Assembly (NCBI GenBank): GCA_015228815.1
Contig: JADGCV010000029.1
Location: forward strand, 1 to 58,235
Length of the DNA: 58,235 nucleotides
DNA from: Magnetococcales bacterium
GTDB taxonomy: Bacteria > Pseudomonadota > Magnetococcia > Magnetococcales > UBA8363
Direction: 5' to 3'
The notes beneath the pieces are model-generated. The model was not told where the DNA came from and made no database searches. It saw only the letters and a program-made list of their open reading frames with translations. A program made the position numbers and the translations under genes. Position 1 is the stretch's first letter. The number at the start of each line of letters is the position of its first letter. Below are positions 1 to 58,235 of the stretch, piece by piece.

Positions 1-484
1 CCGGGCCTGCCGGCATGACGATGCCATATTCCATGAGCAATCCCCGAGTCTGGTTGATGATCTCGGTCCGTTGGGCAACCGCCAGACTGCGCATCCGATG
101 CAAGCTTTGCAAATCCTGCTGTTCAATCGATTTCATTGGCACAAATCGCATATTAGGCCGTTGAACCGCCTCACAAATTGCTTCTGCATCCAGCTTGTCA
201 TTCTTGTTGCTCTTGACGTAGGGCTTGACAAATTGTGGCGCCATTATCCGAACATTATGGCCCAAGATTTTCAACTGCCTGGCCAAATGGTGCGAACCTC
301 CGCACGCTTCGAGACCTACCAAGCAAGGTTTTAAATTAACCATGAATTCAAGCATTTTCTCACGGTTTAGATGCTTCCTCAAAACAAAATTCCCTTTGGC
401 ATCAACTCCATGCAGGTGAAATGAATTCTTGCCTGTGTCGATTCCAAGTACCACGATCTCTTTGTCTGCGCTATTCTTGTTCAT
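1..484 (-). mobile_element. IS110-family (IS1111-like) transposase, N-terminal part, cut by window edge
   Basis: Reading the minus strand from the ATG at 482-484 gives 161 open codons that run off the left edge. The N-terminal DEDD (RuvC-like) fold of IS110-family transposases is visible: Asp in GIDTGKNSF (about residue 16), Glu in GLEACGGSH (about 59), then KSNKNDKLDAEAICEA with the next two acidic residues. The ACGGSH and QFVKPYVKSNKND wording resembles the IS1111 subgroup (IS5075-type) more than IS110 itself; this is from memory of those families. The C-terminal serine-containing domain lies outside the window, so intactness cannot be judged. Confidence 0.9.
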
Positions 485-623
485 GGTTCGCTCCGTTCTC
501 TGTTTGATGGTTAGCTGAAACTCCATCTTGGCCCATTTCGAGGCCGTTGGGAACGGGGCGGACCATACCATTAGACCCCTTTTTTCTTTCAATAATTTTA
601 AACACGGGGAGGGACCTGGGCCG
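485..623. other. Non-coding left end of the IS plus junction with host DNA
   Basis: No gene is visible between the transposase start and the hydrolase stop. The first 100 or so bases probably belong to the insertion sequence; a T-rich stretch near 570-600 may be host DNA. In the IS1111 subgroup the guide (bridge/seek) RNA is usually encoded downstream of the transposase, which here is off the left edge; in the IS110 subgroup it would be in this upstream segment. The exact IS boundary cannot be placed without an empty site or a second copy. Confidence 0.45.
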
Positions 624-1310
624 TTACCTTCCCTGCAAAAATCGCCCTACCCATTCGCTCAACCAAACCTCGTGTCCGACCAGAAAATGATCCAAACCCG
701 CCGGAAGCACCTGAAATACCTTGGGCGGGGGAAGACGATCGAACAGGTTCCTGGCAAGGTCCGACGGACAGGCAAAGTCATCCTCGGCCCAGATCAAAGC
801 CGTGGAATGTCCCCCCTCCGGGTACGGTGGCGGCATGGGCCACCGGGCCAGAGGAGGCGCGATCAGCACCATCCGCTCGATCCAGGAGGCTTGTTGCGGC
901 AACCGGATCGCCCCCAGGCAACCATAAGAATAGCCAATGATATGGACGTTTTCATGTTTTCCATTGATCCCAGTGAAAAATTCAAATGCCCTCCCCGTAT
1001 CCGTCTCCATGGCCTTTTCGTATTCGGGAGCGGTGGAATGTTCCCAGAAAAGTTGTTGGTCCTCATCGATATTTCTGTCAGTTTCGCTGCGACCGACCCC
1101 CTGGGGATTGAAGCGAAAGACCACCATTCCCTGTCGTGCCAACCCAGAGGCAAGATGCGCAGTGACATTGTTGTCCATGTCGCCACCAAGAAACGGATGC
1201 GGTGGGCAGATCAGTACATGACCACATGGCGTCCGAAGGGAATCATCATATGTCAGCCGACCTTCGAGACGCAGGTCTCCCGAAGGAAAAAATAGGGTTT
1301 CCTCGATCAA
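624..1310 (-). CDS. Alpha/beta hydrolase (dienelactone hydrolase-like)
   Basis: A 228-residue alpha/beta hydrolase. The nucleophile elbow is GYSYG with Ser128; the likely acid is Asp177 or Asp178 in LIWAEDD, and the likely base is His208 in GLDHF. An early CPPHPFLGGDMDN stretch (35-47) matches the oxyanion-hole region of small serine hydrolases of the YtfL/dienelactone type. No signal peptide is seen, so it is probably cytoplasmic. Its start overlaps the 3' end of the upstream lipoprotein gene by four bases (ATGA), which implies coupled translation. The substrate is unknown. Confidence 0.85.
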   Translation of the reverse strand: MIEETLFFPSGDLRLEGRLTYDDSLRTPCGHVLICPPHPFLGGDMDNNVTAHLASGLARQGMVVFRFNPQGVGRSETDRNIDEDQQLFWEHSTAPEYEKAMETDTGRAFEFFTGINGKHENVHIIGYSYGCLGAIRLPQQASWIERMVLIAPPLARWPMPPPYPEGGHSTALIWAEDDFACPSDLARNLFDRLPPPKVFQVLPAGLDHFLVGHEVWLSEWVGRFLQGR

Positions 1311-2932
1311 AATGTTTGTCCAAAGGCTTGTGCGGGAAGTCTCAGATAGGTTTCCAACAGTTTAGGATCGTCAAAATCGGCCTGGTCGAAATAGATCATC
1401 TGCGTTGCCCGTTGTCGCGGATGGCCCGCATGATACAACCCCGAAGGGGCCAACAAAGTGCATTCCGGGCGGTGGGCCTGACGTACCAGGCCATCTTCGT
1501 CGAAAAGGCTCAGGTGATGGTCGTGAAAGGGAAGGTTTTCCAGATGTTCGTAGGGCAACAAAGCATAGGGCGCTCTGCCAGGGGTCGATTTCAAGGGCAG
1601 TTTGTGGCTTTCCAGGCGCAGCGAGACCAATTGATGGCGTCCGGAAGAATAATAGAGCACCACCCTTTGTGGCGGTCCCGGAGGACTGGCAACCAATTCG
1701 GGAACGACGGCATCGATTCCAGGGACCTCCTGCTCCAAATGGAACGTTTTTCCGTCGAGGCGCGTCGGATATTGGACACGACTCCACCGTTCCAGTTGTT
1801 CGGTCGGAAAAATTTTATAATAACAGCCACAGTTGGCGACCGATTCATAGGTCAGGGGCCGATGTTCCCGGTTCAAGGTGATGCGAAAGGTCCATCCTTC
1901 CATGGGCCCCGCCTCGGGATCGAATCCTTTGAGTTTGGGATGCTCCGGATACCACAGGGTATAGACCAGTTGTTTGACCGGGAGGCCCTGAATCTGGCCA
2001 TGGTGCATGTAGGCATAAAGGGTTGGCTTGTCGCCAAGAACGCCGGGAACCGCCGATTCGGCAGTGTCTCCTTTCAGGAATACCGCGCCAAACTGATCGA
2101 CCTTGGATTCATAGGGGGCGTCATACCGGCGTTCCTGGACCACGATGGGGGCAAAGTAGGTCAGCAAGGCCCAGCCATCGAGCGTCGCGGGATCGATGGT
2201 GCGATCGGCGGATGGCGGAAGATGGAGGTCGCTCTTTGCAAATTCAGGGACATGAGGCGAACGGTCATCGGTCAAGGCATGGTACCAGATCCATGTTTGT
2301 ATCAGGGGCACCGCTGGAGCGGTCGCCAGCAGTCGGGTCATCCGTCCCCGGGTCTTGATCGACTCGTCGGTATGAAACACCAGTTGTCGCCAATAGGCGT
2401 CAACCTCCTTGACCGTGGTCAGGGCCATCACCCCCTGAATTTCCCGGTCCCGTTCCTTGTTTGCATGCAGTTGGTAGGCGCGCAAAAACTTTTCCTTGGG
2501 GGTGGCGCCACCACCACTGTAATCCATATCATTTCCTGGCCTGGAGAGAAAAGCCTCCAGTGCCGCCACGGAAACCTTGTCCAGGGAAAGGGTGATGTAT
2601 CGATCATTCAACGAACCGGCGTCGATCAAAAAACGGCGAACAAACTCCTTTTTCCGTTCCAGGCCCTGTTCTTCATTGTACAAGGGAATCTTCAGACGCA
2701 AGGCATCGTCGATCCGGAGATGTTCGTAGCCCGCGATTTCCTGGAAACGGGCATCCTGAACGCGAAGCTCCTTGAAAAAACGATCCTGTTCATCCAAAGG
2801 TTCCGAGCGCGAATGCGGGACCGGCAGATCCAGAGGGGCGCAACCGACCATCAGGGCCAACACGATCGACAGGAAAACAGTCCGTTGCCTTACTCCAACG
2901 AATAAACTACTGTTTTCACGCATTTTTCTCAA
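1307..2932 (-). CDS. Large uncharacterised lipoprotein
   Basis: The 541-residue product starts with basic residues, a hydrophobic stretch and a lipobox ending VGC (Cys31), so it is predicted to be a lipidated envelope protein. No catalytic domain is recognised. The middle is rich in aromatic residues (WYHALTDDRSPHVPEF, AYMHHGQIQGLPVKQLVYTL), and a conserved-looking NCGCYYKIFPTEQ near residue 360 carries a CxC. The C-terminal third is also His/Tyr rich, as in HDHHLSLFDEDG. The downstream hydrolase gene overlaps its stop by ATGA, so the pair probably acts together, perhaps on an envelope or secreted ester; that role is inference. Confidence 0.7.
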   Translation of the reverse strand: MRKMRENSSLFVGVRQRTVFLSIVLALMVGCAPLDLPVPHSRSEPLDEQDRFFKELRVQDARFQEIAGYEHLRIDDALRLKIPLYNEEQGLERKKEFVRRFLIDAGSLNDRYITLSLDKVSVAALEAFLSRPGNDMDYSGGGATPKEKFLRAYQLHANKERDREIQGVMALTTVKEVDAYWRQLVFHTDESIKTRGRMTRLLATAPAVPLIQTWIWYHALTDDRSPHVPEFAKSDLHLPPSADRTIDPATLDGWALLTYFAPIVVQERRYDAPYESKVDQFGAVFLKGDTAESAVPGVLGDKPTLYAYMHHGQIQGLPVKQLVYTLWYPEHPKLKGFDPEAGPMEGWTFRITLNREHRPLTYESVANCGCYYKIFPTEQLERWSRVQYPTRLDGKTFHLEQEVPGIDAVVPELVASPPGPPQRVVLYYSSGRHQLVSLRLESHKLPLKSTPGRAPYALLPYEHLENLPFHDHHLSLFDEDGLVRQAHRPECTLLAPSGLYHAGHPRQRATQMIYFDQADFDDPKLLETYLRLPAQAFGQTF

Positions 2933-2954
2933 TCCATCCGTTGAATGTCACACC

Positions 2955-3497
2955 CTATCGACCCGCAGCCTCGGAGGCGACTGCCAAACGCCACGGTCGT
3001 CCCCCGATCAACAGATCTTCCACCACCGCCACACCTGCGTCGTTGACCCGAAGAATGAGTTCACCCTTGCGTTCGCGAACCGCCTGATCCAGGGAACGGG
3101 CATGTTCCTCGGGAATATAGAACCGCTCGATCCCTGCATGAAAATCGCGACCACGACAGCTGCCCACGATCTTGAGGCGGCAGTCTTGAGCCACCAATCG
3201 ACCATAATGGAAAGAGGGAGAAGGTTCAAGGCAGAGGACCGCCGGAACTTCCTGGTCCCTCGGACCATCCGGCATTACCGCCGTGTCCTCTTCGGGACAG
3301 ACCAAAACCCCATAATCGATGCGATACACCAGATAGTGCCCCGAGAGCAGGTCGCGTGGATCAAAGCCTTCGATCGGGAATCGAACCTGGCGTCCCTGGT
3401 CGAGGACCTGAAGTTTGTGAAGGATCAGACCGCCCAGGGTGAGGATCGGGAGAAGCAATGCGATGACAATCCGTGCCTTTTGGAAAGAGTGGTTCAT
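2955..3497 (-). CDS. GDYXXLXY family membrane-anchored protein
   Basis: The 180-residue protein has an N-terminal membrane segment (ALLLPILTLGGLIL) followed by the family signature FDPRDLLSGHYLVYRIDY (residues about 45-62). I chose the ATG at 3495-3497 because it overlaps the stop of the DUF2157 gene as ATGA; an earlier in-frame start at 3551 would overlap that gene by 58 bases. GDYXXLXY proteins are commonly encoded next to DUF2157 membrane proteins, as here. The function of the pair is not established. Confidence 0.85.
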   Translation of the reverse strand: MNHSFQKARIVIALLLPILTLGGLILHKLQVLDQGRQVRFPIEGFDPRDLLSGHYLVYRIDYGVLVCPEEDTAVMPDGPRDQEVPAVLCLEPSPSFHYGRLVAQDCRLKIVGSCRGRDFHAGIERFYIPEEHARSLDQAVRERKGELILRVNDAGVAVVEDLLIGGRPWRLAVASEAAGR

Positions 3498-4630
3498 GAA
3501 GGAGCCATCCCCTGAAACCAGGAAAGCAACATCCGTTGCCACCGCGACCACAGCCAGACAAATCCAAGAATGATCAACCCCGAAAGGATCAGGCCGATTC
3601 CAGCATCGAAGAGTCCGCCAAACGCGGTAAAGAACAGGACAAGAAACCGGATTCCCAGCAGCAGGACCATTCCATTGGCCATGCGTACCGATCGTTCACG
3701 CACCATCCACGCCGCAGCCAAGGAAAACAGTGCCATGGTGAACAGGGCCGACAGCCAATGGGACAGATGCAGGCCGATCACCATTGGCCCCATCAAGGAA
3801 TAGAGCGTGACCAGGGATCCGAGCAATTTCTTGGACAGGGGAGACCCATGTCCATTGAGAACAATTCCAGCCAGGGTGACGCCGCCCAACGCCAATCCGC
3901 CTCCCGTCATGAACGGGTACCATTCCCAGGTATGGACCGGGTTCATACTGGAAACATCGATCAACATCACCATGGTGATGCCAACGATCCAGGAATGAAC
4001 GAGAAATGCCCGACCCAGGGATTCCGTTGCGCGCCAGAGGTGGAGAAGAAGCGCCACCAGGGCACAGGCCAGTGGAAGAAGATAGCCGATCAGAAGGCCC
4101 CGTTCCTCTTCGGTGATGGCGGCGATTGGCGTCAGAATCAGACGGTAGCTTCCCGCCACAAGGAGCGCGAATGTCCACGCCAATGGCAGGAAGGATCGAC
4201 AAGTCAGCGTGGCCAGGGGCAGAGTGATCGCCACCCACAGAAGCAGCGCCTGGTCCCAGCTTCCTCCGGAATGAAAGACTTGTCCGATCAGGCCAATGGA
4301 GGTCAGCAGGGCCAGGGCGAAAAAAATCAGCAGCAGTTCCCAGGTCAGGGATTGCGAATGATCCCGCCGTTTCCAGATGCCCAGGGCGAGCGCCACCAGG
4401 GTCAACAGATCCGCGCCAAGTTTGACCGCATCGGGAATTTCATCCCAGTTGGCTGCGACCAGGGAAATGATTCCGATACCGACGACCCCCGCCCCCAGGG
4501 ACAGAAAGCTGAACAACAACCAGTTCTTCCCGGAATGTGCCCCTTCGTGGCGAAGAATCGCCTCGGCCTGGTCCGCGGCGATCAAACCTGCCTGGACCCA
4601 TTCCTTCAGCCGCCGTTCGATATGGGCCAT
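3494..4630 (-). CDS. DUF2157 domain multi-pass membrane protein
   Basis: From the ATG at 4628-4630 the product is 378 residues. A short cytoplasmic-looking helical start (MAHIERRLKEWVQAGLIAADQAEAI) typical of DUF2157 is followed by about ten hydrophobic segments, beginning with NWLLFSFLSLGAGVVGIGII. The reading frame is open for 70 more codons upstream, but that part lies antisense-free inside the neighbouring acyl carrier protein gene in another frame and looks non-coding (Arg/His/Pro rich). It is coupled to the GDYXXLXY gene by an ATGA overlap. Role unknown. Confidence 0.85.
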   Translation of the reverse strand: MAHIERRLKEWVQAGLIAADQAEAILRHEGAHSGKNWLLFSFLSLGAGVVGIGIISLVAANWDEIPDAVKLGADLLTLVALALGIWKRRDHSQSLTWELLLIFFALALLTSIGLIGQVFHSGGSWDQALLLWVAITLPLATLTCRSFLPLAWTFALLVAGSYRLILTPIAAITEEERGLLIGYLLPLACALVALLLHLWRATESLGRAFLVHSWIVGITMVMLIDVSSMNPVHTWEWYPFMTGGGLALGGVTLAGIVLNGHGSPLSKKLLGSLVTLYSLMGPMVIGLHLSHWLSALFTMALFSLAAAWMVRERSVRMANGMVLLLGIRFLVLFFTAFGGLFDAGIGLILSGLIILGFVWLWSRWQRMLLSWFQGMAPS

Positions 4631-4701
4631 GACCTCTTTCCCGGATCTTTCCAACACAGTCGGGCCGTGTCCCGCAAAGTCTGTTCCCCAGGCAGGATGG
4701 G

Positions 4702-4962
4702 CTATGAGCCGTGGCACTCGTCCACAAGATCGATGATGTCTTCGATACTTTCCAGATCGGTAATCTGATCGACATCGAAGATTAGGTCGAACGCCTCTTC
4801 GACCTGGGTGATGATGGCGACGTGCTTCAGGGAGTCCCATTGGGACACGTCACCAAACATCCATTCCGGATTGACCTCCTTTTCCGGGAGGTTCAACACC
4901 CGGGCGATGATGGCAATCACTCGCTCCTCGATCGTTTTTCGTTCCAGGGTCCGTTCCGGCAT
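4702..4962 (-). CDS. Acyl carrier protein-like phosphopantetheine protein
   Basis: The 86-residue protein has the acyl carrier fold: an acidic helical sequence with the attachment site DSLKHV, where the Ser (residue 44) should carry 4'-phosphopantetheine, preceded by FGDVSQW. It is not next to fatty acid, polyketide or peptide synthetase genes; neighbours are a DUF2157 membrane protein and an efflux adaptor. The housekeeping acpP would normally sit near fabH/fabD, so this is a second, specialised carrier. Its acyl partner cannot be told from the window. Confidence 0.85.
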   Translation of the reverse strand: MPERTLERKTIEERVIAIIARVLNLPEKEVNPEWMFGDVSQWDSLKHVAIITQVEEAFDLIFDVDQITDLESIEDIIDLVDECHGS

Positions 4963-5015
4963 GATGGGTCCTGATGTTCGAATAAGGAAAAGGGCGCGAT
5001 CCGGACACCTTCCGG

Positions 5016-6215
5016 TTAAAAAGTGGTGTGTTCCTTGATTCCGTTTTCCGCCCGATCACCCCATCCGGTCATCATGGAGGCTGGATTGTTGCTGATGATC
5101 CGGTCTCCCTCCTTCAATCCCGAGAGGACGCTGACCATGTCCTTGTCCACGAACCCGCCCAATCGGATCATGCGCAGTTCGGGTTCGCCGTTTTCCACCA
5201 CCGCCAATACCGCCGGCAGACTGCCGCGCCAGATGACAGCGGTCCGGGGGACCGTCGGCAGGGATCTGCTTTGTGTGGTATGGTCGGGGATCATGACCTC
5301 GGCATACATGCCCAACAGGCCATGTCCCTTGGGCTTGTCGAGCAGTTCAAGTTTGACGGTAACGGTATGGCGTTGCGGGTCGGCCATGGGATAGATTTGG
5401 ACGACTTTCGTCATCACCATGGTATCGTTGATGTCGAGCCGTGCCTGAATGTTCATATCCTTTTTGATTCCGGCGACGATCCGGGCGGGGACATCGACCT
5501 TGATGCGCAGGCGGCTGGGGTCGGCGAACGAAACCAGGGGCATTCCTGGTTGCACGGTATCCCCTTTTTCGATGTGCTTGACGGTGATGATTCCCTGGAA
5601 AGGTGCGATGGCGCGGGCGTCACGCAACTTGGCTTCGATCTCCTTGATGGCGGCCTGGGCCTGGATGATCGACATATGCGCCTGCTGCACCTGGATTCCC
5701 TGGGCATAGTTCTGGGCGTAGTCGCTGAGACCGGGGTCGTCCATGCCCATCATCGAGGAGAAGGGGCGGGTGAAGGCGCGGTCGAACATGCGCGGCATTC
5801 CCATTCCCATGTTGTCCGATGCCATGGGCGAGCCGGAATTGATCTGCCGCGCGAACTGGATGTTATTGTTATGAAACATCGACTGGGCCTTGGCCAGTTC
5901 GGCCCGGGCGGCATCGCGTTTGGCCAGCAGGTCGATGTCCTCGATGGAGACGAGGACCGTTCCCTTCTTGAAAGAATCTCCCTCGGCTCCGGCGATCGAC
6001 CGGACCCGTCCCGGAACCTGGGCCGAGAGGGTGACATCGCGAAACGGTACCACGGTCCCACCAAGAGTCACGGTATCGCTCACCTTCTGGGATTGGACCG
6101 TATGGGTATCCTGTCCACCGTCGGCGGCGAAGGTCTGGCTGGGAAGGACTCCGCCAAGAAAGGCCATCATTCCCAGGAGTGGAAGAAGTTTGCGTGGATT
6201 TCCTTTCGTCTGCAC
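5016..6215 (-). CDS. Efflux RND-type periplasmic adaptor (HlyD/MFP family)
   Basis: The 399-residue protein has a signal peptide (LLPLLGMMAFLGGVLPSQTFA) and then the standard adaptor order: barrel/lipoyl half (VQSQKVSDTVTLGGTVVPF, GRVRSIAGAEGDSFKKGTVL), an alpha-helical hairpin, second lipoyl half (APFQGIITVKHIEKGDTVQPG) and a C-terminal beta-barrel and membrane-proximal domain. An unusual Met-rich insert (PMASDNMGMGMPRMFDRAF, about residues 130-150) lies in the hairpin and might bind metal, which is inference. The matching inner-membrane pump and outer-membrane channel genes are not adjacent. Confidence 0.88.
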   Translation of the reverse strand: MQTKGNPRKLLPLLGMMAFLGGVLPSQTFAADGGQDTHTVQSQKVSDTVTLGGTVVPFRDVTLSAQVPGRVRSIAGAEGDSFKKGTVLVSIEDIDLLAKRDAARAELAKAQSMFHNNNIQFARQINSGSPMASDNMGMGMPRMFDRAFTRPFSSMMGMDDPGLSDYAQNYAQGIQVQQAHMSIIQAQAAIKEIEAKLRDARAIAPFQGIITVKHIEKGDTVQPGMPLVSFADPSRLRIKVDVPARIVAGIKKDMNIQARLDINDTMVMTKVVQIYPMADPQRHTVTVKLELLDKPKGHGLLGMYAEVMIPDHTTQSRSLPTVPRTAVIWRGSLPAVLAVVENGEPELRMIRLGGFVDKDMVSVLSGLKEGDRIISNNPASMMTGWGDRAENGIKEHTTF

Positions 6216-6430
6216 GATCTGGTTTCCCCTGAAGAGGTGTTACAGGCCCTGAAAACGACAACCACGGCACGACCGTGGGGACTGTTTTCATTTTCATCAA
6301 CGGCATTTCCGAAGGTACCATGGACCTCCCTGAAACACCACGGAAAATCGGTTCCAAACGCGCCATCCGAACAAATTCCGGAAACCATTCATCTTCTGTT
6401 CCCGCGTTTCCAGCGGTCCGGGTGGTTTTG

Positions 6431-7090
6431 TCAATGTGGGTTGGTGGTTTCGAAGTCGATCCGAAGGATTTTTCCGGGTTCCGTTACGGGTATCTGCCGG
6501 AGGAGGAAGGGGATGCCGTGGCCGAGGAGCAACCACCCGCCGAGACACAGGACCGACAATCCTGCCAGGACGGCGAGAAACAACCTGGAATTGGCGCGGG
6601 TGATGTTGCGTTCGTCGTGGGATTGGGACGGGGCGGCGCCCGTGCCTGCGTTCCGGGAGGGGAGGTGGTTTGTCGGGTCGAGGACGGCCAGGAGGTTTTG
6701 TCCCAGACGAATGTTGTGGTGTTGCACGATCCTCTGGGACAACAGGAGGCAATAGAGCGTATCGATGGTATTGTAAAAGAATGCCAGTGTCATCAGGATC
6801 GGGAAGGGGGGGGTGCCCAGGAGAAACCAGGCGATCAGTCCGCCATACAGGATCAGGCTGAATGACAGATCAAGCAAAAATGAGCCCCATCGGCGCAGGT
6901 ACAGGTGATGGAGTCCCAATCCCAGGGACCAGCAGAGGACGACATAGGTATCGGGGTCCCTGAATCGGGACCGGGCAAGATCGAAGTAGTGGCGGCGGGC
7001 TTCATCCGGGAGTTGTCCCACCCGTGTACGAAGCCGGTCTTCGAGCCGGTCGAGGTCTTTGCTGGGAAGGTCAAGATCGAAAATGTCCAA
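6431..7090 (-). CDS. TM2-like multi-pass membrane protein
   Basis: The 219-residue protein has a charged N-terminal helix region (DLPSKDLDRLEDRLRTRV) and then paired hydrophobic segments: YVVLCWSLGLGLHHLYLRRWGSFLL resembles the TM2 domain pattern (a GxxHxxYLxR turn between two helices), followed by LILYGGLIAWFLLG and a C-terminal anchor LFLAVLAGLSVLCLGGWLLLG. A soluble linker (about 125-165) separates them. It lies just downstream of yidD. No enzymatic motif is seen; the role is unknown. Confidence 0.6.
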   Translation of the reverse strand: MDIFDLDLPSKDLDRLEDRLRTRVGQLPDEARRHYFDLARSRFRDPDTYVVLCWSLGLGLHHLYLRRWGSFLLDLSFSLILYGGLIAWFLLGTPPFPILMTLAFFYNTIDTLYCLLLSQRIVQHHNIRLGQNLLAVLDPTNHLPSRNAGTGAAPSQSHDERNITRANSRLFLAVLAGLSVLCLGGWLLLGHGIPFLLRQIPVTEPGKILRIDFETTNPH

Positions 7091-7102
7091 AGTGGTTCGG
7101 AC

Positions 7103-7321
7103 TCACGGTGGAAAATCATCGATGGGGGTGATCCGTTGCCGATCGCGGCAACGCAGGATCCGTTTCATCGCCAGAAGGGATCCTCGCAGTAAACCATGTC
7201 TTTCCAATGATATGAGCGCATAATTGGAACAGCTTGGGTTATAGTTGCATTGGACGGACAGGCGGCGTCCTCCGCCCGCATCCTGATAACGGCGGATCAG
7301 GCGTATCAGGAGAGAACGCAA
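7103..7321 (-). CDS. yidD: YidD, membrane protein insertion efficiency factor
   Basis: The 72-residue protein matches the YidD family in length and motifs: an N-terminal amphipathic helix (LLIRLIRRYQDAGG), then CNYNPSCSNYALISLERHG and the C-terminal ILRCRD, giving the conserved three-Cys pattern. YidD helps YidC-dependent membrane protein insertion at the inner membrane. The usual rpmH-rnpA-yidD-yidC context is absent; here it sits between a DUF4177 gene (4-bp gap) and a TM2-like gene. Confidence 0.93.
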   Translation of the reverse strand: MRSLLIRLIRRYQDAGGGRRLSVQCNYNPSCSNYALISLERHGLLRGSLLAMKRILRCRDRQRITPIDDFPP

Positions 7322-7324
7322 GCG

Positions 7325-7543
7325 TCACCGGCCCAGGGTGACGATCATCGCCTCACGGGTCCAGAACAACAGGAAGCGTTTTTTTTCGACGATCTGGAAA
7401 ACCACCTGCCATCCGTCGGCGGCATGACTGTTGAGTTCCATTTCCATTTTTTGCAGGGGAAGACCGGAAGCGCCAAGAAAAATGGTGCCACAGCCACCCT
7501 CGACGATGTGAATGACTTTATATTCCTTGTAGGATTGCAACAT
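7325..7543 (-). CDS. DUF4177 domain small protein
   Basis: The 72-residue protein resembles DUF4177 proteins: an opening YKEYKVIHI strand, then MEMELNSHAADGWQVVFQIVEKKRF and a closing strand MIVTLGR, a short alpha/beta fold with the typical 'LNxxAADGWQVV' signature. It is probably cytoplasmic. The stop lies four bases upstream of the yidD start, so the two are probably co-transcribed. Function unknown. Confidence 0.75.
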   Translation of the reverse strand: MLQSYKEYKVIHIVEGGCGTIFLGASGLPLQKMEMELNSHAADGWQVVFQIVEKKRFLLFWTREAMIVTLGR

Positions 7544-7612
7544 GTTCCCTCCCGGGTCGGTGGATGGAGGATGACGAAGGCATGGTCCAGTGATGATTTA
7601 TTTTCCGACTCT

Positions 7613-8293
7613 TCAAAGCAACTTTACCAGCGCCGCCATGGCCCCGACGGCAACGACCATCAGGCTTCCGAGCTTGATCACCATGCGTTGCTCCAACTCT
7701 TTGAGTCGGACTTCAATCTTTGTATCCAGGTCCTTGATGTCGCGCTTCAGGTCGGATCGGACCGACTCGATCTTGACATCGAGTTCTTTGATGTCGCGCT
7801 TCAACTCGGATCGGACCGACTCGATCTTGACATCGAGTTCTTTGATGTCGCGCTTCAACTCGGATCGGACCGACTCGATCTTGACATCGAGTTCCTTGAT
7901 GTCGCGCTTCAGGTCGGATCGGACCGACTCGATCTTGGCATCGAGTTCCGTTCGGACCAACTCGATCTTGACATTGAGTTCCTTGATGTCCCGCGTCAAG
8001 TCGGATCGGACCGATTCGATCTTGACATCGAGTTCCTTTCGACCCAACTCGATTTTGACATCGAGTTCCTTGATGTCGCGCTTCAAGTCGGATCGGGCCG
8101 ATTCGATGTCGCGCGTCAGGTCGGATCGGACCGATTCGATGTCGCGCGTCAAGTCGGATCGGGCCGACTCGATGTCGTGCTTCAAGTCGGATCGGACCAA
8201 CTCGATCTTGACATCGAGTTCCTTGAGGTTTCGCCGCAGTCCGGCATCGACTTCGGCCAGGTCTTTCTTGGTGGTCAACCGGTCCTCGATCAT
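7613..8293 (-). CDS. DUF1640-like coiled-coil membrane protein, 5' end damaged
   Basis: From the ATG at 8293 this is a 226-residue protein: tandem 18-residue units (consensus ELKRDIKELDVKIESVRS) form a long coiled coil, followed by a C-terminal membrane anchor LGSLMVVAVGAMAALVKLL. The same frame is open upstream and encodes YVKKLRDAGVDERQAAIQAE, which matches the N-terminal region of DUF1640-type proteins, including the 49905-50282 protein in this window. The only well-placed start, ATG at 8385 behind GAGGAAAG, reads MTQTIAF but in another frame. The gene therefore probably lost about 13 bases near 8363 and is now a shortened or dead version. Confidence 0.7.
   Translation of the reverse strand: MIEDRLTTKKDLAEVDAGLRRNLKELDVKIELVRSDLKHDIESARSDLTRDIESVRSDLTRDIESARSDLKRDIKELDVKIELGRKELDVKIESVRSDLTRDIKELNVKIELVRTELDAKIESVRSDLKRDIKELDVKIESVRSELKRDIKELDVKIESVRSELKRDIKELDVKIESVRSDLKRDIKDLDTKIEVRLKELEQRMVIKLGSLMVVAVGAMAALVKLL
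7735..8230. repeat. Tandem 54-bp (18-codon) repeats
   Basis: Successive near-identical units of about 54 bp containing GATGTCGCGCTTCAA and CGACTCGATCTTGACATCG are seen across this stretch, some units shortened to 33-36 bp towards 8100-8180. They are in frame and encode the heptad-like coiled coil of the surrounding gene. There are no unique spacers, so this is not a CRISPR array; copy number is likely to vary by slippage or unequal recombination. Confidence 0.9.
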
Positions 8294-8451
8294 GACGACA
8301 AGGGCTTCGGCCTGGATGGCTGCCTGTCGTTCGTCAACCCCGGCATCCCGAAGTTTCTTGACGTAAACGCAATGGTCTGGGTCATCGGTCTTTCCTCTCG
8401 AAAATGTTTACCCACTCTTCATTTCAAACCGCACCGGATGTCGAACCAACG

Positions 8452-9606
8452 TTACGTTTCCGGTGAAAGATCCGCGGGATCGACCGGGTTCGCGGGAAGA
8501 AAGTGGATGATGATCGTGGTTCCGTCGGTTTCGGAGGTTTCCATGGCAATCGATCCTCCCTGCACCTCGGTCATCAGCCTGGCCGAATAGGTGCCCAATC
8601 CAGTCCCATGGGCCTTGCCGAAGGTGACATATTTTTCGAAAAACCGGTCGCGGATGGCGCGGGGAACGCTTCCCTGGTTATGGATGCGGACACACGGGGT
8701 GGAGGAACGAGTCACCAGCGAGATGGTCACGGTTTGATCTTTGGTGGATGCTTCGATGGCGTTGGTGAGCAGGTTGTTGAGAAGGGAATAGCACAACAAT
8801 TCCTCGCCCAGGATGAAAAATCGGGATTGCCGGGTGACCGGATGGCCGTCGATCAGGACGGAAAGGTCGATATTCCTTGATTGGATTCGCGGTTCCTCGG
8901 CGGCACGAATTTTTTCGATCAAACCCAGAAGATCCACTCGAACCGGTTCGAAAGAGTAGGTTCCCTGCTCCATCTTGAACATTTCCAGGGACAGGTTGAT
9001 CATGTTGAGGAGTTTGTAGGCCGACTCCTGAACCAGTTGACACATTTTTCTTTGTTCTTCGTTCATCGGGAGAAGGGCATCGAGCAGCGCCGAAAAACCG
9101 ATGATGGCATTGAGGGGTGATTTCAGGTCGTGACGCATGATGCGATCGACCTCTTCGCGCAATTGCGCCGCGGCGATCAGTTCCCGGTTTTGCCGTGCGA
9201 GGGTTTCGCGGGCCGATTTCAATCCCAGATGGGTTCGAATTCGCGCCTTGACGATGGAAGGGGCGACCGGTTTGGCCAGAAAATCGACCGCACCCAGGGC
9301 CAACGCCCTGGCTTCAAGGGTGGGGTCGTCTTTGGATGTGACGAATATGACGGGAATATCCTGGGTTTCACTTCCCCCCTTGAGGATGCGGCATACCTCG
9401 TAACCATCCATGCCCGGCATCTGAAGGTCGAGAAGGATCAGGTCGATCCGTTCCGAGGTAACCAGATCCAGGGCGACCCGACCGCTCTTCGCCGTGAGGA
9501 TTCGATAGTCGTCCTTCAGAAGATCGGATAGAATTTCGATGTTGGCGATGGCGTCATCGACGATCAACAGGTTCGACGGTCCGGAATGATCCATATGAAG
9601 CGGCAT
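8452..9606 (-). CDS. Response regulator-histidine kinase (REC-HisKA-HATPase)
   Basis: The 384-residue soluble protein begins with a receiver domain (DD at 17-18, phospho-Asp60 in LILLDLQMPGMDGYE, Lys112), followed by a HisKA helix with phospho-His159 in RIMRHDLKSPLNAIIGF, and an HATPase_c domain ending GKAHGTGLGTYSARLMTEVQGG. The order receiver-kinase without a membrane segment indicates a cytoplasmic relay, in which the receiver probably gates the kinase. It is divergent from the 9974 hybrid kinase, and the shared intergenic region could hold both promoters. The input signal is unknown. Confidence 0.92.
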   Translation of the reverse strand: MPLHMDHSGPSNLLIVDDAIANIEILSDLLKDDYRILTAKSGRVALDLVTSERIDLILLDLQMPGMDGYEVCRILKGGSETQDIPVIFVTSKDDPTLEARALALGAVDFLAKPVAPSIVKARIRTHLGLKSARETLARQNRELIAAAQLREEVDRIMRHDLKSPLNAIIGFSALLDALLPMNEEQRKMCQLVQESAYKLLNMINLSLEMFKMEQGTYSFEPVRVDLLGLIEKIRAAEEPRIQSRNIDLSVLIDGHPVTRQSRFFILGEELLCYSLLNNLLTNAIEASTKDQTVTISLVTRSSTPCVRIHNQGSVPRAIRDRFFEKYVTFGKAHGTGLGTYSARLMTEVQGGSIAMETSETDGTTIIIHFLPANPVDPADLSPET

Positions 9607-9973
9607 TTTCCCTGATCATGGTTGAAAAACAGCAAGGCACTGGAGTCTCGTACCGTCGCATGGCGAAGCGTGTCCCCGATCGTCTCGACGAGCGGATGGA
9701 AGGACGATTTCCAGGGACGTTCCTTGTTCAGACTGTCGCGGGAACACCCGTGCCACGGCCCTGGCGTGACGGTCAGGAACTATTCTACTGGAAGTATATA
9801 TTATTCATGGGGTAATATCGAGCCTGCACAAATCGTGACTGGTCCGACATTTCCTGTCACATCCTTTCAGTCCCGTCAAGGGGGGTGCAAATGGGTGTTT
9901 GGCTTAGGCATCGTGGATCGGGACAACCGGTCGAAAGAGAGGAGTTTTCCTTCAGTCGAGAGGACCTTTCCCG
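9607..9973. other. Divergent intergenic region between two kinase genes
   Basis: 367 bases separate the start of the minus-strand kinase from the start of the plus-strand hybrid kinase. I see no convincing gene; the ORFs here are short and Arg/Pro rich. An AT-rich patch at about 9783-9815 (AGTATATATTATTCATGG) stands out against the GC-rich surroundings and is the best place for promoter elements, but I cannot assign a paired -35/-10 with confidence. Confidence 0.4.
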
Positions 9974-12900
9974 ATGAATGATGGTTTGACCTATCACGGC
10001 AAGCGGCAGTGGGAACGGCAGGAATATCAGGCCAGGATGACACTTGAACTGGCCAATGGTTCCCTGTTTTACGGTGATACCCTCGATGTCAGTCTGGGAG
10101 GTGTCTTTCTCCTGACCGATGCGTCCCCGGTCGGGGTGCATATCGGCATGGAGGGGACACTTTCCATGAAGGTGGTGCAAATGAACATCACCTTTCCCTG
10201 TATTGTCGTCCGCGTCAATGATCAGGGGGTTGGGGTCAACTTTATCGCGCAACAGTCCGAATTCGGCATGCTGATCAGTCACGACATGACCCTGGGGCTG
10301 ATCACCCGGACCAACAGCGCCTTCGCCCAGTCGATGGATCTGGAGACGACCCTCAAAACCAGTGTCTCGCACATCAAGGATTACATGTTGGCGGAGGCGG
10401 CTTCCTTGTTTCTCCTGGAAAGCGATCGGACGAGCATTGTCTGTCGCGCCTGCACCGGACCGGTCAACATCACCGGCGCCCGGTTGTCGATGGGCGAGGG
10501 GATTGTCGGTCGGGTCATCGCCCAGGGCAAGTCGGAAATCGTCCACTATCCCAGGAACGATTCGGGTTTTGCCGAGCACATCGATCGTTCCACGGGATTC
10601 ATCACCGAATCGTTGCTGTGCGCGCCGTTGATCGTCGGCGACAAGACCATCGGCGCCATGGAGGTGTTGAACAAGCGTGGGTCGGGTACCTTCATCGATC
10701 GCGACATGATCGCCCTTGAAGCGCTCGCCTCCATTTCCGCCCTGGCGATTCATAACGCCCGGGAGATGAGCCAGAGGCTGGCCGCCGAATCGGCCAGCCA
10801 GGCCAAGGGGGAATTCCTGGCCAACATGAGTCATGAAATCCGCACCCCCCTCAACGCCATCATCGGCCTGACCTTTCTGTGCCTGCAAACCGGATTGACC
10901 GATCAGCAGCGCGATTATCTCAACAAGGTCCATCTGAGTGCCAACAATCTTCTGACCTTGATCAACGATATTCTCGACTTTTCCAAGATCGAGGCGGGAA
11001 AACTGTCGATGGAAAAGGTTCCCTTCGACCTGGAGGAGGTGTTTGAGGGCGTGATCGCCGTATTGGGGGTCAAGAGTCAGGAAAAAGGATTGGAATTGCT
11101 GGTCGATGCCGACATCGACCTTCCGTATCGTCTGGAGGGGGATCCCCTCCGGTTGGGACAAATCCTCACCAATCTTGCCGGCAACGCGGTCAAATTCACC
11201 CAGACCGGCGAGGTGAGCATCACCGTGACCCGATTGGAAGAAACCCGGGAAACCCTTTCGTTGCAGTTCGCGGTGCGTGACACCGGCATCGGCATGACGC
11301 GGCAACAGATGGACGCTTTGTTCACCGCCTTTTCACAGGGGGATTCCTCGACGACCCGGAAATATGGCGGTACGGGACTCGGACTGGCCATCAGCAAACG
11401 TCTTGTGGAGATGATGGGGGGCGCCATCCGGGTGGAAAGCGAGCCTGGATCGGGCAGTTGCTTCACGTTTTCGACCTGTTTCAGCAAAACCAGGGAAATG
11501 GCATCCCGGCGCGAGGCGGAGACCATCGTTTTGAACGGGCTTCGCGTCCTTGTGGTCGATGACAATGCCAACGCTTGCCGGATTTTGGCGACCCACTGTA
11601 TGCATCTGGGATGGCATGTCCAGAGCGCGGATCATGGTCGCGGCGCCTTGGAGATTCTCCAACGGCAGTTTGATGCCGGATCTCCCATCGACCTGATGTT
11701 GCTGGATTGGAAGATGCCGGAAATCGATGGCATCGAAGTGGCGTTGGCGGCGCGTACACAGGGCCATGGCCCGGAAAGATTGAAAATTGTCATGGTCACC
11801 GCCTACGATCGCGACGAGGTACTCAAGGGGGAGGACAGAAAGCGTCTCATCGACGGATACATCATGAAACCGGTGCAGAGAAAATCCCTGCTCGATACCG
11901 TGACGATCGCCTTTGGCCAACCGAAAATCGATGCTGCCCTTTCGTCGTCTGTTCCCGTTCCGGCGGCCAACCATTTTTCCGGTGTCCGGATCCTGTTGGC
12001 GGAGGACAACGAGATCAACCAACAGGTTGCGCGGGAATTGCTTGAACATGTGGGCATCGAGGTCGTGATCGCCCAGAACGGCGCCGAGGCAGTGGCCCTG
12101 GCGGAACAGGGACCGTTCGATGCCATCCTGATGGATGTGCAGATGCCCGTGATGGATGGATATGCCGCCACCCGCCTCATTCGCCGCCAGGAAATCAACC
12201 GGCAACGGCCCATCATCGCCATGACCGCGAATGCCATGACGGGAGATCGCGAAAAATGCCTCGACGCGGGGATGAACGATCATGTCGCCAAACCGGTCAT
12301 GCCCAGGGAACTCTATGGCGCCTTGAGGCAGTGGATTGGCAATCGCCCCCTGTTGGAGCCAGCCACATCCTTGCCGGGATCCTGTTCGGAGCACTCCGGA
12401 TCGATCTTTCCGGCCTCTCTTTTGGGAATCGATCATGAAGCCGGTCTCAGGCATGTCGCCGGCAATGCGACGCTTTATCGCGACCTGCTGTGCAAATTCG
12501 CCCGCAACAAGGGGGAGGCGGGCCGGGAACTGGAACGGTCGCTCATGGCCGACGACCTCTCCGGATTGATTCATCAGGCCCATGCCCTCAAGGGGATCAG
12601 TGCCACTCTCGGGGCCTTCACCCTGGCGCGCCTGGCGGCCAGGATCGAGCTCATGGCCAGAAATACCGGTCAGAGGCGGGTGCTGGCAGGCACGGTCGGG
12701 GAACTGAACCGGGAACTGGATCGCGTCATCGCCGCCATCGAGGCATCCTTGATCGGTACCGGTATCGATGTCGATTCGGGCGTGGCAGGCACCGTCGATT
12801 CATCGGAAGAAACGTCGTGTTGCCGCGACCGCCTGGGTCTGCTGCTCCCCAAGGCGATCGAACTGTTGCGCGTCTACGATTCGGCCGTGGAACAGGTCGT

Positions 12901-13054
12901 GGAGGAACTCATCGTCCTCGTCGATCGCGGTCCGCGCGCCGTTCGTCTGGCATCGATTCGCAAGGCCCTGGAATCCTACGACTTCGAATCTTCACTGACC
13001 CTTTTCCAGGAATGGGCCGCGGCTGAAAAAATAGAACTGGAACCCCCGTCATGA
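9974..13054 (+). CDS. PilZ-GAF hybrid histidine kinase with two receivers and an HPt domain
   Basis: The 1026-residue protein contains, in order: a PilZ domain (about 14-105; RQEYQARM then DVSLGG, the c-di-GMP-binding RxxxR and D/NxSxxG elements), a GAF domain (about 115-260), HisKA with His287 in [18 protein letters not shown], HATPase_c (N box [23 protein letters not shown]), two receivers (Asp578 in [13 protein letters not shown] and Asp721 in [12 protein letters not shown]), and a C-terminal HPt domain (His870 in HALKG). No membrane segment is present. A complete phosphorelay in one chain, it probably couples c-di-GMP to the HD-GYP protein that overlaps its stop by ATGA. Confidence 0.95.
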
Positions 13055-14133
13055 CGAATGCCACCTTGGAAAAGACCTCCAGGACGACCATCCTGATCGT
13101 CGATGATGTCCCGGAAAATCTGCATGTCCTGCAACGGATACTCAGTCCCTTCTATCGCGTGCAGGTTGCCACGAATGGTCGTACCGCCATCAAGATTGCC
13201 CTGTCTCCGAATCAACCCGACCTGATTCTTCTCGATGTCATGATGCCCGGGCTGGATGGTTATGAAACCTGTCGGCTTCTCAAGCAACAGGAACGGACGC
13301 GCGAAATACCGATTCTCTTTGTCACCGCCCGTGCCGAGGTCGCGGATGAAACCCGGGGATTCGAGTTGGGCGCCGCCGATTATTTGATCAAACCGATCAG
13401 CCCTCCGGTCGTTCTGGCCCGTGTCAGAACCCATTTGTCGATTCACGACCAGAAAAAATTATTGGCCAATCAGGTGGCGGTCCGAACCGCCCAGCTTCAG
13501 ATTCGCAACATGGAACTGGAGGAAATGCAACGGGAGGTCATCCGGCAACTGGGGCGGGCCTCGGAATACCGTGACAACGAAACAGGATTGCATGTGGTGC
13601 GCATGAGCCACTATGTCCGTTCCCTCGCCTTGAAATCGGGATTGAGCGAACCGGAGGCGGATCAGTTGATGCAGTCGGCGCCGATGCACGATCTGGGAAA
13701 GATTGGCATTCCCGACCATATTCTCCTCAAGCAGGGAAAACTCACCGACGAGGAATTCGACCTCATCAAGAGCCACGCCCAGATCGGATACGAGATCATC
13801 GGGCCGCAAAAGTCGGAATTGTTGAACAGGGGACGCCTCATCGCCCTGACCCATCATGAAAAATGGAACGGGAGCGGCTATCCCAGGGGACTCAAGGGGG
13901 AAGAGATCCCTTTGGCGGGGCGCTTGGCAGCGCTTGGCGATGTTTTTGACGCTTTGACCTCGGTCCGTCCCTACAAAAAGGCCTGGACCGTGGACGATGC
14001 CCTGGGGCTGATCGAAAAGGAGGCGGGGACACATTTCGACCCAAGGCTGGCACAAATCTTCACCAGCCTGAGGCCGGAACTGGTTGGAATCATGGAACGG
14101 TTTCAGGACCGCCACGAACCGCTTCCCGGTTGA
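13051..14133 (+). CDS. REC-HD-GYP response regulator, predicted c-di-GMP phosphodiesterase
   Basis: The 360-residue protein has an N-terminal receiver (phospho-Asp62 in [15 protein letters not shown], Lys114), a helical linker, and an HD-GYP domain: [10 protein letters not shown] (HD at 213-214), [24 protein letters not shown] (HH at 268-269, GYP at 276-278). All residues needed for metal binding and for hydrolysis of c-di-GMP to pGpG or GMP are present. The start ATG overlaps the stop of the hybrid kinase gene, so the kinase is the likely phosphodonor. Confidence 0.95.
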
Positions 14134-14501
14134 ACCTTCCGCTGAATCCGGTTTTTTGCCACCGGTCTCTCCAGCCCGACAATAAATCATCAGGTTTCTT
14201 TCCGGATTTCGGCACGTCCGATGCAGACCGGCCATGCGTCGCCATTGGACGAGACTTCATGTCTTGAGGGATCGTGCGGTCCGGTCGAGGTCGGCCCGGG
14301 TGTGGGGCATGGTTTGATTTTTCATCCGCGAGGCTGTCATGGTGGCGTTGGAAATGATAGGATTCGGGAAATGGACGTGGACGGTTGAAAAACCCCCTGG
14401 GACGATGCGGGTCCCATCTGTTCGGGCGCGGTCATGCCGAGCGTAATTCTTTGTCGAAGCAGTGTATTTGTTGACTTTATCTGTACGGAACACCCCCAGG
14501 A
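14134..14501. other. Intergenic region without a supported gene
   Basis: 368 bases between the HD-GYP gene and the deacetylase gene. The minus-strand ORF that crosses it continues into the deacetylase gene and looks like a shadow. A TTGTTGACTTTATC stretch at about 14469-14482 could contain a -35-like TTGACT, but no good -10 follows. I see no RNA gene or clear terminator. Confidence 0.35.
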
Positions 14502-15533
14502 ATGAACAGCCGAATCGTCCGTCTTCTGTCTTTGTTGGTGCTTGTCCTTGCGTTTTCGCTTCTGCCCCCGATGCATTATGGGGCCGTATCGAAGGAGGTG
14601 TCCGGGGAAGAGATTCAGGTCGCCAAGGTTTCACAAGCGCCCTCCCGTTCGAGTTATCTGTCTCCCGGAGGGGAGGTGCGCATTTCCTGGGATGCGCTGT
14701 CTCTTCCCGAAGAACGTGTCATGGCCCTGACATTCGACGATGGTCCGGTGGAACGGGACCTGGAAATTTCCGCCTTGTTGAAAAACAACCACATCCAGGC
14801 AACATTTTTCTTCATTGGCAACAAGGTGGAACAGTCGTCCGCCATCGTCAGGAAAGTCCACGCGGGCAATCATGAGATCGGTTATCACTCCTACCGTCAC
14901 CAGAAGCTGAGTTGGATTTCTCCGCTCGACCTGAAGGAAGATTTTCGGCTGGGAAGGAAAGCCCTCTCCGAACTGGGGGTGACGCCCATCTGGTTTCGTC
15001 CGCCGTATGGCCTGTACAACGCCCGGGTGATCAAGACGGCGCGAAACGAGGGGATGGAGACGATTCTGTGGACGATCGATCCCAAGGATTGGACGGGCAT
15101 TTCCGCCGAGACGATTGCCAAAAGGGTGATCCGTATGTTTCATCCGGGTGCGGTGCTGCTGTTTCACAGCAATCATTCGGCGACGTTGCAGGCCCTGCCC
15201 GCGATCATCGATGCGGCCCGGTCCCAGGATTATCGTTTGGTTTCGTTGACGGAGTGGCGCCGGACGATCGAATCAGCCCATTGCCGCAAGTATCAACGTC
15301 ATTGTACCCCCACCTTGATGGCGCGGACCGAGTCACTGACCGGGGGTTCGTCCAAGGATGTGACGGTTCCGGTCGCTGCCGCCGCAGTGCTGCCGGTGTT
15401 GCATCAATCGTCGCCGATCAAACGTCATTCCCATCCGCTCCATCGGAAAAAAGGACGGCACAAGGTCCCCATCCCGTTTGTGGCCCCTGCGGCCAATCGG
15501 ACCGGTCCGATGCGCCCCCTGCCATTTCTTTGA
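14502..15533 (+). CDS. Polysaccharide deacetylase (NodB domain), exported
   Basis: The 343-residue protein has an N-terminal signal or anchor (LLSLLVLVLAFSLLP) and a carbohydrate esterase 4 NodB domain: motif 1 LTFDDGP (Asp79, Asp80), motif 2 HSYRH (His129 and His133, metal ligands), motif 3 RPPYG (166-170), and a LFHSN stretch for motif 5. It should remove N-acetyl groups from a polymer such as peptidoglycan, chitin or poly-GlcNAc in the periplasm. The C-terminal 100 residues are basic and low-complexity. A plausible terminator follows. Confidence 0.92.
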   Translation: MNSRIVRLLSLLVLVLAFSLLPPMHYGAVSKEVSGEEIQVAKVSQAPSRSSYLSPGGEVRISWDALSLPEERVMALTFDDGPVERDLEISALLKNNHIQATFFFIGNKVEQSSAIVRKVHAGNHEIGYHSYRHQKLSWISPLDLKEDFRLGRKALSELGVTPIWFRPPYGLYNARVIKTARNEGMETILWTIDPKDWTGISAETIAKRVIRMFHPGAVLLFHSNHSATLQALPAIIDAARSQDYRLVSLTEWRRTIESAHCRKYQRHCTPTLMARTESLTGGSSKDVTVPVAAAAVLPVLHQSSPIKRHSHPLHRKKGRHKVPIPFVAPAANRTGPMRPLPFL

Positions 15534-15535
15534 GA

Positions 15536-15566
15536 CAGGCACTGTCCCATGCGTGACTGTTTTTTT
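15536..15566 (+). terminator. Probable Rho-independent terminator after the deacetylase gene
   Basis: An imperfect stem CAGGCAC/GCGTGACTG (one internal mismatch, loop of about 10 nt) is followed directly by a run of seven T residues. It starts two bases after the deacetylase stop codon. The stem is short, so confidence is moderate. Confidence 0.5.
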
Positions 15567-15692
15567 AGAAGTGGCATCAGTATTGCATCAATTATGGACG
15601 TAGGCTAATGAAAGTTTGGGAAGGGGACCTCCATTGACGCTGTCGTGGCGCCCCCTCCCAGGGACAATTTCCTAAGGATACCGGGATCGATC

Positions 15693-15845
15693 ATGATCGA
15701 GTCTATTTTGTTGTTCATGTTTTCCATTGTTTGTTTTATCTATGGTCTGGGAATTTCCAATCCAGGGGAGTATTCGATGAAAATGCTCTGGAACCGGATG
15801 CGGGGACGCCGGCCCATTCCGGACTATTCACAGATAAAATCGTAG
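15693..15845 (+). CDS. Small single-pass membrane protein, 50 residues
   Basis: From the ATG at 15693 the product begins MIESILLFMFSIVCFIYGLG, one hydrophobic helix, then a short basic tail NRMRGRRPIPDYSQIK. The frame continues upstream to 15645, but that part (MAPPPRDNFLRIPGS) looks untranslated. No family is recognised. Neighbours are the deacetylase gene and tRNA-Leu. It may be a real small protein given the strong helix; the evidence is compositional only. Confidence 0.45.
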   Translation: MIESILLFMFSIVCFIYGLGISNPGEYSMKMLWNRMRGRRPIPDYSQIKS

Positions 15846-15944
15846 GCCCCAGGTCGTTCATTCAGACCGGGTTGAAGAATTTCGTCGTTGCGGTGGGATA
15901 CCATGACTTGAAGGGGGGCGATGACGAAGGCATTCGGAGTTTTT

Positions 15945-16031
15945 GCCCGCGTGGCGAAACAGGCAGACGCAACGGACTTAAAATCCGTTGGCCGCAAGGC
16001 CGTACCGGTTCAAGTCCGGTCGCGGGTACCA
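15945..16031 (+). tRNA. tRNA-Leu (UAA anticodon)
   Basis: An 87-nt type II tRNA. The acceptor strands are GCCCGCG and CGCGGGT followed by discriminator A and an encoded CCA. The anticodon stem ACGGA/TCCGT encloses the loop CTTAAAA, giving anticodon TAA (reads UUA). The long variable arm GGCCGCAAGGCC is typical of leucine tRNAs, and the T loop GGTTCAAGTCC is standard. Confidence 0.97.
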
Positions 16032-16050
16032 GGAAGGCGATTCGATGATT

Positions 16051-16091
16051 GGCGTTGGCCAACCTTTGATAACGAAGGGTTGGCCGACGCC
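16051..16091. terminator. Long stem-loop between tRNA-Leu and the flavin reductase gene
   Basis: GGCGTTGGCCAACCTTT and GAAGGGTTGGCCGACGCC pair in a stem of about 17 bp with a 6-nt loop (GATAAC region) and two G-U pairs. It lies 20 bases past the tRNA and 15 bases past the end of the convergent flavin reductase gene, so a two-way transcription stop or RNA-processing element is likely. No T tract follows on either side, so classic intrinsic termination is uncertain. Confidence 0.55.
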
Positions 16092-16106
16092 AGTCGCGGG
16101 CAAGGG

Positions 16107-16724
16107 TCAGGCCGAAGGGATGGGGATGCGTACAATCGATCCGAACGAGGCGTATTCTCCCGGTCCCAACCGCGAAAGGGGCGCGATGGCGGTGCCATCG
16201 ACGCGCATCCGTCCCTTGGCATCGTGGACCACCACGGAATCGTCGATGTAGATGGTCTGGATCAGGCCAAACACAAGGGCCTGGCGTATTTTTCCGATTT
16301 CCTGAACCTCATGAAGGTGGCAGGCGAAGGCGACCTTGCACCCTTCGATGCGGGGCAGCGCGAATCCTGGGAATTCGGTCAGGGTCAACCGTTCCCGCTC
16401 CACTTCCGAGACCTCCTCGGGCAATTCGGCGGATGAGTTGTTGAGTGCCTCCAGTTGTGCCATCGAGGCGATATGCACGACAAAGTTTTTTCGCTCGATG
16501 ATGTTGCGTCGGGTATCCTTGGGAACCCCGTCCTTTTTCATGCCGATGGAGAGCATGAGAAGAGGCGGTTCGCTGGAGACGGCGTTGAAATAGGAAAAGG
16601 GGGCGATATTGTACGATTTCGACCGGTTCTCGGTCAGCACCCAGGCGATGGGACGGGGGACCAGGGTTTGTGTCACCGTGTGGTAGATCTGATTGGGTGA
16701 CAGGGTACCAAGATCGATCAACAT
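16107..16724 (-). CDS. Flavin reductase family protein (FMN-binding split barrel)
   Basis: The 205-residue protein matches flavin reductase-like split-barrel proteins: TQTLVPRPIAWVLTENRSKSYNIAPFSYFNAVSSEPPLL is the FMN-contacting segment, followed by KDTRRNIIERKNFVVHIAS. It would bind FMN and may reduce flavin with NAD(P)H or act as an oxidoreductase on an unknown substrate. It is cytoplasmic and transcribed alone, convergent with tRNA-Leu. Confidence 0.88.
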   Translation of the reverse strand: MLIDLGTLSPNQIYHTVTQTLVPRPIAWVLTENRSKSYNIAPFSYFNAVSSEPPLLMLSIGMKKDGVPKDTRRNIIERKNFVVHIASMAQLEALNNSSAELPEEVSEVERERLTLTEFPGFALPRIEGCKVAFACHLHEVQEIGKIRQALVFGLIQTIYIDDSVVVHDAKGRMRVDGTAIAPLSRLGPGEYASFGSIVRIPIPSA

Positions 16725-16883
16725 GAGGTGTTCTCCGGCTCGGTTGAATGGAACATCGGGTGTTCATGAAACAGTGTGAATGAATGGCTGTTTCTTCGAT
16801 TTTCATGATGGGACATGTTATTCTGGGTTCCTGTTCGTTGATGATCATCCGCGCCGAGTCACCGGAGGTTTGGGAGTGTACCT

Positions 16884-17582
16884 GTGATCATATACAACCA
16901 TTTGACCACGGATCAGATGCGACGGATCATCCAGTCGCTGAAACTCTTTTCTTTTCTTGCCGCCGATGAGGTCGATCGCTCTTCCAGGGAACACCTGCAC
17001 ATCCTGGGCTATGATACCGGGGAATTCCTGATCCAGGAAGGGGCTTCGGACCGGGCCTTGTTTCTGTTGCTGCATGGATTCGCCAGCGTCGTCAAGGAGG
17101 GGGCGGGGATCCCCATGGCGCAACTGGAACCGGGCGATTTCTTTGGCGAGGTCGCTTTCCTGACGGGACGGACGCGAATTACCAACGTCATCGTCCATCC
17201 CCCGAGCATGACCGCTCCGCCGAAGAACCGGAAGTTCGTGCTGGACGAGATGTTGTTGGGAGAAATTTTCAAAAAGAAGAAAAAAACGGCGGTGGTGTTG
17301 CGCCTGGATGGCGACATTTTATCAACCATGGAATGGCCTTTGCGGATCCGGCTCAAGGATACGATGATCGAACAGTTGAGCCTGCGGGTGGAGGGGATGG
17401 TCGCCAAGGTCGAACGAATGCTTGGTGAATCGCCCGAACTCGAAGTGGACAGCGAACTTGAGGCGTTGATCCAGAGTGGCAAGGGAAATCCGGACGAACT
17501 CGAGGCGGGGCGCGATGCCATCATCAAACATCTGGTCGAATTCATCGACCGCCTCAATCAACAACTGACCGAAACGTTTTGA
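16884..17582 (+). CDS. Cyclic nucleotide-binding (cNMP/CRP-fold) domain protein
   Basis: The 232-residue protein has an N-terminal cNMP-binding beta roll (about 10-135): LKLFSFLAADEVD, GEFLIQEGASDRALFLLLHG, GDFFGEVAFLTGRTRI. The phosphate-binding cassette is recognisable (FGEVAFLTGRTR in place of the usual FGE-AL--RA). The C-terminal half is helical and has no DNA-binding HTH that I can see, so it is probably a sensor or protein-interaction module rather than a CRP-type regulator. It ends 26 bases before rsmD. Confidence 0.8.
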   Translation: MIIYNHLTTDQMRRIIQSLKLFSFLAADEVDRSSREHLHILGYDTGEFLIQEGASDRALFLLLHGFASVVKEGAGIPMAQLEPGDFFGEVAFLTGRTRITNVIVHPPSMTAPPKNRKFVLDEMLLGEIFKKKKKTAVVLRLDGDILSTMEWPLRIRLKDTMIEQLSLRVEGMVAKVERMLGESPELEVDSELEALIQSGKGNPDELEAGRDAIIKHLVEFIDRLNQQLTETF

Positions 17583-17608
17583 AACGGCGTCATCGGGAGT
17601 GAGGATCG

Positions 17609-18211
17609 ATGGTCCGGATTTCCGGAGGGCGCCACCGCGGACAACCACTTCGGGTTCCCGCTGGCGACGGCGTGCGACCGACGACGGGTCGTGTCCGCGA
17701 GGCGCTTTTCAGCATGCTTCAGGGTGAAATCGCCGGACGATGGGTCTTGGATCTTTTCGCGGGAAGTGGTCTGATGGGGCTGGAAGCCCTGAGCCGTGGC
17801 GCCCGATTTGCCGTTTTCATCGATTCCGATGCCGCATGTTGCGCCACCATCCGCGACAACAGCCAACGGTTGCGACTTTCCGAGGCAACGGCCATTCTTC
17901 AGGGATCCCTGCCCCGGCCCGCGACTCTGGCACGCATCGAATCGTTGTGCCGACAGGGGCCCGGGGTCTCCATGGAGGTCCCGCCGATCCTGTTTCTCGA
18001 CCCCCCCTATCATCGCGGTCTGGCGCATGCGACCCTCATGGAAATGCAACGATGGTCCTTTCTCGTTCCGGGCACTCTGGCGGTGGTCGAGCATGAGGAG
18101 GGGGGCGGCATGGGTCCATTTTCCTCATGGGAGCCATTGCAATGCCGGCGATACGGTGATACCCGTATCTCAGTTTTTTCCAAGATTGGAGGGCAAGCGG
18201 ATCGAGAATGA
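17609..18211 (+). CDS. rsmD: 16S rRNA (guanine966-N2)-methyltransferase RsmD
   Basis: The 200-residue protein begins with the RsmD signature VRISGGRHRGQPL, RPTTGRVREALF, then the SAM-binding LDLFAGSGLMGLEALSRGA and the catalytic DPPY motif (LFLDPPYHRG). It methylates G966 of 16S rRNA during 30S assembly. The stop overlaps the coaD start (ATGA), the common rsmD-coaD arrangement. Confidence 0.95.
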   Translation: MVRISGGRHRGQPLRVPAGDGVRPTTGRVREALFSMLQGEIAGRWVLDLFAGSGLMGLEALSRGARFAVFIDSDAACCATIRDNSQRLRLSEATAILQGSLPRPATLARIESLCRQGPGVSMEVPPILFLDPPYHRGLAHATLMEMQRWSFLVPGTLAVVEHEEGGGMGPFSSWEPLQCRRYGDTRISVFSKIGGQADRE

Positions 18212-18717
18212 AAAAAACAGCCGTCTACCCCGGAACCTTCGACCCCGTGACGCTGGGACATCTGGATGTCATTGCCAGAGGGAACCTGTTGTTCGATGAT
18301 GTCATCGTCGCCATTGCCGACAATACCGCCAAAACGGCGCTGTTTTCGGTGTCCGAACGCATTGCGTTCCTTGAGGAGGCGACCCGGGATTTGCCGCGTG
18401 TCCGAATCTGCCGGATGGACGGATTGTTGATTCATTTTGTCCGGGAAATCGGCGCCTGCACGATTCTCAGGGGGTTGCGCGCCGTTTCCGATTTCGAGTA
18501 CGAATTTCAAATGGCCGCCATGAACCGCAAACTCAATGCCCAGGTGGAGACGGTGTTTCTCATGGCGAGCGAATCGACGACCTATATTTCGTCGCGACTT
18601 GTCAAGGAGGTTGCGAAAATGGGTGGCGATGTCTCCCCCTTCGTCCCTGCCGCGGTCCTTCAAGCCCTTCGGGCACGGCTCAAACCATCGATTTCCATTC
18701 AGGCACGGAAGGCTTGA
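18208..18717 (+). CDS. coaD: Pantetheine-phosphate adenylyltransferase CoaD
   Basis: The 169-residue protein carries the nucleotidyltransferase motif YPGTFDPVTLGHLDVI (T/HxGH), RGLRAVSDFEYE, and the C-terminal ISSRLVKEVA of CoaD. It transfers AMP to 4'-phosphopantetheine to form dephospho-CoA in the cytoplasm. It is coupled to rsmD upstream and miaB downstream by 4-bp overlaps. Confidence 0.97.
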   Translation: MKKTAVYPGTFDPVTLGHLDVIARGNLLFDDVIVAIADNTAKTALFSVSERIAFLEEATRDLPRVRICRMDGLLIHFVREIGACTILRGLRAVSDFEYEFQMAAMNRKLNAQVETVFLMASESTTYISSRLVKEVAKMGGDVSPFVPAAVLQALRARLKPSISIQARKA

Positions 18718-20045
18718 AAAATCTTTTCATCAAAAATTTCGGCTGTCAGATGAACGAGTACGACGCCGGACGGATTGCCGACCTCCTGGCCAAGACCCAT
18801 GGATTGACCCAGGTTCCGGCCCCGGAACTGGCCGATGTGATCGTCTTCAACACCTGTCACATCCGGGAAAAGGCGGAGGAAAAACTTTTCTCCGAACTGG
18901 GCCGGATCCGCAAGCTGGTCCGGCGGTCTCCCGATCGGGCGCCGGTTGTTCTTGCCGTCGGTGGCTGTGTCGGACAGGCTGAAGGAGCGGAAATCTTTCG
19001 CCGCGCCCCCTATGTCGATCTGGTTTTCGGGCCGCAGAACTACCATGAGTTGCCGGGCATGCTCGACCGGCTGACGGCGGGTGCGACCAGGTTGTGCCAT
19101 ACCGATACCACCGCCACCGACAAGTTCGACCATCTTCCCGAAACCGGACAATCGGGTCCCATCGCTTCGGTGACCCTTCAGGAAGGATGCAACCGTTATT
19201 GTTCCTATTGTGTCGTTCCCCATACCCGTGGTCCCGAATGGAGCCGTCCGGTGGCGGCGGTCCTCGACGAGGTCGCCATCTGCCTGCGAAACGGCGCCCT
19301 GGAACTGGTTCTCCTGGGGCAGAACGTCACCACCTACAGGGCGATCGATTCCGATGGGGTGACGCATGATCTGGCACTGTTGATCGAGCGGATCGCCCTG
19401 ATGGACGGGGTGAAACGGATCCGTTTCGTCACCTCCCATCCCGCCGACATGAGCGACGATCTGGTGGAACTCTTTGGCCGGCTCCCTGAGTTGTGTCCCT
19501 ACATGCACCTGCCGATCCAATCGGGATCGGATGCGGTCCTTCGGGCGATGGAACGGGGTCATTCGGTCGAGGAATACCGATCATGGGCCGAAAAACTTCG
19601 CCGGGCCCATCCCGATATGGCCCTCGCTTCCGATTTCATCGTCGGTTTTCCCGGCGAAACGGACAGGGATTTCCAGGAAACGCTCGATCTTGTCGAAGAG
19701 ATTCGTTTCGACCATGCCTATTCCTTTCTGTTCTCTCCCCGTCCGGGGACGAAGGCGGCCTCGATGACCGATCAGGTCCCGGTGGCGTTGGGACAGCAAC
19801 GCCTCGCCCGTCTTCAGGAGACGTTGAACAGGATCCAACATCACAACAATCTGCGACAGGTGGGTAAAAAAGAGGAAGTCCTGGTCGAGAAACGGTCGCG
19901 ACTGGGAGAAAATCAGTTCAGTGGCCGCACTCGTGGCAATCGATGGGTGAATTTTCCTGGAATTCCCGAGTGGATCGGGCGACTGGTCATGGTCGAGATT
20001 ACCGAGGGACTGGCCAATTCCCTGAGGGGACGGGTTCATCCTTGA
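18714..20045 (+). CDS. miaB: tRNA-2-methylthio-N6-dimethylallyladenosine synthase MiaB
   Basis: The 443-residue radical-SAM methylthiotransferase has an N-terminal UPF0004 domain with the three auxiliary cluster cysteines (GCQMNEYD, FNTCHIR, GGCVGQ), the radical SAM motif CNRYCSYC, and a C-terminal TRAM domain (QFSGRTRGNRWVNF). It adds 2-methylthio to i6A37 of tRNAs. The start is a TTG overlapping the coaD stop as TTGA, with GGAAGG just upstream, consistent with coupled translation. Confidence 0.96.
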   Translation: MKNLFIKNFGCQMNEYDAGRIADLLAKTHGLTQVPAPELADVIVFNTCHIREKAEEKLFSELGRIRKLVRRSPDRAPVVLAVGGCVGQAEGAEIFRRAPYVDLVFGPQNYHELPGMLDRLTAGATRLCHTDTTATDKFDHLPETGQSGPIASVTLQEGCNRYCSYCVVPHTRGPEWSRPVAAVLDEVAICLRNGALELVLLGQNVTTYRAIDSDGVTHDLALLIERIALMDGVKRIRFVTSHPADMSDDLVELFGRLPELCPYMHLPIQSGSDAVLRAMERGHSVEEYRSWAEKLRRAHPDMALASDFIVGFPGETDRDFQETLDLVEEIRFDHAYSFLFSPRPGTKAASMTDQVPVALGQQRLARLQETLNRIQHHNNLRQVGKKEEVLVEKRSRLGENQFSGRTRGNRWVNFPGIPEWIGRLVMVEITEGLANSLRGRVHP

Positions 20046-20185
20046 GGGGGTGGAGACATGGAACGGGCGCCGATGATCGATCGAGGGGGATTGTTGAAGG
20101 ACGATCGGGAGCGTGCGCATCGTGGCCGGGATGTCCCATGGCGATTTCACTGAAGTTCCATCGATGATTGACCGTAACAGTATCC

Positions 20186-21202
20186 ATGAAAACATGGTCT
20201 CTCGACATGGATGATTGTGTGGCTCCGACACCACGCACCCAGGTGGTGGAGTTTCCCGACAATCGTCTCGCCGCCGCCCTCTTCGGAGCGCTCGATACCC
20301 ATCTTAAACTGATGGAAACCCATCTTGATTGTTCGTTGCACCCCCTGGGAAACGGGGTGGTGATCACCGCATCCAGGGACCAGGGAGAGAAGGTCAGAAC
20401 ACTTTTGGAAACCCTGTACGATTCTTTGAAAAAGGGTCAACACGTGGACCAGAAGAGCGTGGAAGCCGGGATTCGGGCCTTGAATTCGGCCAATGGCCTG
20501 GAGGGGTTCTTTTCGTCGGAACATGTCATCAGGACTCCGAGGAGGACGATCCAGGCGCGGACCCCGAAACAGGCCGACTACATGCGGATTCTTGGCCAGG
20601 CGCCGCTGACCTTCGCCATTGGCCCGGCGGGAACGGGCAAGACCTATCTGGCGGTGGCGAGCGCCGTGGCGGGATACCAGGAAGGATGGGTGGAGAAGAT
20701 CATCCTGACCCGCCCGGCGGTGGAGGCGGGAGAACGTCTGGGATTTCTCCCCGGAGACCTGCAAGCCAAGATCGATCCCTATCTGCGTCCCCTGTTCGAT
20801 GCCCTGCAAGATACCCTGGGTGCCGAACGTGTCGAAAAAATGGTCAGCCGCAACACCCTCGAAGTGGCGCCGCTGGCTTATATGCGTGGGCGAACCCTCG
20901 ATGAGGCGTTCATCATTCTGGACGAGGCGCAGAACGTGACCCCCGAGCAGATGAAAATGTTTCTCACCCGCCTGGGAGCGGGCTCACGGACAGTTGTCTG
21001 CGGTGACGCCACCCAGATTGATTTGCCCCGCGGGTCCCGGTCGGGACTCGTCGATGCGATGGAGGTCCTCCAGCACGTCCCAGGTATCGAATGGGTTCAT
21101 TTTTCTCCGCGGGATGTCGTGCGCCATCCTTTGGTGCAGAGCATCATCCAGGCCTACGATCAGGCGAGACGGCAGCAGTGGAACAACAGAGGGTCGGAAT
21201 GA
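20186..21202 (+). CDS. phoH: PhoH family ATPase
   Basis: The protein of about 338 residues has the PhoH P-loop: Walker A GPAGTGKTYLA, LTRPAVEAGERLGFLPGD, Walker B AFIILDEAQN and GDATQIDLPRG. It begins with a short N-terminal KH-like region (EFPDNRLAAALFGALDTHLK). PhoH proteins of this class sit beside ybeY and act in RNA metabolism. The start is uncertain: ATG 20186, TTG 20168 and ATG 20207 are in frame and none has a good ribosome binding site. A 31-codon ORF at 20058-20153 behind GTGGAGAC is possible but unsupported. Confidence 0.92.
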   Translation: MKTWSLDMDDCVAPTPRTQVVEFPDNRLAAALFGALDTHLKLMETHLDCSLHPLGNGVVITASRDQGEKVRTLLETLYDSLKKGQHVDQKSVEAGIRALNSANGLEGFFSSEHVIRTPRRTIQARTPKQADYMRILGQAPLTFAIGPAGTGKTYLAVASAVAGYQEGWVEKIILTRPAVEAGERLGFLPGDLQAKIDPYLRPLFDALQDTLGAERVEKMVSRNTLEVAPLAYMRGRTLDEAFIILDEAQNVTPEQMKMFLTRLGAGSRTVVCGDATQIDLPRGSRSGLVDAMEVLQHVPGIEWVHFSPRDVVRHPLVQSIIQAYDQARRQQWNNRGSE

Positions 21203-21205
21203 ACC

Positions 21206-23539
21206 ATGGCCGAAACCAGGGAAAAAACGATCAACAAGGTGTTTCAGAAACCGCAGGACGAAAAGAAAAAGTTCATCTCCGTTCAATTGGTCATCAATCT
21301 GTCCATGTTCGGTGTTTATGTCCTGGCTTTGACGATCATCAATTCTCCCGTGGTCATGAAATTGCAATACCTTCCCGATGTGGGTGAAATCGCGTTGAAG
21401 AACATCAAGGCGGATCGCGACCTGCTGGTGGAAGACAGGGAAACGACGCTCAAATTGCGTCAGGAGGCGGCCCAGGCGGTGCCTCCGATCTATGACTGGG
21501 ATGGGGGGATGATGGATCCGGTCATTCGTCAGATCGTCGATAGCCTGGAATGGTTGCAGACCATGCGGGATGAACAGGGGAGCCAACTCAACCTGGCCGC
21601 CGTCGCCGAGGAATTTTCGCAACGGCAGGAGGAAGAGGTTTCTTCACGCCTGCTACAGACCCTGCTCGGTCTGGATTCCTTGTCCACTCTGGCGCAAAAG
21701 GTATCCGAATGGCTTGGGGAACTGCGCAATCAAACGGTCGTCAGCGGCCCAGAGACCCTCAAGGATCTTCGGGACATGCCTTCGGTCATCTATTCCATCG
21801 TCGATGGCAAGGAACGCAAGGGAAAGGAATGGGACAAACCGATCGACCTCAACGGCATGCGTTGGCTGCTTGGGGAATCGATGCGCAAGCATCTCGACCA
21901 TGTTCCCCGGGAAGTCCAGGAATGGCTGTTGCGGGAAGCGCGATCGATGATCCGGCCCAACCTGATCCTCAACCTGGCCGAAACCCGTTTGAAGCGGCAG
22001 GCCGCCTTCGACAGCATCGATACGGTTTATTTCCAGGCCAAAAGGGGGCAGATGATCGTCCGCGAGGGAGAACCCGTGACCGAGTCGTCGCGCCTGAAGA
22101 TCGAGGCACTGAACCGGACCCAGTGGACCGGTGAAAAGATCATGAAATTCATCGGTCTGGCGGTTGTTCTGGGGATCATGCTCGTATTGGGGCGGTGGTT
22201 TTTGCTCACGACCTCGACCGCCTTTCCGCGGGACATGCAGACGATCCACATGCTTGCGGCGATCCTGTTTGGCACCTCGTTCATCAGCACGATCACCCTG
22301 ACCATGGGGCAGGGAATCACCGAAGTGTTCGGAATGCCGACCCATATGGTGGTCTATCTGCCCCATGTCGCCCTGGCTTCGGCGCTGGCGTCGTTGACGG
22401 TGGGGGCCCGGGCCGGGATTCCGGGTGGGGCATTGATTCTGGGGATCATTCTTTCGTTTCTCGAAGCCCTGTCGGCGGGTGGCGGACTGCCGTTGTTTTG
22501 TTATTACATGATCGGTTCCCTGGTTGGCGGGGCCAAACTGCGCACCAGTCGCCGTCGTTATGATGTCCTCATGGCGGGGGTGTGGGTCGGCGGGGTGCAG
22601 ATGTTCACGATGCCGATGGTGGAACTCTTGAACGGCAACACTCCGAGCGTCGATTGGATCCTGGGCATGATCATGGGGATGACCAGCGGCCTGTTGATGG
22701 GACTGTGGGGGTTGGCGCTGATTCCCCTTCTGGAATCGGTATTCAATGTCACGACCGATTCCCGATTGCTGGAGCTGGCTTCGAGCGATCATCCCCTGCT
22801 CAAGGAACTTTCGTTACGCAGTCCGGGGACATACCATCACTCGGTGATGATGGGCAACCTGGCGGAGGCTGCGGCGGAGAACATCCATGCCAACCCTTTG
22901 ATGGCCCGGGTCATGGCGCTTTACCACGATGTCGGTAAAATGACCAAGCCGCATTATTTCGTCGAAAACCAGACGGGAGAGAACCGGCATGACAATCTTC
23001 TCCCTTCCATGTCGGCCAAGGTGATCATGGCCCATGTCAAGGATGGTCAGGAACTGGCCAAAAACCATAAATTGGGCGGGCCGATCATCGAAGCGATCCT
23101 GAGCCACCATGGAACTTCGCTGTTGCAGTTCTTTTACAACAAGGCCATCAACCAGGCGGCCAAACGGGGCGAACAGATCAATCCCGAAGAGTTTCGTTAT
23201 CCCGGCCCCAAGCCCATGTCTCGGGAGGCGGGCATTCTGATGTTGGCCGATTCGGTGGAAGCGGCGGCGCGGACCCTGCGCACGCCGTCCTCGTCGCAGA
23301 TTCAGGCCCTGGTGCGGCGGATCATCGCCAGCAAGGTCGCCGACGATCAACTGGATGCCTGCGGTCTGAATCTCAAAGAGATCGCCTTGATCGAGGAGGC
23401 CTTCATCCGTGTCCTGACACTGGGATTCTATCATCATCGCATCGAGTATCCCGATCAAATGAAACAGCGCCGGGAGGGCAATCGACGTGAAGGCAACGGT
23501 TCGTCTAAGCCGGGTTCGGTCGCGATGGCCAAAGGTTGA
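21206..23539 (+). CDS. 7TM-HD family phosphohydrolase (PgpH-like)
   Basis: The 777-residue protein matches 7TMR-HDED/PgpH proteins: N-terminal membrane helix (LVINLSMFGVYVLALTII), an extracytoplasmic domain of about 250 residues, a block of about seven transmembrane helices (about 315-500), and a cytoplasmic HD domain (HSVMMGNLAEAAAENI, ALYHDVGKMTKPHYFVENQ, ILSHHGTSLLQFFY, LADSVEAAAR). PgpH relatives hydrolyse c-di-AMP; in proteobacteria the substrate is less clear. It sits between phoH and ybeY, its usual place, and overlaps ybeY by 53 bases. Confidence 0.92.
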   Translation: MAETREKTINKVFQKPQDEKKKFISVQLVINLSMFGVYVLALTIINSPVVMKLQYLPDVGEIALKNIKADRDLLVEDRETTLKLRQEAAQAVPPIYDWDGGMMDPVIRQIVDSLEWLQTMRDEQGSQLNLAAVAEEFSQRQEEEVSSRLLQTLLGLDSLSTLAQKVSEWLGELRNQTVVSGPETLKDLRDMPSVIYSIVDGKERKGKEWDKPIDLNGMRWLLGESMRKHLDHVPREVQEWLLREARSMIRPNLILNLAETRLKRQAAFDSIDTVYFQAKRGQMIVREGEPVTESSRLKIEALNRTQWTGEKIMKFIGLAVVLGIMLVLGRWFLLTTSTAFPRDMQTIHMLAAILFGTSFISTITLTMGQGITEVFGMPTHMVVYLPHVALASALASLTVGARAGIPGGALILGIILSFLEALSAGGGLPLFCYYMIGSLVGGAKLRTSRRRYDVLMAGVWVGGVQMFTMPMVELLNGNTPSVDWILGMIMGMTSGLLMGLWGLALIPLLESVFNVTTDSRLLELASSDHPLLKELSLRSPGTYHHSVMMGNLAEAAAENIHANPLMARVMALYHDVGKMTKPHYFVENQTGENRHDNLLPSMSAKVIMAHVKDGQELAKNHKLGGPIIEAILSHHGTSLLQFFYNKAINQAAKRGEQINPEEFRYPGPKPMSREAGILMLADSVEAAARTLRTPSSSQIQALVRRIIASKVADDQLDACGLNLKEIALIEEAFIRVLTLGFYHHRIEYPDQMKQRREGNRREGNGSSKPGSVAMAKG

Positions 23540-23969
23540 TCGCTGGATCCGCAAATCGGCCCTGGCCGCGCTCGACCGGATCGGTGGCATGGAGGGGGTC
23601 GAGGTGGCCATCCGCCTGGCCGACGACGATGAGGTGCGGCAGCTCAACCGGCACCATCGTGGAATCGATGCGCCGACCAACATTCTTTCTTTCGCCATGA
23701 TGGACGATCCGGATCCCTTCCTGCCCCTGGAGGAGGAACCGCGACTCCTGGGTGATCTGGTATTGGCCTTCGAAACCGTGGACCGCGAGGCACAGGCTCA
23801 GGGAAAACGATTCGAGGACCATCTGTGCCATCTTGTGGTCCATGGCATCCTCCATCTGGCCGGGTACGACCATGAACGCTCGGAGGAGGAGGAAAAACGT
23901 CAGGAGGCCATGGAAATCGCCATTCTTGCCCACCTGGGAATCGATGATCCCTATCATGAATACGAATAG
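23487..23969 (+). CDS. ybeY: Endoribonuclease YbeY
   Basis: The 160-residue protein has the YbeY zinc signature HGILHLAGYDHE (three His) near residues 115-126, and the upstream DEVRQLNRHHRGIDAPTNILSF segment. YbeY functions in 16S rRNA maturation and ribosome quality control. The start is GTG at 23487, inside the 3' end of the HD-protein gene, with GGGAGGG about ten bases upstream. Its 3' end overlaps the lnt start by 14 bases; a corC gene, often found between them, is absent. Confidence 0.96.
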   Translation: MKATVRLSRVRSRWPKVDRWIRKSALAALDRIGGMEGVEVAIRLADDDEVRQLNRHHRGIDAPTNILSFAMMDDPDPFLPLEEEPRLLGDLVLAFETVDREAQAQGKRFEDHLCHLVVHGILHLAGYDHERSEEEEKRQEAMEIAILAHLGIDDPYHEYE

Positions 23970-25572
23970 GTCCTGGCGCTTCACCGTTCCTGGTTCTCTG
24001 ATCCGGTGGTGCGGCAACCGTCGCTGGGAATTGGGAGTGTTCCTGGCGGGATTGATCGCGGTCCGGGGGTTTGCCCCGCACCATGAACCGCTGTGGATGA
24101 TTTTTGGGCTGGGAATCCTGATCCATGCCGTCTCCAGGGCCTCCTCCTGGAGGCGGGGGGCTGGGCTTGGCTTCTGGTTTGGCTTTGGACACCATCTGTT
24201 GGGCTTTTCCTGGTTGCTGACCAGCCTGAATCAGCATGGGGGCCTGTGGATGGGATGGTCGATCCTGATTCTCGCCCTGCTGGCGGCGACGATGGCCCTG
24301 TATGTCGCCTTGTTTGGCGCCATTCTGGGACGACTCGGCCCCGCTCCGTCGCTGTTGCCGGTGGTGGCCCCGGCGCTCTGGGTCATTGCTGAATGGCTGC
24401 GCAGCCGTCTTTTTTCCGGTTTTCCCTGGAATCTGGCCGGTTATGGCTGGGATGGCCAGGAGGTGCTCCTTCAGGTGGGGGACCTGGGCGGCATCGAGCT
24501 GTTGTCCTGGTTGATGGTGTTTCCCGCAGCGGTGTTGGCACTGAGCGCGAATTGGCGCGTGTACCTTCGTCCCCTGATCTTCTGGGGGGGGACGCTCCTG
24601 TGTACCTTCGCGATGGCGGTGGGGTATGGGGTATGGCGGAGCGACAATGTGACGAATGAATGGCCATCTTTCCCGTCAGCAAAGCGGGAAAACGGCTTGT
24701 TGCGGGTGGCCCTGGTTCAAGGAAACATCGATCAACAAAGAAAATGGGATCCAAGCTATCGTGAGGAAAGTTTCAACCGCTATCTGGAGATGAGCGGGTC
24801 CATTACCGGTCCGGTCGATCTGGTGGTTTGGCCCGAAACGGCCATTTCCTTTTTTCTTCAGGCCGATCCCAGGAGTCAAGAACGGGTCATGTCCCTGAGC
24901 CAACGACTGTCGGCCCCGATCCTTACCGGAGCGCCGATGGCGGACAAGGACGGAAAGGGACGGTGGTTGTATTATAACAGCATGATTCTTATCGACTCAT
25001 CGGGCGATCCGATGCTGCGCTATGACAAATATCATCTGGTCCCTTTCGGGGAATTCATCCCCTTGCGCAACTTCTTCCCCCCCTTCATTCGAAAACTGAC
25101 CCATGGCACCGAGGATTTTTCCCGTGGTCCGGGTCCTGTCGCCTTGCCGTGGCATCGGGGGGGAATTGGCTGTCTGGTCTGTTATGAAGTCATTTTTCCC
25201 CATGAAGTGCGACAACTTGCCATGGCCACCCCTTCGGTGCGTTGGTTGATCAACGTCACCAATGATGCCTGGTTTGGCGAGGCAGCCAAACCGCAACATT
25301 TGGCGATGGCCCGTTTTCGTGCGATAGAAAACCGTCTTCCGATGATCCGGGTCGCCAATACCGGCATTTCCGCTGTCTTCGACCCTCTGGGACGCGAGTT
25401 GGGCCGCATTCCCGCCAATGTCTCCGGAATCCTGAAGATGGAGGTGCCCCAGGGAACGGGATCGACTTTTTTTCAGAAATCGGAGCCTTGGTGGATTTTT
25501 TTGTGGATTTTTCTTGTTTTTTGTCCCTGGGTCTGCGGAAAAATACAGAATGGACAGGATTGCGGCGATTAG
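23956..25572 (+). CDS. lnt: Apolipoprotein N-acyltransferase Lnt
   Basis: From ATG 23956 the product is 538 residues. The N-terminal half has six or so membrane helices; the C-terminal half is a nitrilase domain with the catalytic triad Glu (VVWPETAISFF), Lys (YDKYHLVPFGEFIP) and Cys (GCLVCYEVIFP). It adds the third acyl chain to lipoproteins in the inner membrane. It overlaps ybeY at the start, and its stop codon overlaps the end of the convergent island gene at 25569. The start inside ybeY was preferred because the longer upstream frame is ybeY sequence. Confidence 0.95.
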   Translation: MNTNRSWRFTVPGSLIRWCGNRRWELGVFLAGLIAVRGFAPHHEPLWMIFGLGILIHAVSRASSWRRGAGLGFWFGFGHHLLGFSWLLTSLNQHGGLWMGWSILILALLAATMALYVALFGAILGRLGPAPSLLPVVAPALWVIAEWLRSRLFSGFPWNLAGYGWDGQEVLLQVGDLGGIELLSWLMVFPAAVLALSANWRVYLRPLIFWGGTLLCTFAMAVGYGVWRSDNVTNEWPSFPSAKRENGLLRVALVQGNIDQQRKWDPSYREESFNRYLEMSGSITGPVDLVVWPETAISFFLQADPRSQERVMSLSQRLSAPILTGAPMADKDGKGRWLYYNSMILIDSSGDPMLRYDKYHLVPFGEFIPLRNFFPPFIRKLTHGTEDFSRGPGPVALPWHRGGIGCLVCYEVIFPHEVRQLAMATPSVRWLINVTNDAWFGEAAKPQHLAMARFRAIENRLPMIRVANTGISAVFDPLGRELGRIPANVSGILKMEVPQGTGSTFFQKSEPWWIFLWIFLVFCPWVCGKIQNGQDCGD

Positions 25573-25781
25573 GCATCCTCGCTGGTCAGGTAATGCCAAT
25601 TCTTTGCCAGATGATGCAGCAGTCCATCCCAATATTCATCGACTCCCTGGAATTCATCCCCCTCCTCATCACTCCAGATATCATGGCCATTCAGCAATAA
25701 AGTCAGCCTGCCGTGTCCCGAAAAGGTCGGTGGCGTGTCCTGCGGATTCTCGGAATGGGGCACAAAATTGAAGTGTAACAT
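25569..25781 (-). CDS. Short ORF, probable remnant at island edge
   Basis: The 70-residue product MLHFNFVPHSEN... ends with the pattern WDGLLHHLAKNWHYLTSEDA. The pattern 'GRLTLLLNGHDIW...WDGLLHHLAKNW' resembles the beginning of larger proteins that pair with HTH or ImmA/IrrE-type peptidase domains, as I recall; that comparison needs a search. Its stop (TAA) shares bases with the lnt stop, so the gene probably lost its 3' part when the island joined lnt. Translation is possible but unproven. Confidence 0.4.
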   Translation of the reverse strand: MLHFNFVPHSENPQDTPPTFSGHGRLTLLLNGHDIWSDEEGDEFQGVDEYWDGLLHHLAKNWHYLTSEDA

Positions 25782-25794
25782 GAAAATCGATCCA

Positions 25795-26769
25795 TTACCG
25801 ATTATGGGGCTGGTAGTGTAAACGGTCCCATCCCTTGGGAAGATGCCGTCGTGTCCATTTTTTGAACCGGGGGAAATCTCCCGATGCGTCGGCGCGGCGG
25901 GCCAACTCTTCCAGGACTGTATCGGGGACCTGCCGGTCTCCCTGTTCACATTCTGGAAAACCGTGGTAGGATTTTCCCTGCACGGTCACGCTGGCCCGAT
26001 AAACCACTCCTTTGTAAACATTATAGATGGCCTCGGGAACGGCAGCCCCGGAGGGCCAGGGGATTCCTCCATGAAGCAACGCTTCAGCCAGGGACCAGAT
26101 GGCCGGGTGGTCCGGAAAATCACGGGCAGATCGGAAAAAGAAATTGGCAACCTCGGAAGGCTTATATCCCCATGCGATTTCCAGGATCTTGGTGTGTTTC
26201 TTCAGCCTTGGATCCAATTCAACCGTTGCAACGGCAGGTTGCATCTCCTCCAACAAAAACAGGTCACCCAACAGATTCGGTTCCATGGGATAAAAACGGG
26301 ATTGTTTCCCGGTCATGGCATGACCGGTCAGGCATAAAGATCGCTCTTCCCATGATCGACCGGACGCGCCAATGGCGGAGTGCAGCATCTCTTTCACTTC
26401 CGTGGGTAAATTCGTATCTGTGGTATCGATGCCACCGCACAAGGTCGAAAAAATCAACAGTGGGATGTCTGTCTGCTCGTTGACGCCATCCACCTGCCAG
26501 AGGTCCCGTTCGTGGTCGAGGACTTCTCTGACCAAATCTTCCTTGTTCCAGGAAAGCACATCCTTGGCGCCACGTTGCAAGGCCAGACGGCTCTTGCCAA
26601 CCCCTCCCTCACCCACGATTCCCCACCAAAGGAACTTCTCGTCCCGGTCAAGAAACTTCCACAATTGGGCCTTTTCTTCCTCCCGACCAAGCATTTCCGT
26701 TGTTCGGGAGAGGAATTGGAAGCGACGGGGGATGGATGGTTTTCGTTTGCCGATGCTGAGCACCTCCAA
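25795..26769 (-). pseudogene. STAND-like P-loop NTPase remnant
   Basis: The 324-codon ORF has a REEEKAQLWKFLDRDEKFLWWGI lead-in and a perfect Walker A GEGGVGKSRLAL, as in STAND/NACHT-type signalling NTPases. Only about five residues after it the sequence jumps to WNKEDLVREVLDHERDLWQ, leaving no room for Walker B and the sensor motifs, so an internal in-frame deletion is likely. The later FYPMEPNLLGDLFLLEE segment fits the winged-helix region of these proteins. There is no ATG (TTG at 26769), and the frame is open further up to a stop near 26828. It may be a dead defence or signalling gene. Confidence 0.5.
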
Positions 26770-26823
26770 ATCCAGTTGCTCCTGACTGCCCCCATGACAA
26801 GGGCTTCGCTTCCTGTTGGAGTA

Positions 26824-27021
26824 CTATTTCGTTACTTTAGCTGAAAATGGTCCAATAACAAATTCTCCAAATTTAGAAAGTAACCATATGATGATTGAAA
26901 AAAGAATAAAAAGTAAAAGATATAATTTATTATCTTTTAATTCCTCTGTGCCGAGGGCCTTTAGGAAAACTTCACCTATTTCCATGATGCTACCTATCAT
27001 GTTATAAATATGAATCATCAA
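26824..27021 (-). CDS. AT-rich 65-codon membrane ORF of unknown function
   Basis: The ORF encodes one strong hydrophobic helix (LYLLLFILFSIIIWLLSKFG) after an amphipathic N-terminal part (GSIMEIGEVFLKALGTEELK). The stretch 26820-27055 is very AT-rich compared with the window and reads like recently acquired DNA. No family is recognised. A small membrane effector or toxin is possible, purely by composition and island location. Confidence 0.4.
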   Translation of the reverse strand: MMIHIYNMIGSIMEIGEVFLKALGTEELKDNKLYLLLFILFSIIIWLLSKFGEFVIGPFSAKVTK

Positions 27022-27056
27022 TTTTTGACGACGAAACTTTTCCTTTTATCATCATG

Positions 27057-27188
27057 TTAATGATTGTACCGATCCCGTCATCCAAGTGTCAATCGTTCCG
27101 CCCCCGATCATCCGCCAAGCGCCACCCTTTCCGGCTTCATCCCCAAACTTCGACTTCTTCCGTCGTATTATGAGGAATGCTGGCCAAC
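27057..27188. repeat. 132-bp direct repeat, copy A
   Basis: Matches 29501-29632 in the same orientation without gaps, with about 16 differences in 132 positions by eye (about 88% identity). It includes the last 16 codons of a diguanylate cyclase-like gene plus 80 bases of its downstream region. Together with copy B it brackets the AAA/TOPRIM and toxin-antitoxin genes. Confidence 0.85.
27137..27188 (-). pseudogene. 3' fragment of a second diguanylate cyclase gene
   Basis: Read on the minus strand this ends with LASIPHNTTEEVEVWG and TGA, corresponding residue by residue to the C-terminus LADILHDTAKEVEVWG of the intact cyclase at 29581. The match stops at the repeat edge. Most differences are silent or conservative, suggesting the tail comes from a related gene once under selection rather than a fresh copy. 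Confidence 0.7.
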
Positions 27189-27218
27189 ATTCCGGGGGGG
27201 ACGTATTATCGTTCTTCC

Positions 27219-27758
27219 TTATGCGTTTTTGTGGGGCATTCGTTGGTATTCGCGGCAAGCCATCTGCAAGGATGGAGGTGCCGGGTTGTGAAGTTCTTTC
27301 CTTCGGCACATCTCATCCAGGGAGCGAACATCGTTTCGGCAGTCTGATTCATTGTCGTAACGTCGATACTCCTCGTCCTCGTTTGTAGTCTCACCCCGCA
27401 GGTAGGCAAACCAGGTTTCGATGTTGCGCTTTGGCACGACCATCACAACAGTGTCTTGCAAGGTTTTGGGTTGCACCTTCCGTTCCCGGCATGCCCGATC
27501 CAGGGTGGCAATGCGGTCGGCAACCGACTTCGTGTCCGCATCGGTGCCCACAACAAGTACCGTATTGGAGCCATGCGCACGCTGGGCCTCAAGTTCATCG
27601 GGAAATCGTTCCCGTACCCACTGTTCACCCGAACCCCGGCCCGTCGGCGCGATCTCTGCGCGGAAGTCATGTTGCCTCCACCCACGCAGTTTCAGAAAGC
27701 GGCGAATAAAGGTTGCCATCTGAAGATCCTCGCAAAGCAGAACGATCCGGGCGCTCAT
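27219..27758 (-). CDS. TOPRIM-like protein paired with AAA ATPase (RloB/AbiL-type)
   Basis: From ATG 27758 (overlapping the ATPase stop as ATGA) the product is 179 residues. The N-terminal strand IVLLCEDLQMATFIRRFL places an acidic Glu, and VLVVGTDADTKS provides the DxD-like pair expected of a TOPRIM nuclease fold; VMVVPKRNIETWFAYL follows, as in RloB/DUF4276/DUF4435-type proteins that pair with AAA ATPases. The longer frame to 27860 lies inside the ATPase gene and was rejected. Probable effector of an anti-phage or similar conflict system, by analogy. Confidence 0.7.
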   Translation of the reverse strand: MSARIVLLCEDLQMATFIRRFLKLRGWRQHDFRAEIAPTGRGSGEQWVRERFPDELEAQRAHGSNTVLVVGTDADTKSVADRIATLDRACRERKVQPKTLQDTVVMVVPKRNIETWFAYLRGETTNEDEEYRRYDNESDCRNDVRSLDEMCRRKELHNPAPPSLQMACREYQRMPHKNA

Positions 27759-28864
27759 TTTTCCCACCCGCGCACGACCGTATCCGCCAAGGACAAACCC
27801 TGTATCGACTCGGGTGCGGCGTTGACCCGTACCGGCCCTTGGGCGTCGCGCGCCAGCCATCGACCATGAGCACCCCCCAGGTAATTGATGATCTCCGGAT
27901 GATGGGAAATCAATACGGCCTGCTCCACCGATTCACCCACGGCATCGTGCAGATTCGACAACCACGGCTGGATTTCTCTCAGGGCGAGAAAGTTGTCGGG
28001 TTCGTCGATGAACAGTGATACTCTTTCATCCTTCAATCCAAATACCAGGGTATAAAGTGCGACCAACATTTTCTGTCCGTCCGACAATTCACTGAAATCA
28101 AATGAAAGCGGTCTGCCACCGCCGGGAGGGGCAAACACTATTTTCAAGGAGCGGGTGTCCTCGCCGGATTCCTTGAGGCTCAATGAATTGAAACCAGGCA
28201 GGACTGATTTCAGTTCGCCGAGCAAAGTCACCATGGCCCCCATGTGTTCCTGTGCCAGGTGCCGATACCAGGAAACAAAGTTTTCCATGCGGTGCGACAG
28301 GCGTTCCTTCTCCCCCCGACTCTCTCGCTCCATCAGCAACGGGATGGGCCGGACCACGATCAATCTGGCCAGCTCGCGCTTGAACCGCGTCAACTTCTGG
28401 TTGTCCGGGCGCTCGTGCAATGTGCCCACCGCGGACAAATGCCAGTCGAACGGATATTGCGGTCCCAGGCTGTGGTTGTCGCGATAGAGCTGTGCCAGTC
28501 CTTCCTCGCAGGCAAACAACGGCTTGCCGTTCCAATCAAGTCGTTCCTCGGATACCCGCATGCGTCGCCGCTCGACATCGTGGTTGATGACGAGACTGTA
28601 CGCATAGTGGTCGTTTTCCGCCGTGATTTCCAGTTCGAAACGTTGCCGTTCTCCGGTCTGCCAGCGCGTGAGGTCCGTGGTGGGAAACACGTCGTGAACG
28701 CGGACATCGCCGCTGACGAACTCCTGAAGTCGCCGAAGGATGTCGAAAACGCTCGTCTTGCCCGAGCCGTTGGCGCCAAGCAGTAGATTGATCGCATCGA
28801 ACTGCAACTCGAAATTGACGAAACAGCGAAAATTGTCGATGTAGATTCGTCTCAGCATATCCAT
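27755..28864 (-). CDS. AAA ATPase of the AAA_21/RecF-SMC type, defence-associated
   Basis: The 369-residue ATPase starts IYIDNFRCFVNFELQFD with Walker A GANGSGKTS, contains a helical insert, a signature motif ELSDGQKMLVALYTLVFG, Walker B VSLFIDEPDNFLA and an H-loop AVLISHHPEIINYL. This is the SMC/OLD-like architecture of stand-alone ATPases in PARIS, AbiL, Septu and RloA-type systems. ATG 28864 or 28858 are both possible; 28903 also lies in frame. The TOPRIM-like gene is coupled to its stop. An 83-bp fragment of a second copy lies at 29408. Confidence 0.85.
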   Translation of the reverse strand: MDMLRRIYIDNFRCFVNFELQFDAINLLLGANGSGKTSVFDILRRLQEFVSGDVRVHDVFPTTDLTRWQTGERQRFELEITAENDHYAYSLVINHDVERRRMRVSEERLDWNGKPLFACEEGLAQLYRDNHSLGPQYPFDWHLSAVGTLHERPDNQKLTRFKRELARLIVVRPIPLLMERESRGEKERLSHRMENFVSWYRHLAQEHMGAMVTLLGELKSVLPGFNSLSLKESGEDTRSLKIVFAPPGGGRPLSFDFSELSDGQKMLVALYTLVFGLKDERVSLFIDEPDNFLALREIQPWLSNLHDAVGESVEQAVLISHHPEIINYLGGAHGRWLARDAQGPVRVNAAPESIQGLSLADTVVRGWEK

Positions 28865-28955
28865 TTTCCAGTCGCGATTGGATCGCCGAAAACATATCTC
28901 CACGTATTTTCAGGGCATGGTTTGTGTTTTCTCGTCACGTAGCCTTTGTCCTCCA

Positions 28956-29143
28956 TCATTCCCCTCCGAAGGGGTTGATCAGTGTCAGTCCATCAATGTT
29001 CTGGAAATCGGCTGTGTTGCGCGTCATCAGGAGACGGCGGACCCTCTGGACAAAGCTGTCATAACCCGCTCGTTGAAGTCCACATTACCGCAATCTCCCA
29101 GGAAATCGATCAACACATTTGTGTCTACCAGACAGACGGTCAT
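28956..29143 (-). pseudogene. PIN-domain (VapC-like) toxin, broken by internal deletion
   Basis: ATG 29143 overlaps the antitoxin stop. The first 38 codons begin MTVCLVDTNVLIDFLG, the classic PIN opening with its first catalytic Asp7, and stop at 29027. Just past the stop, in another frame, TRNTADFQNIDGLTLINPF gives the usual C-terminal end of VapC toxins. About 60-70 central residues with the other acidic residues are missing, so the toxin must be inactive. Confidence 0.8.
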
Positions 29144-29391
29144 GGCTGGCGGTCCCATTCCTCCCTCAGGGCAAAAGCTTCCCGGGCAGATTCTTTCCGT
29201 TCCAGGAGCGGAAAACTTTTCCGTGCCGCTTCCGCCAGTCGCCGGATCTCGGAGGCATCGTTCGTCTGGTTGGGTGTCTGTTCTGCCGGGACATGCCTCT
29301 GCTCCAGAAACAGGACAAAATCCAGTACCCGATCCACCAGATCCTCGGGCAGTCGTTTGACTTCGGCATAGATGCGTTCGGCAGTAGTCAT
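29140..29391 (-). CDS. Antitoxin of a VapBC-like pair (DUF2281-like)
   Basis: The 83-residue protein starts MTTAERIYAEVKRLPEDLVDRVLDFVLFLEQR, the pattern of DUF2281/VapB-type antitoxins, and has an acidic/basic C-terminal toxin-binding tail (AREAFALREEWDRQP). Its stop overlaps the start of the PIN gene (4-bp ATGA), the standard toxin-antitoxin layout. With the toxin broken, the antitoxin is probably a leftover, or serves to neutralise related toxins elsewhere. Confidence 0.75.
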   Translation of the reverse strand: MTTAERIYAEVKRLPEDLVDRVLDFVLFLEQRHVPAEQTPNQTNDASEIRRLAEAARKSFPLLERKESAREAFALREEWDRQP

Positions 29392-29407
29392 GAGGTCTGA
29401 TCTTTCT

Positions 29408-29490
29408 CGTAAGGTCCGTGGTGGGAAACACGTTTGTGAATGCGGACAGCGCTGCTGGCGAACTTCTGAAGTCATCAAAGGGTGTCGAAA
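29408..29490 (-). pseudogene. 83-bp fragment of a second AAA ATPase gene
   Basis: This stretch aligns with 28667-28748 inside the intact AAA gene (codons for the FDILRRLQEFVSGDVRVHDVFPT region), about 85% identical with one inserted base at about 29432. It lies immediately upstream of the antitoxin start, so the antitoxin's 5' region is built on ATPase-gene debris. It shows that another copy of the defence pair once stood here. Confidence 0.75.
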
Positions 29491-29500
29491 GTAAACCTTG

Positions 29501-29632
29501 TTGATGATTGTACCGATCCCGTCATCCAAGCGTCAATCGTTCCATCCCCGACCATTCGCCAAGCGCCACCCTTTCCGGCTTCATCCCCAAACTTCGACCT
29601 CTTTTGCGGTGTCATGAAGAATGTCGGCCAAC
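29501..29632. repeat. 132-bp direct repeat, copy B
   Basis: Partner of copy A at 27057-27188. Here the repeat contains the true 3' end of the diguanylate cyclase gene (stop at 29581-29583) and 80 bases downstream. The two copies face the same way and lie 2.3 kb apart, enclosing the AAA/TOPRIM pair, the toxin-antitoxin genes and the AAA fragment. Confidence 0.85.
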
Positions 29633-30606
29633 CTTCCTGTTCGTACCAAGTCATCGAATCCATTGACCTGGTTGCGGCCATGTTCCTTGGAAAAGTACAG
29701 CGCCTTGTCCGCCTTTTCGATCAATTCGGGAGGGAAATCGTGGCCGTTGACCATGACGAATCCAATACTGACCGTCACATGCTGGACCTGGGGAAAGTGT
29801 TGTCCGGCGATGCGTTTGCGGAAACGTTCCAGGGCGGCGCGGGCTTTTTCCTCATCCACATCCAGCAGAATGACGAGAAATTCCTCGCCGCCAAAACGAT
29901 ACAGGATGTCGGCGACACGAAACATGCATTCCATCTGCCGCGCAAACAGGATCAACACCTCGTCGCCGATGGCATGGCCGAATGAATCGTTGACCCGTTT
30001 GAAATGGTCGATGTCAAATACTGCCAGACAGGCCCCCGCTCCTCCCAACCGATTGACTCCGCCAGAATGAAAGTTGCCTTCGAGAATCGTGGAAATCGTT
30101 TCATCGAAGGACCGGCGATTGAGCAGACCCGTCAGCGGATCCTGGTCCTTGGCGCGGATGGTCCGTTCCAGATTGATGAACATGTTCCAGAACATGCGGA
30201 TGGTCATCTCATCGGCGGAAGAGAGCAGTGGCATGTCCAGGTACAGAATACTGCGGGTTTTCGATCCTTCCACCATGGCAAAGATCAACCGCTCTCCCCC
30301 ATTGGATGCAAAACGCATGAACGGCAGGGTCAGATGGCCCGCCTTGAGAAAAATCTCTTTCAGCCCAGGGATGGCTTCCATGGCGATGGACATGTTCTTG
30401 GGCGAAAGCGGTTCGTGGAAAACCGTTTCGTTGTGCATTTGTCCTGAATTTTGATCGATGATCCCTTGTTGATGAAGATCAAGAAACCGGATCGACCGCG
30501 CCGGAGTGAATTTATTCAGTGTTCGAACCAGCTGGGAAACCAGGCCGATCCTGTCACTTTGTCCAGTCATCTCAACAAGATAGGGGACGATCTCAGCGGG
30601 GATCAT
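29581..30606 (-). CDS. Diguanylate cyclase (GGDEF domain)
   Basis: The 341-residue cytoplasmic protein has an N-terminal region of about 150 residues (sensor-like, no recognised fold) and a GGDEF domain from about residue 154 (DPLTGLLNRRSF, FDIDHFKRVNDSFGHAIGDEVL). The active site is GGEEF at 239-243, and the inhibitory I-site RVAD (230-233) lies five residues upstream, so product inhibition by c-di-GMP is expected. Its 3' end forms part of the 132-bp repeat B. The ABC permease stop lies 15 bases past the cyclase start. Confidence 0.95.
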   Translation of the reverse strand: MIPAEIVPYLVEMTGQSDRIGLVSQLVRTLNKFTPARSIRFLDLHQQGIIDQNSGQMHNETVFHEPLSPKNMSIAMEAIPGLKEIFLKAGHLTLPFMRFASNGGERLIFAMVEGSKTRSILYLDMPLLSSADEMTIRMFWNMFINLERTIRAKDQDPLTGLLNRRSFDETISTILEGNFHSGGVNRLGGAGACLAVFDIDHFKRVNDSFGHAIGDEVLILFARQMECMFRVADILYRFGGEEFLVILLDVDEEKARAALERFRKRIAGQHFPQVQHVTVSIGFVMVNGHDFPPELIEKADKALYFSKEHGRNQVNGFDDLVRTGRLADILHDTAKEVEVWG

Positions 30607-30621
30607 GGTGTGAGGATCCGA

Positions 30622-32502
30622 TCATGAAGCAGGCAAGCCACCATAGGGTTTTCCTTTTCTTCTGTTTTTCCGCGGCGCCCTGCCATCACCATGCAGCAGA
30701 TCGGATGGGGCGGTCCCGGCCCGCATGGGAAGGCGAACAAGAACGAAGATGGTCACGATCACGACCACGGCAAACACCTCGCCGATGGTCATGGCGATGG
30801 CCTTCCACGGAAGAGGCAGCACCTCGAATTCATATCCGGGAGGCAACAGCCCCTTGTAATGATCGATGATCCGTCGAAAACCGTCTTCGAGCAGGTAACG
30901 AAGGCCGGGGATCATGCCGAAAACGGCAAGCATCGAGGCGACGAGTGTCGCCAGGGCCATCTGCCAGATCAACTTGGCGTAGATGCCCGACCAGCGCATG
31001 CCGCGGCTCAAGAGAATGCCATAGTGGTGTTGCCGGTGTCCGATCAGGGTTCCCACCTGGGCCAGAAGAAGGGCCCCGAGAAACAATCCAAAGGTCAGGG
31101 CATAGGCGGGAACCATCGTCGAGAGGAGATCACTCAACAGATTGAACCGGTTCAATGCATCCTGATACATCGGGTGGACGGTGAACGCGGGCAGCCCATC
31201 CCGGGTGCGCACCGAAAGAATTCCCTGGATTCCCCGGGTCAACTGCGTCGGCTCCGGGACATAGACGTGAATGGCCTCGAAGGCGGTTCCCGCTCCGGTG
31301 ACGTTCCAGGGCAGATGGATCGGATTGCCCAGGCTGTCCTGGTTCCACTCGGGACAGAGTTCCTGACGCAGGGGATTGCTGCGCGGAAAACGATGGCAGG
31401 GAAGCCACAGATTGTTTTCCTGATCATGGATCAGGGTGTCGGAATAGGGTTGTCCTTCCGCCGCCTGGCCGGTAATCTTTCCCAACCCGGGCAGAAGCCG
31501 GGGTTTGGGGCAGCGGTCCTGCCGGACCTCGGGCAGTTCCATCAAACCACTGGCCTCGACCTCGCGGGCGACGCACAGCGAAAAACCAAGTATTTCATTG
31601 ACCGGATAGATCGGGGACTTCAAACGGGCCAGATCCTGGACATTCCCACGCCCCATCTGAATGGGATCATAGATCAGATCGGGCAGATGGTGGGCGGCCA
31701 GGAGGGCATTGTAGGTGGTCAACGGAAACAGATAGGCCACCTTCTCCATCGCGGGAATATGGTCGGTCCAGCGCACCTGGAATGGGAGTGTTTTTTCCTC
31801 ATCGCCGACCATGACCTTGAGCCAGAGGGTATCGAGCAGATTGCTCAGTTTGTCCTCGGGCCGTTTTTCGGGCAGTCTTCTGAGCTTTCGCTCTTCGAGA
31901 AGCGGTTGGACCTCTTCCCGGTAGGCGCCATAGTCGAACTGCGCGGTGAACAGCGCTTCGTTGAGGACGAGGGTCAGGGGCAGGTCGCGCCATTCCCGCG
32001 CCGTCTGGGCGGTTTCCGGAGGACGGGTTGGAAATTCCTGGTCCAGATTCCAGAGGGGATCGTTGGGATAGACGGCCCAGCCGATCAGTGGAACCGTTCC
32101 ATCCCAGGCCGAGTTTCCGGGAAGGGAAATCTGTGGGCTGTTCGTGGCGATGCGGCGGTAGGGATGGACCGAAATGCCGAAGGATTCCCCAGGGACCCGT
32201 TCCTTCATCTCGTCCAGGCGTTCGAGAAGCCCGGAATGAATCCCCCCCTGGTTTTGCCAATGGGCCGTGGCCCAGATGGGAACCCCATGCGGACGCAAGG
32301 TCCCCAACAGGGCATCGGTAAACCGTTCGAGCAATCCGGCCCGGCTCCCGACCAGAAGCAAGGCCATGGCAATCACCAGGGACAGCAGCAACGTCAACCA
32401 GGAAAAATCCCGGCCCCCGTCGATACATCCGAAGCGACCGCAGTTGAACGAACGCCAATAGGCCTTCCATCCCAGGGGGATCCAAACGGGAAGCCACTTC
32501 AT
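30622..32502 (-). CDS. FtsX/LolE-like ABC transporter permease
   Basis: From ATG 32502 (GGAG eight bases upstream) the product is 626 residues. There is one N-terminal membrane helix (FSWLTLLLSLVIAMALLLVG), an extracytoplasmic domain of about 400 residues, and three C-terminal helices (PAYALTFGLFLGALLLAQ, MALATLVASMLAVFGM, AIAMTIGEVFAVVVIVTIFVLV), the MacB/FtsX/LolCE topology. Such permeases couple ATP hydrolysis to extraction or mechanical signalling across the periplasm. The periplasmic domain is much longer than in LolE and not recognised. It is the last gene of the FGE-vWA-ABC cluster. Confidence 0.8.
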   Translation of the reverse strand: MKWLPVWIPLGWKAYWRSFNCGRFGCIDGGRDFSWLTLLLSLVIAMALLLVGSRAGLLERFTDALLGTLRPHGVPIWATAHWQNQGGIHSGLLERLDEMKERVPGESFGISVHPYRRIATNSPQISLPGNSAWDGTVPLIGWAVYPNDPLWNLDQEFPTRPPETAQTAREWRDLPLTLVLNEALFTAQFDYGAYREEVQPLLEERKLRRLPEKRPEDKLSNLLDTLWLKVMVGDEEKTLPFQVRWTDHIPAMEKVAYLFPLTTYNALLAAHHLPDLIYDPIQMGRGNVQDLARLKSPIYPVNEILGFSLCVAREVEASGLMELPEVRQDRCPKPRLLPGLGKITGQAAEGQPYSDTLIHDQENNLWLPCHRFPRSNPLRQELCPEWNQDSLGNPIHLPWNVTGAGTAFEAIHVYVPEPTQLTRGIQGILSVRTRDGLPAFTVHPMYQDALNRFNLLSDLLSTMVPAYALTFGLFLGALLLAQVGTLIGHRQHHYGILLSRGMRWSGIYAKLIWQMALATLVASMLAVFGMIPGLRYLLEDGFRRIIDHYKGLLPPGYEFEVLPLPWKAIAMTIGEVFAVVVIVTIFVLVRLPMRAGTAPSDLLHGDGRAPRKNRRKGKPYGGLPAS

Positions 32503-32588
32503 GGGCTGTCTCCACAATGACGACGATTACTTTTATTATGTCTTTTCAATAGATCCATCGCCCGAGCCAGGATCGGACCGGGATGGCC

Positions 32589-33413
32589 TCACGACGTTTC
32601 CTGGGCGTACCCATCCGCTTCCCGAGGGACGGAAAATGGTTCGCGTTTTCCCCCCTTGAGACGCAGATGGCAACGATTGTTGGCCACCATCAACCAATGG
32701 GTGACCTTCGGATCCAAGGCATCGGAATGATGGTGGGTCACCCAGATCACCAGGCGGTCGCCCTTGGTCAACCAGCGATCGACCAGGTCCATGACCTCGC
32801 GGCGGGTTTCGGAGTCCAGGTTGCCCGTCGGCTCGTCGGCGAAAAGGACATAGGGATCATGGATCATCGCCTGCGCCAGGGCGACCCTCTGGAATTGCCC
32901 GCCCGACAGTTCGTTGGGATAGCGTTCCAGGAATTCCTCCGCCGTCGTCTCTTCGATGTAGGAACCATCCTCGTCCCGAAGGAGAATGCGATCCATGGCG
33001 GCATGGACTTTTCGGTCCATCTCCTCGCGGGTCAACCCGCCGAGGAGTTCCAGGGGATAGCGCAGGTTTTCCCGGATGCGCAGATAGGGGGTGAGGGTGC
33101 TGTTCTGATAGGCAAAGCCGAAACAGCGCCGACGAATGTCGGTCAGCGAGAGCGATGACGCGGCAGGATCCAGTCCCCGCGGCCCCCAGGAGGCTTGATT
33201 GCCATCGGGAAAGGTCCACCGAACCCAACCTTCCTTGGGCCGTTTGAGAAAGGTCAGGAGATAGAGGAGGGTGCTCTTGCCACTGCCGCTGCGCCCAAGC
33301 ACGGGAAGACGGCGGGAAAAGCTGTCGTCATCCAGTTTCAGCCCGCCCACATGCAGGTCGAAGACCCCACCCCAGCCGACCGTCGCCGAACGTACCTGCA
33401 AACCCCAGTTCAT
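32589..33413 (-). CDS. LolD/MacB-like ABC transporter ATPase
   Basis: The 274-residue subunit has Walker A GRSGSGKSTLL, Q-loop FAYQNSTLTPYLRIRENLRYP, signature LSGGQFQRVALAQAM, Walker B YVLFADEPTGNLDS and H-loop WVTHHHSDAL, as in LolD/MacB/FtsE. The start ATG 33413 overlaps the stop of the vWA gene (ATGA); the longer frame to 33560 is vWA-gene sequence. An insert near RILLRDEDGSYIEETTAEEF is unusual. It should energise the permease encoded 86 bases downstream. Confidence 0.92.
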   Translation of the reverse strand: MNWGLQVRSATVGWGGVFDLHVGGLKLDDDSFSRRLPVLGRSGSGKSTLLYLLTFLKRPKEGWVRWTFPDGNQASWGPRGLDPAASSLSLTDIRRRCFGFAYQNSTLTPYLRIRENLRYPLELLGGLTREEMDRKVHAAMDRILLRDEDGSYIEETTAEEFLERYPNELSGGQFQRVALAQAMIHDPYVLFADEPTGNLDSETRREVMDLVDRWLTKGDRLVIWVTHHHSDALDPKVTHWLMVANNRCHLRLKGGKREPFSVPREADGYAQETS

Positions 33414-36172
33414 GGCAGAAACTCCTGTGGAATCCAGTATCCCCGGCTGCCGCCGAAGGTGTGGGCAAAGCGGTAGTTTTTGTCCTCGCCCAGGGGTTCG
33501 GCACGGATCAGGCCGTCGATCTTGTGAATTCTGCGACCATTCTCGGTGGAGTCGGGACACAGGTGGGGACGATAGGGTTCAATCTTGAAAACGGGTTTGT
33601 TGAAATCTTTTTCGACGATTTCAAGCATTTCCTTGGAGGTGATGGCCCATGCGGCCAGGCGTCGCAGTTCGCACACCGGAACCGCGGCGACCGGAATCCC
33701 GGCGCGGTCGAGAAGGGGGGCGCCATCGGGACCGATGACGACAAGATGTCCATCTTTGTCGCGTCCCGTTTTTTCCGACAGCAAAGCATTGACGTTGTAA
33801 CTCAGGAGCGGACTGTGGTTGCGAACTGGCAGGCCACCGCGGCGCTGGGCATACTCCGCCGGCGTCTCTCCCGAGGCATCGATGGGGGGACGGCGGATTT
33901 CCTGTTGCAGGCCGACGATCAGCGCGTTGACCAGTGCCCGGCGAAGCTGGGCCTCCGGCAGGTCGAAATAGCCCTCGAAGCCGCGCAGAATGCGGATCCA
34001 CGAGGACAGGGCGCTGCTGGTGACCCAGAGTTCCTCGACCACCTTTTCATCCGCCTCGATGTAGCCGATCCGGGTGGTGTCGTAGATGCGGTGTTCACAT
34101 TGTTTTCCCAGTTCACCGCAGGCCCCCTGCTTGAGAATATGCCAGTAGACCCCGGGGACATCGACCCGCTCTCGGCGCAGGCGGTCGATGATGTTGACCA
34201 GGGCGCCACCCCCGCGAATATCGAGAATGATTTCGTCGATGAGGGCGCTGGAGCCCAGCTTTTCGACCGTCGCCACCAGCCGATGAACCAGCCCTTCCTC
34301 TCCAAGTCGCAGAAAATGATCTTCGATCTTGCTGTCCGCGGGAAGGTTTTGGGTAAGCAGATCCTTGGACTGGTTTTCAAAGTCGGCGTAGGCCTTGCGG
34401 TAGGATTCGGGATGCCGCACCTGATCGGCATGAGAAGGGGTCTGGATGAAGAACGTGACCAGATTGTCGCCCAATCCCTTGTTGCCGCGCTGCATCAGCG
34501 ATACCAGGGTCTTGCGGGAGATGGGATTGGCATATTTGGCCTTCTGGAAGGATTGACCGTAGTTTCCGGAGGCGGACCGGCTGGTCTGGTAGCCGTTGTC
34601 GCCGATGACAAACAGTATCTTCAGATTGTCGGGGCAGGGTTTGAGATCCTGACCCAGGACCTGATTGAGGCCGCCGAACAGGTTTTCCTGATAGTCATCG
34701 TCGATGTCGTTGCCCGAGACCCGGACCTGGGCGATCGATTTCTGAAAGGAATCGAAAGCGACCTGCTGCTGGGAATCGTTCAGATCGCACTGGGAAGGAA
34801 GGGGATGACCTTCGCCGACGCCATCGCCGATGCCGTTGGTGAATTCGGCATCGGCGTAGGGATCGCGATAGACGCGAAAGCCAAAACGGAACTCGGTCTC
34901 CTTGAATCCCTGGGATTTCTTGATTTTCTGGATGATTTCCTGAATGACCCCAGGCGTCCCCGGGGTGCCGCGGACGGCATCGATGAAGGGTTCCATGCTC
35001 GCGGTGGCATCGAGGAGAAAAAAGATGTCCACATGTTTTTTCGAGGACAGCGAGGTCAATCCGGGCATGATCCGCGAGGCCAGACCGGTGGAAATGGCCA
35101 CCTTGTCGTCGCTGATGCGCCGTCCCACCAGTCCCGGTCGGGCCAGGGCCACCTTGAAAAAACGCCTTTGATCGCTCGTCGCCCCGACCCCTTCGGGGGA
35201 GATGTGCCGGTTGTTCTGATCGACCATCTCCAATACCGGGATTCTCAGGGCCGATTTGAACCATTCCCGCCCACCCAGGATCGGATGGCAGGCTTTCATG
35301 TCATGGGCCACGGCATCCTTGAGTTGTTCATAGGTACACACCGTCCCCGGTCCCGAACCATCGGGGGCGACCAGGTCTTCGCGGGGACGGATGCTGAAGG
35401 CATTGTTCCACAAAAAACCATCCTTCTTGGCGACCCAGCCCAACAACTGGTCATCCTCTTCCAGACGAAAGCGGTCGGCGAGAAGATAGGATTCGCTGGT
35501 CTGATCGAAAACAAAATACATGTGAAACCGCGAAGCCCCTTCGCGACAATTGCCCTGGCCGCCGACGCAATCCTTCAATTCGGGATCCTGGAAAATCTGC
35601 ACGGTGGGCGCGGAATTTTCATCCGTGGACGGGGTGTTTTCGGTCCGGGCGGCGGTATTGGTCTTGATGAAGAATTTCATTTCCAGACCGGTATCGCTCT
35701 TGACCGGCTGGTTGCGGCAGAGAAGATCGCCGCGTGCGACCCATCCGGTGGTTTCGGGCTGTTCCTTGAAGCGAAAGGTGCGGATCTTGACCATCCGATC
35801 CGTGACATCGAGGAGTTCCGCCTGTTGATTGAATTGAAGAAATCCCGTTCGTTTGCTTCCCTGTGGATCCTGGAACAGGACCGAATCCTGACGCAGCACC
35901 CGGACCACGCCGGCCCATTGCAGTTTGTTGTCCTTCTTGAATCGGGTAAAATCGAAATCGGCGCAATTGCCCGTTCCCGGCTCCGCTCCGGCGCCCTGGG
36001 ACGGGAAAAGGGTTCCCGTGACGATAAAAGTCATTAAAAAGAAGATGATCGACAAGAGCGGAAGACGGGGGAAAATGGACAATCCCCTGGGGATCCAACG
36101 CGAAGGCATGCGGGGAACCTTTTCTGGTTTGAGACAGGTCGCTTTCGACCGGAAACCGTGGTGAACGATCAT
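33410..36172 (-). CDS. Large vWA-domain envelope protein with SH3-like segments
   Basis: From ATG 36172 the product is about 920 residues; ATG 36109 is an alternative. A hydrophobic segment (LLSIIFFLMTFIVTGTLF) acts as signal or anchor. Two SH3b-like repeats follow (ending ETTGWVARGDLLCR and LLGWVAKKDGFLW), then a vWA domain with a MIDAS motif DATAS at residues 388-392 (HVDIFFLLDATASM) and later NLKILFVIGDNGYQ. The C-terminal 350 residues, with several Cys, are not recognised. It is probably periplasmic, and coupled to the ABC ATPase gene by ATGA. Confidence 0.8.
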   Translation of the reverse strand: MIVHHGFRSKATCLKPEKVPRMPSRWIPRGLSIFPRLPLLSIIFFLMTFIVTGTLFPSQGAGAEPGTGNCADFDFTRFKKDNKLQWAGVVRVLRQDSVLFQDPQGSKRTGFLQFNQQAELLDVTDRMVKIRTFRFKEQPETTGWVARGDLLCRNQPVKSDTGLEMKFFIKTNTAARTENTPSTDENSAPTVQIFQDPELKDCVGGQGNCREGASRFHMYFVFDQTSESYLLADRFRLEEDDQLLGWVAKKDGFLWNNAFSIRPREDLVAPDGSGPGTVCTYEQLKDAVAHDMKACHPILGGREWFKSALRIPVLEMVDQNNRHISPEGVGATSDQRRFFKVALARPGLVGRRISDDKVAISTGLASRIMPGLTSLSSKKHVDIFFLLDATASMEPFIDAVRGTPGTPGVIQEIIQKIKKSQGFKETEFRFGFRVYRDPYADAEFTNGIGDGVGEGHPLPSQCDLNDSQQQVAFDSFQKSIAQVRVSGNDIDDDYQENLFGGLNQVLGQDLKPCPDNLKILFVIGDNGYQTSRSASGNYGQSFQKAKYANPISRKTLVSLMQRGNKGLGDNLVTFFIQTPSHADQVRHPESYRKAYADFENQSKDLLTQNLPADSKIEDHFLRLGEEGLVHRLVATVEKLGSSALIDEIILDIRGGGALVNIIDRLRRERVDVPGVYWHILKQGACGELGKQCEHRIYDTTRIGYIEADEKVVEELWVTSSALSSWIRILRGFEGYFDLPEAQLRRALVNALIVGLQQEIRRPPIDASGETPAEYAQRRGGLPVRNHSPLLSYNVNALLSEKTGRDKDGHLVVIGPDGAPLLDRAGIPVAAVPVCELRRLAAWAITSKEMLEIVEKDFNKPVFKIEPYRPHLCPDSTENGRRIHKIDGLIRAEPLGEDKNYRFAHTFGGSRGYWIPQEFLP

Positions 36173-36206
36173 GGAACATGTTCCTTGAATGGCGACATGG
36201 TGTGTT

Positions 36207-37181
36207 TCATGGTGCCGGGCCTGCCCTGTCCAACGACAATTCGGCGTCCATTTTGAGCGAATTTCCCGGCGGGTCAAGCGGATTGGCGGTTGGCCGGGCG
36301 GGATTCGGTATCGAGGAGGGGTTCAGGACCAGACGAAAGCCTCCCATGGCCAGCATGGGGGACATGCAGATTTCCTGTTGCTCGTCGGCGGAAGCGGTCC
36401 AATCATCGCCGCCAAGAAGAAGAAATCCGTCGGCACAGGAGGTTTGCGACCATTCGCGTGCGCCGAACAGAAGGTTTTTGGCCAATCCCTCGGCATCGAC
36501 GGCATTCATGAGGGTCTTTTGTCCCTGGCTTGCGGCATGAAGAACCGCCGCGGCCCATTCTTCACGGGTTGGCAAACGATAGTCGCAACCGGTTTTTCTC
36601 GAAAACCACTGGGCATAGTCGGTGGCCCCTTCCCAGGAAAGATGGCGGACGGAGGAATCCTGGACATCGTTGTGATCCCAATGCGTGCCGATGCGCAGTT
36701 TTCGCCGCTGCCGCTCTTCGAAGTCCTGAATGTTTTCGATCTCCTCGACATAGCGTTTGAACTGTTCCCGATCCACCTCCCGGCTTTGCAGGAGCAGGGG
36801 ATGTTCCAGAACGATGTCGGGTCGATCGTGAAATTTCATGAAGGGGGTCAGGGTGGATGATTCCTTGGGAATTTCAAAGGTTCCGGCGGGGATTTCGATC
36901 AGTGTCGGATAGAGGGGGGCATTTTGTTGTTGTTCCAGGCAGGCCTGCCACGAAATGCCCGGAGTCGGCGGTTGCAGGAGCCACAACAGACCCCAGCCGC
37001 ATCCCAGGGCCAGGAGGAAGATCACAGGGAGGGGGGGGCGGATGGGGATGGTCCGGGGAAAGCGCCACCTGGCGGGCCGGGATGTCTCTGCCTCGGACCT
37101 GGACGCGCCGGAGCGGCGAACAGCCTGAGGCCGTCGCTTGTTGTTATCGGAACGATTGAAAAAGCCCTTGCTGTATTTCAA
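36207..37181 (-). CDS. Membrane-anchored FGE/SUMF1-like protein
   Basis: The 324-residue protein has a basic N-terminus, one membrane helix (LPVIFLLALGCGWGLLWLL, about 52-70) and a periplasmic formylglycine-generating-enzyme-like domain: LIEIPAGTFEIPKE, HLSWEGATDYAQWFSRKTG, YRLPTREEWAAAVLHAA and a final MGGFRLVL. The copper-binding cysteine pair of true FGE is not evident, so it is more likely a binding or structural member of the fold (as in many SUMF1/CLec-type proteins) than a sulfatase activator. It is the first gene of the four-gene cluster. Confidence 0.8.
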   Translation of the reverse strand: MKYSKGFFNRSDNNKRRPQAVRRSGASRSEAETSRPARWRFPRTIPIRPPLPVIFLLALGCGWGLLWLLQPPTPGISWQACLEQQQNAPLYPTLIEIPAGTFEIPKESSTLTPFMKFHDRPDIVLEHPLLLQSREVDREQFKRYVEEIENIQDFEERQRRKLRIGTHWDHNDVQDSSVRHLSWEGATDYAQWFSRKTGCDYRLPTREEWAAAVLHAASQGQKTLMNAVDAEGLAKNLLFGAREWSQTSCADGFLLLGGDDWTASADEQQEICMSPMLAMGGFRLVLNPSSIPNPARPTANPLDPPGNSLKMDAELSLDRAGPAP

Positions 37182-37348
37182 AGGTCAAACTCGAATGAAT
37201 ATTGAACCGATCCATGCCGAACCGATTGATTGCATCATCTCCCCACGCCATCTTGAACTGGTTTTGCCTTTGTGGAAAGGAATATTGAATTCAAACCGGA
37301 TTCCGCGAAAAACACACACCTGTCTTCCGTTCGATGCGTGCGCGGAGT

Positions 37349-37939
37349 TTATGCGGAAAATTCGTGGATGGTGCGCGCACCGCCATCGGCGAGGATGTCC
37401 AACACGCGCTGCCGCCAAAGTTGACCGAATTCCATCCTTTGCTCCGGAGACGCCCGCTGTCCCAGGATCAGGGGCAGTAGCGATTCCATCCGTGGCGCCG
37501 GGGGAAAGGCCTGGGGGGAATAGATCAACCTCACCTGCCGTCCCGTGGAACACCGTTCGAAGATATAGGGATTCAGGGGGGTCGCGGGCGGTTGAAACCG
37601 CAGCAGATCCATCCGTTTGAACTGACTGCCCAAACCTTTGAATCCATTGGCGGCGGCGGCCCCGGTCACCAGGGTGAAAATCTGGGTGATGGGACCCGTG
37701 ACCCCTTCATCCACCCGTCCGGGAACGGTGATGGCGATGTCGCCGCGTTGGGGCAGGGTGTCGGGATAAAGGAGGTCCAACCCTTTTTTTACCAGAAGAA
37801 ATGCCCCGGCAACCGTCGGACAGGCGTGTCCAGCCAGCTTGACGGCGTCATCGAAGGTGTAGGTAAAGGGTTCGGTTCCCGCGCCAAGAAGTTCGGCCAG
37901 GGGATCGTGACACCGGATGGCGGGGGTTTTGGGAAACAT
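37349..37939 (-). CDS. FmdE-like domain protein
   Basis: From ATG 37939 (GAGGAA eight bases upstream) the product is 196 residues. The segment DDAVKLAGHACPTVAGAFLLVKKGLDLLY matches the FmdE pattern 'GHxCPxxAxGxxxxxxgl', followed by GDIAITVPGRVDEGVTGPI. FmdE-domain proteins bind metals or [Fe-S] clusters and are found with molybdenum enzymes, among others; none is nearby. The start at 37987 was rejected because it lacks a ribosome binding site. Function unknown. Confidence 0.65.
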   Translation of the reverse strand: MFPKTPAIRCHDPLAELLGAGTEPFTYTFDDAVKLAGHACPTVAGAFLLVKKGLDLLYPDTLPQRGDIAITVPGRVDEGVTGPITQIFTLVTGAAAANGFKGLGSQFKRMDLLRFQPPATPLNPYIFERCSTGRQVRLIYSPQAFPPAPRMESLLPLILGQRASPEQRMEFGQLWRQRVLDILADGGARTIHEFSA

Positions 37940-38096
37940 GAGCGAAGTTCCTCGATTGCCCGTGACAACATACGCAAACCATCGCAATTCGAGAGCGATT
38001 CATCTAGCCTATCCATTTTGTCTGGTTCCCGTCAATGGATGGGTGGACCCCCGTCGATCATGAACCGAATGCAACCTTGTGCGGGAGGAGGGTGTT

Positions 38097-38876
38097 TTGG
38101 CGGAGCGGAGATCCAATCCGGGCGGGTTGACGGGGATGCCTGTCGTCATTCTGGACAGAACCAGCCATCCGGGGAATATCGGCGCGACGGCCCGGGTGAT
38201 GGCCAACATGGGGCTTGACGCGCTGCGGTTGGTGGCCCCGGAACGTTTTCCCCATCCCGAGGCGGCGCAATTCGCTGCCGGAGCTTCGGAAATCCTCGAT
38301 GCGGCCCGGATATTTCCCACCCTGGAGGAGGCGGTTGCCGATCTGAATTTCCTGGTGGCGACCACCAACCGTGGCCGTGGGCAACGGCAGACGGTCCTGA
38401 CGCCGCGGCAACTGGCGGCGCGCTGGGTGGAACTCGCGACGGACAAAGGGATCCGGGGCGGGATCCTCTTCGGTACCGAACGGACCGGTTTGCACTCGGC
38501 GGATGTCGATCGTGCCGACGTGGTGTGCAATATTCCGACGGCGGGTCCCAAGGGGTCGCTCAACCTGTCGCACGCCGTCATGGTGATCGCCTATGAACTC
38601 ATGCTGGCCGCCAACAATGCGCAGGAGGTGGCGGGGTTGGCCCCGGTCGTTCACCGGACGCTGGCGACGGCGGGAGAGATGGATCGTCTGTTCATCCACC
38701 TTGAGGAGGTGCTGCGGGCGATCGACTTCATCAAGCCGGGGCGTGGCCGAAGGATGATCGGCAGTCTCAAGGCGTTGTTCCATCGGGCCGCGCTCGATAC
38801 GCGGGAGGTCTCGATCCTGAGGGGCATTCTCCATGAGGCCATCGCCTCGCGCGATCGGAATCGGACGGTGAGATGA
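38097..38876 (+). CDS. trmJ: SpoU-family tRNA/rRNA methyltransferase, TrmJ-like
   Basis: The protein of about 259 residues shows the SPOUT motifs: motif 1 PVVILDRTSHPGNIGATARVMANMG, motif 2 GILFGTERTGL and motif 3 CNIPTAGPKGSLNLSHAVMV, with a C-terminal helical extension as in TrmJ, which 2'-O-methylates position 32 of tRNAs. I chose TTG 38097 because a strong GGGAGGAGGG lies just upstream; a GTG at 38079 is in frame but would place that sequence inside the gene. It ends four bases before rsmE. Confidence 0.88.
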   Translation: MAERRSNPGGLTGMPVVILDRTSHPGNIGATARVMANMGLDALRLVAPERFPHPEAAQFAAGASEILDAARIFPTLEEAVADLNFLVATTNRGRGQRQTVLTPRQLAARWVELATDKGIRGGILFGTERTGLHSADVDRADVVCNIPTAGPKGSLNLSHAVMVIAYELMLAANNAQEVAGLAPVVHRTLATAGEMDRLFIHLEEVLRAIDFIKPGRGRRMIGSLKALFHRAALDTREVSILRGILHEAIASRDRNRTVR

Positions 38877-38880
38877 CGCG

Positions 38881-39606
38881 GTGATCCGACTCGTTCATTC
38901 GCCGTCCGTGATGGGACAGGCGATCCCTCTGGCCCCCGGAATGGAAGGGATCCTGCAACACTGGCAGGCCCGTGCGGGAGAGATCCTGACCATGGCCGAT
39001 CCCGGGGGGCATTTGTACCGTTCCCGGCTCCTGACCGGCCTGAAAGAGGCGGTGGTGTTCGAAAAACTGTCGTCCGGCATCGAACCTCCGGGACCGCGCT
39101 GGCTGTGCCCGGTCCTTCCCGACCGCGAACGGATGATCCTGATCGTGCAAAAAGGGGTGGAACTGGGGGCGACCGTCATCCAGCCCTTGATTTCGGAACG
39201 TTCCTCGGCAGGCGATGGCGGCGGCATGTCTTCTTCCCAGGATAAATCCGCCACATGGAACCGGGTGGCGCTTCGGGCGGCACGTCAGTGCCGTCGGGCG
39301 ATCATCCCCGAGCTTCATCCGGTGCGAACGCTTGAAGAATTTCTCCGCGCCGACCCACCGCGACACCGGGCGTTTCTGGATCCCGGCACCGACCGGACGC
39401 CGCTTGTCGCCTGGCACCGGGCGGGAATGCGCGATCCCCTGGCGCTTCTTTCGGGTCCCGAGGGGGGGTGGAGCGATCGGGAACGCGGGGTGCTGCTTCA
39501 GGCGGGGACAACCGCCATTTCCCTGGGCTTTCGCATCCTCCGGGCCGAAACCGCCGCCATCGCCGCCATGGCGGTGGTGGCGGCTCTGGATGGCGCCTTT
39601 ACTTGA
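38881..39606 (+). CDS. rsmE: 16S rRNA (uracil1498-N3)-methyltransferase RsmE
   Basis: The 241-residue SPOUT methyltransferase has the RsmE features: N-terminal OB/PUA-like part, DRERMILIVQKGVELGA, the ERSS stretch, ALRAARQCRRAIIPEL, and the knot motifs LLSGPEGGWSDRE and LGFRILRAETAAIAAMAVV. It methylates U1498 of 16S rRNA. The start is GTG at 38881, five bases after the trmJ stop. Confidence 0.95.
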   Translation: MIRLVHSPSVMGQAIPLAPGMEGILQHWQARAGEILTMADPGGHLYRSRLLTGLKEAVVFEKLSSGIEPPGPRWLCPVLPDRERMILIVQKGVELGATVIQPLISERSSAGDGGGMSSSQDKSATWNRVALRAARQCRRAIIPELHPVRTLEEFLRADPPRHRAFLDPGTDRTPLVAWHRAGMRDPLALLSGPEGGWSDRERGVLLQAGTTAISLGFRILRAETAAIAAMAVVAALDGAFT

Positions 39607-39742
39607 GATGAGGAAAATGAGAATATCCCTCGCTACTTCAGGGAAGTCAGACACCGTTTCCCAGTCCAGGCCCCCCGGCCCCCGGGTGGAGATGCCCGGC
39701 GACCGTTCCAGGGGGCCGAAATCATGGCCAAGGAGTTGAATC

Positions 39743-40828
39743 ATGGCGTGGAACACCAACGGAGGAGGACAGCAGGGACCGTGGGGTTCGGGTCCCAACA
39801 CCCCGCAGCCTCCCGACCTGGAAAAAGTCTTCGATCTGGCCCGGGAAAAAATATTGGGCAGGCTTCCCGGAGGACGGGCATGGCCGGTGCTGGGGGTCAT
39901 CGCCGCGCTCTTGTGGATGGCGACCGGCATCTATGTCGTCGGTCCCGATGAGCAGGGGGTGGTCGTGCGGTTCGGTCGTTATGTGGAAACCACCGATCCC
40001 GGTCCCCATTTTCACCTTCCCTATCCCATCGAGACGGTCTACACCCCCCAGGTCACCCAGATCCAGAGAATCGAAATCGGCTACCGCACCCGCGGACGGG
40101 CCAATACCGATGTCCAGGCCGAATCCCTGATGCTCACCGGAGACGAAAACATCATCGACATCGATCTTTCGGTCCAGTATCGCATCCAGGAGGGTGGGGC
40201 GGCCAATTTTCTGTTCAACGTCCGCAATCCGGGCGACGACCCCCACAACGCCGTGCGCAACGCCGCCGAATCGGCCATCCGTCAGGTCATCGGTCGCAAC
40301 GACATCGACACCGCCCTGACCACGGGCAAGGAAAAAATCCAGACCAACACCCGCCTGACCATGCAGGACATCCTCGACAGCTACAAGAGCGGCATCGCCG
40401 TGGTCAACGTGCAACTGCAACAGGTCGCGCCACCCGAGGAAGTGATCCACGCCTTCAAGGATGTCGCCAGCGCCCGCGAGGACCGGGAACGTTCCATCAA
40501 CGAGGCCCAGGGCTACAAAAACGATATACTCCCCCGGGCCAAAGGGCAGGCGGCCCAGGAGATTCAGCTGGCGGAAGGGTATCGGGCGACCAAGATTGCC
40601 CGGGCCAAGGGGGAAATCAACCGGTTCCTGGCCCTGGTCGAGGCCTACAACAAAGCCCCGGAAATCACCCGGACCCGGTTGTACCTTGAAGCGATGGAAG
40701 AGGTCCTGGCCAACAGCAAAAAGGTGGTCCTGCATCCCGATGCCGCCCGCGGCGTGTTGCCGCACCTGCCCCTCTCGGGAATCAATCCATCAGTCCTTCC
40801 CGCTCAAAATCAGGGAGCCAAGCCATGA
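39743..40828 (+). CDS. hflK: FtsH protease modulator HflK
   Basis: The 361-residue SPFH/band-7 protein has a Gly/Pro-rich N-terminus, one membrane helix (AWPVLGVIAALLWMATGIYVV), then YVVGPDEQGVVVRFGRYVETTDPGPHFHLPYPIETV and the coiled-coil C-terminal part (EDRERSINEAQGYKND). It forms the large periplasmic HflKC cage that limits FtsH activity. Its stop overlaps the hflC start (ATGA). Confidence 0.97.
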   Translation: MAWNTNGGGQQGPWGSGPNTPQPPDLEKVFDLAREKILGRLPGGRAWPVLGVIAALLWMATGIYVVGPDEQGVVVRFGRYVETTDPGPHFHLPYPIETVYTPQVTQIQRIEIGYRTRGRANTDVQAESLMLTGDENIIDIDLSVQYRIQEGGAANFLFNVRNPGDDPHNAVRNAAESAIRQVIGRNDIDTALTTGKEKIQTNTRLTMQDILDSYKSGIAVVNVQLQQVAPPEEVIHAFKDVASAREDRERSINEAQGYKNDILPRAKGQAAQEIQLAEGYRATKIARAKGEINRFLALVEAYNKAPEITRTRLYLEAMEEVLANSKKVVLHPDAARGVLPHLPLSGINPSVLPAQNQGAKP

Positions 40829-41712
40829 ACAAGGGACTCCAGACCGGTTTGACACTCCTGATCGTGGGGACGATCATTTTGCTGTGGCAATCGGTGTTTG
40901 TCGTCCATCAGGTGCAACAGGCGTTGATTTTGCAATTGGGCAAACCGGTCCGTTCGGTATCGGAACCGGGGCTTCATTTCAAGGTTCCCTTTTTGCAGGA
41001 AGTGTTCAACTTTGAAAAAAGATTGCTGGTGTTCGATCAGGAACCGCAGGAAATTCTGTCCTCCGACAAGAAAAACCTCAAGGTGGACAGCTATTCGCGT
41101 TGGAGAATCGTCGATACCCTGAAATTTTTCCAGACCGTTCGCAACGAGATTGGCGCCGCCTCGCGCATCAATGACATCATCTACTCCAATCTCAGGGAAG
41201 TTCTGGGCCAGTATACCATGATGGAAATCGTCGCCGGCGCCCGCGATGATCTCATGGCCCGCATCCGGACCCAGGCCAACGCCCAGTCGTCGCAATACGG
41301 CATCGAAGTGCTCGACGTGCGTATCAAGAGAACCGACCTGCCCGCGGAAAACTCCAAGGCGGTCTTCAAACGAATGCAGACCGAACGCGAACGGCAGGCC
41401 AAGCAGTACCGGGCCGAAGGGGAAGAAGAGGCCGTCAAGATCCGTTCCACCGCCGACAAGGACAAGGAGATCATTCTCGCCGAGGCATTCAAGGAGTCGG
41501 AACGGATTCGTGGTCAGGGGGATGCGGAGGCGGCGGACATCTATGCCGCGGCCTACATGAAGGATCCCCGTTTCTATGAATTCAAGCGGACCCTGGATGC
41601 CTATCGGAAAGCCTTTGCCACGGATACGACTTTGCTGGTTCAACCCTCCGGTTTCTTCCGTCTTCTTCAGGATGACGGGCGGGCCACGGCTTCAGGGGAA
41701 TCGAGTCGTTGA
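40825..41712 (+). CDS. hflC: FtsH protease modulator HflC
   Basis: The 295-residue band-7 protein with an N-terminal helix (LTLLIVGTIILLWQSVFVV), VHQVQQALILQLGKPVRSVSEPGLHFKVPF and DVRIKRTDLPAENSKAVFKRMQTERERQA, all typical HflC. Partner of HflK. Coupled upstream to hflK by ATGA and downstream to the DUF2065 gene by TTGA. Confidence 0.97.
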   Translation: MNKGLQTGLTLLIVGTIILLWQSVFVVHQVQQALILQLGKPVRSVSEPGLHFKVPFLQEVFNFEKRLLVFDQEPQEILSSDKKNLKVDSYSRWRIVDTLKFFQTVRNEIGAASRINDIIYSNLREVLGQYTMMEIVAGARDDLMARIRTQANAQSSQYGIEVLDVRIKRTDLPAENSKAVFKRMQTERERQAKQYRAEGEEEAVKIRSTADKDKEIILAEAFKESERIRGQGDAEAADIYAAAYMKDPRFYEFKRTLDAYRKAFATDTTLLVQPSGFFRLLQDDGRATASGESSR

Positions 41713-41894
41713 AGGATTTTCTCACTGCCCTGGGGCTGACGATGATCATCGAAGGGATTCCCTATTTCCTCGCCCCCGACAGGATGCGTCATTGGATCCT
41801 TGGGGTGGTCAAGCTTCCCGATGCCTCCTTGCGGAAGACGGGGCTGGTTTTGATGTTTCTGGGACTGGCGGCGATCTACATGGTTCGAGGCTGA
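41709..41894 (+). CDS. DUF2065 family small membrane protein
   Basis: The 61-residue protein (MKDFLTALGLTMIIEGIPYF...) has two hydrophobic helices and the family pattern IEGxPYFLAPDRMR. DUF2065 genes typically follow hflC in proteobacteria. The start is TTG at 41709, overlapping the hflC stop, and translation is probably coupled. Function unknown. Confidence 0.9.
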   Translation: MKDFLTALGLTMIIEGIPYFLAPDRMRHWILGVVKLPDASLRKTGLVLMFLGLAAIYMVRG

Positions 41895-41937
41895 TGGGAA
41901 CGGACAGGGCGGTCGAAGGTTGGGAAGGGATGTCGTG

Positions 41938-42504
41938 ATGGATGATGACGGGATCAGGATGTTGGATACATTGGTCCTGCAACTGGATCCGAAAGGGGGA
42001 CGCGAAAAGACGGTCCACGGCTTTTTTTCGCGTGACAGTCTTCCCCTGATCAGGGAGAATCTCGCGCCGGATCATTTGGTGCAGGTTTGCGTCACGATGA
42101 TCCGTGGCCGTGAACGATGGCGGGTTCGCGGCGCGTTGGATTATCGGATCGAACTGCAGTGTTCCCGATGCCTGGACGCTTTCCAGGAAGAATGTCACAA
42201 CGACATCGATCGGGAATTCCGCATCGGTCCCGATCCGTTTGTCGCCAGAAAAAACAGGGAGATGGAGGATGACCTGACGTGTCTGGAGCATGGGGCGCTG
42301 AATGTGGTGGATCTGGTGCAGGAGGAAATTGTGTTGGCACTGCCAATGATGCCGCTGTGTTCCGATCGGTGCCGGGGATTGTGTCCGCATTGCGGCGGCA
42401 ACCGTAATCATGTCTCATGCACCTGCGAAACCCGGACCAGGGAAGGTTCCTTCGCCTGTTTGCAACAGATGAATCTTTCCCGGGACGACCACCATGACGC
42501 ATGA
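41938..42504 (+). CDS. yceD: YceD/DUF177 family protein, 23S rRNA accumulation factor
   Basis: The 188-residue protein has the DUF177 features: LVQVCVTMIRGRERWRVRGALDYRIELQCSRCLDAF and later CSDRCRGLCPHCGGNRN, with the CxxC-type pairs expected for the family. It is followed by rpmF, its near-universal neighbour. I preferred ATG 41938 (GGGAAGGGA upstream); a TTG at 41920 is in frame. The family affects 23S rRNA levels. Confidence 0.88.
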   Translation: MDDDGIRMLDTLVLQLDPKGGREKTVHGFFSRDSLPLIRENLAPDHLVQVCVTMIRGRERWRVRGALDYRIELQCSRCLDAFQEECHNDIDREFRIGPDPFVARKNREMEDDLTCLEHGALNVVDLVQEEIVLALPMMPLCSDRCRGLCPHCGGNRNHVSCTCETRTREGSFACLQQMNLSRDDHHDA

Positions 42505-42562
42505 CGGACGATCCGTTCCGTCGCGTTCACGATTGAAACCGTAATACGCCAAGGAGAAAACA

Positions 42563-42745
42563 ATGGCCGTACCCAAGAAAAGAATTTCCTCGTCCCGTCG
42601 CGGCGCCCGCAGGGCCCACAATGCGATCAAGCCGCCCAATCTTTCGATCTGTTCCAACTGTCAGGAACCGATCATGCCGCATCGTGTCTGTCCCAAGTGT
42701 GGTTGGTACGCGGGGCGGGAAGTGGTCAGCGTGTCCGCCGATTGA
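42563..42745 (+). CDS. rpmF: 50S ribosomal protein L32
   Basis: The 60-residue protein starts MAVPKKRISSSRRGARRAHN and has the zinc-ribbon cysteines CSNCQEP...HRVCPKCGWYAG, exact for bacterial L32. The gene lies in the conserved yceD-rpmF-plsX-fabH order. An AAGGAGAA ribosome binding site precedes the ATG. Confidence 0.98.
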   Translation: MAVPKKRISSSRRGARRAHNAIKPPNLSICSNCQEPIMPHRVCPKCGWYAGREVVSVSAD

Positions 42746-42780
42746 AGTGAAGCAGTGATCGGGATCAGCGCCAGGTGAAC

Positions 42781-43797
42781 ATGCGTATTGCCTTGGATGC
42801 CATGGGGGGAGATCATGCCCCCTCGGCCATCATCGAAGGGGCCGTTCAGGCGGCGCGGGAATTTCCGGAGACCCGTTTCATCCTTGTCGGTCGGGAAGAG
42901 GTGATCCTGGCGGAATTGGCGAAGGTGCGCTGCGACCGCGATCATTTCAGGATACAGCCGGCCTCGGAAGTGGTCGGAATGGGTGAGGAACCGGCCCAGG
43001 CCCTGCGGTTCAAGAAGAATTCCTCCATGAGGGTCGGCATCGATCTGGTCAAATCCGGCGAGGCGGATGCCCTGGTCTCGGCGGGCAATACCGGGGCGTT
43101 GATGGCGACCTCGCGTTTTGTCCTGCGGATGTTGCCGGGGATCGACCGACCGGCCATCGCCACCCTGGTCCCCTCAAGGACGGGACAGACGTTGATGCTC
43201 GATCTGGGGGCCAACGTCGCGTGCGATGCGAACAACCTGTGCCAGTTTGCCATCATGGGGCAGATCTATGCCACCCAGGTCCTTCATCTGGCAGCGCCCA
43301 GGATCGGGTTGCTCAATGTCGGGGAAGAGGAGGTCAAGGGGACAGAGGTCGTCAAGGAGGCGGCGGAACGGATTCGCAAGGCGTTGGGCGACCACTTCAT
43401 CGGCAATGTGGAGGGGACCGATATTTATGACGGGGGGACCGATGTTGTCGTTTGTGATGGTTTTGTCGGCAATATCAGTTTAAAATCAAGCGAGGGGGTG
43501 GTTCGGATGATCTCTCATTTCCTCAAGGAGAGCCTGAATCATTCCATATGGTCCAGGATTGGTTATCTGATGGTTCGACCGGCATTGAACCGGTTCAAGC
43601 AGAGGATCGATCCACGCAAATACAATGGGGCGATGCTTTTGGGGTTGAACGGGGTGGTGGTCAAAAGCCATGGGTCGGCGGATGGTTACGCCTTTTCCCA
43701 GGCGATCCGGGTGGCGCGCGATTTGACCCTCAACCAGGTCAACCAGACCATCAAGACGCATGTCGCCCGACACAACAATGGAAAGGGGACGGAATGA
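42781..43797 (+). CDS. plsX: Phosphate acyltransferase PlsX
   Basis: About 338 residues: [68 protein letters not shown] and [14 protein letters not shown] are PlsX signatures. It converts acyl-ACP to acyl-phosphate for phospholipid synthesis. ATG 42781 is preferred to GTG 42775. The stop overlaps the fabH start (ATGA). Confidence 0.97.
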
Positions 43798-44807
43798 ACG
43801 CACCGCGGGCCAGGATCATTGGCACAGGTTCCTACCTGCCGGAAAAACGGATGACCAATGAAGAATTGGCGAAGATGGTGGATACCACCAGTGAATGGAT
43901 TTCCAGCCGGACTGGGATCCTGGAACGCCATATCGCCGCCGAAGGGGAGAAGACCTCGGACCTGGCGGCGCATGCCGGAAGGCGGGCCATCGAGGCGGCG
44001 GGATGTCGTCCGGAGGATATTGATCTGATTGTTTGTGCCACATCGACACCCGACCTGGTCTTTCCCGCCACGGCAGCGATCGTTCAGCGCAAGTTGGGGG
44101 CACAGAACGCGAAAGCGCCCGCCTTCGACATTCAGGCGGTATGCACCGGTTTTGTCTATGCCTTGAGCATTGCCGATCAATTTGTCCGGTCGGGGATGTC
44201 GAAGAAGGTCCTGGTGATCGGGGCGGAAACTTTTACCCGGATCCTGGATTGGGAAGACCGGACGACCTGCATTCTTTTCGGAGATGGCGCGGGGGCCGTG
44301 GTCCTGGAGGCCGTGGAAGCGGTCGAAGGCCAGGAGAATTCGCGGGGAATTCTTTCGACCCACATGCATGCCGACGGCAGTCATGTGGAACTGTTGCATG
44401 TGACGGGCGGGGTTTCAAGCGGAAGACCGCAGGGGTTTGATGTGCGTCATGAGGCCCTGGGATTCGTTGACATGCAGGGCAACGAAGTGTTCAAGCAGGC
44501 TGTCAAGGCAATGGGTGCCGTCGCCGAGGAAGCGTTGGTTGCCAATGGTTTGACCACCAGCGACATTGACTGGTTCATTCCGCATCAGGCCAACAAAAGG
44601 ATTCTTCAGGCGACCGCCAAACGGGTGGGGATTCCCGAGGAAAAGGTGGTCATGACGGTCCATCATCACGGCAATACCTCGGCGGCGAGTGTCCCTCTGG
44701 CCCTGGACGAGGCGGTGCGGGATGGTCGGATCCAACCCGGTCATCTGGTATTGCTCGATGCCTTCGGCGGCGGATTCACCTGGGCCTCGGCGTTGATTCG
44801 CTGGTAA
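43794..44807 (+). CDS. fabH: 3-oxoacyl-ACP synthase III FabH
   Basis: From ATG 43794 the product is 337 residues: [22 protein letters not shown], catalytic Cys in [25 protein letters not shown], His in [11 protein letters not shown] and Asn in [17 protein letters not shown]. It performs the first condensation of fatty acid synthesis. The long upstream frame inside plsX was rejected. The ATGA overlap with plsX implies coupling. Confidence 0.97.
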
Positions 44808-44812
44808 CGTGG

Positions 44813-45553
44813 TCACCGGGAACAATGAAGCAGGAACTCCTGATTTCCTTTGGATCCGGTGATCGGGGAGGGGATGACGTCGCTGACCTTGAGGCCGCAG
44901 GCCAGACAGTGCGTTCGTACTGTGGCTATGGCCTGATCATGGGCCATGGCCTCGCGAACGATCCCGCCCGTCGGGATCTGCTGGGGTGGCAGTTCAAACT
45001 GTGGTTTGATCAGGAGAACCCCTTCTCCGGGAGTTTTGAGTACCGTCATGAGCGGTGGCAGGACTCGTGTGAGGGCGATGAAGGCGACATCGACCACAAT
45101 CAAATCGACCCCTCCGGGGAGGTCCTCGGATTTCAGATCCCGGACGTTGAATCGGTCCATGACCCGTATTCTTGGATCGGAGGCAAGTTTCCAATCCAGT
45201 TGACCATAACCGACATCCATGGCGATGACCTCTCTGGCGCCGTGATGAAGCAATACCTGGGTGAATCCTCCGGTTGACGCGCCGACATCCAGACAGGTTC
45301 GGGCGGTCACTTCAAGACCCCAGGTATCGATGGCATGGGCCAGTTTGATGCCGCCGCGGGAAACCCATGGCAATTGCTTTCCTTTCTGGCGCAGACGGGC
45401 CTGGGGACGAATCAGGGTGCCTGGTTTGGTGACCGGCGTGTCATCGACGAGAACGGTTCCCGTCATGATCAGGCGACGGGCCAGATCCAGGGTGTCGGCC
45501 AGGCCTTCGACCCAGACGCGATGATCCAGACGTTCATTTTTTCCGCTTGACAC
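44813..45553 (-). CDS. tlyA: TlyA-type rRNA methyltransferase
   Basis: The 246-residue protein has an N-terminal S4 RNA-binding domain (LDHRVWVEGLADTLDLARRLIMTGTVLVDDTPVTKPGTLI) and an FtsJ-like methyltransferase domain (CLDVGASTGGFTQVLLHHGAREVIAMDVGYGQLDWKL, VDLIVVDVAFIALTRVLPPL). It is a 2'-O-methyltransferase of 16S/23S rRNA. The start is GTG at 45553. Convergent with fabH, with only five bases between the stops. Confidence 0.92.
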   Translation of the reverse strand: MSSGKNERLDHRVWVEGLADTLDLARRLIMTGTVLVDDTPVTKPGTLIRPQARLRQKGKQLPWVSRGGIKLAHAIDTWGLEVTARTCLDVGASTGGFTQVLLHHGAREVIAMDVGYGQLDWKLASDPRIRVMDRFNVRDLKSEDLPGGVDLIVVDVAFIALTRVLPPLMTVLKTPGEGVLLIKPQFELPPQQIPTGGIVREAMAHDQAIATVRTHCLACGLKVSDVIPSPITGSKGNQEFLLHCSR

Positions 45554-45585
45554 GATTCGTTTCCGTGACGTTGGTGTTCATCATC

Positions 45586-46764
45586 ATGAAAATTGCCCTG
45601 GTCCACAATGCTTATGGTCGTCCCAGTGGCGAGGAGACGGTCGTCGCCTTTCAGAAGGCGCTTCTGCTCGAAGGGGGACATGAGGTCGTCACCTTTTTTC
45701 GCGGCAGCGACGAGATTCAAACGCTTGCGTTTGGTCAGGCACGCGCATTTTTCAGCGGTATCCACAACCCTTTTTCGCGAAGACGGTTTGGTCGTTTCCT
45801 CGACCGGGAAATCCCCGATGTCGTTCACATCCACAATCTGTTTCCCCTGATTTCTCCGGCGATCCTTCCCGAGTGTGCAGCGCATGGAATCGGGGTGGTG
45901 ATGACGGTCCACAATTATCGCCTCGTCTGTCCCACCGGATTGCACCTTCATGGAGGAACCATCTGTGAACGATGCAATGGCGGGCGACCTTACGGGTGTT
46001 TCCGTCACAACTGCACCGGACAATGGAGCAAAAGCCTGGGCTATGCTTTGAGGGAGATGGTGGCACAAGGTTTGGGATCGTTCAAGAAACATGTCCATCT
46101 TTTTGCAACCCTGACCGAATTTCAACGGGGACGATTGATTGCCGCGGGCTATGATGGCGACCGGATCAGGGTCATTCCCAACGCCATCGATCTTGGCACG
46201 GCGACTGTGCCACCCATCGGGGGTGATGGGGATTATTGCGCTTTTGTGGGGCGCATCAGCCGTGAGAAGGGGATCGAGGTCTTGTTTCAGGCGGCACGAT
46301 CGTGTCCGGAGATCCCGTTCCAATTGGCGGGCGGATTTGAAAAAAATTCTTCTTTTGTCACGAATGTTCCGGACAATGTAAAGTTTCTTGGACATCTGGA
46401 CCGGGACACGTTGGCAGGATGGTTGCGTTCGGCACGGATGGTGCTTCTTCCCAGCATCTGGTTCGAGGGTTTTCCCATGACGCTCCTGGAGGCGATGGCC
46501 CAGGCCAGGCCGGTCATTGCCTCGGTGGTGGGGGGGATTGGTGAGATCATCGATGATGGGGAGAACGGATCTCTGTTTGCGATGGGCGATGCCGGGCAGT
46601 TGGCCCAACGGGTGACTACCTTGTGGCGGGATCGGGAGTTTGGCGACCGGTTGGGACGGAAGGGGTGGGAAAAGGTGCGAACGGTTTACTCCCGTGAACG
46701 TTATTTCAATAATTTGATGGCCGCCTATCGTCAGGTGCGTGGCTCGGGGATCGTCGGGAGTTGA
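45586..46764 (+). CDS. GT4-family glycosyltransferase
   Basis: From ATG 45586 the product is 392 residues: MKIALVHNAYGRPSGEE, the GT-B N-terminal domain with VHIHNLFPLISPAILPECA and a four-Cys cluster (CERCNGGRPYGCFRHNC, about 139-155), and the C-terminal GT4 domain (FVGRISREKGIEVLFQAA, WFEGFPMTLLEAMAQARPVIAS). It is expected to transfer a sugar onto a lipid or glycan, in capsule, LPS or similar synthesis; no other glycan genes are near. Confidence 0.92.
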   Translation: MKIALVHNAYGRPSGEETVVAFQKALLLEGGHEVVTFFRGSDEIQTLAFGQARAFFSGIHNPFSRRRFGRFLDREIPDVVHIHNLFPLISPAILPECAAHGIGVVMTVHNYRLVCPTGLHLHGGTICERCNGGRPYGCFRHNCTGQWSKSLGYALREMVAQGLGSFKKHVHLFATLTEFQRGRLIAAGYDGDRIRVIPNAIDLGTATVPPIGGDGDYCAFVGRISREKGIEVLFQAARSCPEIPFQLAGGFEKNSSFVTNVPDNVKFLGHLDRDTLAGWLRSARMVLLPSIWFEGFPMTLLEAMAQARPVIASVVGGIGEIIDDGENGSLFAMGDAGQLAQRVTTLWRDREFGDRLGRKGWEKVRTVYSRERYFNNLMAAYRQVRGSGIVGS

Positions 46765-46925
46765 TTTTTTTTTCGCTTTTTGACAAAGATGGGGTTGCCA
46801 AGCGCAACGAATCCTTTTACTGTATGCACCGCAAGAGCGACTCAGGTGTCGTGTCGCGGATCTTCCAACCGGAATGCCAACAAACATCCGGCGGACATTC
46901 TGCCTCTTCACCAGCTTTTTCAAGA

Positions 46926-47001
46926 GTCCCGTTCGTCTAGTGGACTAGGACATCGGCCTTTCACGCCGGTAACAGGGGTTCGATTCCCCTACGGGACGCC
47001 A
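46926..47001 (+). tRNA. tRNA-Glu (UUC anticodon)
   Basis: A 76-nt tRNA with acceptor strands GTCCCGT and ACGGGAC, discriminator G and encoded CCA. The anticodon stem and loop (TCGGC, CTTTCAC, GCCGG) give anticodon TTC. The T loop GGTTCGATTCC is standard. A T-rich run follows immediately. Confidence 0.97.
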
Positions 47002-47012
47002 CTTTTTTTTTC
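47002..47012 (+). terminator. T tract directly after tRNA-Glu
   Basis: A C followed by nine T residues stands directly after the CCA end; the acceptor stem itself can serve as the upstream hairpin, so this may end tRNA transcription. The nfu gene starts 30 bases later. Confidence 0.5.
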
Positions 47013-47042
47013 ATTCAAACATTTTGCCTTGACGAGGGGCCC

Positions 47043-47267
47043 ATGCGTACACGTGTGGAAAAGGTCCTACAGGAAATCCGACCCTATTTGCAACGGGATG
47101 GTGGCGATGTCGAACTGGTCGAGGTTACGCCGGGCAATGTCGTCAACGTCCGCCTCCGCGGCGCCTGCGGTTCCTGTCCCGGAGCAATGATGACCCTCAA
47201 AGGTGGCATCGAACGGGTCCTCAAGGAACGAATTCCCGAGGTCGTTTCGGTGGAGAACGTTCCCTGA
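47043..47267 (+). CDS. NifU C-terminal domain protein (Nfu-type Fe-S carrier)
   Basis: The 74-residue protein is a lone NifU C-terminal domain: VLQEIRPYLQRDGGDVELVEV and the CxxC cluster site GACGSCPGAMMTLKGGIERVL. Such proteins carry or deliver [4Fe-4S] clusters. Its stop overlaps the predicted CTG start of ampD. Confidence 0.93.
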   Translation: MRTRVEKVLQEIRPYLQRDGGDVELVEVTPGNVVNVRLRGACGSCPGAMMTLKGGIERVLKERIPEVVSVENVP

Positions 47268-47842
47268 CGGCGCCATTTTTTCGCTATTGCCCTTCACCCC
47301 ACCACAACGCCAGACCCCAGGGGGTCGAAATCGATCTGGTGGTCGTTCATGCCATCAGCCTGCCTCCTGGTGTATTTGGCGGCCCGGCGATCGAGGCCTT
47401 GTTCATGGGGCGGTTGGATCCCCGGGCGCATCCCTCCTTTCAGGAAATTTCCAACCTCAGGGTTTCAGCCCACTTTGTCATCGATCGTCAGGGCGGGGTG
47501 ACCCAGTATGTCCCGGTGCGGCAACGGGCGTGGCATGCCGGGGTCAGTCGCTGGGAGGGGCGGGAGGGATGCAATGATTTTTCCATCGGCATCGAAGTGG
47601 AAGGGGATGCCCGAACCCCTTTCGAAACCAGTCAGTACGCAACCCTGGCCCGTCTGATCGCCCTTCTGCAAACACGTTATCCCGTCTTGAAGGGGGACCG
47701 GATCGTCGGCCACGAACACATCGCCCCAGGACGGAAATGGGATCCGGGACCTTTGTTCGACTGGTCCCGGTTGCGTGGACTTCTCGATGGTCCGGGGGAT
47801 GTTGTTCCGGTTCACGACTGGCCCTTGATCTGGGAGACCTGA
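47264..47842 (+). CDS. ampD: 1,6-anhydro-N-acetylmuramyl-L-alanine amidase AmpD, apparent CTG start
   Basis: AmpD cleaves anhydro-muropeptides in peptidoglycan recycling. The conserved start YCPSPHHNARPQGVEIDL lies before the first ATG/GTG/TTG in frame (GTG 47339), so translation must begin earlier. CTG at 47264 fits: it overlaps the nfu stop as CTGA and GGAGAA (47252-47257) lies six bases upstream. That gives 192 residues, the usual length. Zn ligands are visible in VVVHAISLPPG (His), CNDFSIGIEVEG region and GHEHIAPGRKWDPGP. Confidence 0.85.
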   Translation: MTAPFFRYCPSPHHNARPQGVEIDLVVVHAISLPPGVFGGPAIEALFMGRLDPRAHPSFQEISNLRVSAHFVIDRQGGVTQYVPVRQRAWHAGVSRWEGREGCNDFSIGIEVEGDARTPFETSQYATLARLIALLQTRYPVLKGDRIVGHEHIAPGRKWDPGPLFDWSRLRGLLDGPGDVVPVHDWPLIWET

Positions 47843-47846
47843 GAAA

Positions 47847-49259
47847 ATGCCCCATCTGCACATCATCGGAATCTGTGGAACCGCCATGGCGGGTCTGGCC
47901 GCCCTGGCCAAGGAACAGGGATGGCTGGTGACCGGATCGGATCATGGCGTCTATCCACCCATGAGCCATTTTCTCCAGGACCTGGGAATTCCCCTTCAGG
48001 AAGAATTTCGCGCCGAAAACCTTCATCCGGCCCCGGATCTGATTCTGGTCGGCAATGCCATTTCCAGAGGAAATCCGGAACTGGAGGAGGCCATGAGCCG
48101 GGGGATTCCGTTTCGTTCGGGGGCCCAGTGGCTGTATGAGCATGTTCTCGAAGGCCGCCATCCGGTGGTGGTGACGGGAACCCACGGCAAGACCACGACC
48201 ACCAGCATGATTGCCCGTCTGTTGGATGAGGCGGGTCTGGCCCCCGGATTCTTCATCGGCGGCATCCCACGGGATTTTGGTGTCGGCGCGCGGTATGGAA
48301 AAAACAGCCCCTGGGTGGTGATCGAGGGTGATGAATACGATACCGCTTTTTTCGACAAACGGCCAAAATTTCTCCATTATCATCCCAAGACACTGATCCT
48401 GCACAATCTGGAATTCGATCATGGCGACATCTATCCCGACCTTGAGGCGATCCGTGTCCAGTTTCGTCTGTTGTTGCGCCTGGTTCCAGGCAACGGGCAG
48501 GTGATGGCCAATTGGGATGATCCCGAAATCCGGGTTCTGGCGGGTCGTGCCCATGCCCCGGTGGTGACCTACGGGTTGAATCGGGACGATGTCGCCTATA
48601 CCGCCCGGTTGCACAGCGCCGATGGACAGCATTGGAGCCTGTTTCACGAACAGCGGGAATTGTTCCAGGTTCATTGGGAACTTCTGGGACGACATAATGT
48701 TCTCAATGGTCTGGCGGCAGCGGCAACCTGCCTGCACCACCATGCCGACCCTGCCATGGTCAAACAGGGGCTGGAGCGATTCCAGGGGGTGGCGCGCCGT
48801 CTTCAGGAACGGTTCGCCATCGACGATATTCATGTCTATGACGATTTTGCCCATCATCCCACCGCCATGGCGACCACGATCGATGGCCTGAAGTGCAAGG
48901 TCGGTTCAAGCCGCGTCTGGGTCGTGGTGGAGCCGCGTTCCAATACCATGCGGTCCCGGGTCCATCAGGAACGGCTGGCGCCTGCTCTGGCTCAGGCCGA
49001 TTGTATCCTTTTGGCCCGTCCCGCGCCGCGCGGTTCGACACCCGACAAACTTCTGGATGTCGATGCCGTTGCCCGGGCCCTCGATCCAGGCGTTCCGGGA
49101 TCCCCTCCCAGGGCAACCGTGGTGGCCAATGGTGTCGAGGCGGCTGAATTCTTGACAAAACATTTAAAGAAGGGCGACCATTGTATTATCATGAGCAATG
49201 GTGGTTTTGATGGCATTCATGATCGCTTGTATCATCGTTTGAAAGAAACGCACACATGA
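47847..49259 (+). CDS. mpl: UDP-N-acetylmuramate:L-Ala-gamma-D-Glu-meso-DAP ligase Mpl
   Basis: The 470-residue Mur-ligase-family enzyme has an N-terminal HLHIIGICGTAMAGLAALAKEQG, P-loop VVVTGTHGKTTTTSMIARLLDEAG, NLEFDHGDIYPDLEAI, and a C-terminal domain with VYDDFAHHPTAMATTIDGL. It reuses recovered tripeptide in peptidoglycan recycling, which fits its position four bases after ampD. Cytoplasmic. Confidence 0.96.
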   Translation: MPHLHIIGICGTAMAGLAALAKEQGWLVTGSDHGVYPPMSHFLQDLGIPLQEEFRAENLHPAPDLILVGNAISRGNPELEEAMSRGIPFRSGAQWLYEHVLEGRHPVVVTGTHGKTTTTSMIARLLDEAGLAPGFFIGGIPRDFGVGARYGKNSPWVVIEGDEYDTAFFDKRPKFLHYHPKTLILHNLEFDHGDIYPDLEAIRVQFRLLLRLVPGNGQVMANWDDPEIRVLAGRAHAPVVTYGLNRDDVAYTARLHSADGQHWSLFHEQRELFQVHWELLGRHNVLNGLAAAATCLHHHADPAMVKQGLERFQGVARRLQERFAIDDIHVYDDFAHHPTAMATTIDGLKCKVGSSRVWVVVEPRSNTMRSRVHQERLAPALAQADCILLARPAPRGSTPDKLLDVDAVARALDPGVPGSPPRATVVANGVEAAEFLTKHLKKGDHCIIMSNGGFDGIHDRLYHRLKETHT

Positions 49260-49274
49260 ATCGGGGATGTGGGA

Positions 49275-49838
49275 ATGGATCGGAGCCAAAGCCTGGGGGG
49301 AAAACTTCTGATTGCCATGCCGGGTCTGAATGATCCCAATTTTGAACGTTCCGTTCTGTTCGTCTGTTCACACAACGAGGAGGGGGCGTTGGGATTGGTC
49401 ATCAATCAGGCCCATCCCGCTTCGATGCAGGAGATCATGGGACAACTCGGCCTCGACTGGAACCGGCATGAATCGGCCATCGTTCATCAGGGAGGGCCGG
49501 TCGCCATGGACCGGGGTTTCATTCTGTACGAGGAATTCCTGGAAATTCCGGGCAACTTGAAGGTCGAGGAAAATCTGTTTCTCGGGACCAATCCGGACAT
49601 CCTGAAATATCTGGTCGAGGGGCGTTCGACCGGTCGGTTTCTCTTTGCCCTGGGTTATTCAGGTTGGGCGGGGGGGCAACTGGAGTCGGAACTCAGGGAG
49701 AATACCTGGCTGGTGGCGAATCTGAACCGCCACATCCTGTTCGATACCCCGGTCAATATCCGCTGGGAGGCGGCGCTCCGAGGGATGGGGATCGATCCTG
49801 CCAAACTGGTGGACTGGGGAAGCCATACAACCAACTGA
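49275..49838 (+). CDS. YqgE/AlgH family protein
   Basis: The 187-residue protein carries the DUF179 signature: GGKLLIAMPGLNDPNFERSVLFVCSHNEEGALGLVINQ and FALGYSGWAGGQLESELRENTWL. Function is not established; the family is widespread in proteobacteria. ATG 49275 is preferred to GTG 49269 because a GGGG sits at the right distance upstream. It follows mpl by 15 bases. Confidence 0.93.
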   Translation: MDRSQSLGGKLLIAMPGLNDPNFERSVLFVCSHNEEGALGLVINQAHPASMQEIMGQLGLDWNRHESAIVHQGGPVAMDRGFILYEEFLEIPGNLKVEENLFLGTNPDILKYLVEGRSTGRFLFALGYSGWAGGQLESELRENTWLVANLNRHILFDTPVNIRWEAALRGMGIDPAKLVDWGSHTTN

Positions 49839-49904
49839 AAATGATACCCGGTATGCCACAAGCCGCAGTCGGGCCGGGACTTCGATGGTCCGGTTGATCA
49901 GGTG

Positions 49905-50282
49905 TCAGGGCGAAGGGGAAACAACAGGCGCGTTTGGTTTTTCGGTAACGGGCAGTTTCATCTCCTGGGCGAATTGCGGGTCATGAACCGTCGCGACCGG
50001 GGGGAAGAGTCGATTTATTGCGGCGACTCCTCCGAGAATGATGATCCCCGTGGCGACAACCCATTTGATGGTTTCCACCTTGGCGGTTTCAATCTCCTTG
50101 CGCAACTCTGCCTTGGCTAGTTCAATATCCCCCTTTGTAGACAATTCCTTGAGCCTGGATTCTTCCACCTGTTCCAAAACACGACCTATGGCTTTGGCAT
50201 GACCTTTTGCCTGGTCTTCCGGAACACCGGACGCCGTGAGCTGTTCCACGAATTCCAGGGAGTCGAACGTGATCGTGGCCAT
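49905..50282 (-). CDS. DUF1640-like small coiled-coil membrane protein
   Basis: The 125-residue protein begins MATITFDSLEFVEQLTASGVPEDQAKGHAKAI, has a short coiled coil (LAKAELRKEIETAKVETIK) and a single membrane helix (WVVATGIIILGGVAAI), ending in a Pro-rich tail. This is the DUF1640 layout (mitochondrial CCDC90-like relatives). It supplies an in-window template for the missing N-terminus of the 7613-8293 gene. Confidence 0.7.
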   Translation of the reverse strand: MATITFDSLEFVEQLTASGVPEDQAKGHAKAIGRVLEQVEESRLKELSTKGDIELAKAELRKEIETAKVETIKWVVATGIIILGGVAAINRLFPPVATVHDPQFAQEMKLPVTEKPNAPVVSPSP

Positions 50283-50378
50283 GGCTTTTTCTCCTTTTCT
50301 TCGGAAAGCATACCATACGGGTCATTCTCTTGCCAGGACACGTTTTTGCATCATCGACCGGACCAGGGAAAACGGACG

Positions 50379-50410
50379 AAAAAAAACGGGTGCGATGAAT
50401 CATGCACCCG
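50379..50410 (-). terminator. Rho-independent terminator of the ankyrin gene
   Basis: On the minus strand, CGGGTGC and GCACCCG form a perfect 7-bp stem around a loop of about 10 nt and are followed by a run of eight T residues. It lies about 52 bases past the ankyrin stop codon. A second hairpin lies between. Confidence 0.85.
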
Positions 50411-50417
50411 TTCAAGA

Positions 50418-50440
50418 CCCGGCATTCATGGAATGCCGGG
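50418..50440. other. Perfect 10-bp palindromic hairpin
   Basis: CCCGGCATTC and GAATGCCGGG form a perfect stem with a 3-nt loop, 23 bases after the ankyrin gene stop. It sits upstream of the terminator on the minus strand; it may stabilise the 3' end of the ankyrin mRNA or be a binding site. No repeat elsewhere in the window. Confidence 0.6.
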
Positions 50441-50462
50441 GAGGCAGCGGTGGTTGGAGCGA

Positions 50463-51437
50463 TCAGATCAAGGCGCGAACCTTGGCGAGAAGTTTACCCA
50501 TGGCGGACTTTTCGTTGGCTCGCCCGTAGTGGGTCACGACCGTTTTTCCATCGACATCCTTGAGCGCCGGGTTGGCGCCATGGTTGAGGAGTATTTTGAC
50601 CACTTCGTAACGATCATTGGCAGCGGCCAGCATCAGCGGTGAAACGCCCCATTGGTTCACGGCATTGATTTCGGCGCCATGGGTCACCAGGGCCTGGACG
50701 ATCCCCGAGTATCCTTTTTCGGCGGCCAGATGCAACGCCGTGCAACCACATTCATGGCGGACGGTCTCCCTGGCGCCGTTGGCCAGAAGTGTTGCGACAA
50801 CCCCTTCATGACCATTCATGGCGGCGAGCATCAATCCGGTGAACCCCGCCTTGTCTTGAAGATCGATGTCGGCGCCCGCGGCCAACAGACGTTGGGCACT
50901 CTTTGTCGAACCCCATTCCGCCGCCACCATCAAGGCCGAACGCCCTTCGGCATCGATTCGACCGACGTTGGCGCCATTGTCGATGAGCATTTGGACCAGG
51001 GTGTCGAAATCATATTGCGCCGCCTTCATCAAGGCCGTTGCGCCATGATGACCGGCCTGTTCCGGATTGGCTCCGTGGGCCAGAAGCATGCGGACAATCT
51101 CTTCGTTGCCCCATTGAACCGCCAGCGTCAGTGCCGATTGACCCCAGCGATTGACCGCGTTGACGTCGGCGTTGGCAGCCAGGAGGCTTTGGACGATCCC
51201 TGTTTGTCCATATTCGGCAGCCCACATCAGGGCCGTATTTCCCAATTTTCCTCCGTGGTTCACATCCCAGCCCGAACGAAGCAGGCGGTTCACATCCTTC
51301 AGATTGCCATCCATGGCCGCCAGGGCCATTTCATTGGCCGTCGTCGGTGACGATTCCATCGGTCTTGCAGCCCAAAGGGCCACTCCCGCTGTCATCGCAA
51401 GCACCGCAGCCAACATTTTTACATTACCCTTTCTCAT
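50463..51437 (-). CDS. Secreted ankyrin-repeat protein
   Basis: From ATG 51437 (GAGGAG eight bases upstream) the product is 324 residues: signal peptide (MLAAVLAMTAGVALWAA) and then about eight ankyrin repeats with the GxTALMxAA and VxxLLxxGA pattern (for example GNTALMWAAEYGQTGIVQSLL). It should act in the periplasm as a protein-binding scaffold. The longer frame to 51473 lacks a ribosome binding site. A good terminator follows. Confidence 0.88.
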   Translation of the reverse strand: MRKGNVKMLAAVLAMTAGVALWAARPMESSPTTANEMALAAMDGNLKDVNRLLRSGWDVNHGGKLGNTALMWAAEYGQTGIVQSLLAANADVNAVNRWGQSALTLAVQWGNEEIVRMLLAHGANPEQAGHHGATALMKAAQYDFDTLVQMLIDNGANVGRIDAEGRSALMVAAEWGSTKSAQRLLAAGADIDLQDKAGFTGLMLAAMNGHEGVVATLLANGARETVRHECGCTALHLAAEKGYSGIVQALVTHGAEINAVNQWGVSPLMLAAANDRYEVVKILLNHGANPALKDVDGKTVVTHYGRANEKSAMGKLLAKVRALI

Positions 51438-51809
51438 GGCACGACTCCTCTGGCATTTCTTTTTTTTCTTCACCCGGGACTTCGATTCAGGTTCGCTGTC
51501 GTGTCCCGCATGATGAATCTATCGCATGCCTCGTGCCACAAAATAATGATCGACGCGCTCTTTAAATTATTATTTTAAATCAATACGTTACATTGTTAAA
51601 CATTTTATTGTTGTATCAATTCTCAACATGACCATGAAAAATTTGTTCTTTTGTGGACGTTTTTTGAAGCGTAGTCTTGTGGCGTATATAAATGTAAAAT
51701 ACTGAAAAATAAGAAATTAATCAGGTGGGACACTTTGTCTTGAAGCATAATGTCTCATGAAACAGACTGTATCGGAAGGGGACGAACCATCTTGCGGACG
51801 GGAAAAGCG
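51438..51809. other. AT-rich intergenic region upstream of the ankyrin gene
   Basis: About 370 bases between the ankyrin start and the end of the DUF3047 gene. The stretch 51545-51750 is strikingly AT-rich and free of supported genes; it likely contains the ankyrin promoter on the minus strand (for example AT-rich TATTGATTTAAAATAATA near 51565-51585 read in reverse). Plus-strand ORFs here are shadows of the DUF3047 gene. Confidence 0.4.
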
Positions 51810-52514
51810 CTATTGATCGGAGAAATAAATGTCGCCAAACCATGTTCTGGCCTGACCATGACGGTTATCGGTATCGACCATGATGGCCACGGCATGAATC
51901 GTTTGAATCTCCTCGTTGAACAGACGCTTGAAATCCTGGGCGACAGGACGTGTGAAGTGTTGCCAGCCCTTCGTTTGTGTGTGGTCGTCATGCACAACCA
52001 ACATTTGGACCTGATCGGAATAGGGATTGGCCCAGGAACTTCCTTCGGGGAGACGACTGGAATGGACATAATTGATGCTTCGGGTTTGCCAGAAAAAAGG
52101 ACCGTCCGCGACGATGATTCCGACTCGGGCGGCAAAGTCGTCTCCTTCCCGACTCTGTTCATCATGTTCGGGAAGAGGAAGTTCAATCTTCCAGGACCAA
52201 TGAAGAATCGGCCATTTTTTCAGGTCGATGGTTTCCTTTCGCAGCATCATTTCCGCGGCGTTCTCGCTGGTGACCCGAAGATGACCACCACCCGTGGCCA
52301 CTTCACGGGAAGTCGATTCGAAACGCCATTGGTTTTCGCCATGCAGACTTTTTCGTTGCCAACCTTCCAGGCGTTGCCATGAAAAATCACCCACGGTCCA
52401 GCGTGCCGCGTTTCCCTGGACACTCCACAGATTGCCGGACAGCACCATCGATCCGATCATGAGCCATTTTGCTGGAGTTTCAATTTTTCCGAATCTTGAG
52501 TGCGTTTTTTTCAT
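51810..52514 (-). CDS. DUF3047 domain exported protein
   Basis: The 234-residue protein has a basic start and signal-like hydrophobic segment (WLMIGSMVLSGNLWSVQGNA) and then a DUF3047 domain: FSWQRLEGWQRKSL, LHWSWKIELPLPEHDEQSREGDDFAARVGIIV, INYVHSS and MVDTDNRHGQARTWFGDIYF. The family forms a beta-jelly-roll and has unknown function. It is divergent from the KAVEAP-repeat gene. Confidence 0.82.
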   Translation of the reverse strand: MKKTHSRFGKIETPAKWLMIGSMVLSGNLWSVQGNAARWTVGDFSWQRLEGWQRKSLHGENQWRFESTSREVATGGGHLRVTSENAAEMMLRKETIDLKKWPILHWSWKIELPLPEHDEQSREGDDFAARVGIIVADGPFFWQTRSINYVHSSRLPEGSSWANPYSDQVQMLVVHDDHTQTKGWQHFTRPVAQDFKRLFNEEIQTIHAVAIMVDTDNRHGQARTWFGDIYFSDQ

Positions 52515-52658
52515 CGTTACATCCTTCAGTTACCGAAAATCGAATGTGAATCGGGTTGCCTTTCAAGATTGAATCCAATAACCTTACCCGACAGCGGTTC
52601 AAAGATGAAAACAAGCCGAACCCGGAAGATTCCTTCAACCAGTAGAGAGGCATAATCA

Positions 52659-53141
52659 ATGAAGAAGCTCGCAGTTATCGGTGCGTTTTGCGCCGCAACC
52701 ATGATCATGGCTTCCAGCACCGCGTCCGCGCATGACCTGGTGACTCGTGTCCCCTGTGACAGTAGTTGGTCGATTTTCCCCTATGGCGGTTGTGACCCGC
52801 ACCCCCATCATTACTCCTACCATGGCACCTTTGAAAATATTTCCCGAGTGACGATCCTGACTTTTGGCAACGAAGCAGCCAAGCCACAAGTGACAGCCAC
52901 CGCAACGAAGGAAACTCCCAAGGTTGTCGAAGCCCCCAAGGCTGTCGAAGCCCCCAAGGCTGTCGAAGCCCCCAAGGCTGTCGAAGCCCCCAAGGCTGGC
53001 AAGGCTGGCGGAACATCCAAACCGGCGAAAATGTCCAAGGATGCGGCGGCGAAGTCGGACACCCACAAGACCGCGGCTGAAAAAGAGGCGCATTCCCACG
53101 GTGCCGCTCCAAAGGAGGATGCCGCCAAGGGATCCAAATAA
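52659..53141 (+). CDS. Small exported protein with KAVEAP repeats
   Basis: The 160-residue protein has a signal peptide (KKLAVIGAFCAATMIMASSTASA), a Cys/His-rich segment (VPCDSSWSIFPYGGCDPHPHHYSYHG) and then repeats KxVEAP (x4) leading into an Ala/Lys-rich low-complexity tail. No family is recognised. The tail is histone-H1-like in composition. A strong terminator follows at 53166. Confidence 0.65.
   Translation: MKKLAVIGAFCAATMIMASSTASAHDLVTRVPCDSSWSIFPYGGCDPHPHHYSYHGTFENISRVTILTFGNEAAKPQVTATATKETPKVVEAPKAVEAPKAVEAPKAVEAPKAGKAGGTSKPAKMSKDAAAKSDTHKTAAEKEAHSHGAAPKEDAAKGSK
52919..52999 (+). repeat. 18-bp tandem repeats inside the KAVEAP gene
   Basis: About four consecutive copies of an 18-bp unit containing GAAGCCCCCAAGGCTGTC, in frame (KAVEAP). 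Near-identical at the DNA level, so copy number is likely to vary between strains. Confidence 0.9.
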
Positions 53142-53165
53142 ACTTTTTCCAATTCTGGTCCTTGA

Positions 53166-53197
53166 GAAGGCCGGAGGGCAACCTTCGGCTTTTTTTT
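53166..53197 (+). terminator. Rho-independent terminator after the KAVEAP gene
   Basis: The stem GCCGGAGG/CCTTCGGC (one G-U pair) with a GCAA tetraloop is followed by a run of eight T residues. It lies about 25 bases past the stop codon. A textbook intrinsic terminator. Confidence 0.92.
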
Positions 53198-53398
53198 GTG
53201 TACCCGGCAACTCTTGCCTGTTGTTTGCCGACATGGAGACTTTTTCCTGTCCGATCAACCGAATCGTGCTTCGAGAAAAACGTAATGGATCGATAATATC
53301 CATTAAAATCAATATGAAAAACTGATGGCACGAAAGTTGATTCATTTCTCTGTAAAGAAAAAAGATCCGCCAACGGACACACCATGAGGAGAGGGTTC

Positions 53399-53881
53399 AT
53401 GATCAACGTATCGATGCTGGAAGTGACTCTGACGCAGTCCACCATGTCCACGGGGACCCATGGAAACAAGGATGGATTTGAATCGATATTCACCAGGACG
53501 GTGAACGCCAGGGCGATCGAGGTCAACTTTGACGAGGATGGTGATTTACTGGAGCCGAATCAATCTTCCGGGGGCATGGATGCGCTGCTTGCCATTTTGC
53601 ATCAGCGTTCTGGAATTCGTTGTTGCTCCGACATCGAATCCAGGGAGACGGTGGAGGGACAGGACGAGAACTCGGGCATTGAAGGATTATGGGCCTTGTT
53701 GTTTGAACTTCTGGACAAGACCTCTCGCCTTGCATCGGAATTGTATGAAACCGTTCCGGAGAATGCTCCCGTTTCGCCGTGGCCCGGAGCGGAAACAAAC
53801 GCCATAACGGAACCTTCGACGGAAGAAGTTCCGGGATTGGTATCCGAATCGGGGGCAGAGGAACAATTGCTCGCGGCTTGA
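53399..53881 (+). CDS. Hypothetical acidic protein
   Basis: From ATG 53399 (GAGGAGAGG seven bases upstream) the product is 160 residues. It is acidic, has no signal peptide and no recognised domain; helical segments (GMDALLAILHQRSG, GLWALLFELLDKTSRLASELYE) suggest helix bundles. The C-terminal 35 residues are Glu/Pro/Ser rich. The good ribosome binding site supports translation; function unknown. Confidence 0.55.
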   Translation: MINVSMLEVTLTQSTMSTGTHGNKDGFESIFTRTVNARAIEVNFDEDGDLLEPNQSSGGMDALLAILHQRSGIRCCSDIESRETVEGQDENSGIEGLWALLFELLDKTSRLASELYETVPENAPVSPWPGAETNAITEPSTEEVPGLVSESGAEEQLLAA

Positions 53882-53982
53882 TGGTTGATCTCTTCCTCCA
53901 CGGGGAAATGTGCGGCAAGGAATCGCTGGGTTGGGCCATGGTCAGGGCGTCATCCCGGAAGATGCGCCGGATTCGCGCCGTT

Positions 53983-54642
53983 TCAGAAAAACTCCATGAT
54001 GTATTCCATCATCGATTTCTGACGTTTGCCATAGAGTTTTTCTTCCAATTCCCTGGCATTCAGTTCCACGGTTTCCTCTTCCTTGCCTTCCCCTTTCTTG
54101 GGATTTGGCGGTCCGTGGATCGTACCATGCCGATAGAAAACCTGTCGGACCGGTTTTCCACTTTCATCGTATTCGTTGGAATATCCATGCCGCTTTCCTT
54201 TGGAATAACTGATTGACCGGAGCAGTTTTCCATTGCTGTCATACTGTTCGGCAGCGCCCTCTTCCAATCCGTTTTCATACTTGACCGTAGATTTCTCTCC
54301 ATTCCAACCGAATGTTGTCCAGACATCGAACTTCAATCCCTGGACATAGGTCCCTTCCACCATGAGCTTGCCGTTGGTTCCGTCTGAATTCTGATAATAC
54401 CCTTTGACGGGTCCGGAGTAGGGTGTAAAACTGTCCTTGAGATAGGCGACCCCCTTGCGAATCTCGATATCGGAAGTGGTCACTTCCTTGCATCCGGAAA
54501 TGAAGAGAGATCCGAACAAGAGCAGCATGAAGGTCAGGTGATGCCACCAGACGGGCATTGGCCTGCTGTCATTCCGGTCGATCGGTTTCCCTGGAAAAGG
54601 GGGCGCGGCCCAATGAATGCGGGAAACGGGAGAGAATGTCAT
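53983..54642 (-). CDS. MORN-repeat (YwqK-like) lipoprotein
   Basis: From ATG 54642 (AGGAG nine bases upstream) about 219 residues. There is a hydrophobic segment and lipobox (LLLFGSLFISGC, Cys about 50), then MORN_2/YwqK-type repeats: GPVKGYYQNSDGTNGKLMVEGTY, GWNGEKSTVKYENGLEEGAAEQYDSNGKLL, GYSNEYDESGKPVRQVFYRHG. The long region before the hydrophobic stretch is odd for a lipoprotein, and ATG 54558 would place the Cys at 23. It is predicted to be envelope-anchored; function unknown. Confidence 0.7.
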   Translation of the reverse strand: MTFSPVSRIHWAAPPFPGKPIDRNDSRPMPVWWHHLTFMLLLFGSLFISGCKEVTTSDIEIRKGVAYLKDSFTPYSGPVKGYYQNSDGTNGKLMVEGTYVQGLKFDVWTTFGWNGEKSTVKYENGLEEGAAEQYDSNGKLLRSISYSKGKRHGYSNEYDESGKPVRQVFYRHGTIHGPPNPKKGEGKEEETVELNARELEEKLYGKRQKSMMEYIMEFF

Positions 54643-54869
54643 GGACAATGGCTCCTGGTTGACCCGTCATGGGGTCCTTAGGGTTCAAGTCGGCTGCAAT
54701 TGTTTTATTTTTTCATGATTTCCCATAAATTTTCAATTTTTTTCGCAAACGCCGGGCCAATATGCAAGGAAGTTTTTCTTTCTCCCGAGGGGAAAACCAT
54801 TGATGGACAACGGAGTTGATCGCGGGACATGGACAACCATCGAAGAGGTCCACGTCTTGGGATGATCTG

Positions 54870-54900
54870 GTCGTCCCCCGTGCAGGGCGCGGATTGAAAC
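54870..54900. repeat. Solitary type I-C-like CRISPR repeat
   Basis: A 31-nt sequence starting GTCGTCCCCC and ending GCGCGGATTGAAAC matches the consensus ends of type I-C CRISPR repeats (GTCGC... and ...GGATTGAAAC). The middle forms a stem with one C:C mismatch around CGTGCA. There is no second copy within spacer distance and no cas gene nearby. It may be the relic of an array or chance; the exact GGATTGAAAC tail makes chance less likely. Confidence 0.5.
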
Positions 54901-54902
54901 AA

Positions 54903-54918
54903 ACACACACACACACAC
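54903..54918 (+). repeat. (AC)8 dinucleotide tract upstream of the DedA gene
   Basis: Eight AC units sit directly after the CRISPR-like repeat and eight bases before the AGGAGAAGG ribosome binding site of the DedA gene. Such tracts mutate by slippage; changes here would alter leader length, not reading frame. Confidence 0.9.
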
Positions 54919-54941
54919 GCACGCAGGAGAAGGTCGAAGCG

Positions 54942-55517
54942 ATGCAAAAGCTCTATTTCTGGGTCATGGAAAAGGCGGGTCACCGGCATGCGGAAGGGTG
55001 GCTGGCGTTCATTTCCTTCATCGAAAGTTCGATCTTTCCCATCCCTCCCGACGTGATGTTGATCCCCATGGTTCTGGCTGCTCCGGGACGATGGTTTCGG
55101 TTGGCGCTGGTGTGTACCCTTTCTTCGGTCGCCGGGGGGTACCTTGGATATGCCATTGGCCATTTTTTCATGGATACCCTGGGAATGGCCATCCTTGAAA
55201 TTTTTCATCTGACAGCAAAGTTTCATGCCTTCAAACCCCTGGTCGATGAATATGGTGTCTGGGTCATCATCATCAAGGGGGCGACGCCCATTCCCTACAA
55301 ATTGATCACCATCTCCGCAGGGGCCTTCGATTTCGATCTGATGCGGTTCACCTTGGCCAGTTTCGTGGCGCGTTCGATGAGGTTTTTCCTCATCGCCATC
55401 CTGTTGTGGAAATTTGGTCCGGCAATCCGTGGTTTCATCGAAAAACGACTGAAACTGGTCATGATCGGCACCTTGTTGCTGATTCTTTCCGGCTTTGCGG
55501 TATTGAAATTCCTATGA
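54942..55517 (+). CDS. DedA/YqaA-family membrane protein
   Basis: From ATG 54942 the product is 191 residues. It shows the DedA-like topology: FISFIESSIFPIPPDVMLIPMVLAAPG, GGYLGYAIGHFF, then IIIKGATPIPYKLITISAGAFDF (the conserved FxR/TPIPYK segment) and C-terminal helices. DedA-superfamily proteins act in undecaprenyl-phosphate or phospholipid translocation. The longer frame to 54816 would read through the CRISPR-like repeat and AC tract; the AGGAGAAGG site supports 54942. Confidence 0.88.
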   Translation: MQKLYFWVMEKAGHRHAEGWLAFISFIESSIFPIPPDVMLIPMVLAAPGRWFRLALVCTLSSVAGGYLGYAIGHFFMDTLGMAILEIFHLTAKFHAFKPLVDEYGVWVIIIKGATPIPYKLITISAGAFDFDLMRFTLASFVARSMRFFLIAILLWKFGPAIRGFIEKRLKLVMIGTLLLILSGFAVLKFL

Positions 55518-55537
55518 AATCAAGATGATACTTGCGT

Positions 55538-56038
55538 TCAGTGATGTCCGGACATCCGGTCGATCGCCGCCATGAGAATTGCCGAAACTACAAATGTCAT
55601 GTGAATGATCACCATCCACATGAGTTTGTCGTTTTGTGTCTGGTGAATATCCATGAATGCCTTGAGAAGATGAATCGAGGAGATCAGAACGATGGAGGCG
55701 GACAACTTGACCTTGAGTGACCCGGCGTCGAGTTTTCCCAACCAGGAAAGCCGTTCTTGACCATCATCAAGATTCAATTGCGATACGTGGTTTTCATATC
55801 CTGACAAGATGACCATGATCAACAGATTGCCGACCAGAACCAGATCGATCAGCGTCAGGGCGGCAAGCACCAGATCGGTTTCTTTCATGCTCCATAATAG
55901 TGGCGCCAGGTGCATTATTTCTTGAAAAAATTTCACTCCCAGTGCAATGAAAATAAGCGTCAGTCCCAGGTAGAGAGGGACCAGCATCCATCGGCTGACG
56001 AACAACCATTTTTCGATGATCGCTTCCAGTTTTTCCAT
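55538..56038 (-). CDS. UPF0114 (YqhA, TIGR00645) membrane protein
   Basis: From ATG 56038 (GGGAGAAG upstream) 166 residues with four membrane helices and the family patterns EKWLFVSRWMLVPLYLGLTL, LIDLVLVGNLLIMVILSGYENHVSQL and SIHLLKAFMDI. The longer frame to 56146 lacks support. Function unknown. Confidence 0.9.
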   Translation of the reverse strand: MEKLEAIIEKWLFVSRWMLVPLYLGLTLIFIALGVKFFQEIMHLAPLLWSMKETDLVLAALTLIDLVLVGNLLIMVILSGYENHVSQLNLDDGQERLSWLGKLDAGSLKVKLSASIVLISSIHLLKAFMDIHQTQNDKLMWMVIIHMTFVVSAILMAAIDRMSGHH

Positions 56039-56233
56039 GTTCTTCTCCCTCCTGAAGGTCCGCGAATGTTCCTTGAATCGAAGTTGCGACGTAAACGATT
56101 TCAACTCGTGGATTCTTCCGGAAAATCGTTCACAATGGACTGGCACTCTACAACCTTGGCCCCCGGGAAACCAGGAGTGACCCTCCGGTGTTCAAGGTTG
56201 GGAATCGATTCTTGAGTTTTGTCGGAGGAAGCT

Positions 56234-56806
56234 ATGGGACGCCTTGCCTTTTGGAATGATCGCCATTCACGATCCGGATCGATCCCACCACCGGCACGGG
56301 TAGTGATTGAAAACCAGCATCTTCTTCCTCCGAAGGGGCAGGGGTTGGATCTGGCGTGTGGTCTGGGGGCCAATGCCCTGTTTCTGGCGCAGCACGGCAT
56401 CGAGACCCTGGCCTGGGATTTCTCCGATGTCGCCATCGACCGTTTGAAGGAAATGAGCCAGAGGCAATCGCTACCCCTGACTGCCGAGGTGCGTGATGTG
56501 GTATCCTTCCCTCCATGGTCCGATGGGTTCGATTGTGTCGTCGTTTCGCGTTTTCTGGAACGCAGCCTTGCCGGTCCGATCATGGCATCCTTGAGACCGG
56601 GAGGAATTCTCATGTACCAGACGTTTCTCCGGGACAAGTCCCCGGGAATCGGTCCCGACGACCCCGCCTATCTCCTGAATCCCAACGAACTGTTGACCAT
56701 GTTTTCCCGATTGCGCCTCCTGGCTTACCGTGAGGAGGGACAGGTGGGAAATCGCGCCCTCGGGTGGCGTAACGAAGCGATGTTGGTGGGCATGAGGGTC
56801 GATTGA
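56234..56806 (+). CDS. Class I SAM-dependent methyltransferase (TehB-like)
   Basis: From ATG 56234 the product is 190 residues: RLAFWNDRHSRSG, SAM motif GLDLACGLGANALFLAQHG, LAWDFSDVAIDRL, and CVVVSRFLERSL in place of motif II/III. This 'WxxR' type start and size fit TehB/tellurite-type methyltransferases, but the substrate is unknown. GGAGGA precedes the ATG by five bases; TTG 56219 is in frame but less likely. The NnrS gene follows by one base. Confidence 0.85.
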   Translation: MGRLAFWNDRHSRSGSIPPPARVVIENQHLLPPKGQGLDLACGLGANALFLAQHGIETLAWDFSDVAIDRLKEMSQRQSLPLTAEVRDVVSFPPWSDGFDCVVVSRFLERSLAGPIMASLRPGGILMYQTFLRDKSPGIGPDDPAYLLNPNELLTMFSRLRLLAYREEGQVGNRALGWRNEAMLVGMRVD

Positions 56807-56807
56807 A

Positions 56808-58040
56808 ATGCAAAACAAGATTCCACTGATCACAATTAAACCGCAATTGCATCAGATTGGTGAACCCGAGACCCGGTCGGGGCCGGTTCTGTTCGCCTAT
56901 GGTTTCCGCCCTTTCTTTCTTCTGGGATCGTTGTGGGGCGTTCTGGCGATGACCTTGTGGTTGATGATCCTGTACGGCCCCCTGGAAAGTCCGGGATTGC
57001 TCCCATCCTCGTGGTGGCATGGCCATGAAATGATCTTCGGCTTTGTCGCGGCCATGGCGGCGGGATTCCTGTTGACGGCGGTGACCAATTGGACCCAGAC
57101 GACACCGCTTCGAGGGATTCCTCTGATGGCCCTGGCGGGAATTTGGCTTCTGGGGCGGATTTTCATGTGGCTGGCCCCGGAGGGGGCCCTCTGGGTGGTG
57201 GCGGCGCTCGATCTGGCCTTCCTTCCCGGTCTGATGATCGCCATCACCCTTCCCGTCGTCCGCACGAAAAAATACCATCAGGGGGTATTTCCCGCCCTGG
57301 TGGGGTTGCTGTGGCTTGCCAACCTGATGTTCCATCTTGAATGGTTGGGAATCGTTGCGGAATCGGCGGTCATGGGAATGCGCCTGGGGGTGGACGCGAT
57401 CCTGTGGTTGATCGTTATCTTTGGCGGCAGGATGCTCCCTTCCTTCACCCAGAACGCACTGTCCGCCCTGGGAACCCGTGGCCAACTGCAAACCTGGCCC
57501 TTCATCGAACACGCCGCCAACTGGAGCATGGCTGTCGTCTCCGTTCTGGATCTTTTGTTTCTCGACCATTGGGCGACGGGTTATCTGTTCATCATCGTTG
57601 CCGTCATCCATGCCGTTCGTTTGAGCGGATGGCAAACCCATCGCGTCCTGAACACTCCCATCGTCTGGGTCCTGCATTTGGGCTATGCCTGGCTTGCCGC
57701 CGGATTTGTCTTTCGTGGCGTGTCGGTTCTGACCGATGGCATGCTTCCCACAACCGCCATCCACGCCTTGACCGTCGGCTGCTTTGGAATCACCATCATG
57801 GGCATCATGACCCGCGTTTCCCTGGCCCATACCGGTCGTCCTCTGCAACCCAAGGCCATCCTGTCGGGGCTTTTCATTCTTCTGGCATTGACTGCCTTGC
57901 TGCGACTCGATCTGGTTCCAATCGACTATGGCTGGGCGGTATCCCTGTCGGGAATCGCCTGGGTGTGTGCCTTTCTTGTGTTTTTCCTCGAATTCTTTCC
58001 CATACTGACCCAACCTCGTGTCGATGGTCGTCCGGGGTGA
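56808..58040 (+). CDS. nnrS: NnrS family membrane protein
   Basis: The 410-residue, about 12-helix membrane protein has the NnrS signatures LFAYGFRPFFLLGSLWGVLAM, WHGHEMIFGFVAAMAAGFLLTAVTNWT, GGRMLPSFTQNAL and MTRVSLAHTGRPL. NnrS proteins contain haem and copper and protect against nitric oxide. No nitrite or NO reductase genes are adjacent, so nitrosative-stress tolerance rather than denitrification may be its role here. Confidence 0.95.
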   Translation: MQNKIPLITIKPQLHQIGEPETRSGPVLFAYGFRPFFLLGSLWGVLAMTLWLMILYGPLESPGLLPSSWWHGHEMIFGFVAAMAAGFLLTAVTNWTQTTPLRGIPLMALAGIWLLGRIFMWLAPEGALWVVAALDLAFLPGLMIAITLPVVRTKKYHQGVFPALVGLLWLANLMFHLEWLGIVAESAVMGMRLGVDAILWLIVIFGGRMLPSFTQNALSALGTRGQLQTWPFIEHAANWSMAVVSVLDLLFLDHWATGYLFIIVAVIHAVRLSGWQTHRVLNTPIVWVLHLGYAWLAAGFVFRGVSVLTDGMLPTTAIHALTVGCFGITIMGIMTRVSLAHTGRPLQPKAILSGLFILLALTALLRLDLVPIDYGWAVSLSGIAWVCAFLVFFLEFFPILTQPRVDGRPG

Positions 58041-58235
58041 TCAGGGTGGGTGTATTGGTTTGTGCTGGTTCAGCGCAAATACAACTCTGTCGCTGAGTGT
58101 TGGCGGACACTTAACCCATCTTTCGCGATTCGACCAACTTGAATAGTATAACAAATTTATTTTTAAAGATATGGCATACAAAGGTCGGCACCACAGAGGA
58201 TGAATTGGTTCAATGAGCCTGGACAGTGTTCAATG
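58041..58235. other. Intergenic region at the right edge
   Basis: 195 bases with no supported gene. The second half is AT-rich (58135-58180). A possible gene start ATG at 58213 (AGCCTGGACAGTGTTCAA) runs off the edge after eight codons and is too short to judge; an 8-bp sequence GTTCAATG occurs twice in the last 28 bases. Confidence 0.35.

Follow-up and report, generated by a model that had tools for sequence, protein, structure and literature searches.

Among described systems, the operon reported here most resembles TagQRST-PpkA of Pseudomonas, the module that provides input to the threonine-phosphorylation pathway of the H1-T6SS. This module senses outer-membrane damage (PMC11881912); within it, TagR acts on PpkA at its periplasmic domain, by binding or activation (PMC3224232, PMC6082577). 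TagRST-PpkA genes were also reported near srfABC in host-associated Deltaproteobacteria (PMC3608642). Other described systems include individual components of the operon. The permease fold and the ATPase family are those of the type VII ABC systems LolCDE, MacB and FtsEX. Genes for vWA proteins and kinases occur in neighbourhoods of the tubulin-like FtsZl1 (Tubulin_2) (Makarova and Koonin 2010, PMC2875224), and conflict systems often contain vWA and FGE domains (PMC7159879).

The window (the whole analysed stretch of 58,235 nucleotides from a Magnetococcales genome) contains four genes that the initial annotation considered to be without a known counterpart. This claim does not hold: the Pseudomonas T6SS loci have the same four domain types, with PpkA(vWA)-TagT-TagS-TagR in one tight operon, a specifically related vWA domain, and the vWA-ATPase-permease order with tight overlaps. 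Only the FGE gene has moved, being the first in the Magnetococcales operon and the last (TagR) in Pseudomonas.

Architecture and distribution of the operon

The four co-directional genes occupy positions 30622-37181 on the minus strand and encode an FGE-like protein, a vWA protein, an ABC ATPase and an FtsX-type permease. The FGE/SUMF1-like gene (36207..37181, minus strand, 324 aa) has a TTG start that is kept in one close relative, and its stop is separated by about 35 nt from the in-frame ATG (36172) of the vWA gene (33410..36172, minus strand). The start of the ATPase gene (32589..33413, minus strand, 274 aa) overlaps the vWA stop as ATGA (33410-33413). After about 86 nt follows the ATG (32502) of the permease gene (30622..32502, minus strand), which encodes a single subunit of about 626 aa with four TM segments. 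The tight single-strand arrangement initially described was thus recovered in full, including the secreted vWA protein of about 920 residues with SH3-like segments. Large opposite-strand ORFs, for example 33461-36037 on the plus strand, were ascribed to high-GC antisense frames. A GGDEF diguanylate cyclase gene (29581..30606, minus strand) lies 15 nt downstream of the permease gene; it adjoins the operon in two same-genus relatives too, and was not found at this flank in other families.

Magnetococcales are magnetotactic-type bacteria. The vWA protein is encoded in single copy in 43 of their 48 genomes, with 55-65% identity across families, and every locus holding all four genes has the FGE-vWA-ATPase-permease order (15/15). 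In the co-occurrence check proposed in the initial annotation, the association of the four genes thus goes beyond chance: nearly all genomes of the order have the operon, in one copy each. Diverged copies were found in Rhodobacterales, other Alphaproteobacteria and giant sulfur bacteria. The phylum searches gave matches only in Magnetococcales and one other genome; absence from these samples is weak evidence, since a pattern scan of genome contigs revealed many more diverged copies. In the plasmid searches the vWA protein matched only Sagittula and the permease had no match. The PHROGs search gave nothing informative.

Relationship of the vWA and FGE-like proteins to PpkA and TagR

The vWA protein begins with a signal peptide, and Pfam found no kinase domain in it. 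Across the family, VWA_4 was matched in 9 of 19 members and SH3_3 in three of the 19. In the AlphaFold model (pLDDT 83), residues 352-618 (34241..35041, minus strand) are predicted to fold as an integrin-type I domain (Z 17.5, rmsd 2.6 Å over 178 residues). The domain contains a MIDAS-like DxTxS motif formed by D362, T364 and S366 (numbered in the 894-aa form), as well as D499. A PDB sequence search with the vWA and permease families gave no match.

When all ORFs of 20 stretches around T6SS Fha genes were searched with the vWA profile, exactly the four PpkA ORFs were retrieved, with E-values from 1.6e-5 to 7e-4, the next best ORF being at 2. In hhalign, the vWA family gave 93-97% against PpkA versus 1-4% against YfbK and a TerY-like vWA protein. 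The vWA domain alone gave 97.1% against 0.5% for a reversed control, and hence the PpkA signal is assigned to this domain; the SH3 and C-terminal parts, each alone, had no significant match to PpkA. A weak Pfam VWA_4 match is common to PpkA and the vWA family of the operon, and a TssR_VWA match is common to PpkA and two diverged relatives. By profile comparison, the vWA domain of the operon is thus specifically related to that of PpkA. The context of the domain differs, as PpkA is a kinase fused to vWA, whereas the operon protein lacks a kinase and starts with a signal peptide.

The FGE-like protein has a short N-terminal cytoplasmic part, one TM segment and a periplasmic FGE-like domain; together with the signal peptide of the vWA protein, this layout agrees with the periplasmic placement of both proteins in the initial annotation. 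Its Pfam match to FGE-sulfatase (PF03781, 5e-13) is confined to the first half of the profile, and it has a single conserved cysteine near GFR. In active formylglycine-generating enzymes, a pair of active-site cysteines precedes the GFR motif. A diverse FGE profile matched TagR (hhalign 89%, E 2.4e-6; hmmsearch 0.03), for which the FGE fold alone could account. Accordingly, the FGE-like protein of the operon appears no closer to TagR than to generic FGE proteins.

The T6SS itself is missing: none of the 48 Magnetococcales genomes has TssB and the genome that carries the window has no TssK, and a T6SS accessory operon, strictly defined, was therefore rejected. With a signal peptide in place of a kinase in the vWA protein and no TssB in the order, the operon is not a member of the threonine-phosphorylation pathway. 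No kinase, phosphatase (PppA) or TagQ-like lipoprotein gene was found in the operon.

Genomic neighbourhoods of the diverged relatives

The relatives are coupled to Ser/Thr kinase and PP2C genes, to a tubulin-like protein, or to a Tad pilus cluster. In Thiomargarita, the FGE domain is fused via a TM segment to a cytoplasmic Ser/Thr kinase, and neighbouring genes encode PP2C and a TerY-like vWA protein. As PpkA joins a kinase to vWA, both periplasmic parts have kinase fusions, one in each system. A tubulin-like sequence, as in the FtsZl1 neighbourhoods, immediately precedes the FGE gene in two sulfur-bacteria relatives, recognised by Pfam in locus L122 and by inspection of a truncated ORF in L144. 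In Alphaproteobacteria, the copies are located within Tad/Flp pilus clusters, where a CpaF-type ATPase gene follows the permease. At one distant relative locus, genes downstream encode a TIR and an nSTAND-WD40 protein.

Within Magnetococcales, a tubulin-like and a Tad partner were rejected. A Tubulin_2 gene is absent from 47 of the 48 genomes, and the sole genome having it lacks a detectable vWA gene; Tad RcpC gave one match, below the cut-off. Protein X, additionally encoded upstream in the relatives, had no match in the order; its profile is weak, and the search included no positive control. The srfABC link was also rejected: no SrfB was found, in a search whose positive control matched nowhere either. 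The srfABC-TagQRST-PpkA neighbourhood includes a kinase, unlike the Magnetococcales operon.

Possible functions of the operon

The ATPase (Pfam ABC_tran, 1e-21) keeps Walker A, LSGGQ, Walker B and H-loop intact. Among the families compared it is closest to MacB and LolD, which score as well as or better than TagT, in agreement with the LolD/MacB-like assignment made initially. The permease matches Pfam FtsX only weakly (0.07) and no NCBIfam model, and hence is not LolC/E above the family cut-off; its AlphaFold model (pLDDT 86) has LolC/E, FtsX and MacB as the nearest folds (Z 15-16). It is thus predicted to have a type VII ABC fold, with the large periplasmic domain first noticed in the initial annotation spanning about 380 residues (31174..32304, minus strand; approximately residues 72-448 of the 631-aa form). 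TagS has 398 aa in all and a smaller periplasmic domain, against 631 aa for the operon permease, which scores no better with TagS than with LolC. By these scores, neither the ATPase nor the permease appears closer to TagT/TagS than to LolD/LolC.

We suggest that the operon could be an envelope-sensing relay without T6SS that functions in the manner of the TagQRST-PpkA input half, a reading for which we see an even chance. Its computed basis is the gene set and order, the conservation, the vWA-PpkA relationship, the type VII ABC fold of the permease, the ATPase motifs and the lack of T6SS. Near-universal retention (43/48), the presence of canonical LolCE elsewhere in the genome, the kinase fusions of both periplasmic parts and the published roles of TagR and TagQRST-PpkA support it. 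Against it count the lack of preference of the ATPase, permease and FGE-like protein for TagT, TagS and TagR, the missing PpkA match of the SH3 and C-terminal parts of the vWA protein, the smaller periplasmic domain of TagS, and the lack of a kinase, phosphatase or TagQ-like gene in the operon. By analogy with the action of TagR on PpkA, the vWA protein, which is secreted, and the FGE-like protein with its membrane anchor may form a periplasmic receptor pair. The ATPase and a permease homodimer would be a mechanotransmitter spending cytoplasmic ATP, which would move or reset the receptor in response to changes in the outer membrane or periplasm, or would carry the signal inward. In Thiomargarita the kinase-FGE fusion would admit the signal to a phosphorylation pathway. 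With no T6SS in the order, a Magnetococcales sensor would have to report to something else; candidate outputs are a kinase-FGE protein encoded elsewhere or, in the genus that carries the window, c-di-GMP through the adjacent GGDEF protein.

The operon might instead encode a second Lol/MacB-like pump for extracting, exporting or assembling one specific protein or lipoprotein of the envelope; the vWA and FGE-like proteins would then be its chaperone or adaptor in the periplasm. The nearest permease folds and the ATPase affinities fit this proposal, and the Tad/Flp clusters of Alphaproteobacteria fit an assembly role. We nevertheless regard it as rather unlikely: no substrate candidate is conserved beside the operon in Magnetococcales, no RcpC exceeds the cut-off in the order, and the vWA domain is PpkA-like, not that of a known transporter adaptor. 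The operon has one permease gene, an ATPase encoded separately (in MacB both are in one chain) and no lipoprotein-release signature, and a canonical Lol system was rejected because LolCE is encoded on another contig (G000:C30).

Mechanotransmission of the FtsEX-EnvC type is less probable still. Here the ABC motor would activate a partner in the periplasm, and this partner would remodel the cell wall or build an envelope structure specific to the order. The permease model has FtsX as one of its nearest folds (Z 15), order-wide retention suggests housekeeping, and SH3_3, found in some vWA members, belongs to bacterial domains that often bind the cell wall. However, the operon has no hydrolase or EnvC-like gene, the permease periplasmic domain is far larger than that of FtsX, and the relatives are tied to kinase or pilus genes. 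A conflict or defence role as in MoxR-vWA ternary systems is very improbable despite the frequency of vWA and FGE domains in such systems (PMC7159879) and the relative with TIR and nSTAND-WD40 proteins. The ATPase is of the ABC type, the proteins are periplasmic, and the operon occurs in single copy rather than patchily; genes for MoxR, a nuclease or a toxin are missing, and PADLOC matched only the generic ATPase. Of the roles offered in the initial annotation (envelope remodelling, export or conflict), the envelope part is therefore retained and the conflict part is not.

More tentatively, the TagRST/PpkA-type sensor may be an older free-standing envelope-damage module whose outputs differ by lineage: T6SS in Pseudomonas, the Tad pilus in Rhodobacterales, kinase-phosphatase or tubulin-like proteins in giant sulfur bacteria, and some core response in Magnetococcales. 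Order-wide retention of related parts without T6SS points to a sensor that either predates the weapon or is modular. T6SS-free relatives would let the step by which Pseudomonas senses an incoming attack through TagQRST-PpkA be studied apart from the weapon. Magnetococcales, for their part, gain an order-wide envelope system open to experiment.

Organization of the operon and features of its proteins

The initial annotation placed four genes of one strand at 30622-37181, and they are present there, on the minus strand. In transcription order they encode an FGE-like protein (36207-37181), a vWA protein (33410-36172), an ABC ATPase (32589-33413) and an FtsX-type permease (30622-32502). The FGE-like and vWA genes are separated by about 35 nt and the ATPase and permease genes by about 86 nt, the vWA and ATPase genes share an ATGA overlap, and a GGDEF gene starts 15 nt after the permease gene. 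Pfam matches include FGE-sulfatase for the FGE-like protein (5e-13), ABC_tran for the ATPase (1e-21) and a weak FtsX match for the permease. The vWA protein of the window taken alone has no Pfam match; VWA_4 is matched by 9 of the 19 members of its family and SH3_3 by three. The ATPase retains Walker A, LSGGQ, Walker B and the H-loop.

A model of the permease (pLDDT 86) places a single transmembrane segment at the N-terminus and three at the C-terminus, with a periplasmic domain of roughly 380 residues between them; among solved structures, LolC/E, FtsX and MacB have the closest folds (Z 15-16). In the model of the vWA protein (pLDDT 83), residues 352-618 form an integrin-type I domain (Z 17.5, 178 residues, 2.6 A), flanked by a beta-rich region on the N-terminal side and a helical one on the C-terminal side. 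Its metal-site motif is DxTxS, not DxSxS: 19 compared sequences all carry D362, T364 and S366; in a set of 46, D362, T364 and D499 are invariant and S366 is retained in at least 90%.

Downstream of the GGDEF gene, the minus strand at 27219-28903 encodes an AAA_21 ATPase and then a 213-aa protein. PADLOC gave a HEC-01A-like match (2.5e-22; PDC-M25A scores higher) and a weak HEC-01B match (0.001), and the pair is possibly a two-gene defence system.

Similarity to the T6SS sensor TagRST-PpkA

The set was initially considered to lack a described counterpart, but TagRST-PpkA shares with it the domain types, the gene order and a related vWA domain. For comparison, T6SS regions were taken from genomes with a strong Fha match. 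In four of these regions PpkA, TagT, TagS and TagR are encoded in a single operon, preceded by PppA in the one region examined in full; judging by gene content, the genomes probably belong to Pseudomonas or its close kin. The order PpkA-TagT-TagS parallels vWA-ATPase-permease; however, TagR is last, whereas the FGE-like gene is first in Magnetococcales.

In the fetched regions, the vWA family profile matches no ORFs other than the four for PpkA (E 1.6e-5 to 7e-4). Comparison with single PpkA proteins by hhalign gave 93.5 and 97.0%; the controls, YfbK and a TerY-like vWA protein, gave 0.9% and 3.6%. With the proteins cut into thirds, the vWA domain accounted for the signal (97.1%, compared with 0.5% for a reversed control). 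The SH3 segment gives an in-register but non-significant alignment, and the C-terminal segment has no match to PpkA. For the ATPase, MacB (128 bits) and LolD (127) score above TagT (103-111), the permease is equally similar to TagS and LolC, within the FtsX core only, and similarity of the FGE-like protein to TagR is weak. Only the vWA match is specific to PpkA, and therefore orthology of the ATPase, permease and FGE-like protein to TagT, TagS and TagR is not established. The main alternative to a sensor role is a Lol/MacB-like machine that handles a specific envelope protein. The Lol system itself is ruled out, because LolCE is encoded separately.

Conservation in Magnetococcales and relatives outside the order

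The genome holding the window is 4.2 Mb and 99% complete, and its close relatives in a scan of named genomes are Magnetococcales MAGs. The vWA protein is encoded, usually in single copy, in 43 of the 48 Magnetococcales genomes. Same-order co-occurrence was confirmed, with order and strand identical in all 15 Magnetococcales loci that have the four genes. The module is core to Magnetococcales, and this near-universal retention speaks against the conflict system offered as an option in the initial annotation. The TrmH and HflKC genes adjoin the operon in several families. The FGE-like protein evolves fast, with 25-38% identity from one family to another; the slowly evolving members are the vWA protein and ATPase. 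One genome has a second, diverged copy of the vWA C-terminus, ATPase and permease (L076, G028:C45, 8878-12606).

Diverged copies were found by a pattern scan in Alphaproteobacteria (Limibaculum, Amylibacter, Palleronia, Loktanella, Pinisolibacter, Pseudorhodoplanes, and Rhodospirillaceae and Azospirillaceae MAGs) as well as in Gammaproteobacteria, most of them giant sulfur bacteria (Thiomargarita, Thioploca, Venteria, Parabeggiatoa, Thiosymbion). Outside Magnetococcales the vWA gene is often preceded by the gene for an additional secreted protein, X (19 loci), which is absent from the Magnetococcales neighbourhoods. Protein X (L075 8571-11777; A10) has 490-1070 aa and no Pfam match; by eye, its C-terminal region resembles a Rossmann/vWA-like domain. 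On a conjugative plasmid of Sagittula stellata, where blastp matched all four families, the order is FGE, X, vWA, ATPase, permease, and beyond these lie coiled-coil genes and a gene of the MotA/TolQ/ExbB type. Seven alphaproteobacterial loci (L035, L087, L088, L089, L090, L115, L117) have Tad/Flp pilus genes in common (TadE, Tad, RcpC, CpaF-type ATPase); in L087 the CpaF-type gene lies immediately after that for the permease. The Thiomargarita FGE domain is joined via a transmembrane segment to a Ser/Thr kinase, and this gene adjoins PP2C and TerY-like vWA genes. A Tubulin_2 protein is encoded upstream of the FGE gene in Venteria, and a truncated upstream ORF in Parabeggiatoa (L144) is similar to it by eye. 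A 1540-aa frame matching Tubulin_2 also occurs in one of the few Magnetococcales genomes without a detectable vWA gene (L145, G017:C188). In a sponge MAG (L128, 1851-17973), the FGE, X, vWA, ATPase and permease genes are followed by those for TIR and nSTAND-WD40 proteins, and the module looks merged with a conflict system. The N-terminal region of the L128 FGE protein appears caspase-like by eye.

Possible function without a T6SS

TssB was found in none of the 48 Magnetococcales genomes, and TssK was not found in the window's own genome. The latter has about ten Ser/Thr kinase matches. Two of these proteins, encoded on other contigs, also match the FGE profile (L077 595-2367, 7.5e-18; L078 295-2412, 1.7e-22), and are possible in trans partners of the operon. 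In a limited open-access library, no paper was found that describes these four genes as a module independent of a T6SS.

In Pseudomonas, TagQRST-PpkA senses outer-membrane damage, and PpkA is acted on by TagR through its periplasmic domain (PMC3224232, PMC6082577, PMC11881912). The Magnetococcales operon is a sensor-like module akin to TagRST-PpkA, without a kinase and without a T6SS; its direction of signalling, stimulus and output are conjectural. By analogy with TagR and PpkA, the vWA and FGE-like proteins would form a periplasmic receptor pair, and the ABC complex may act as a type VII mechanotransmitter linking this pair to cytoplasmic ATP.
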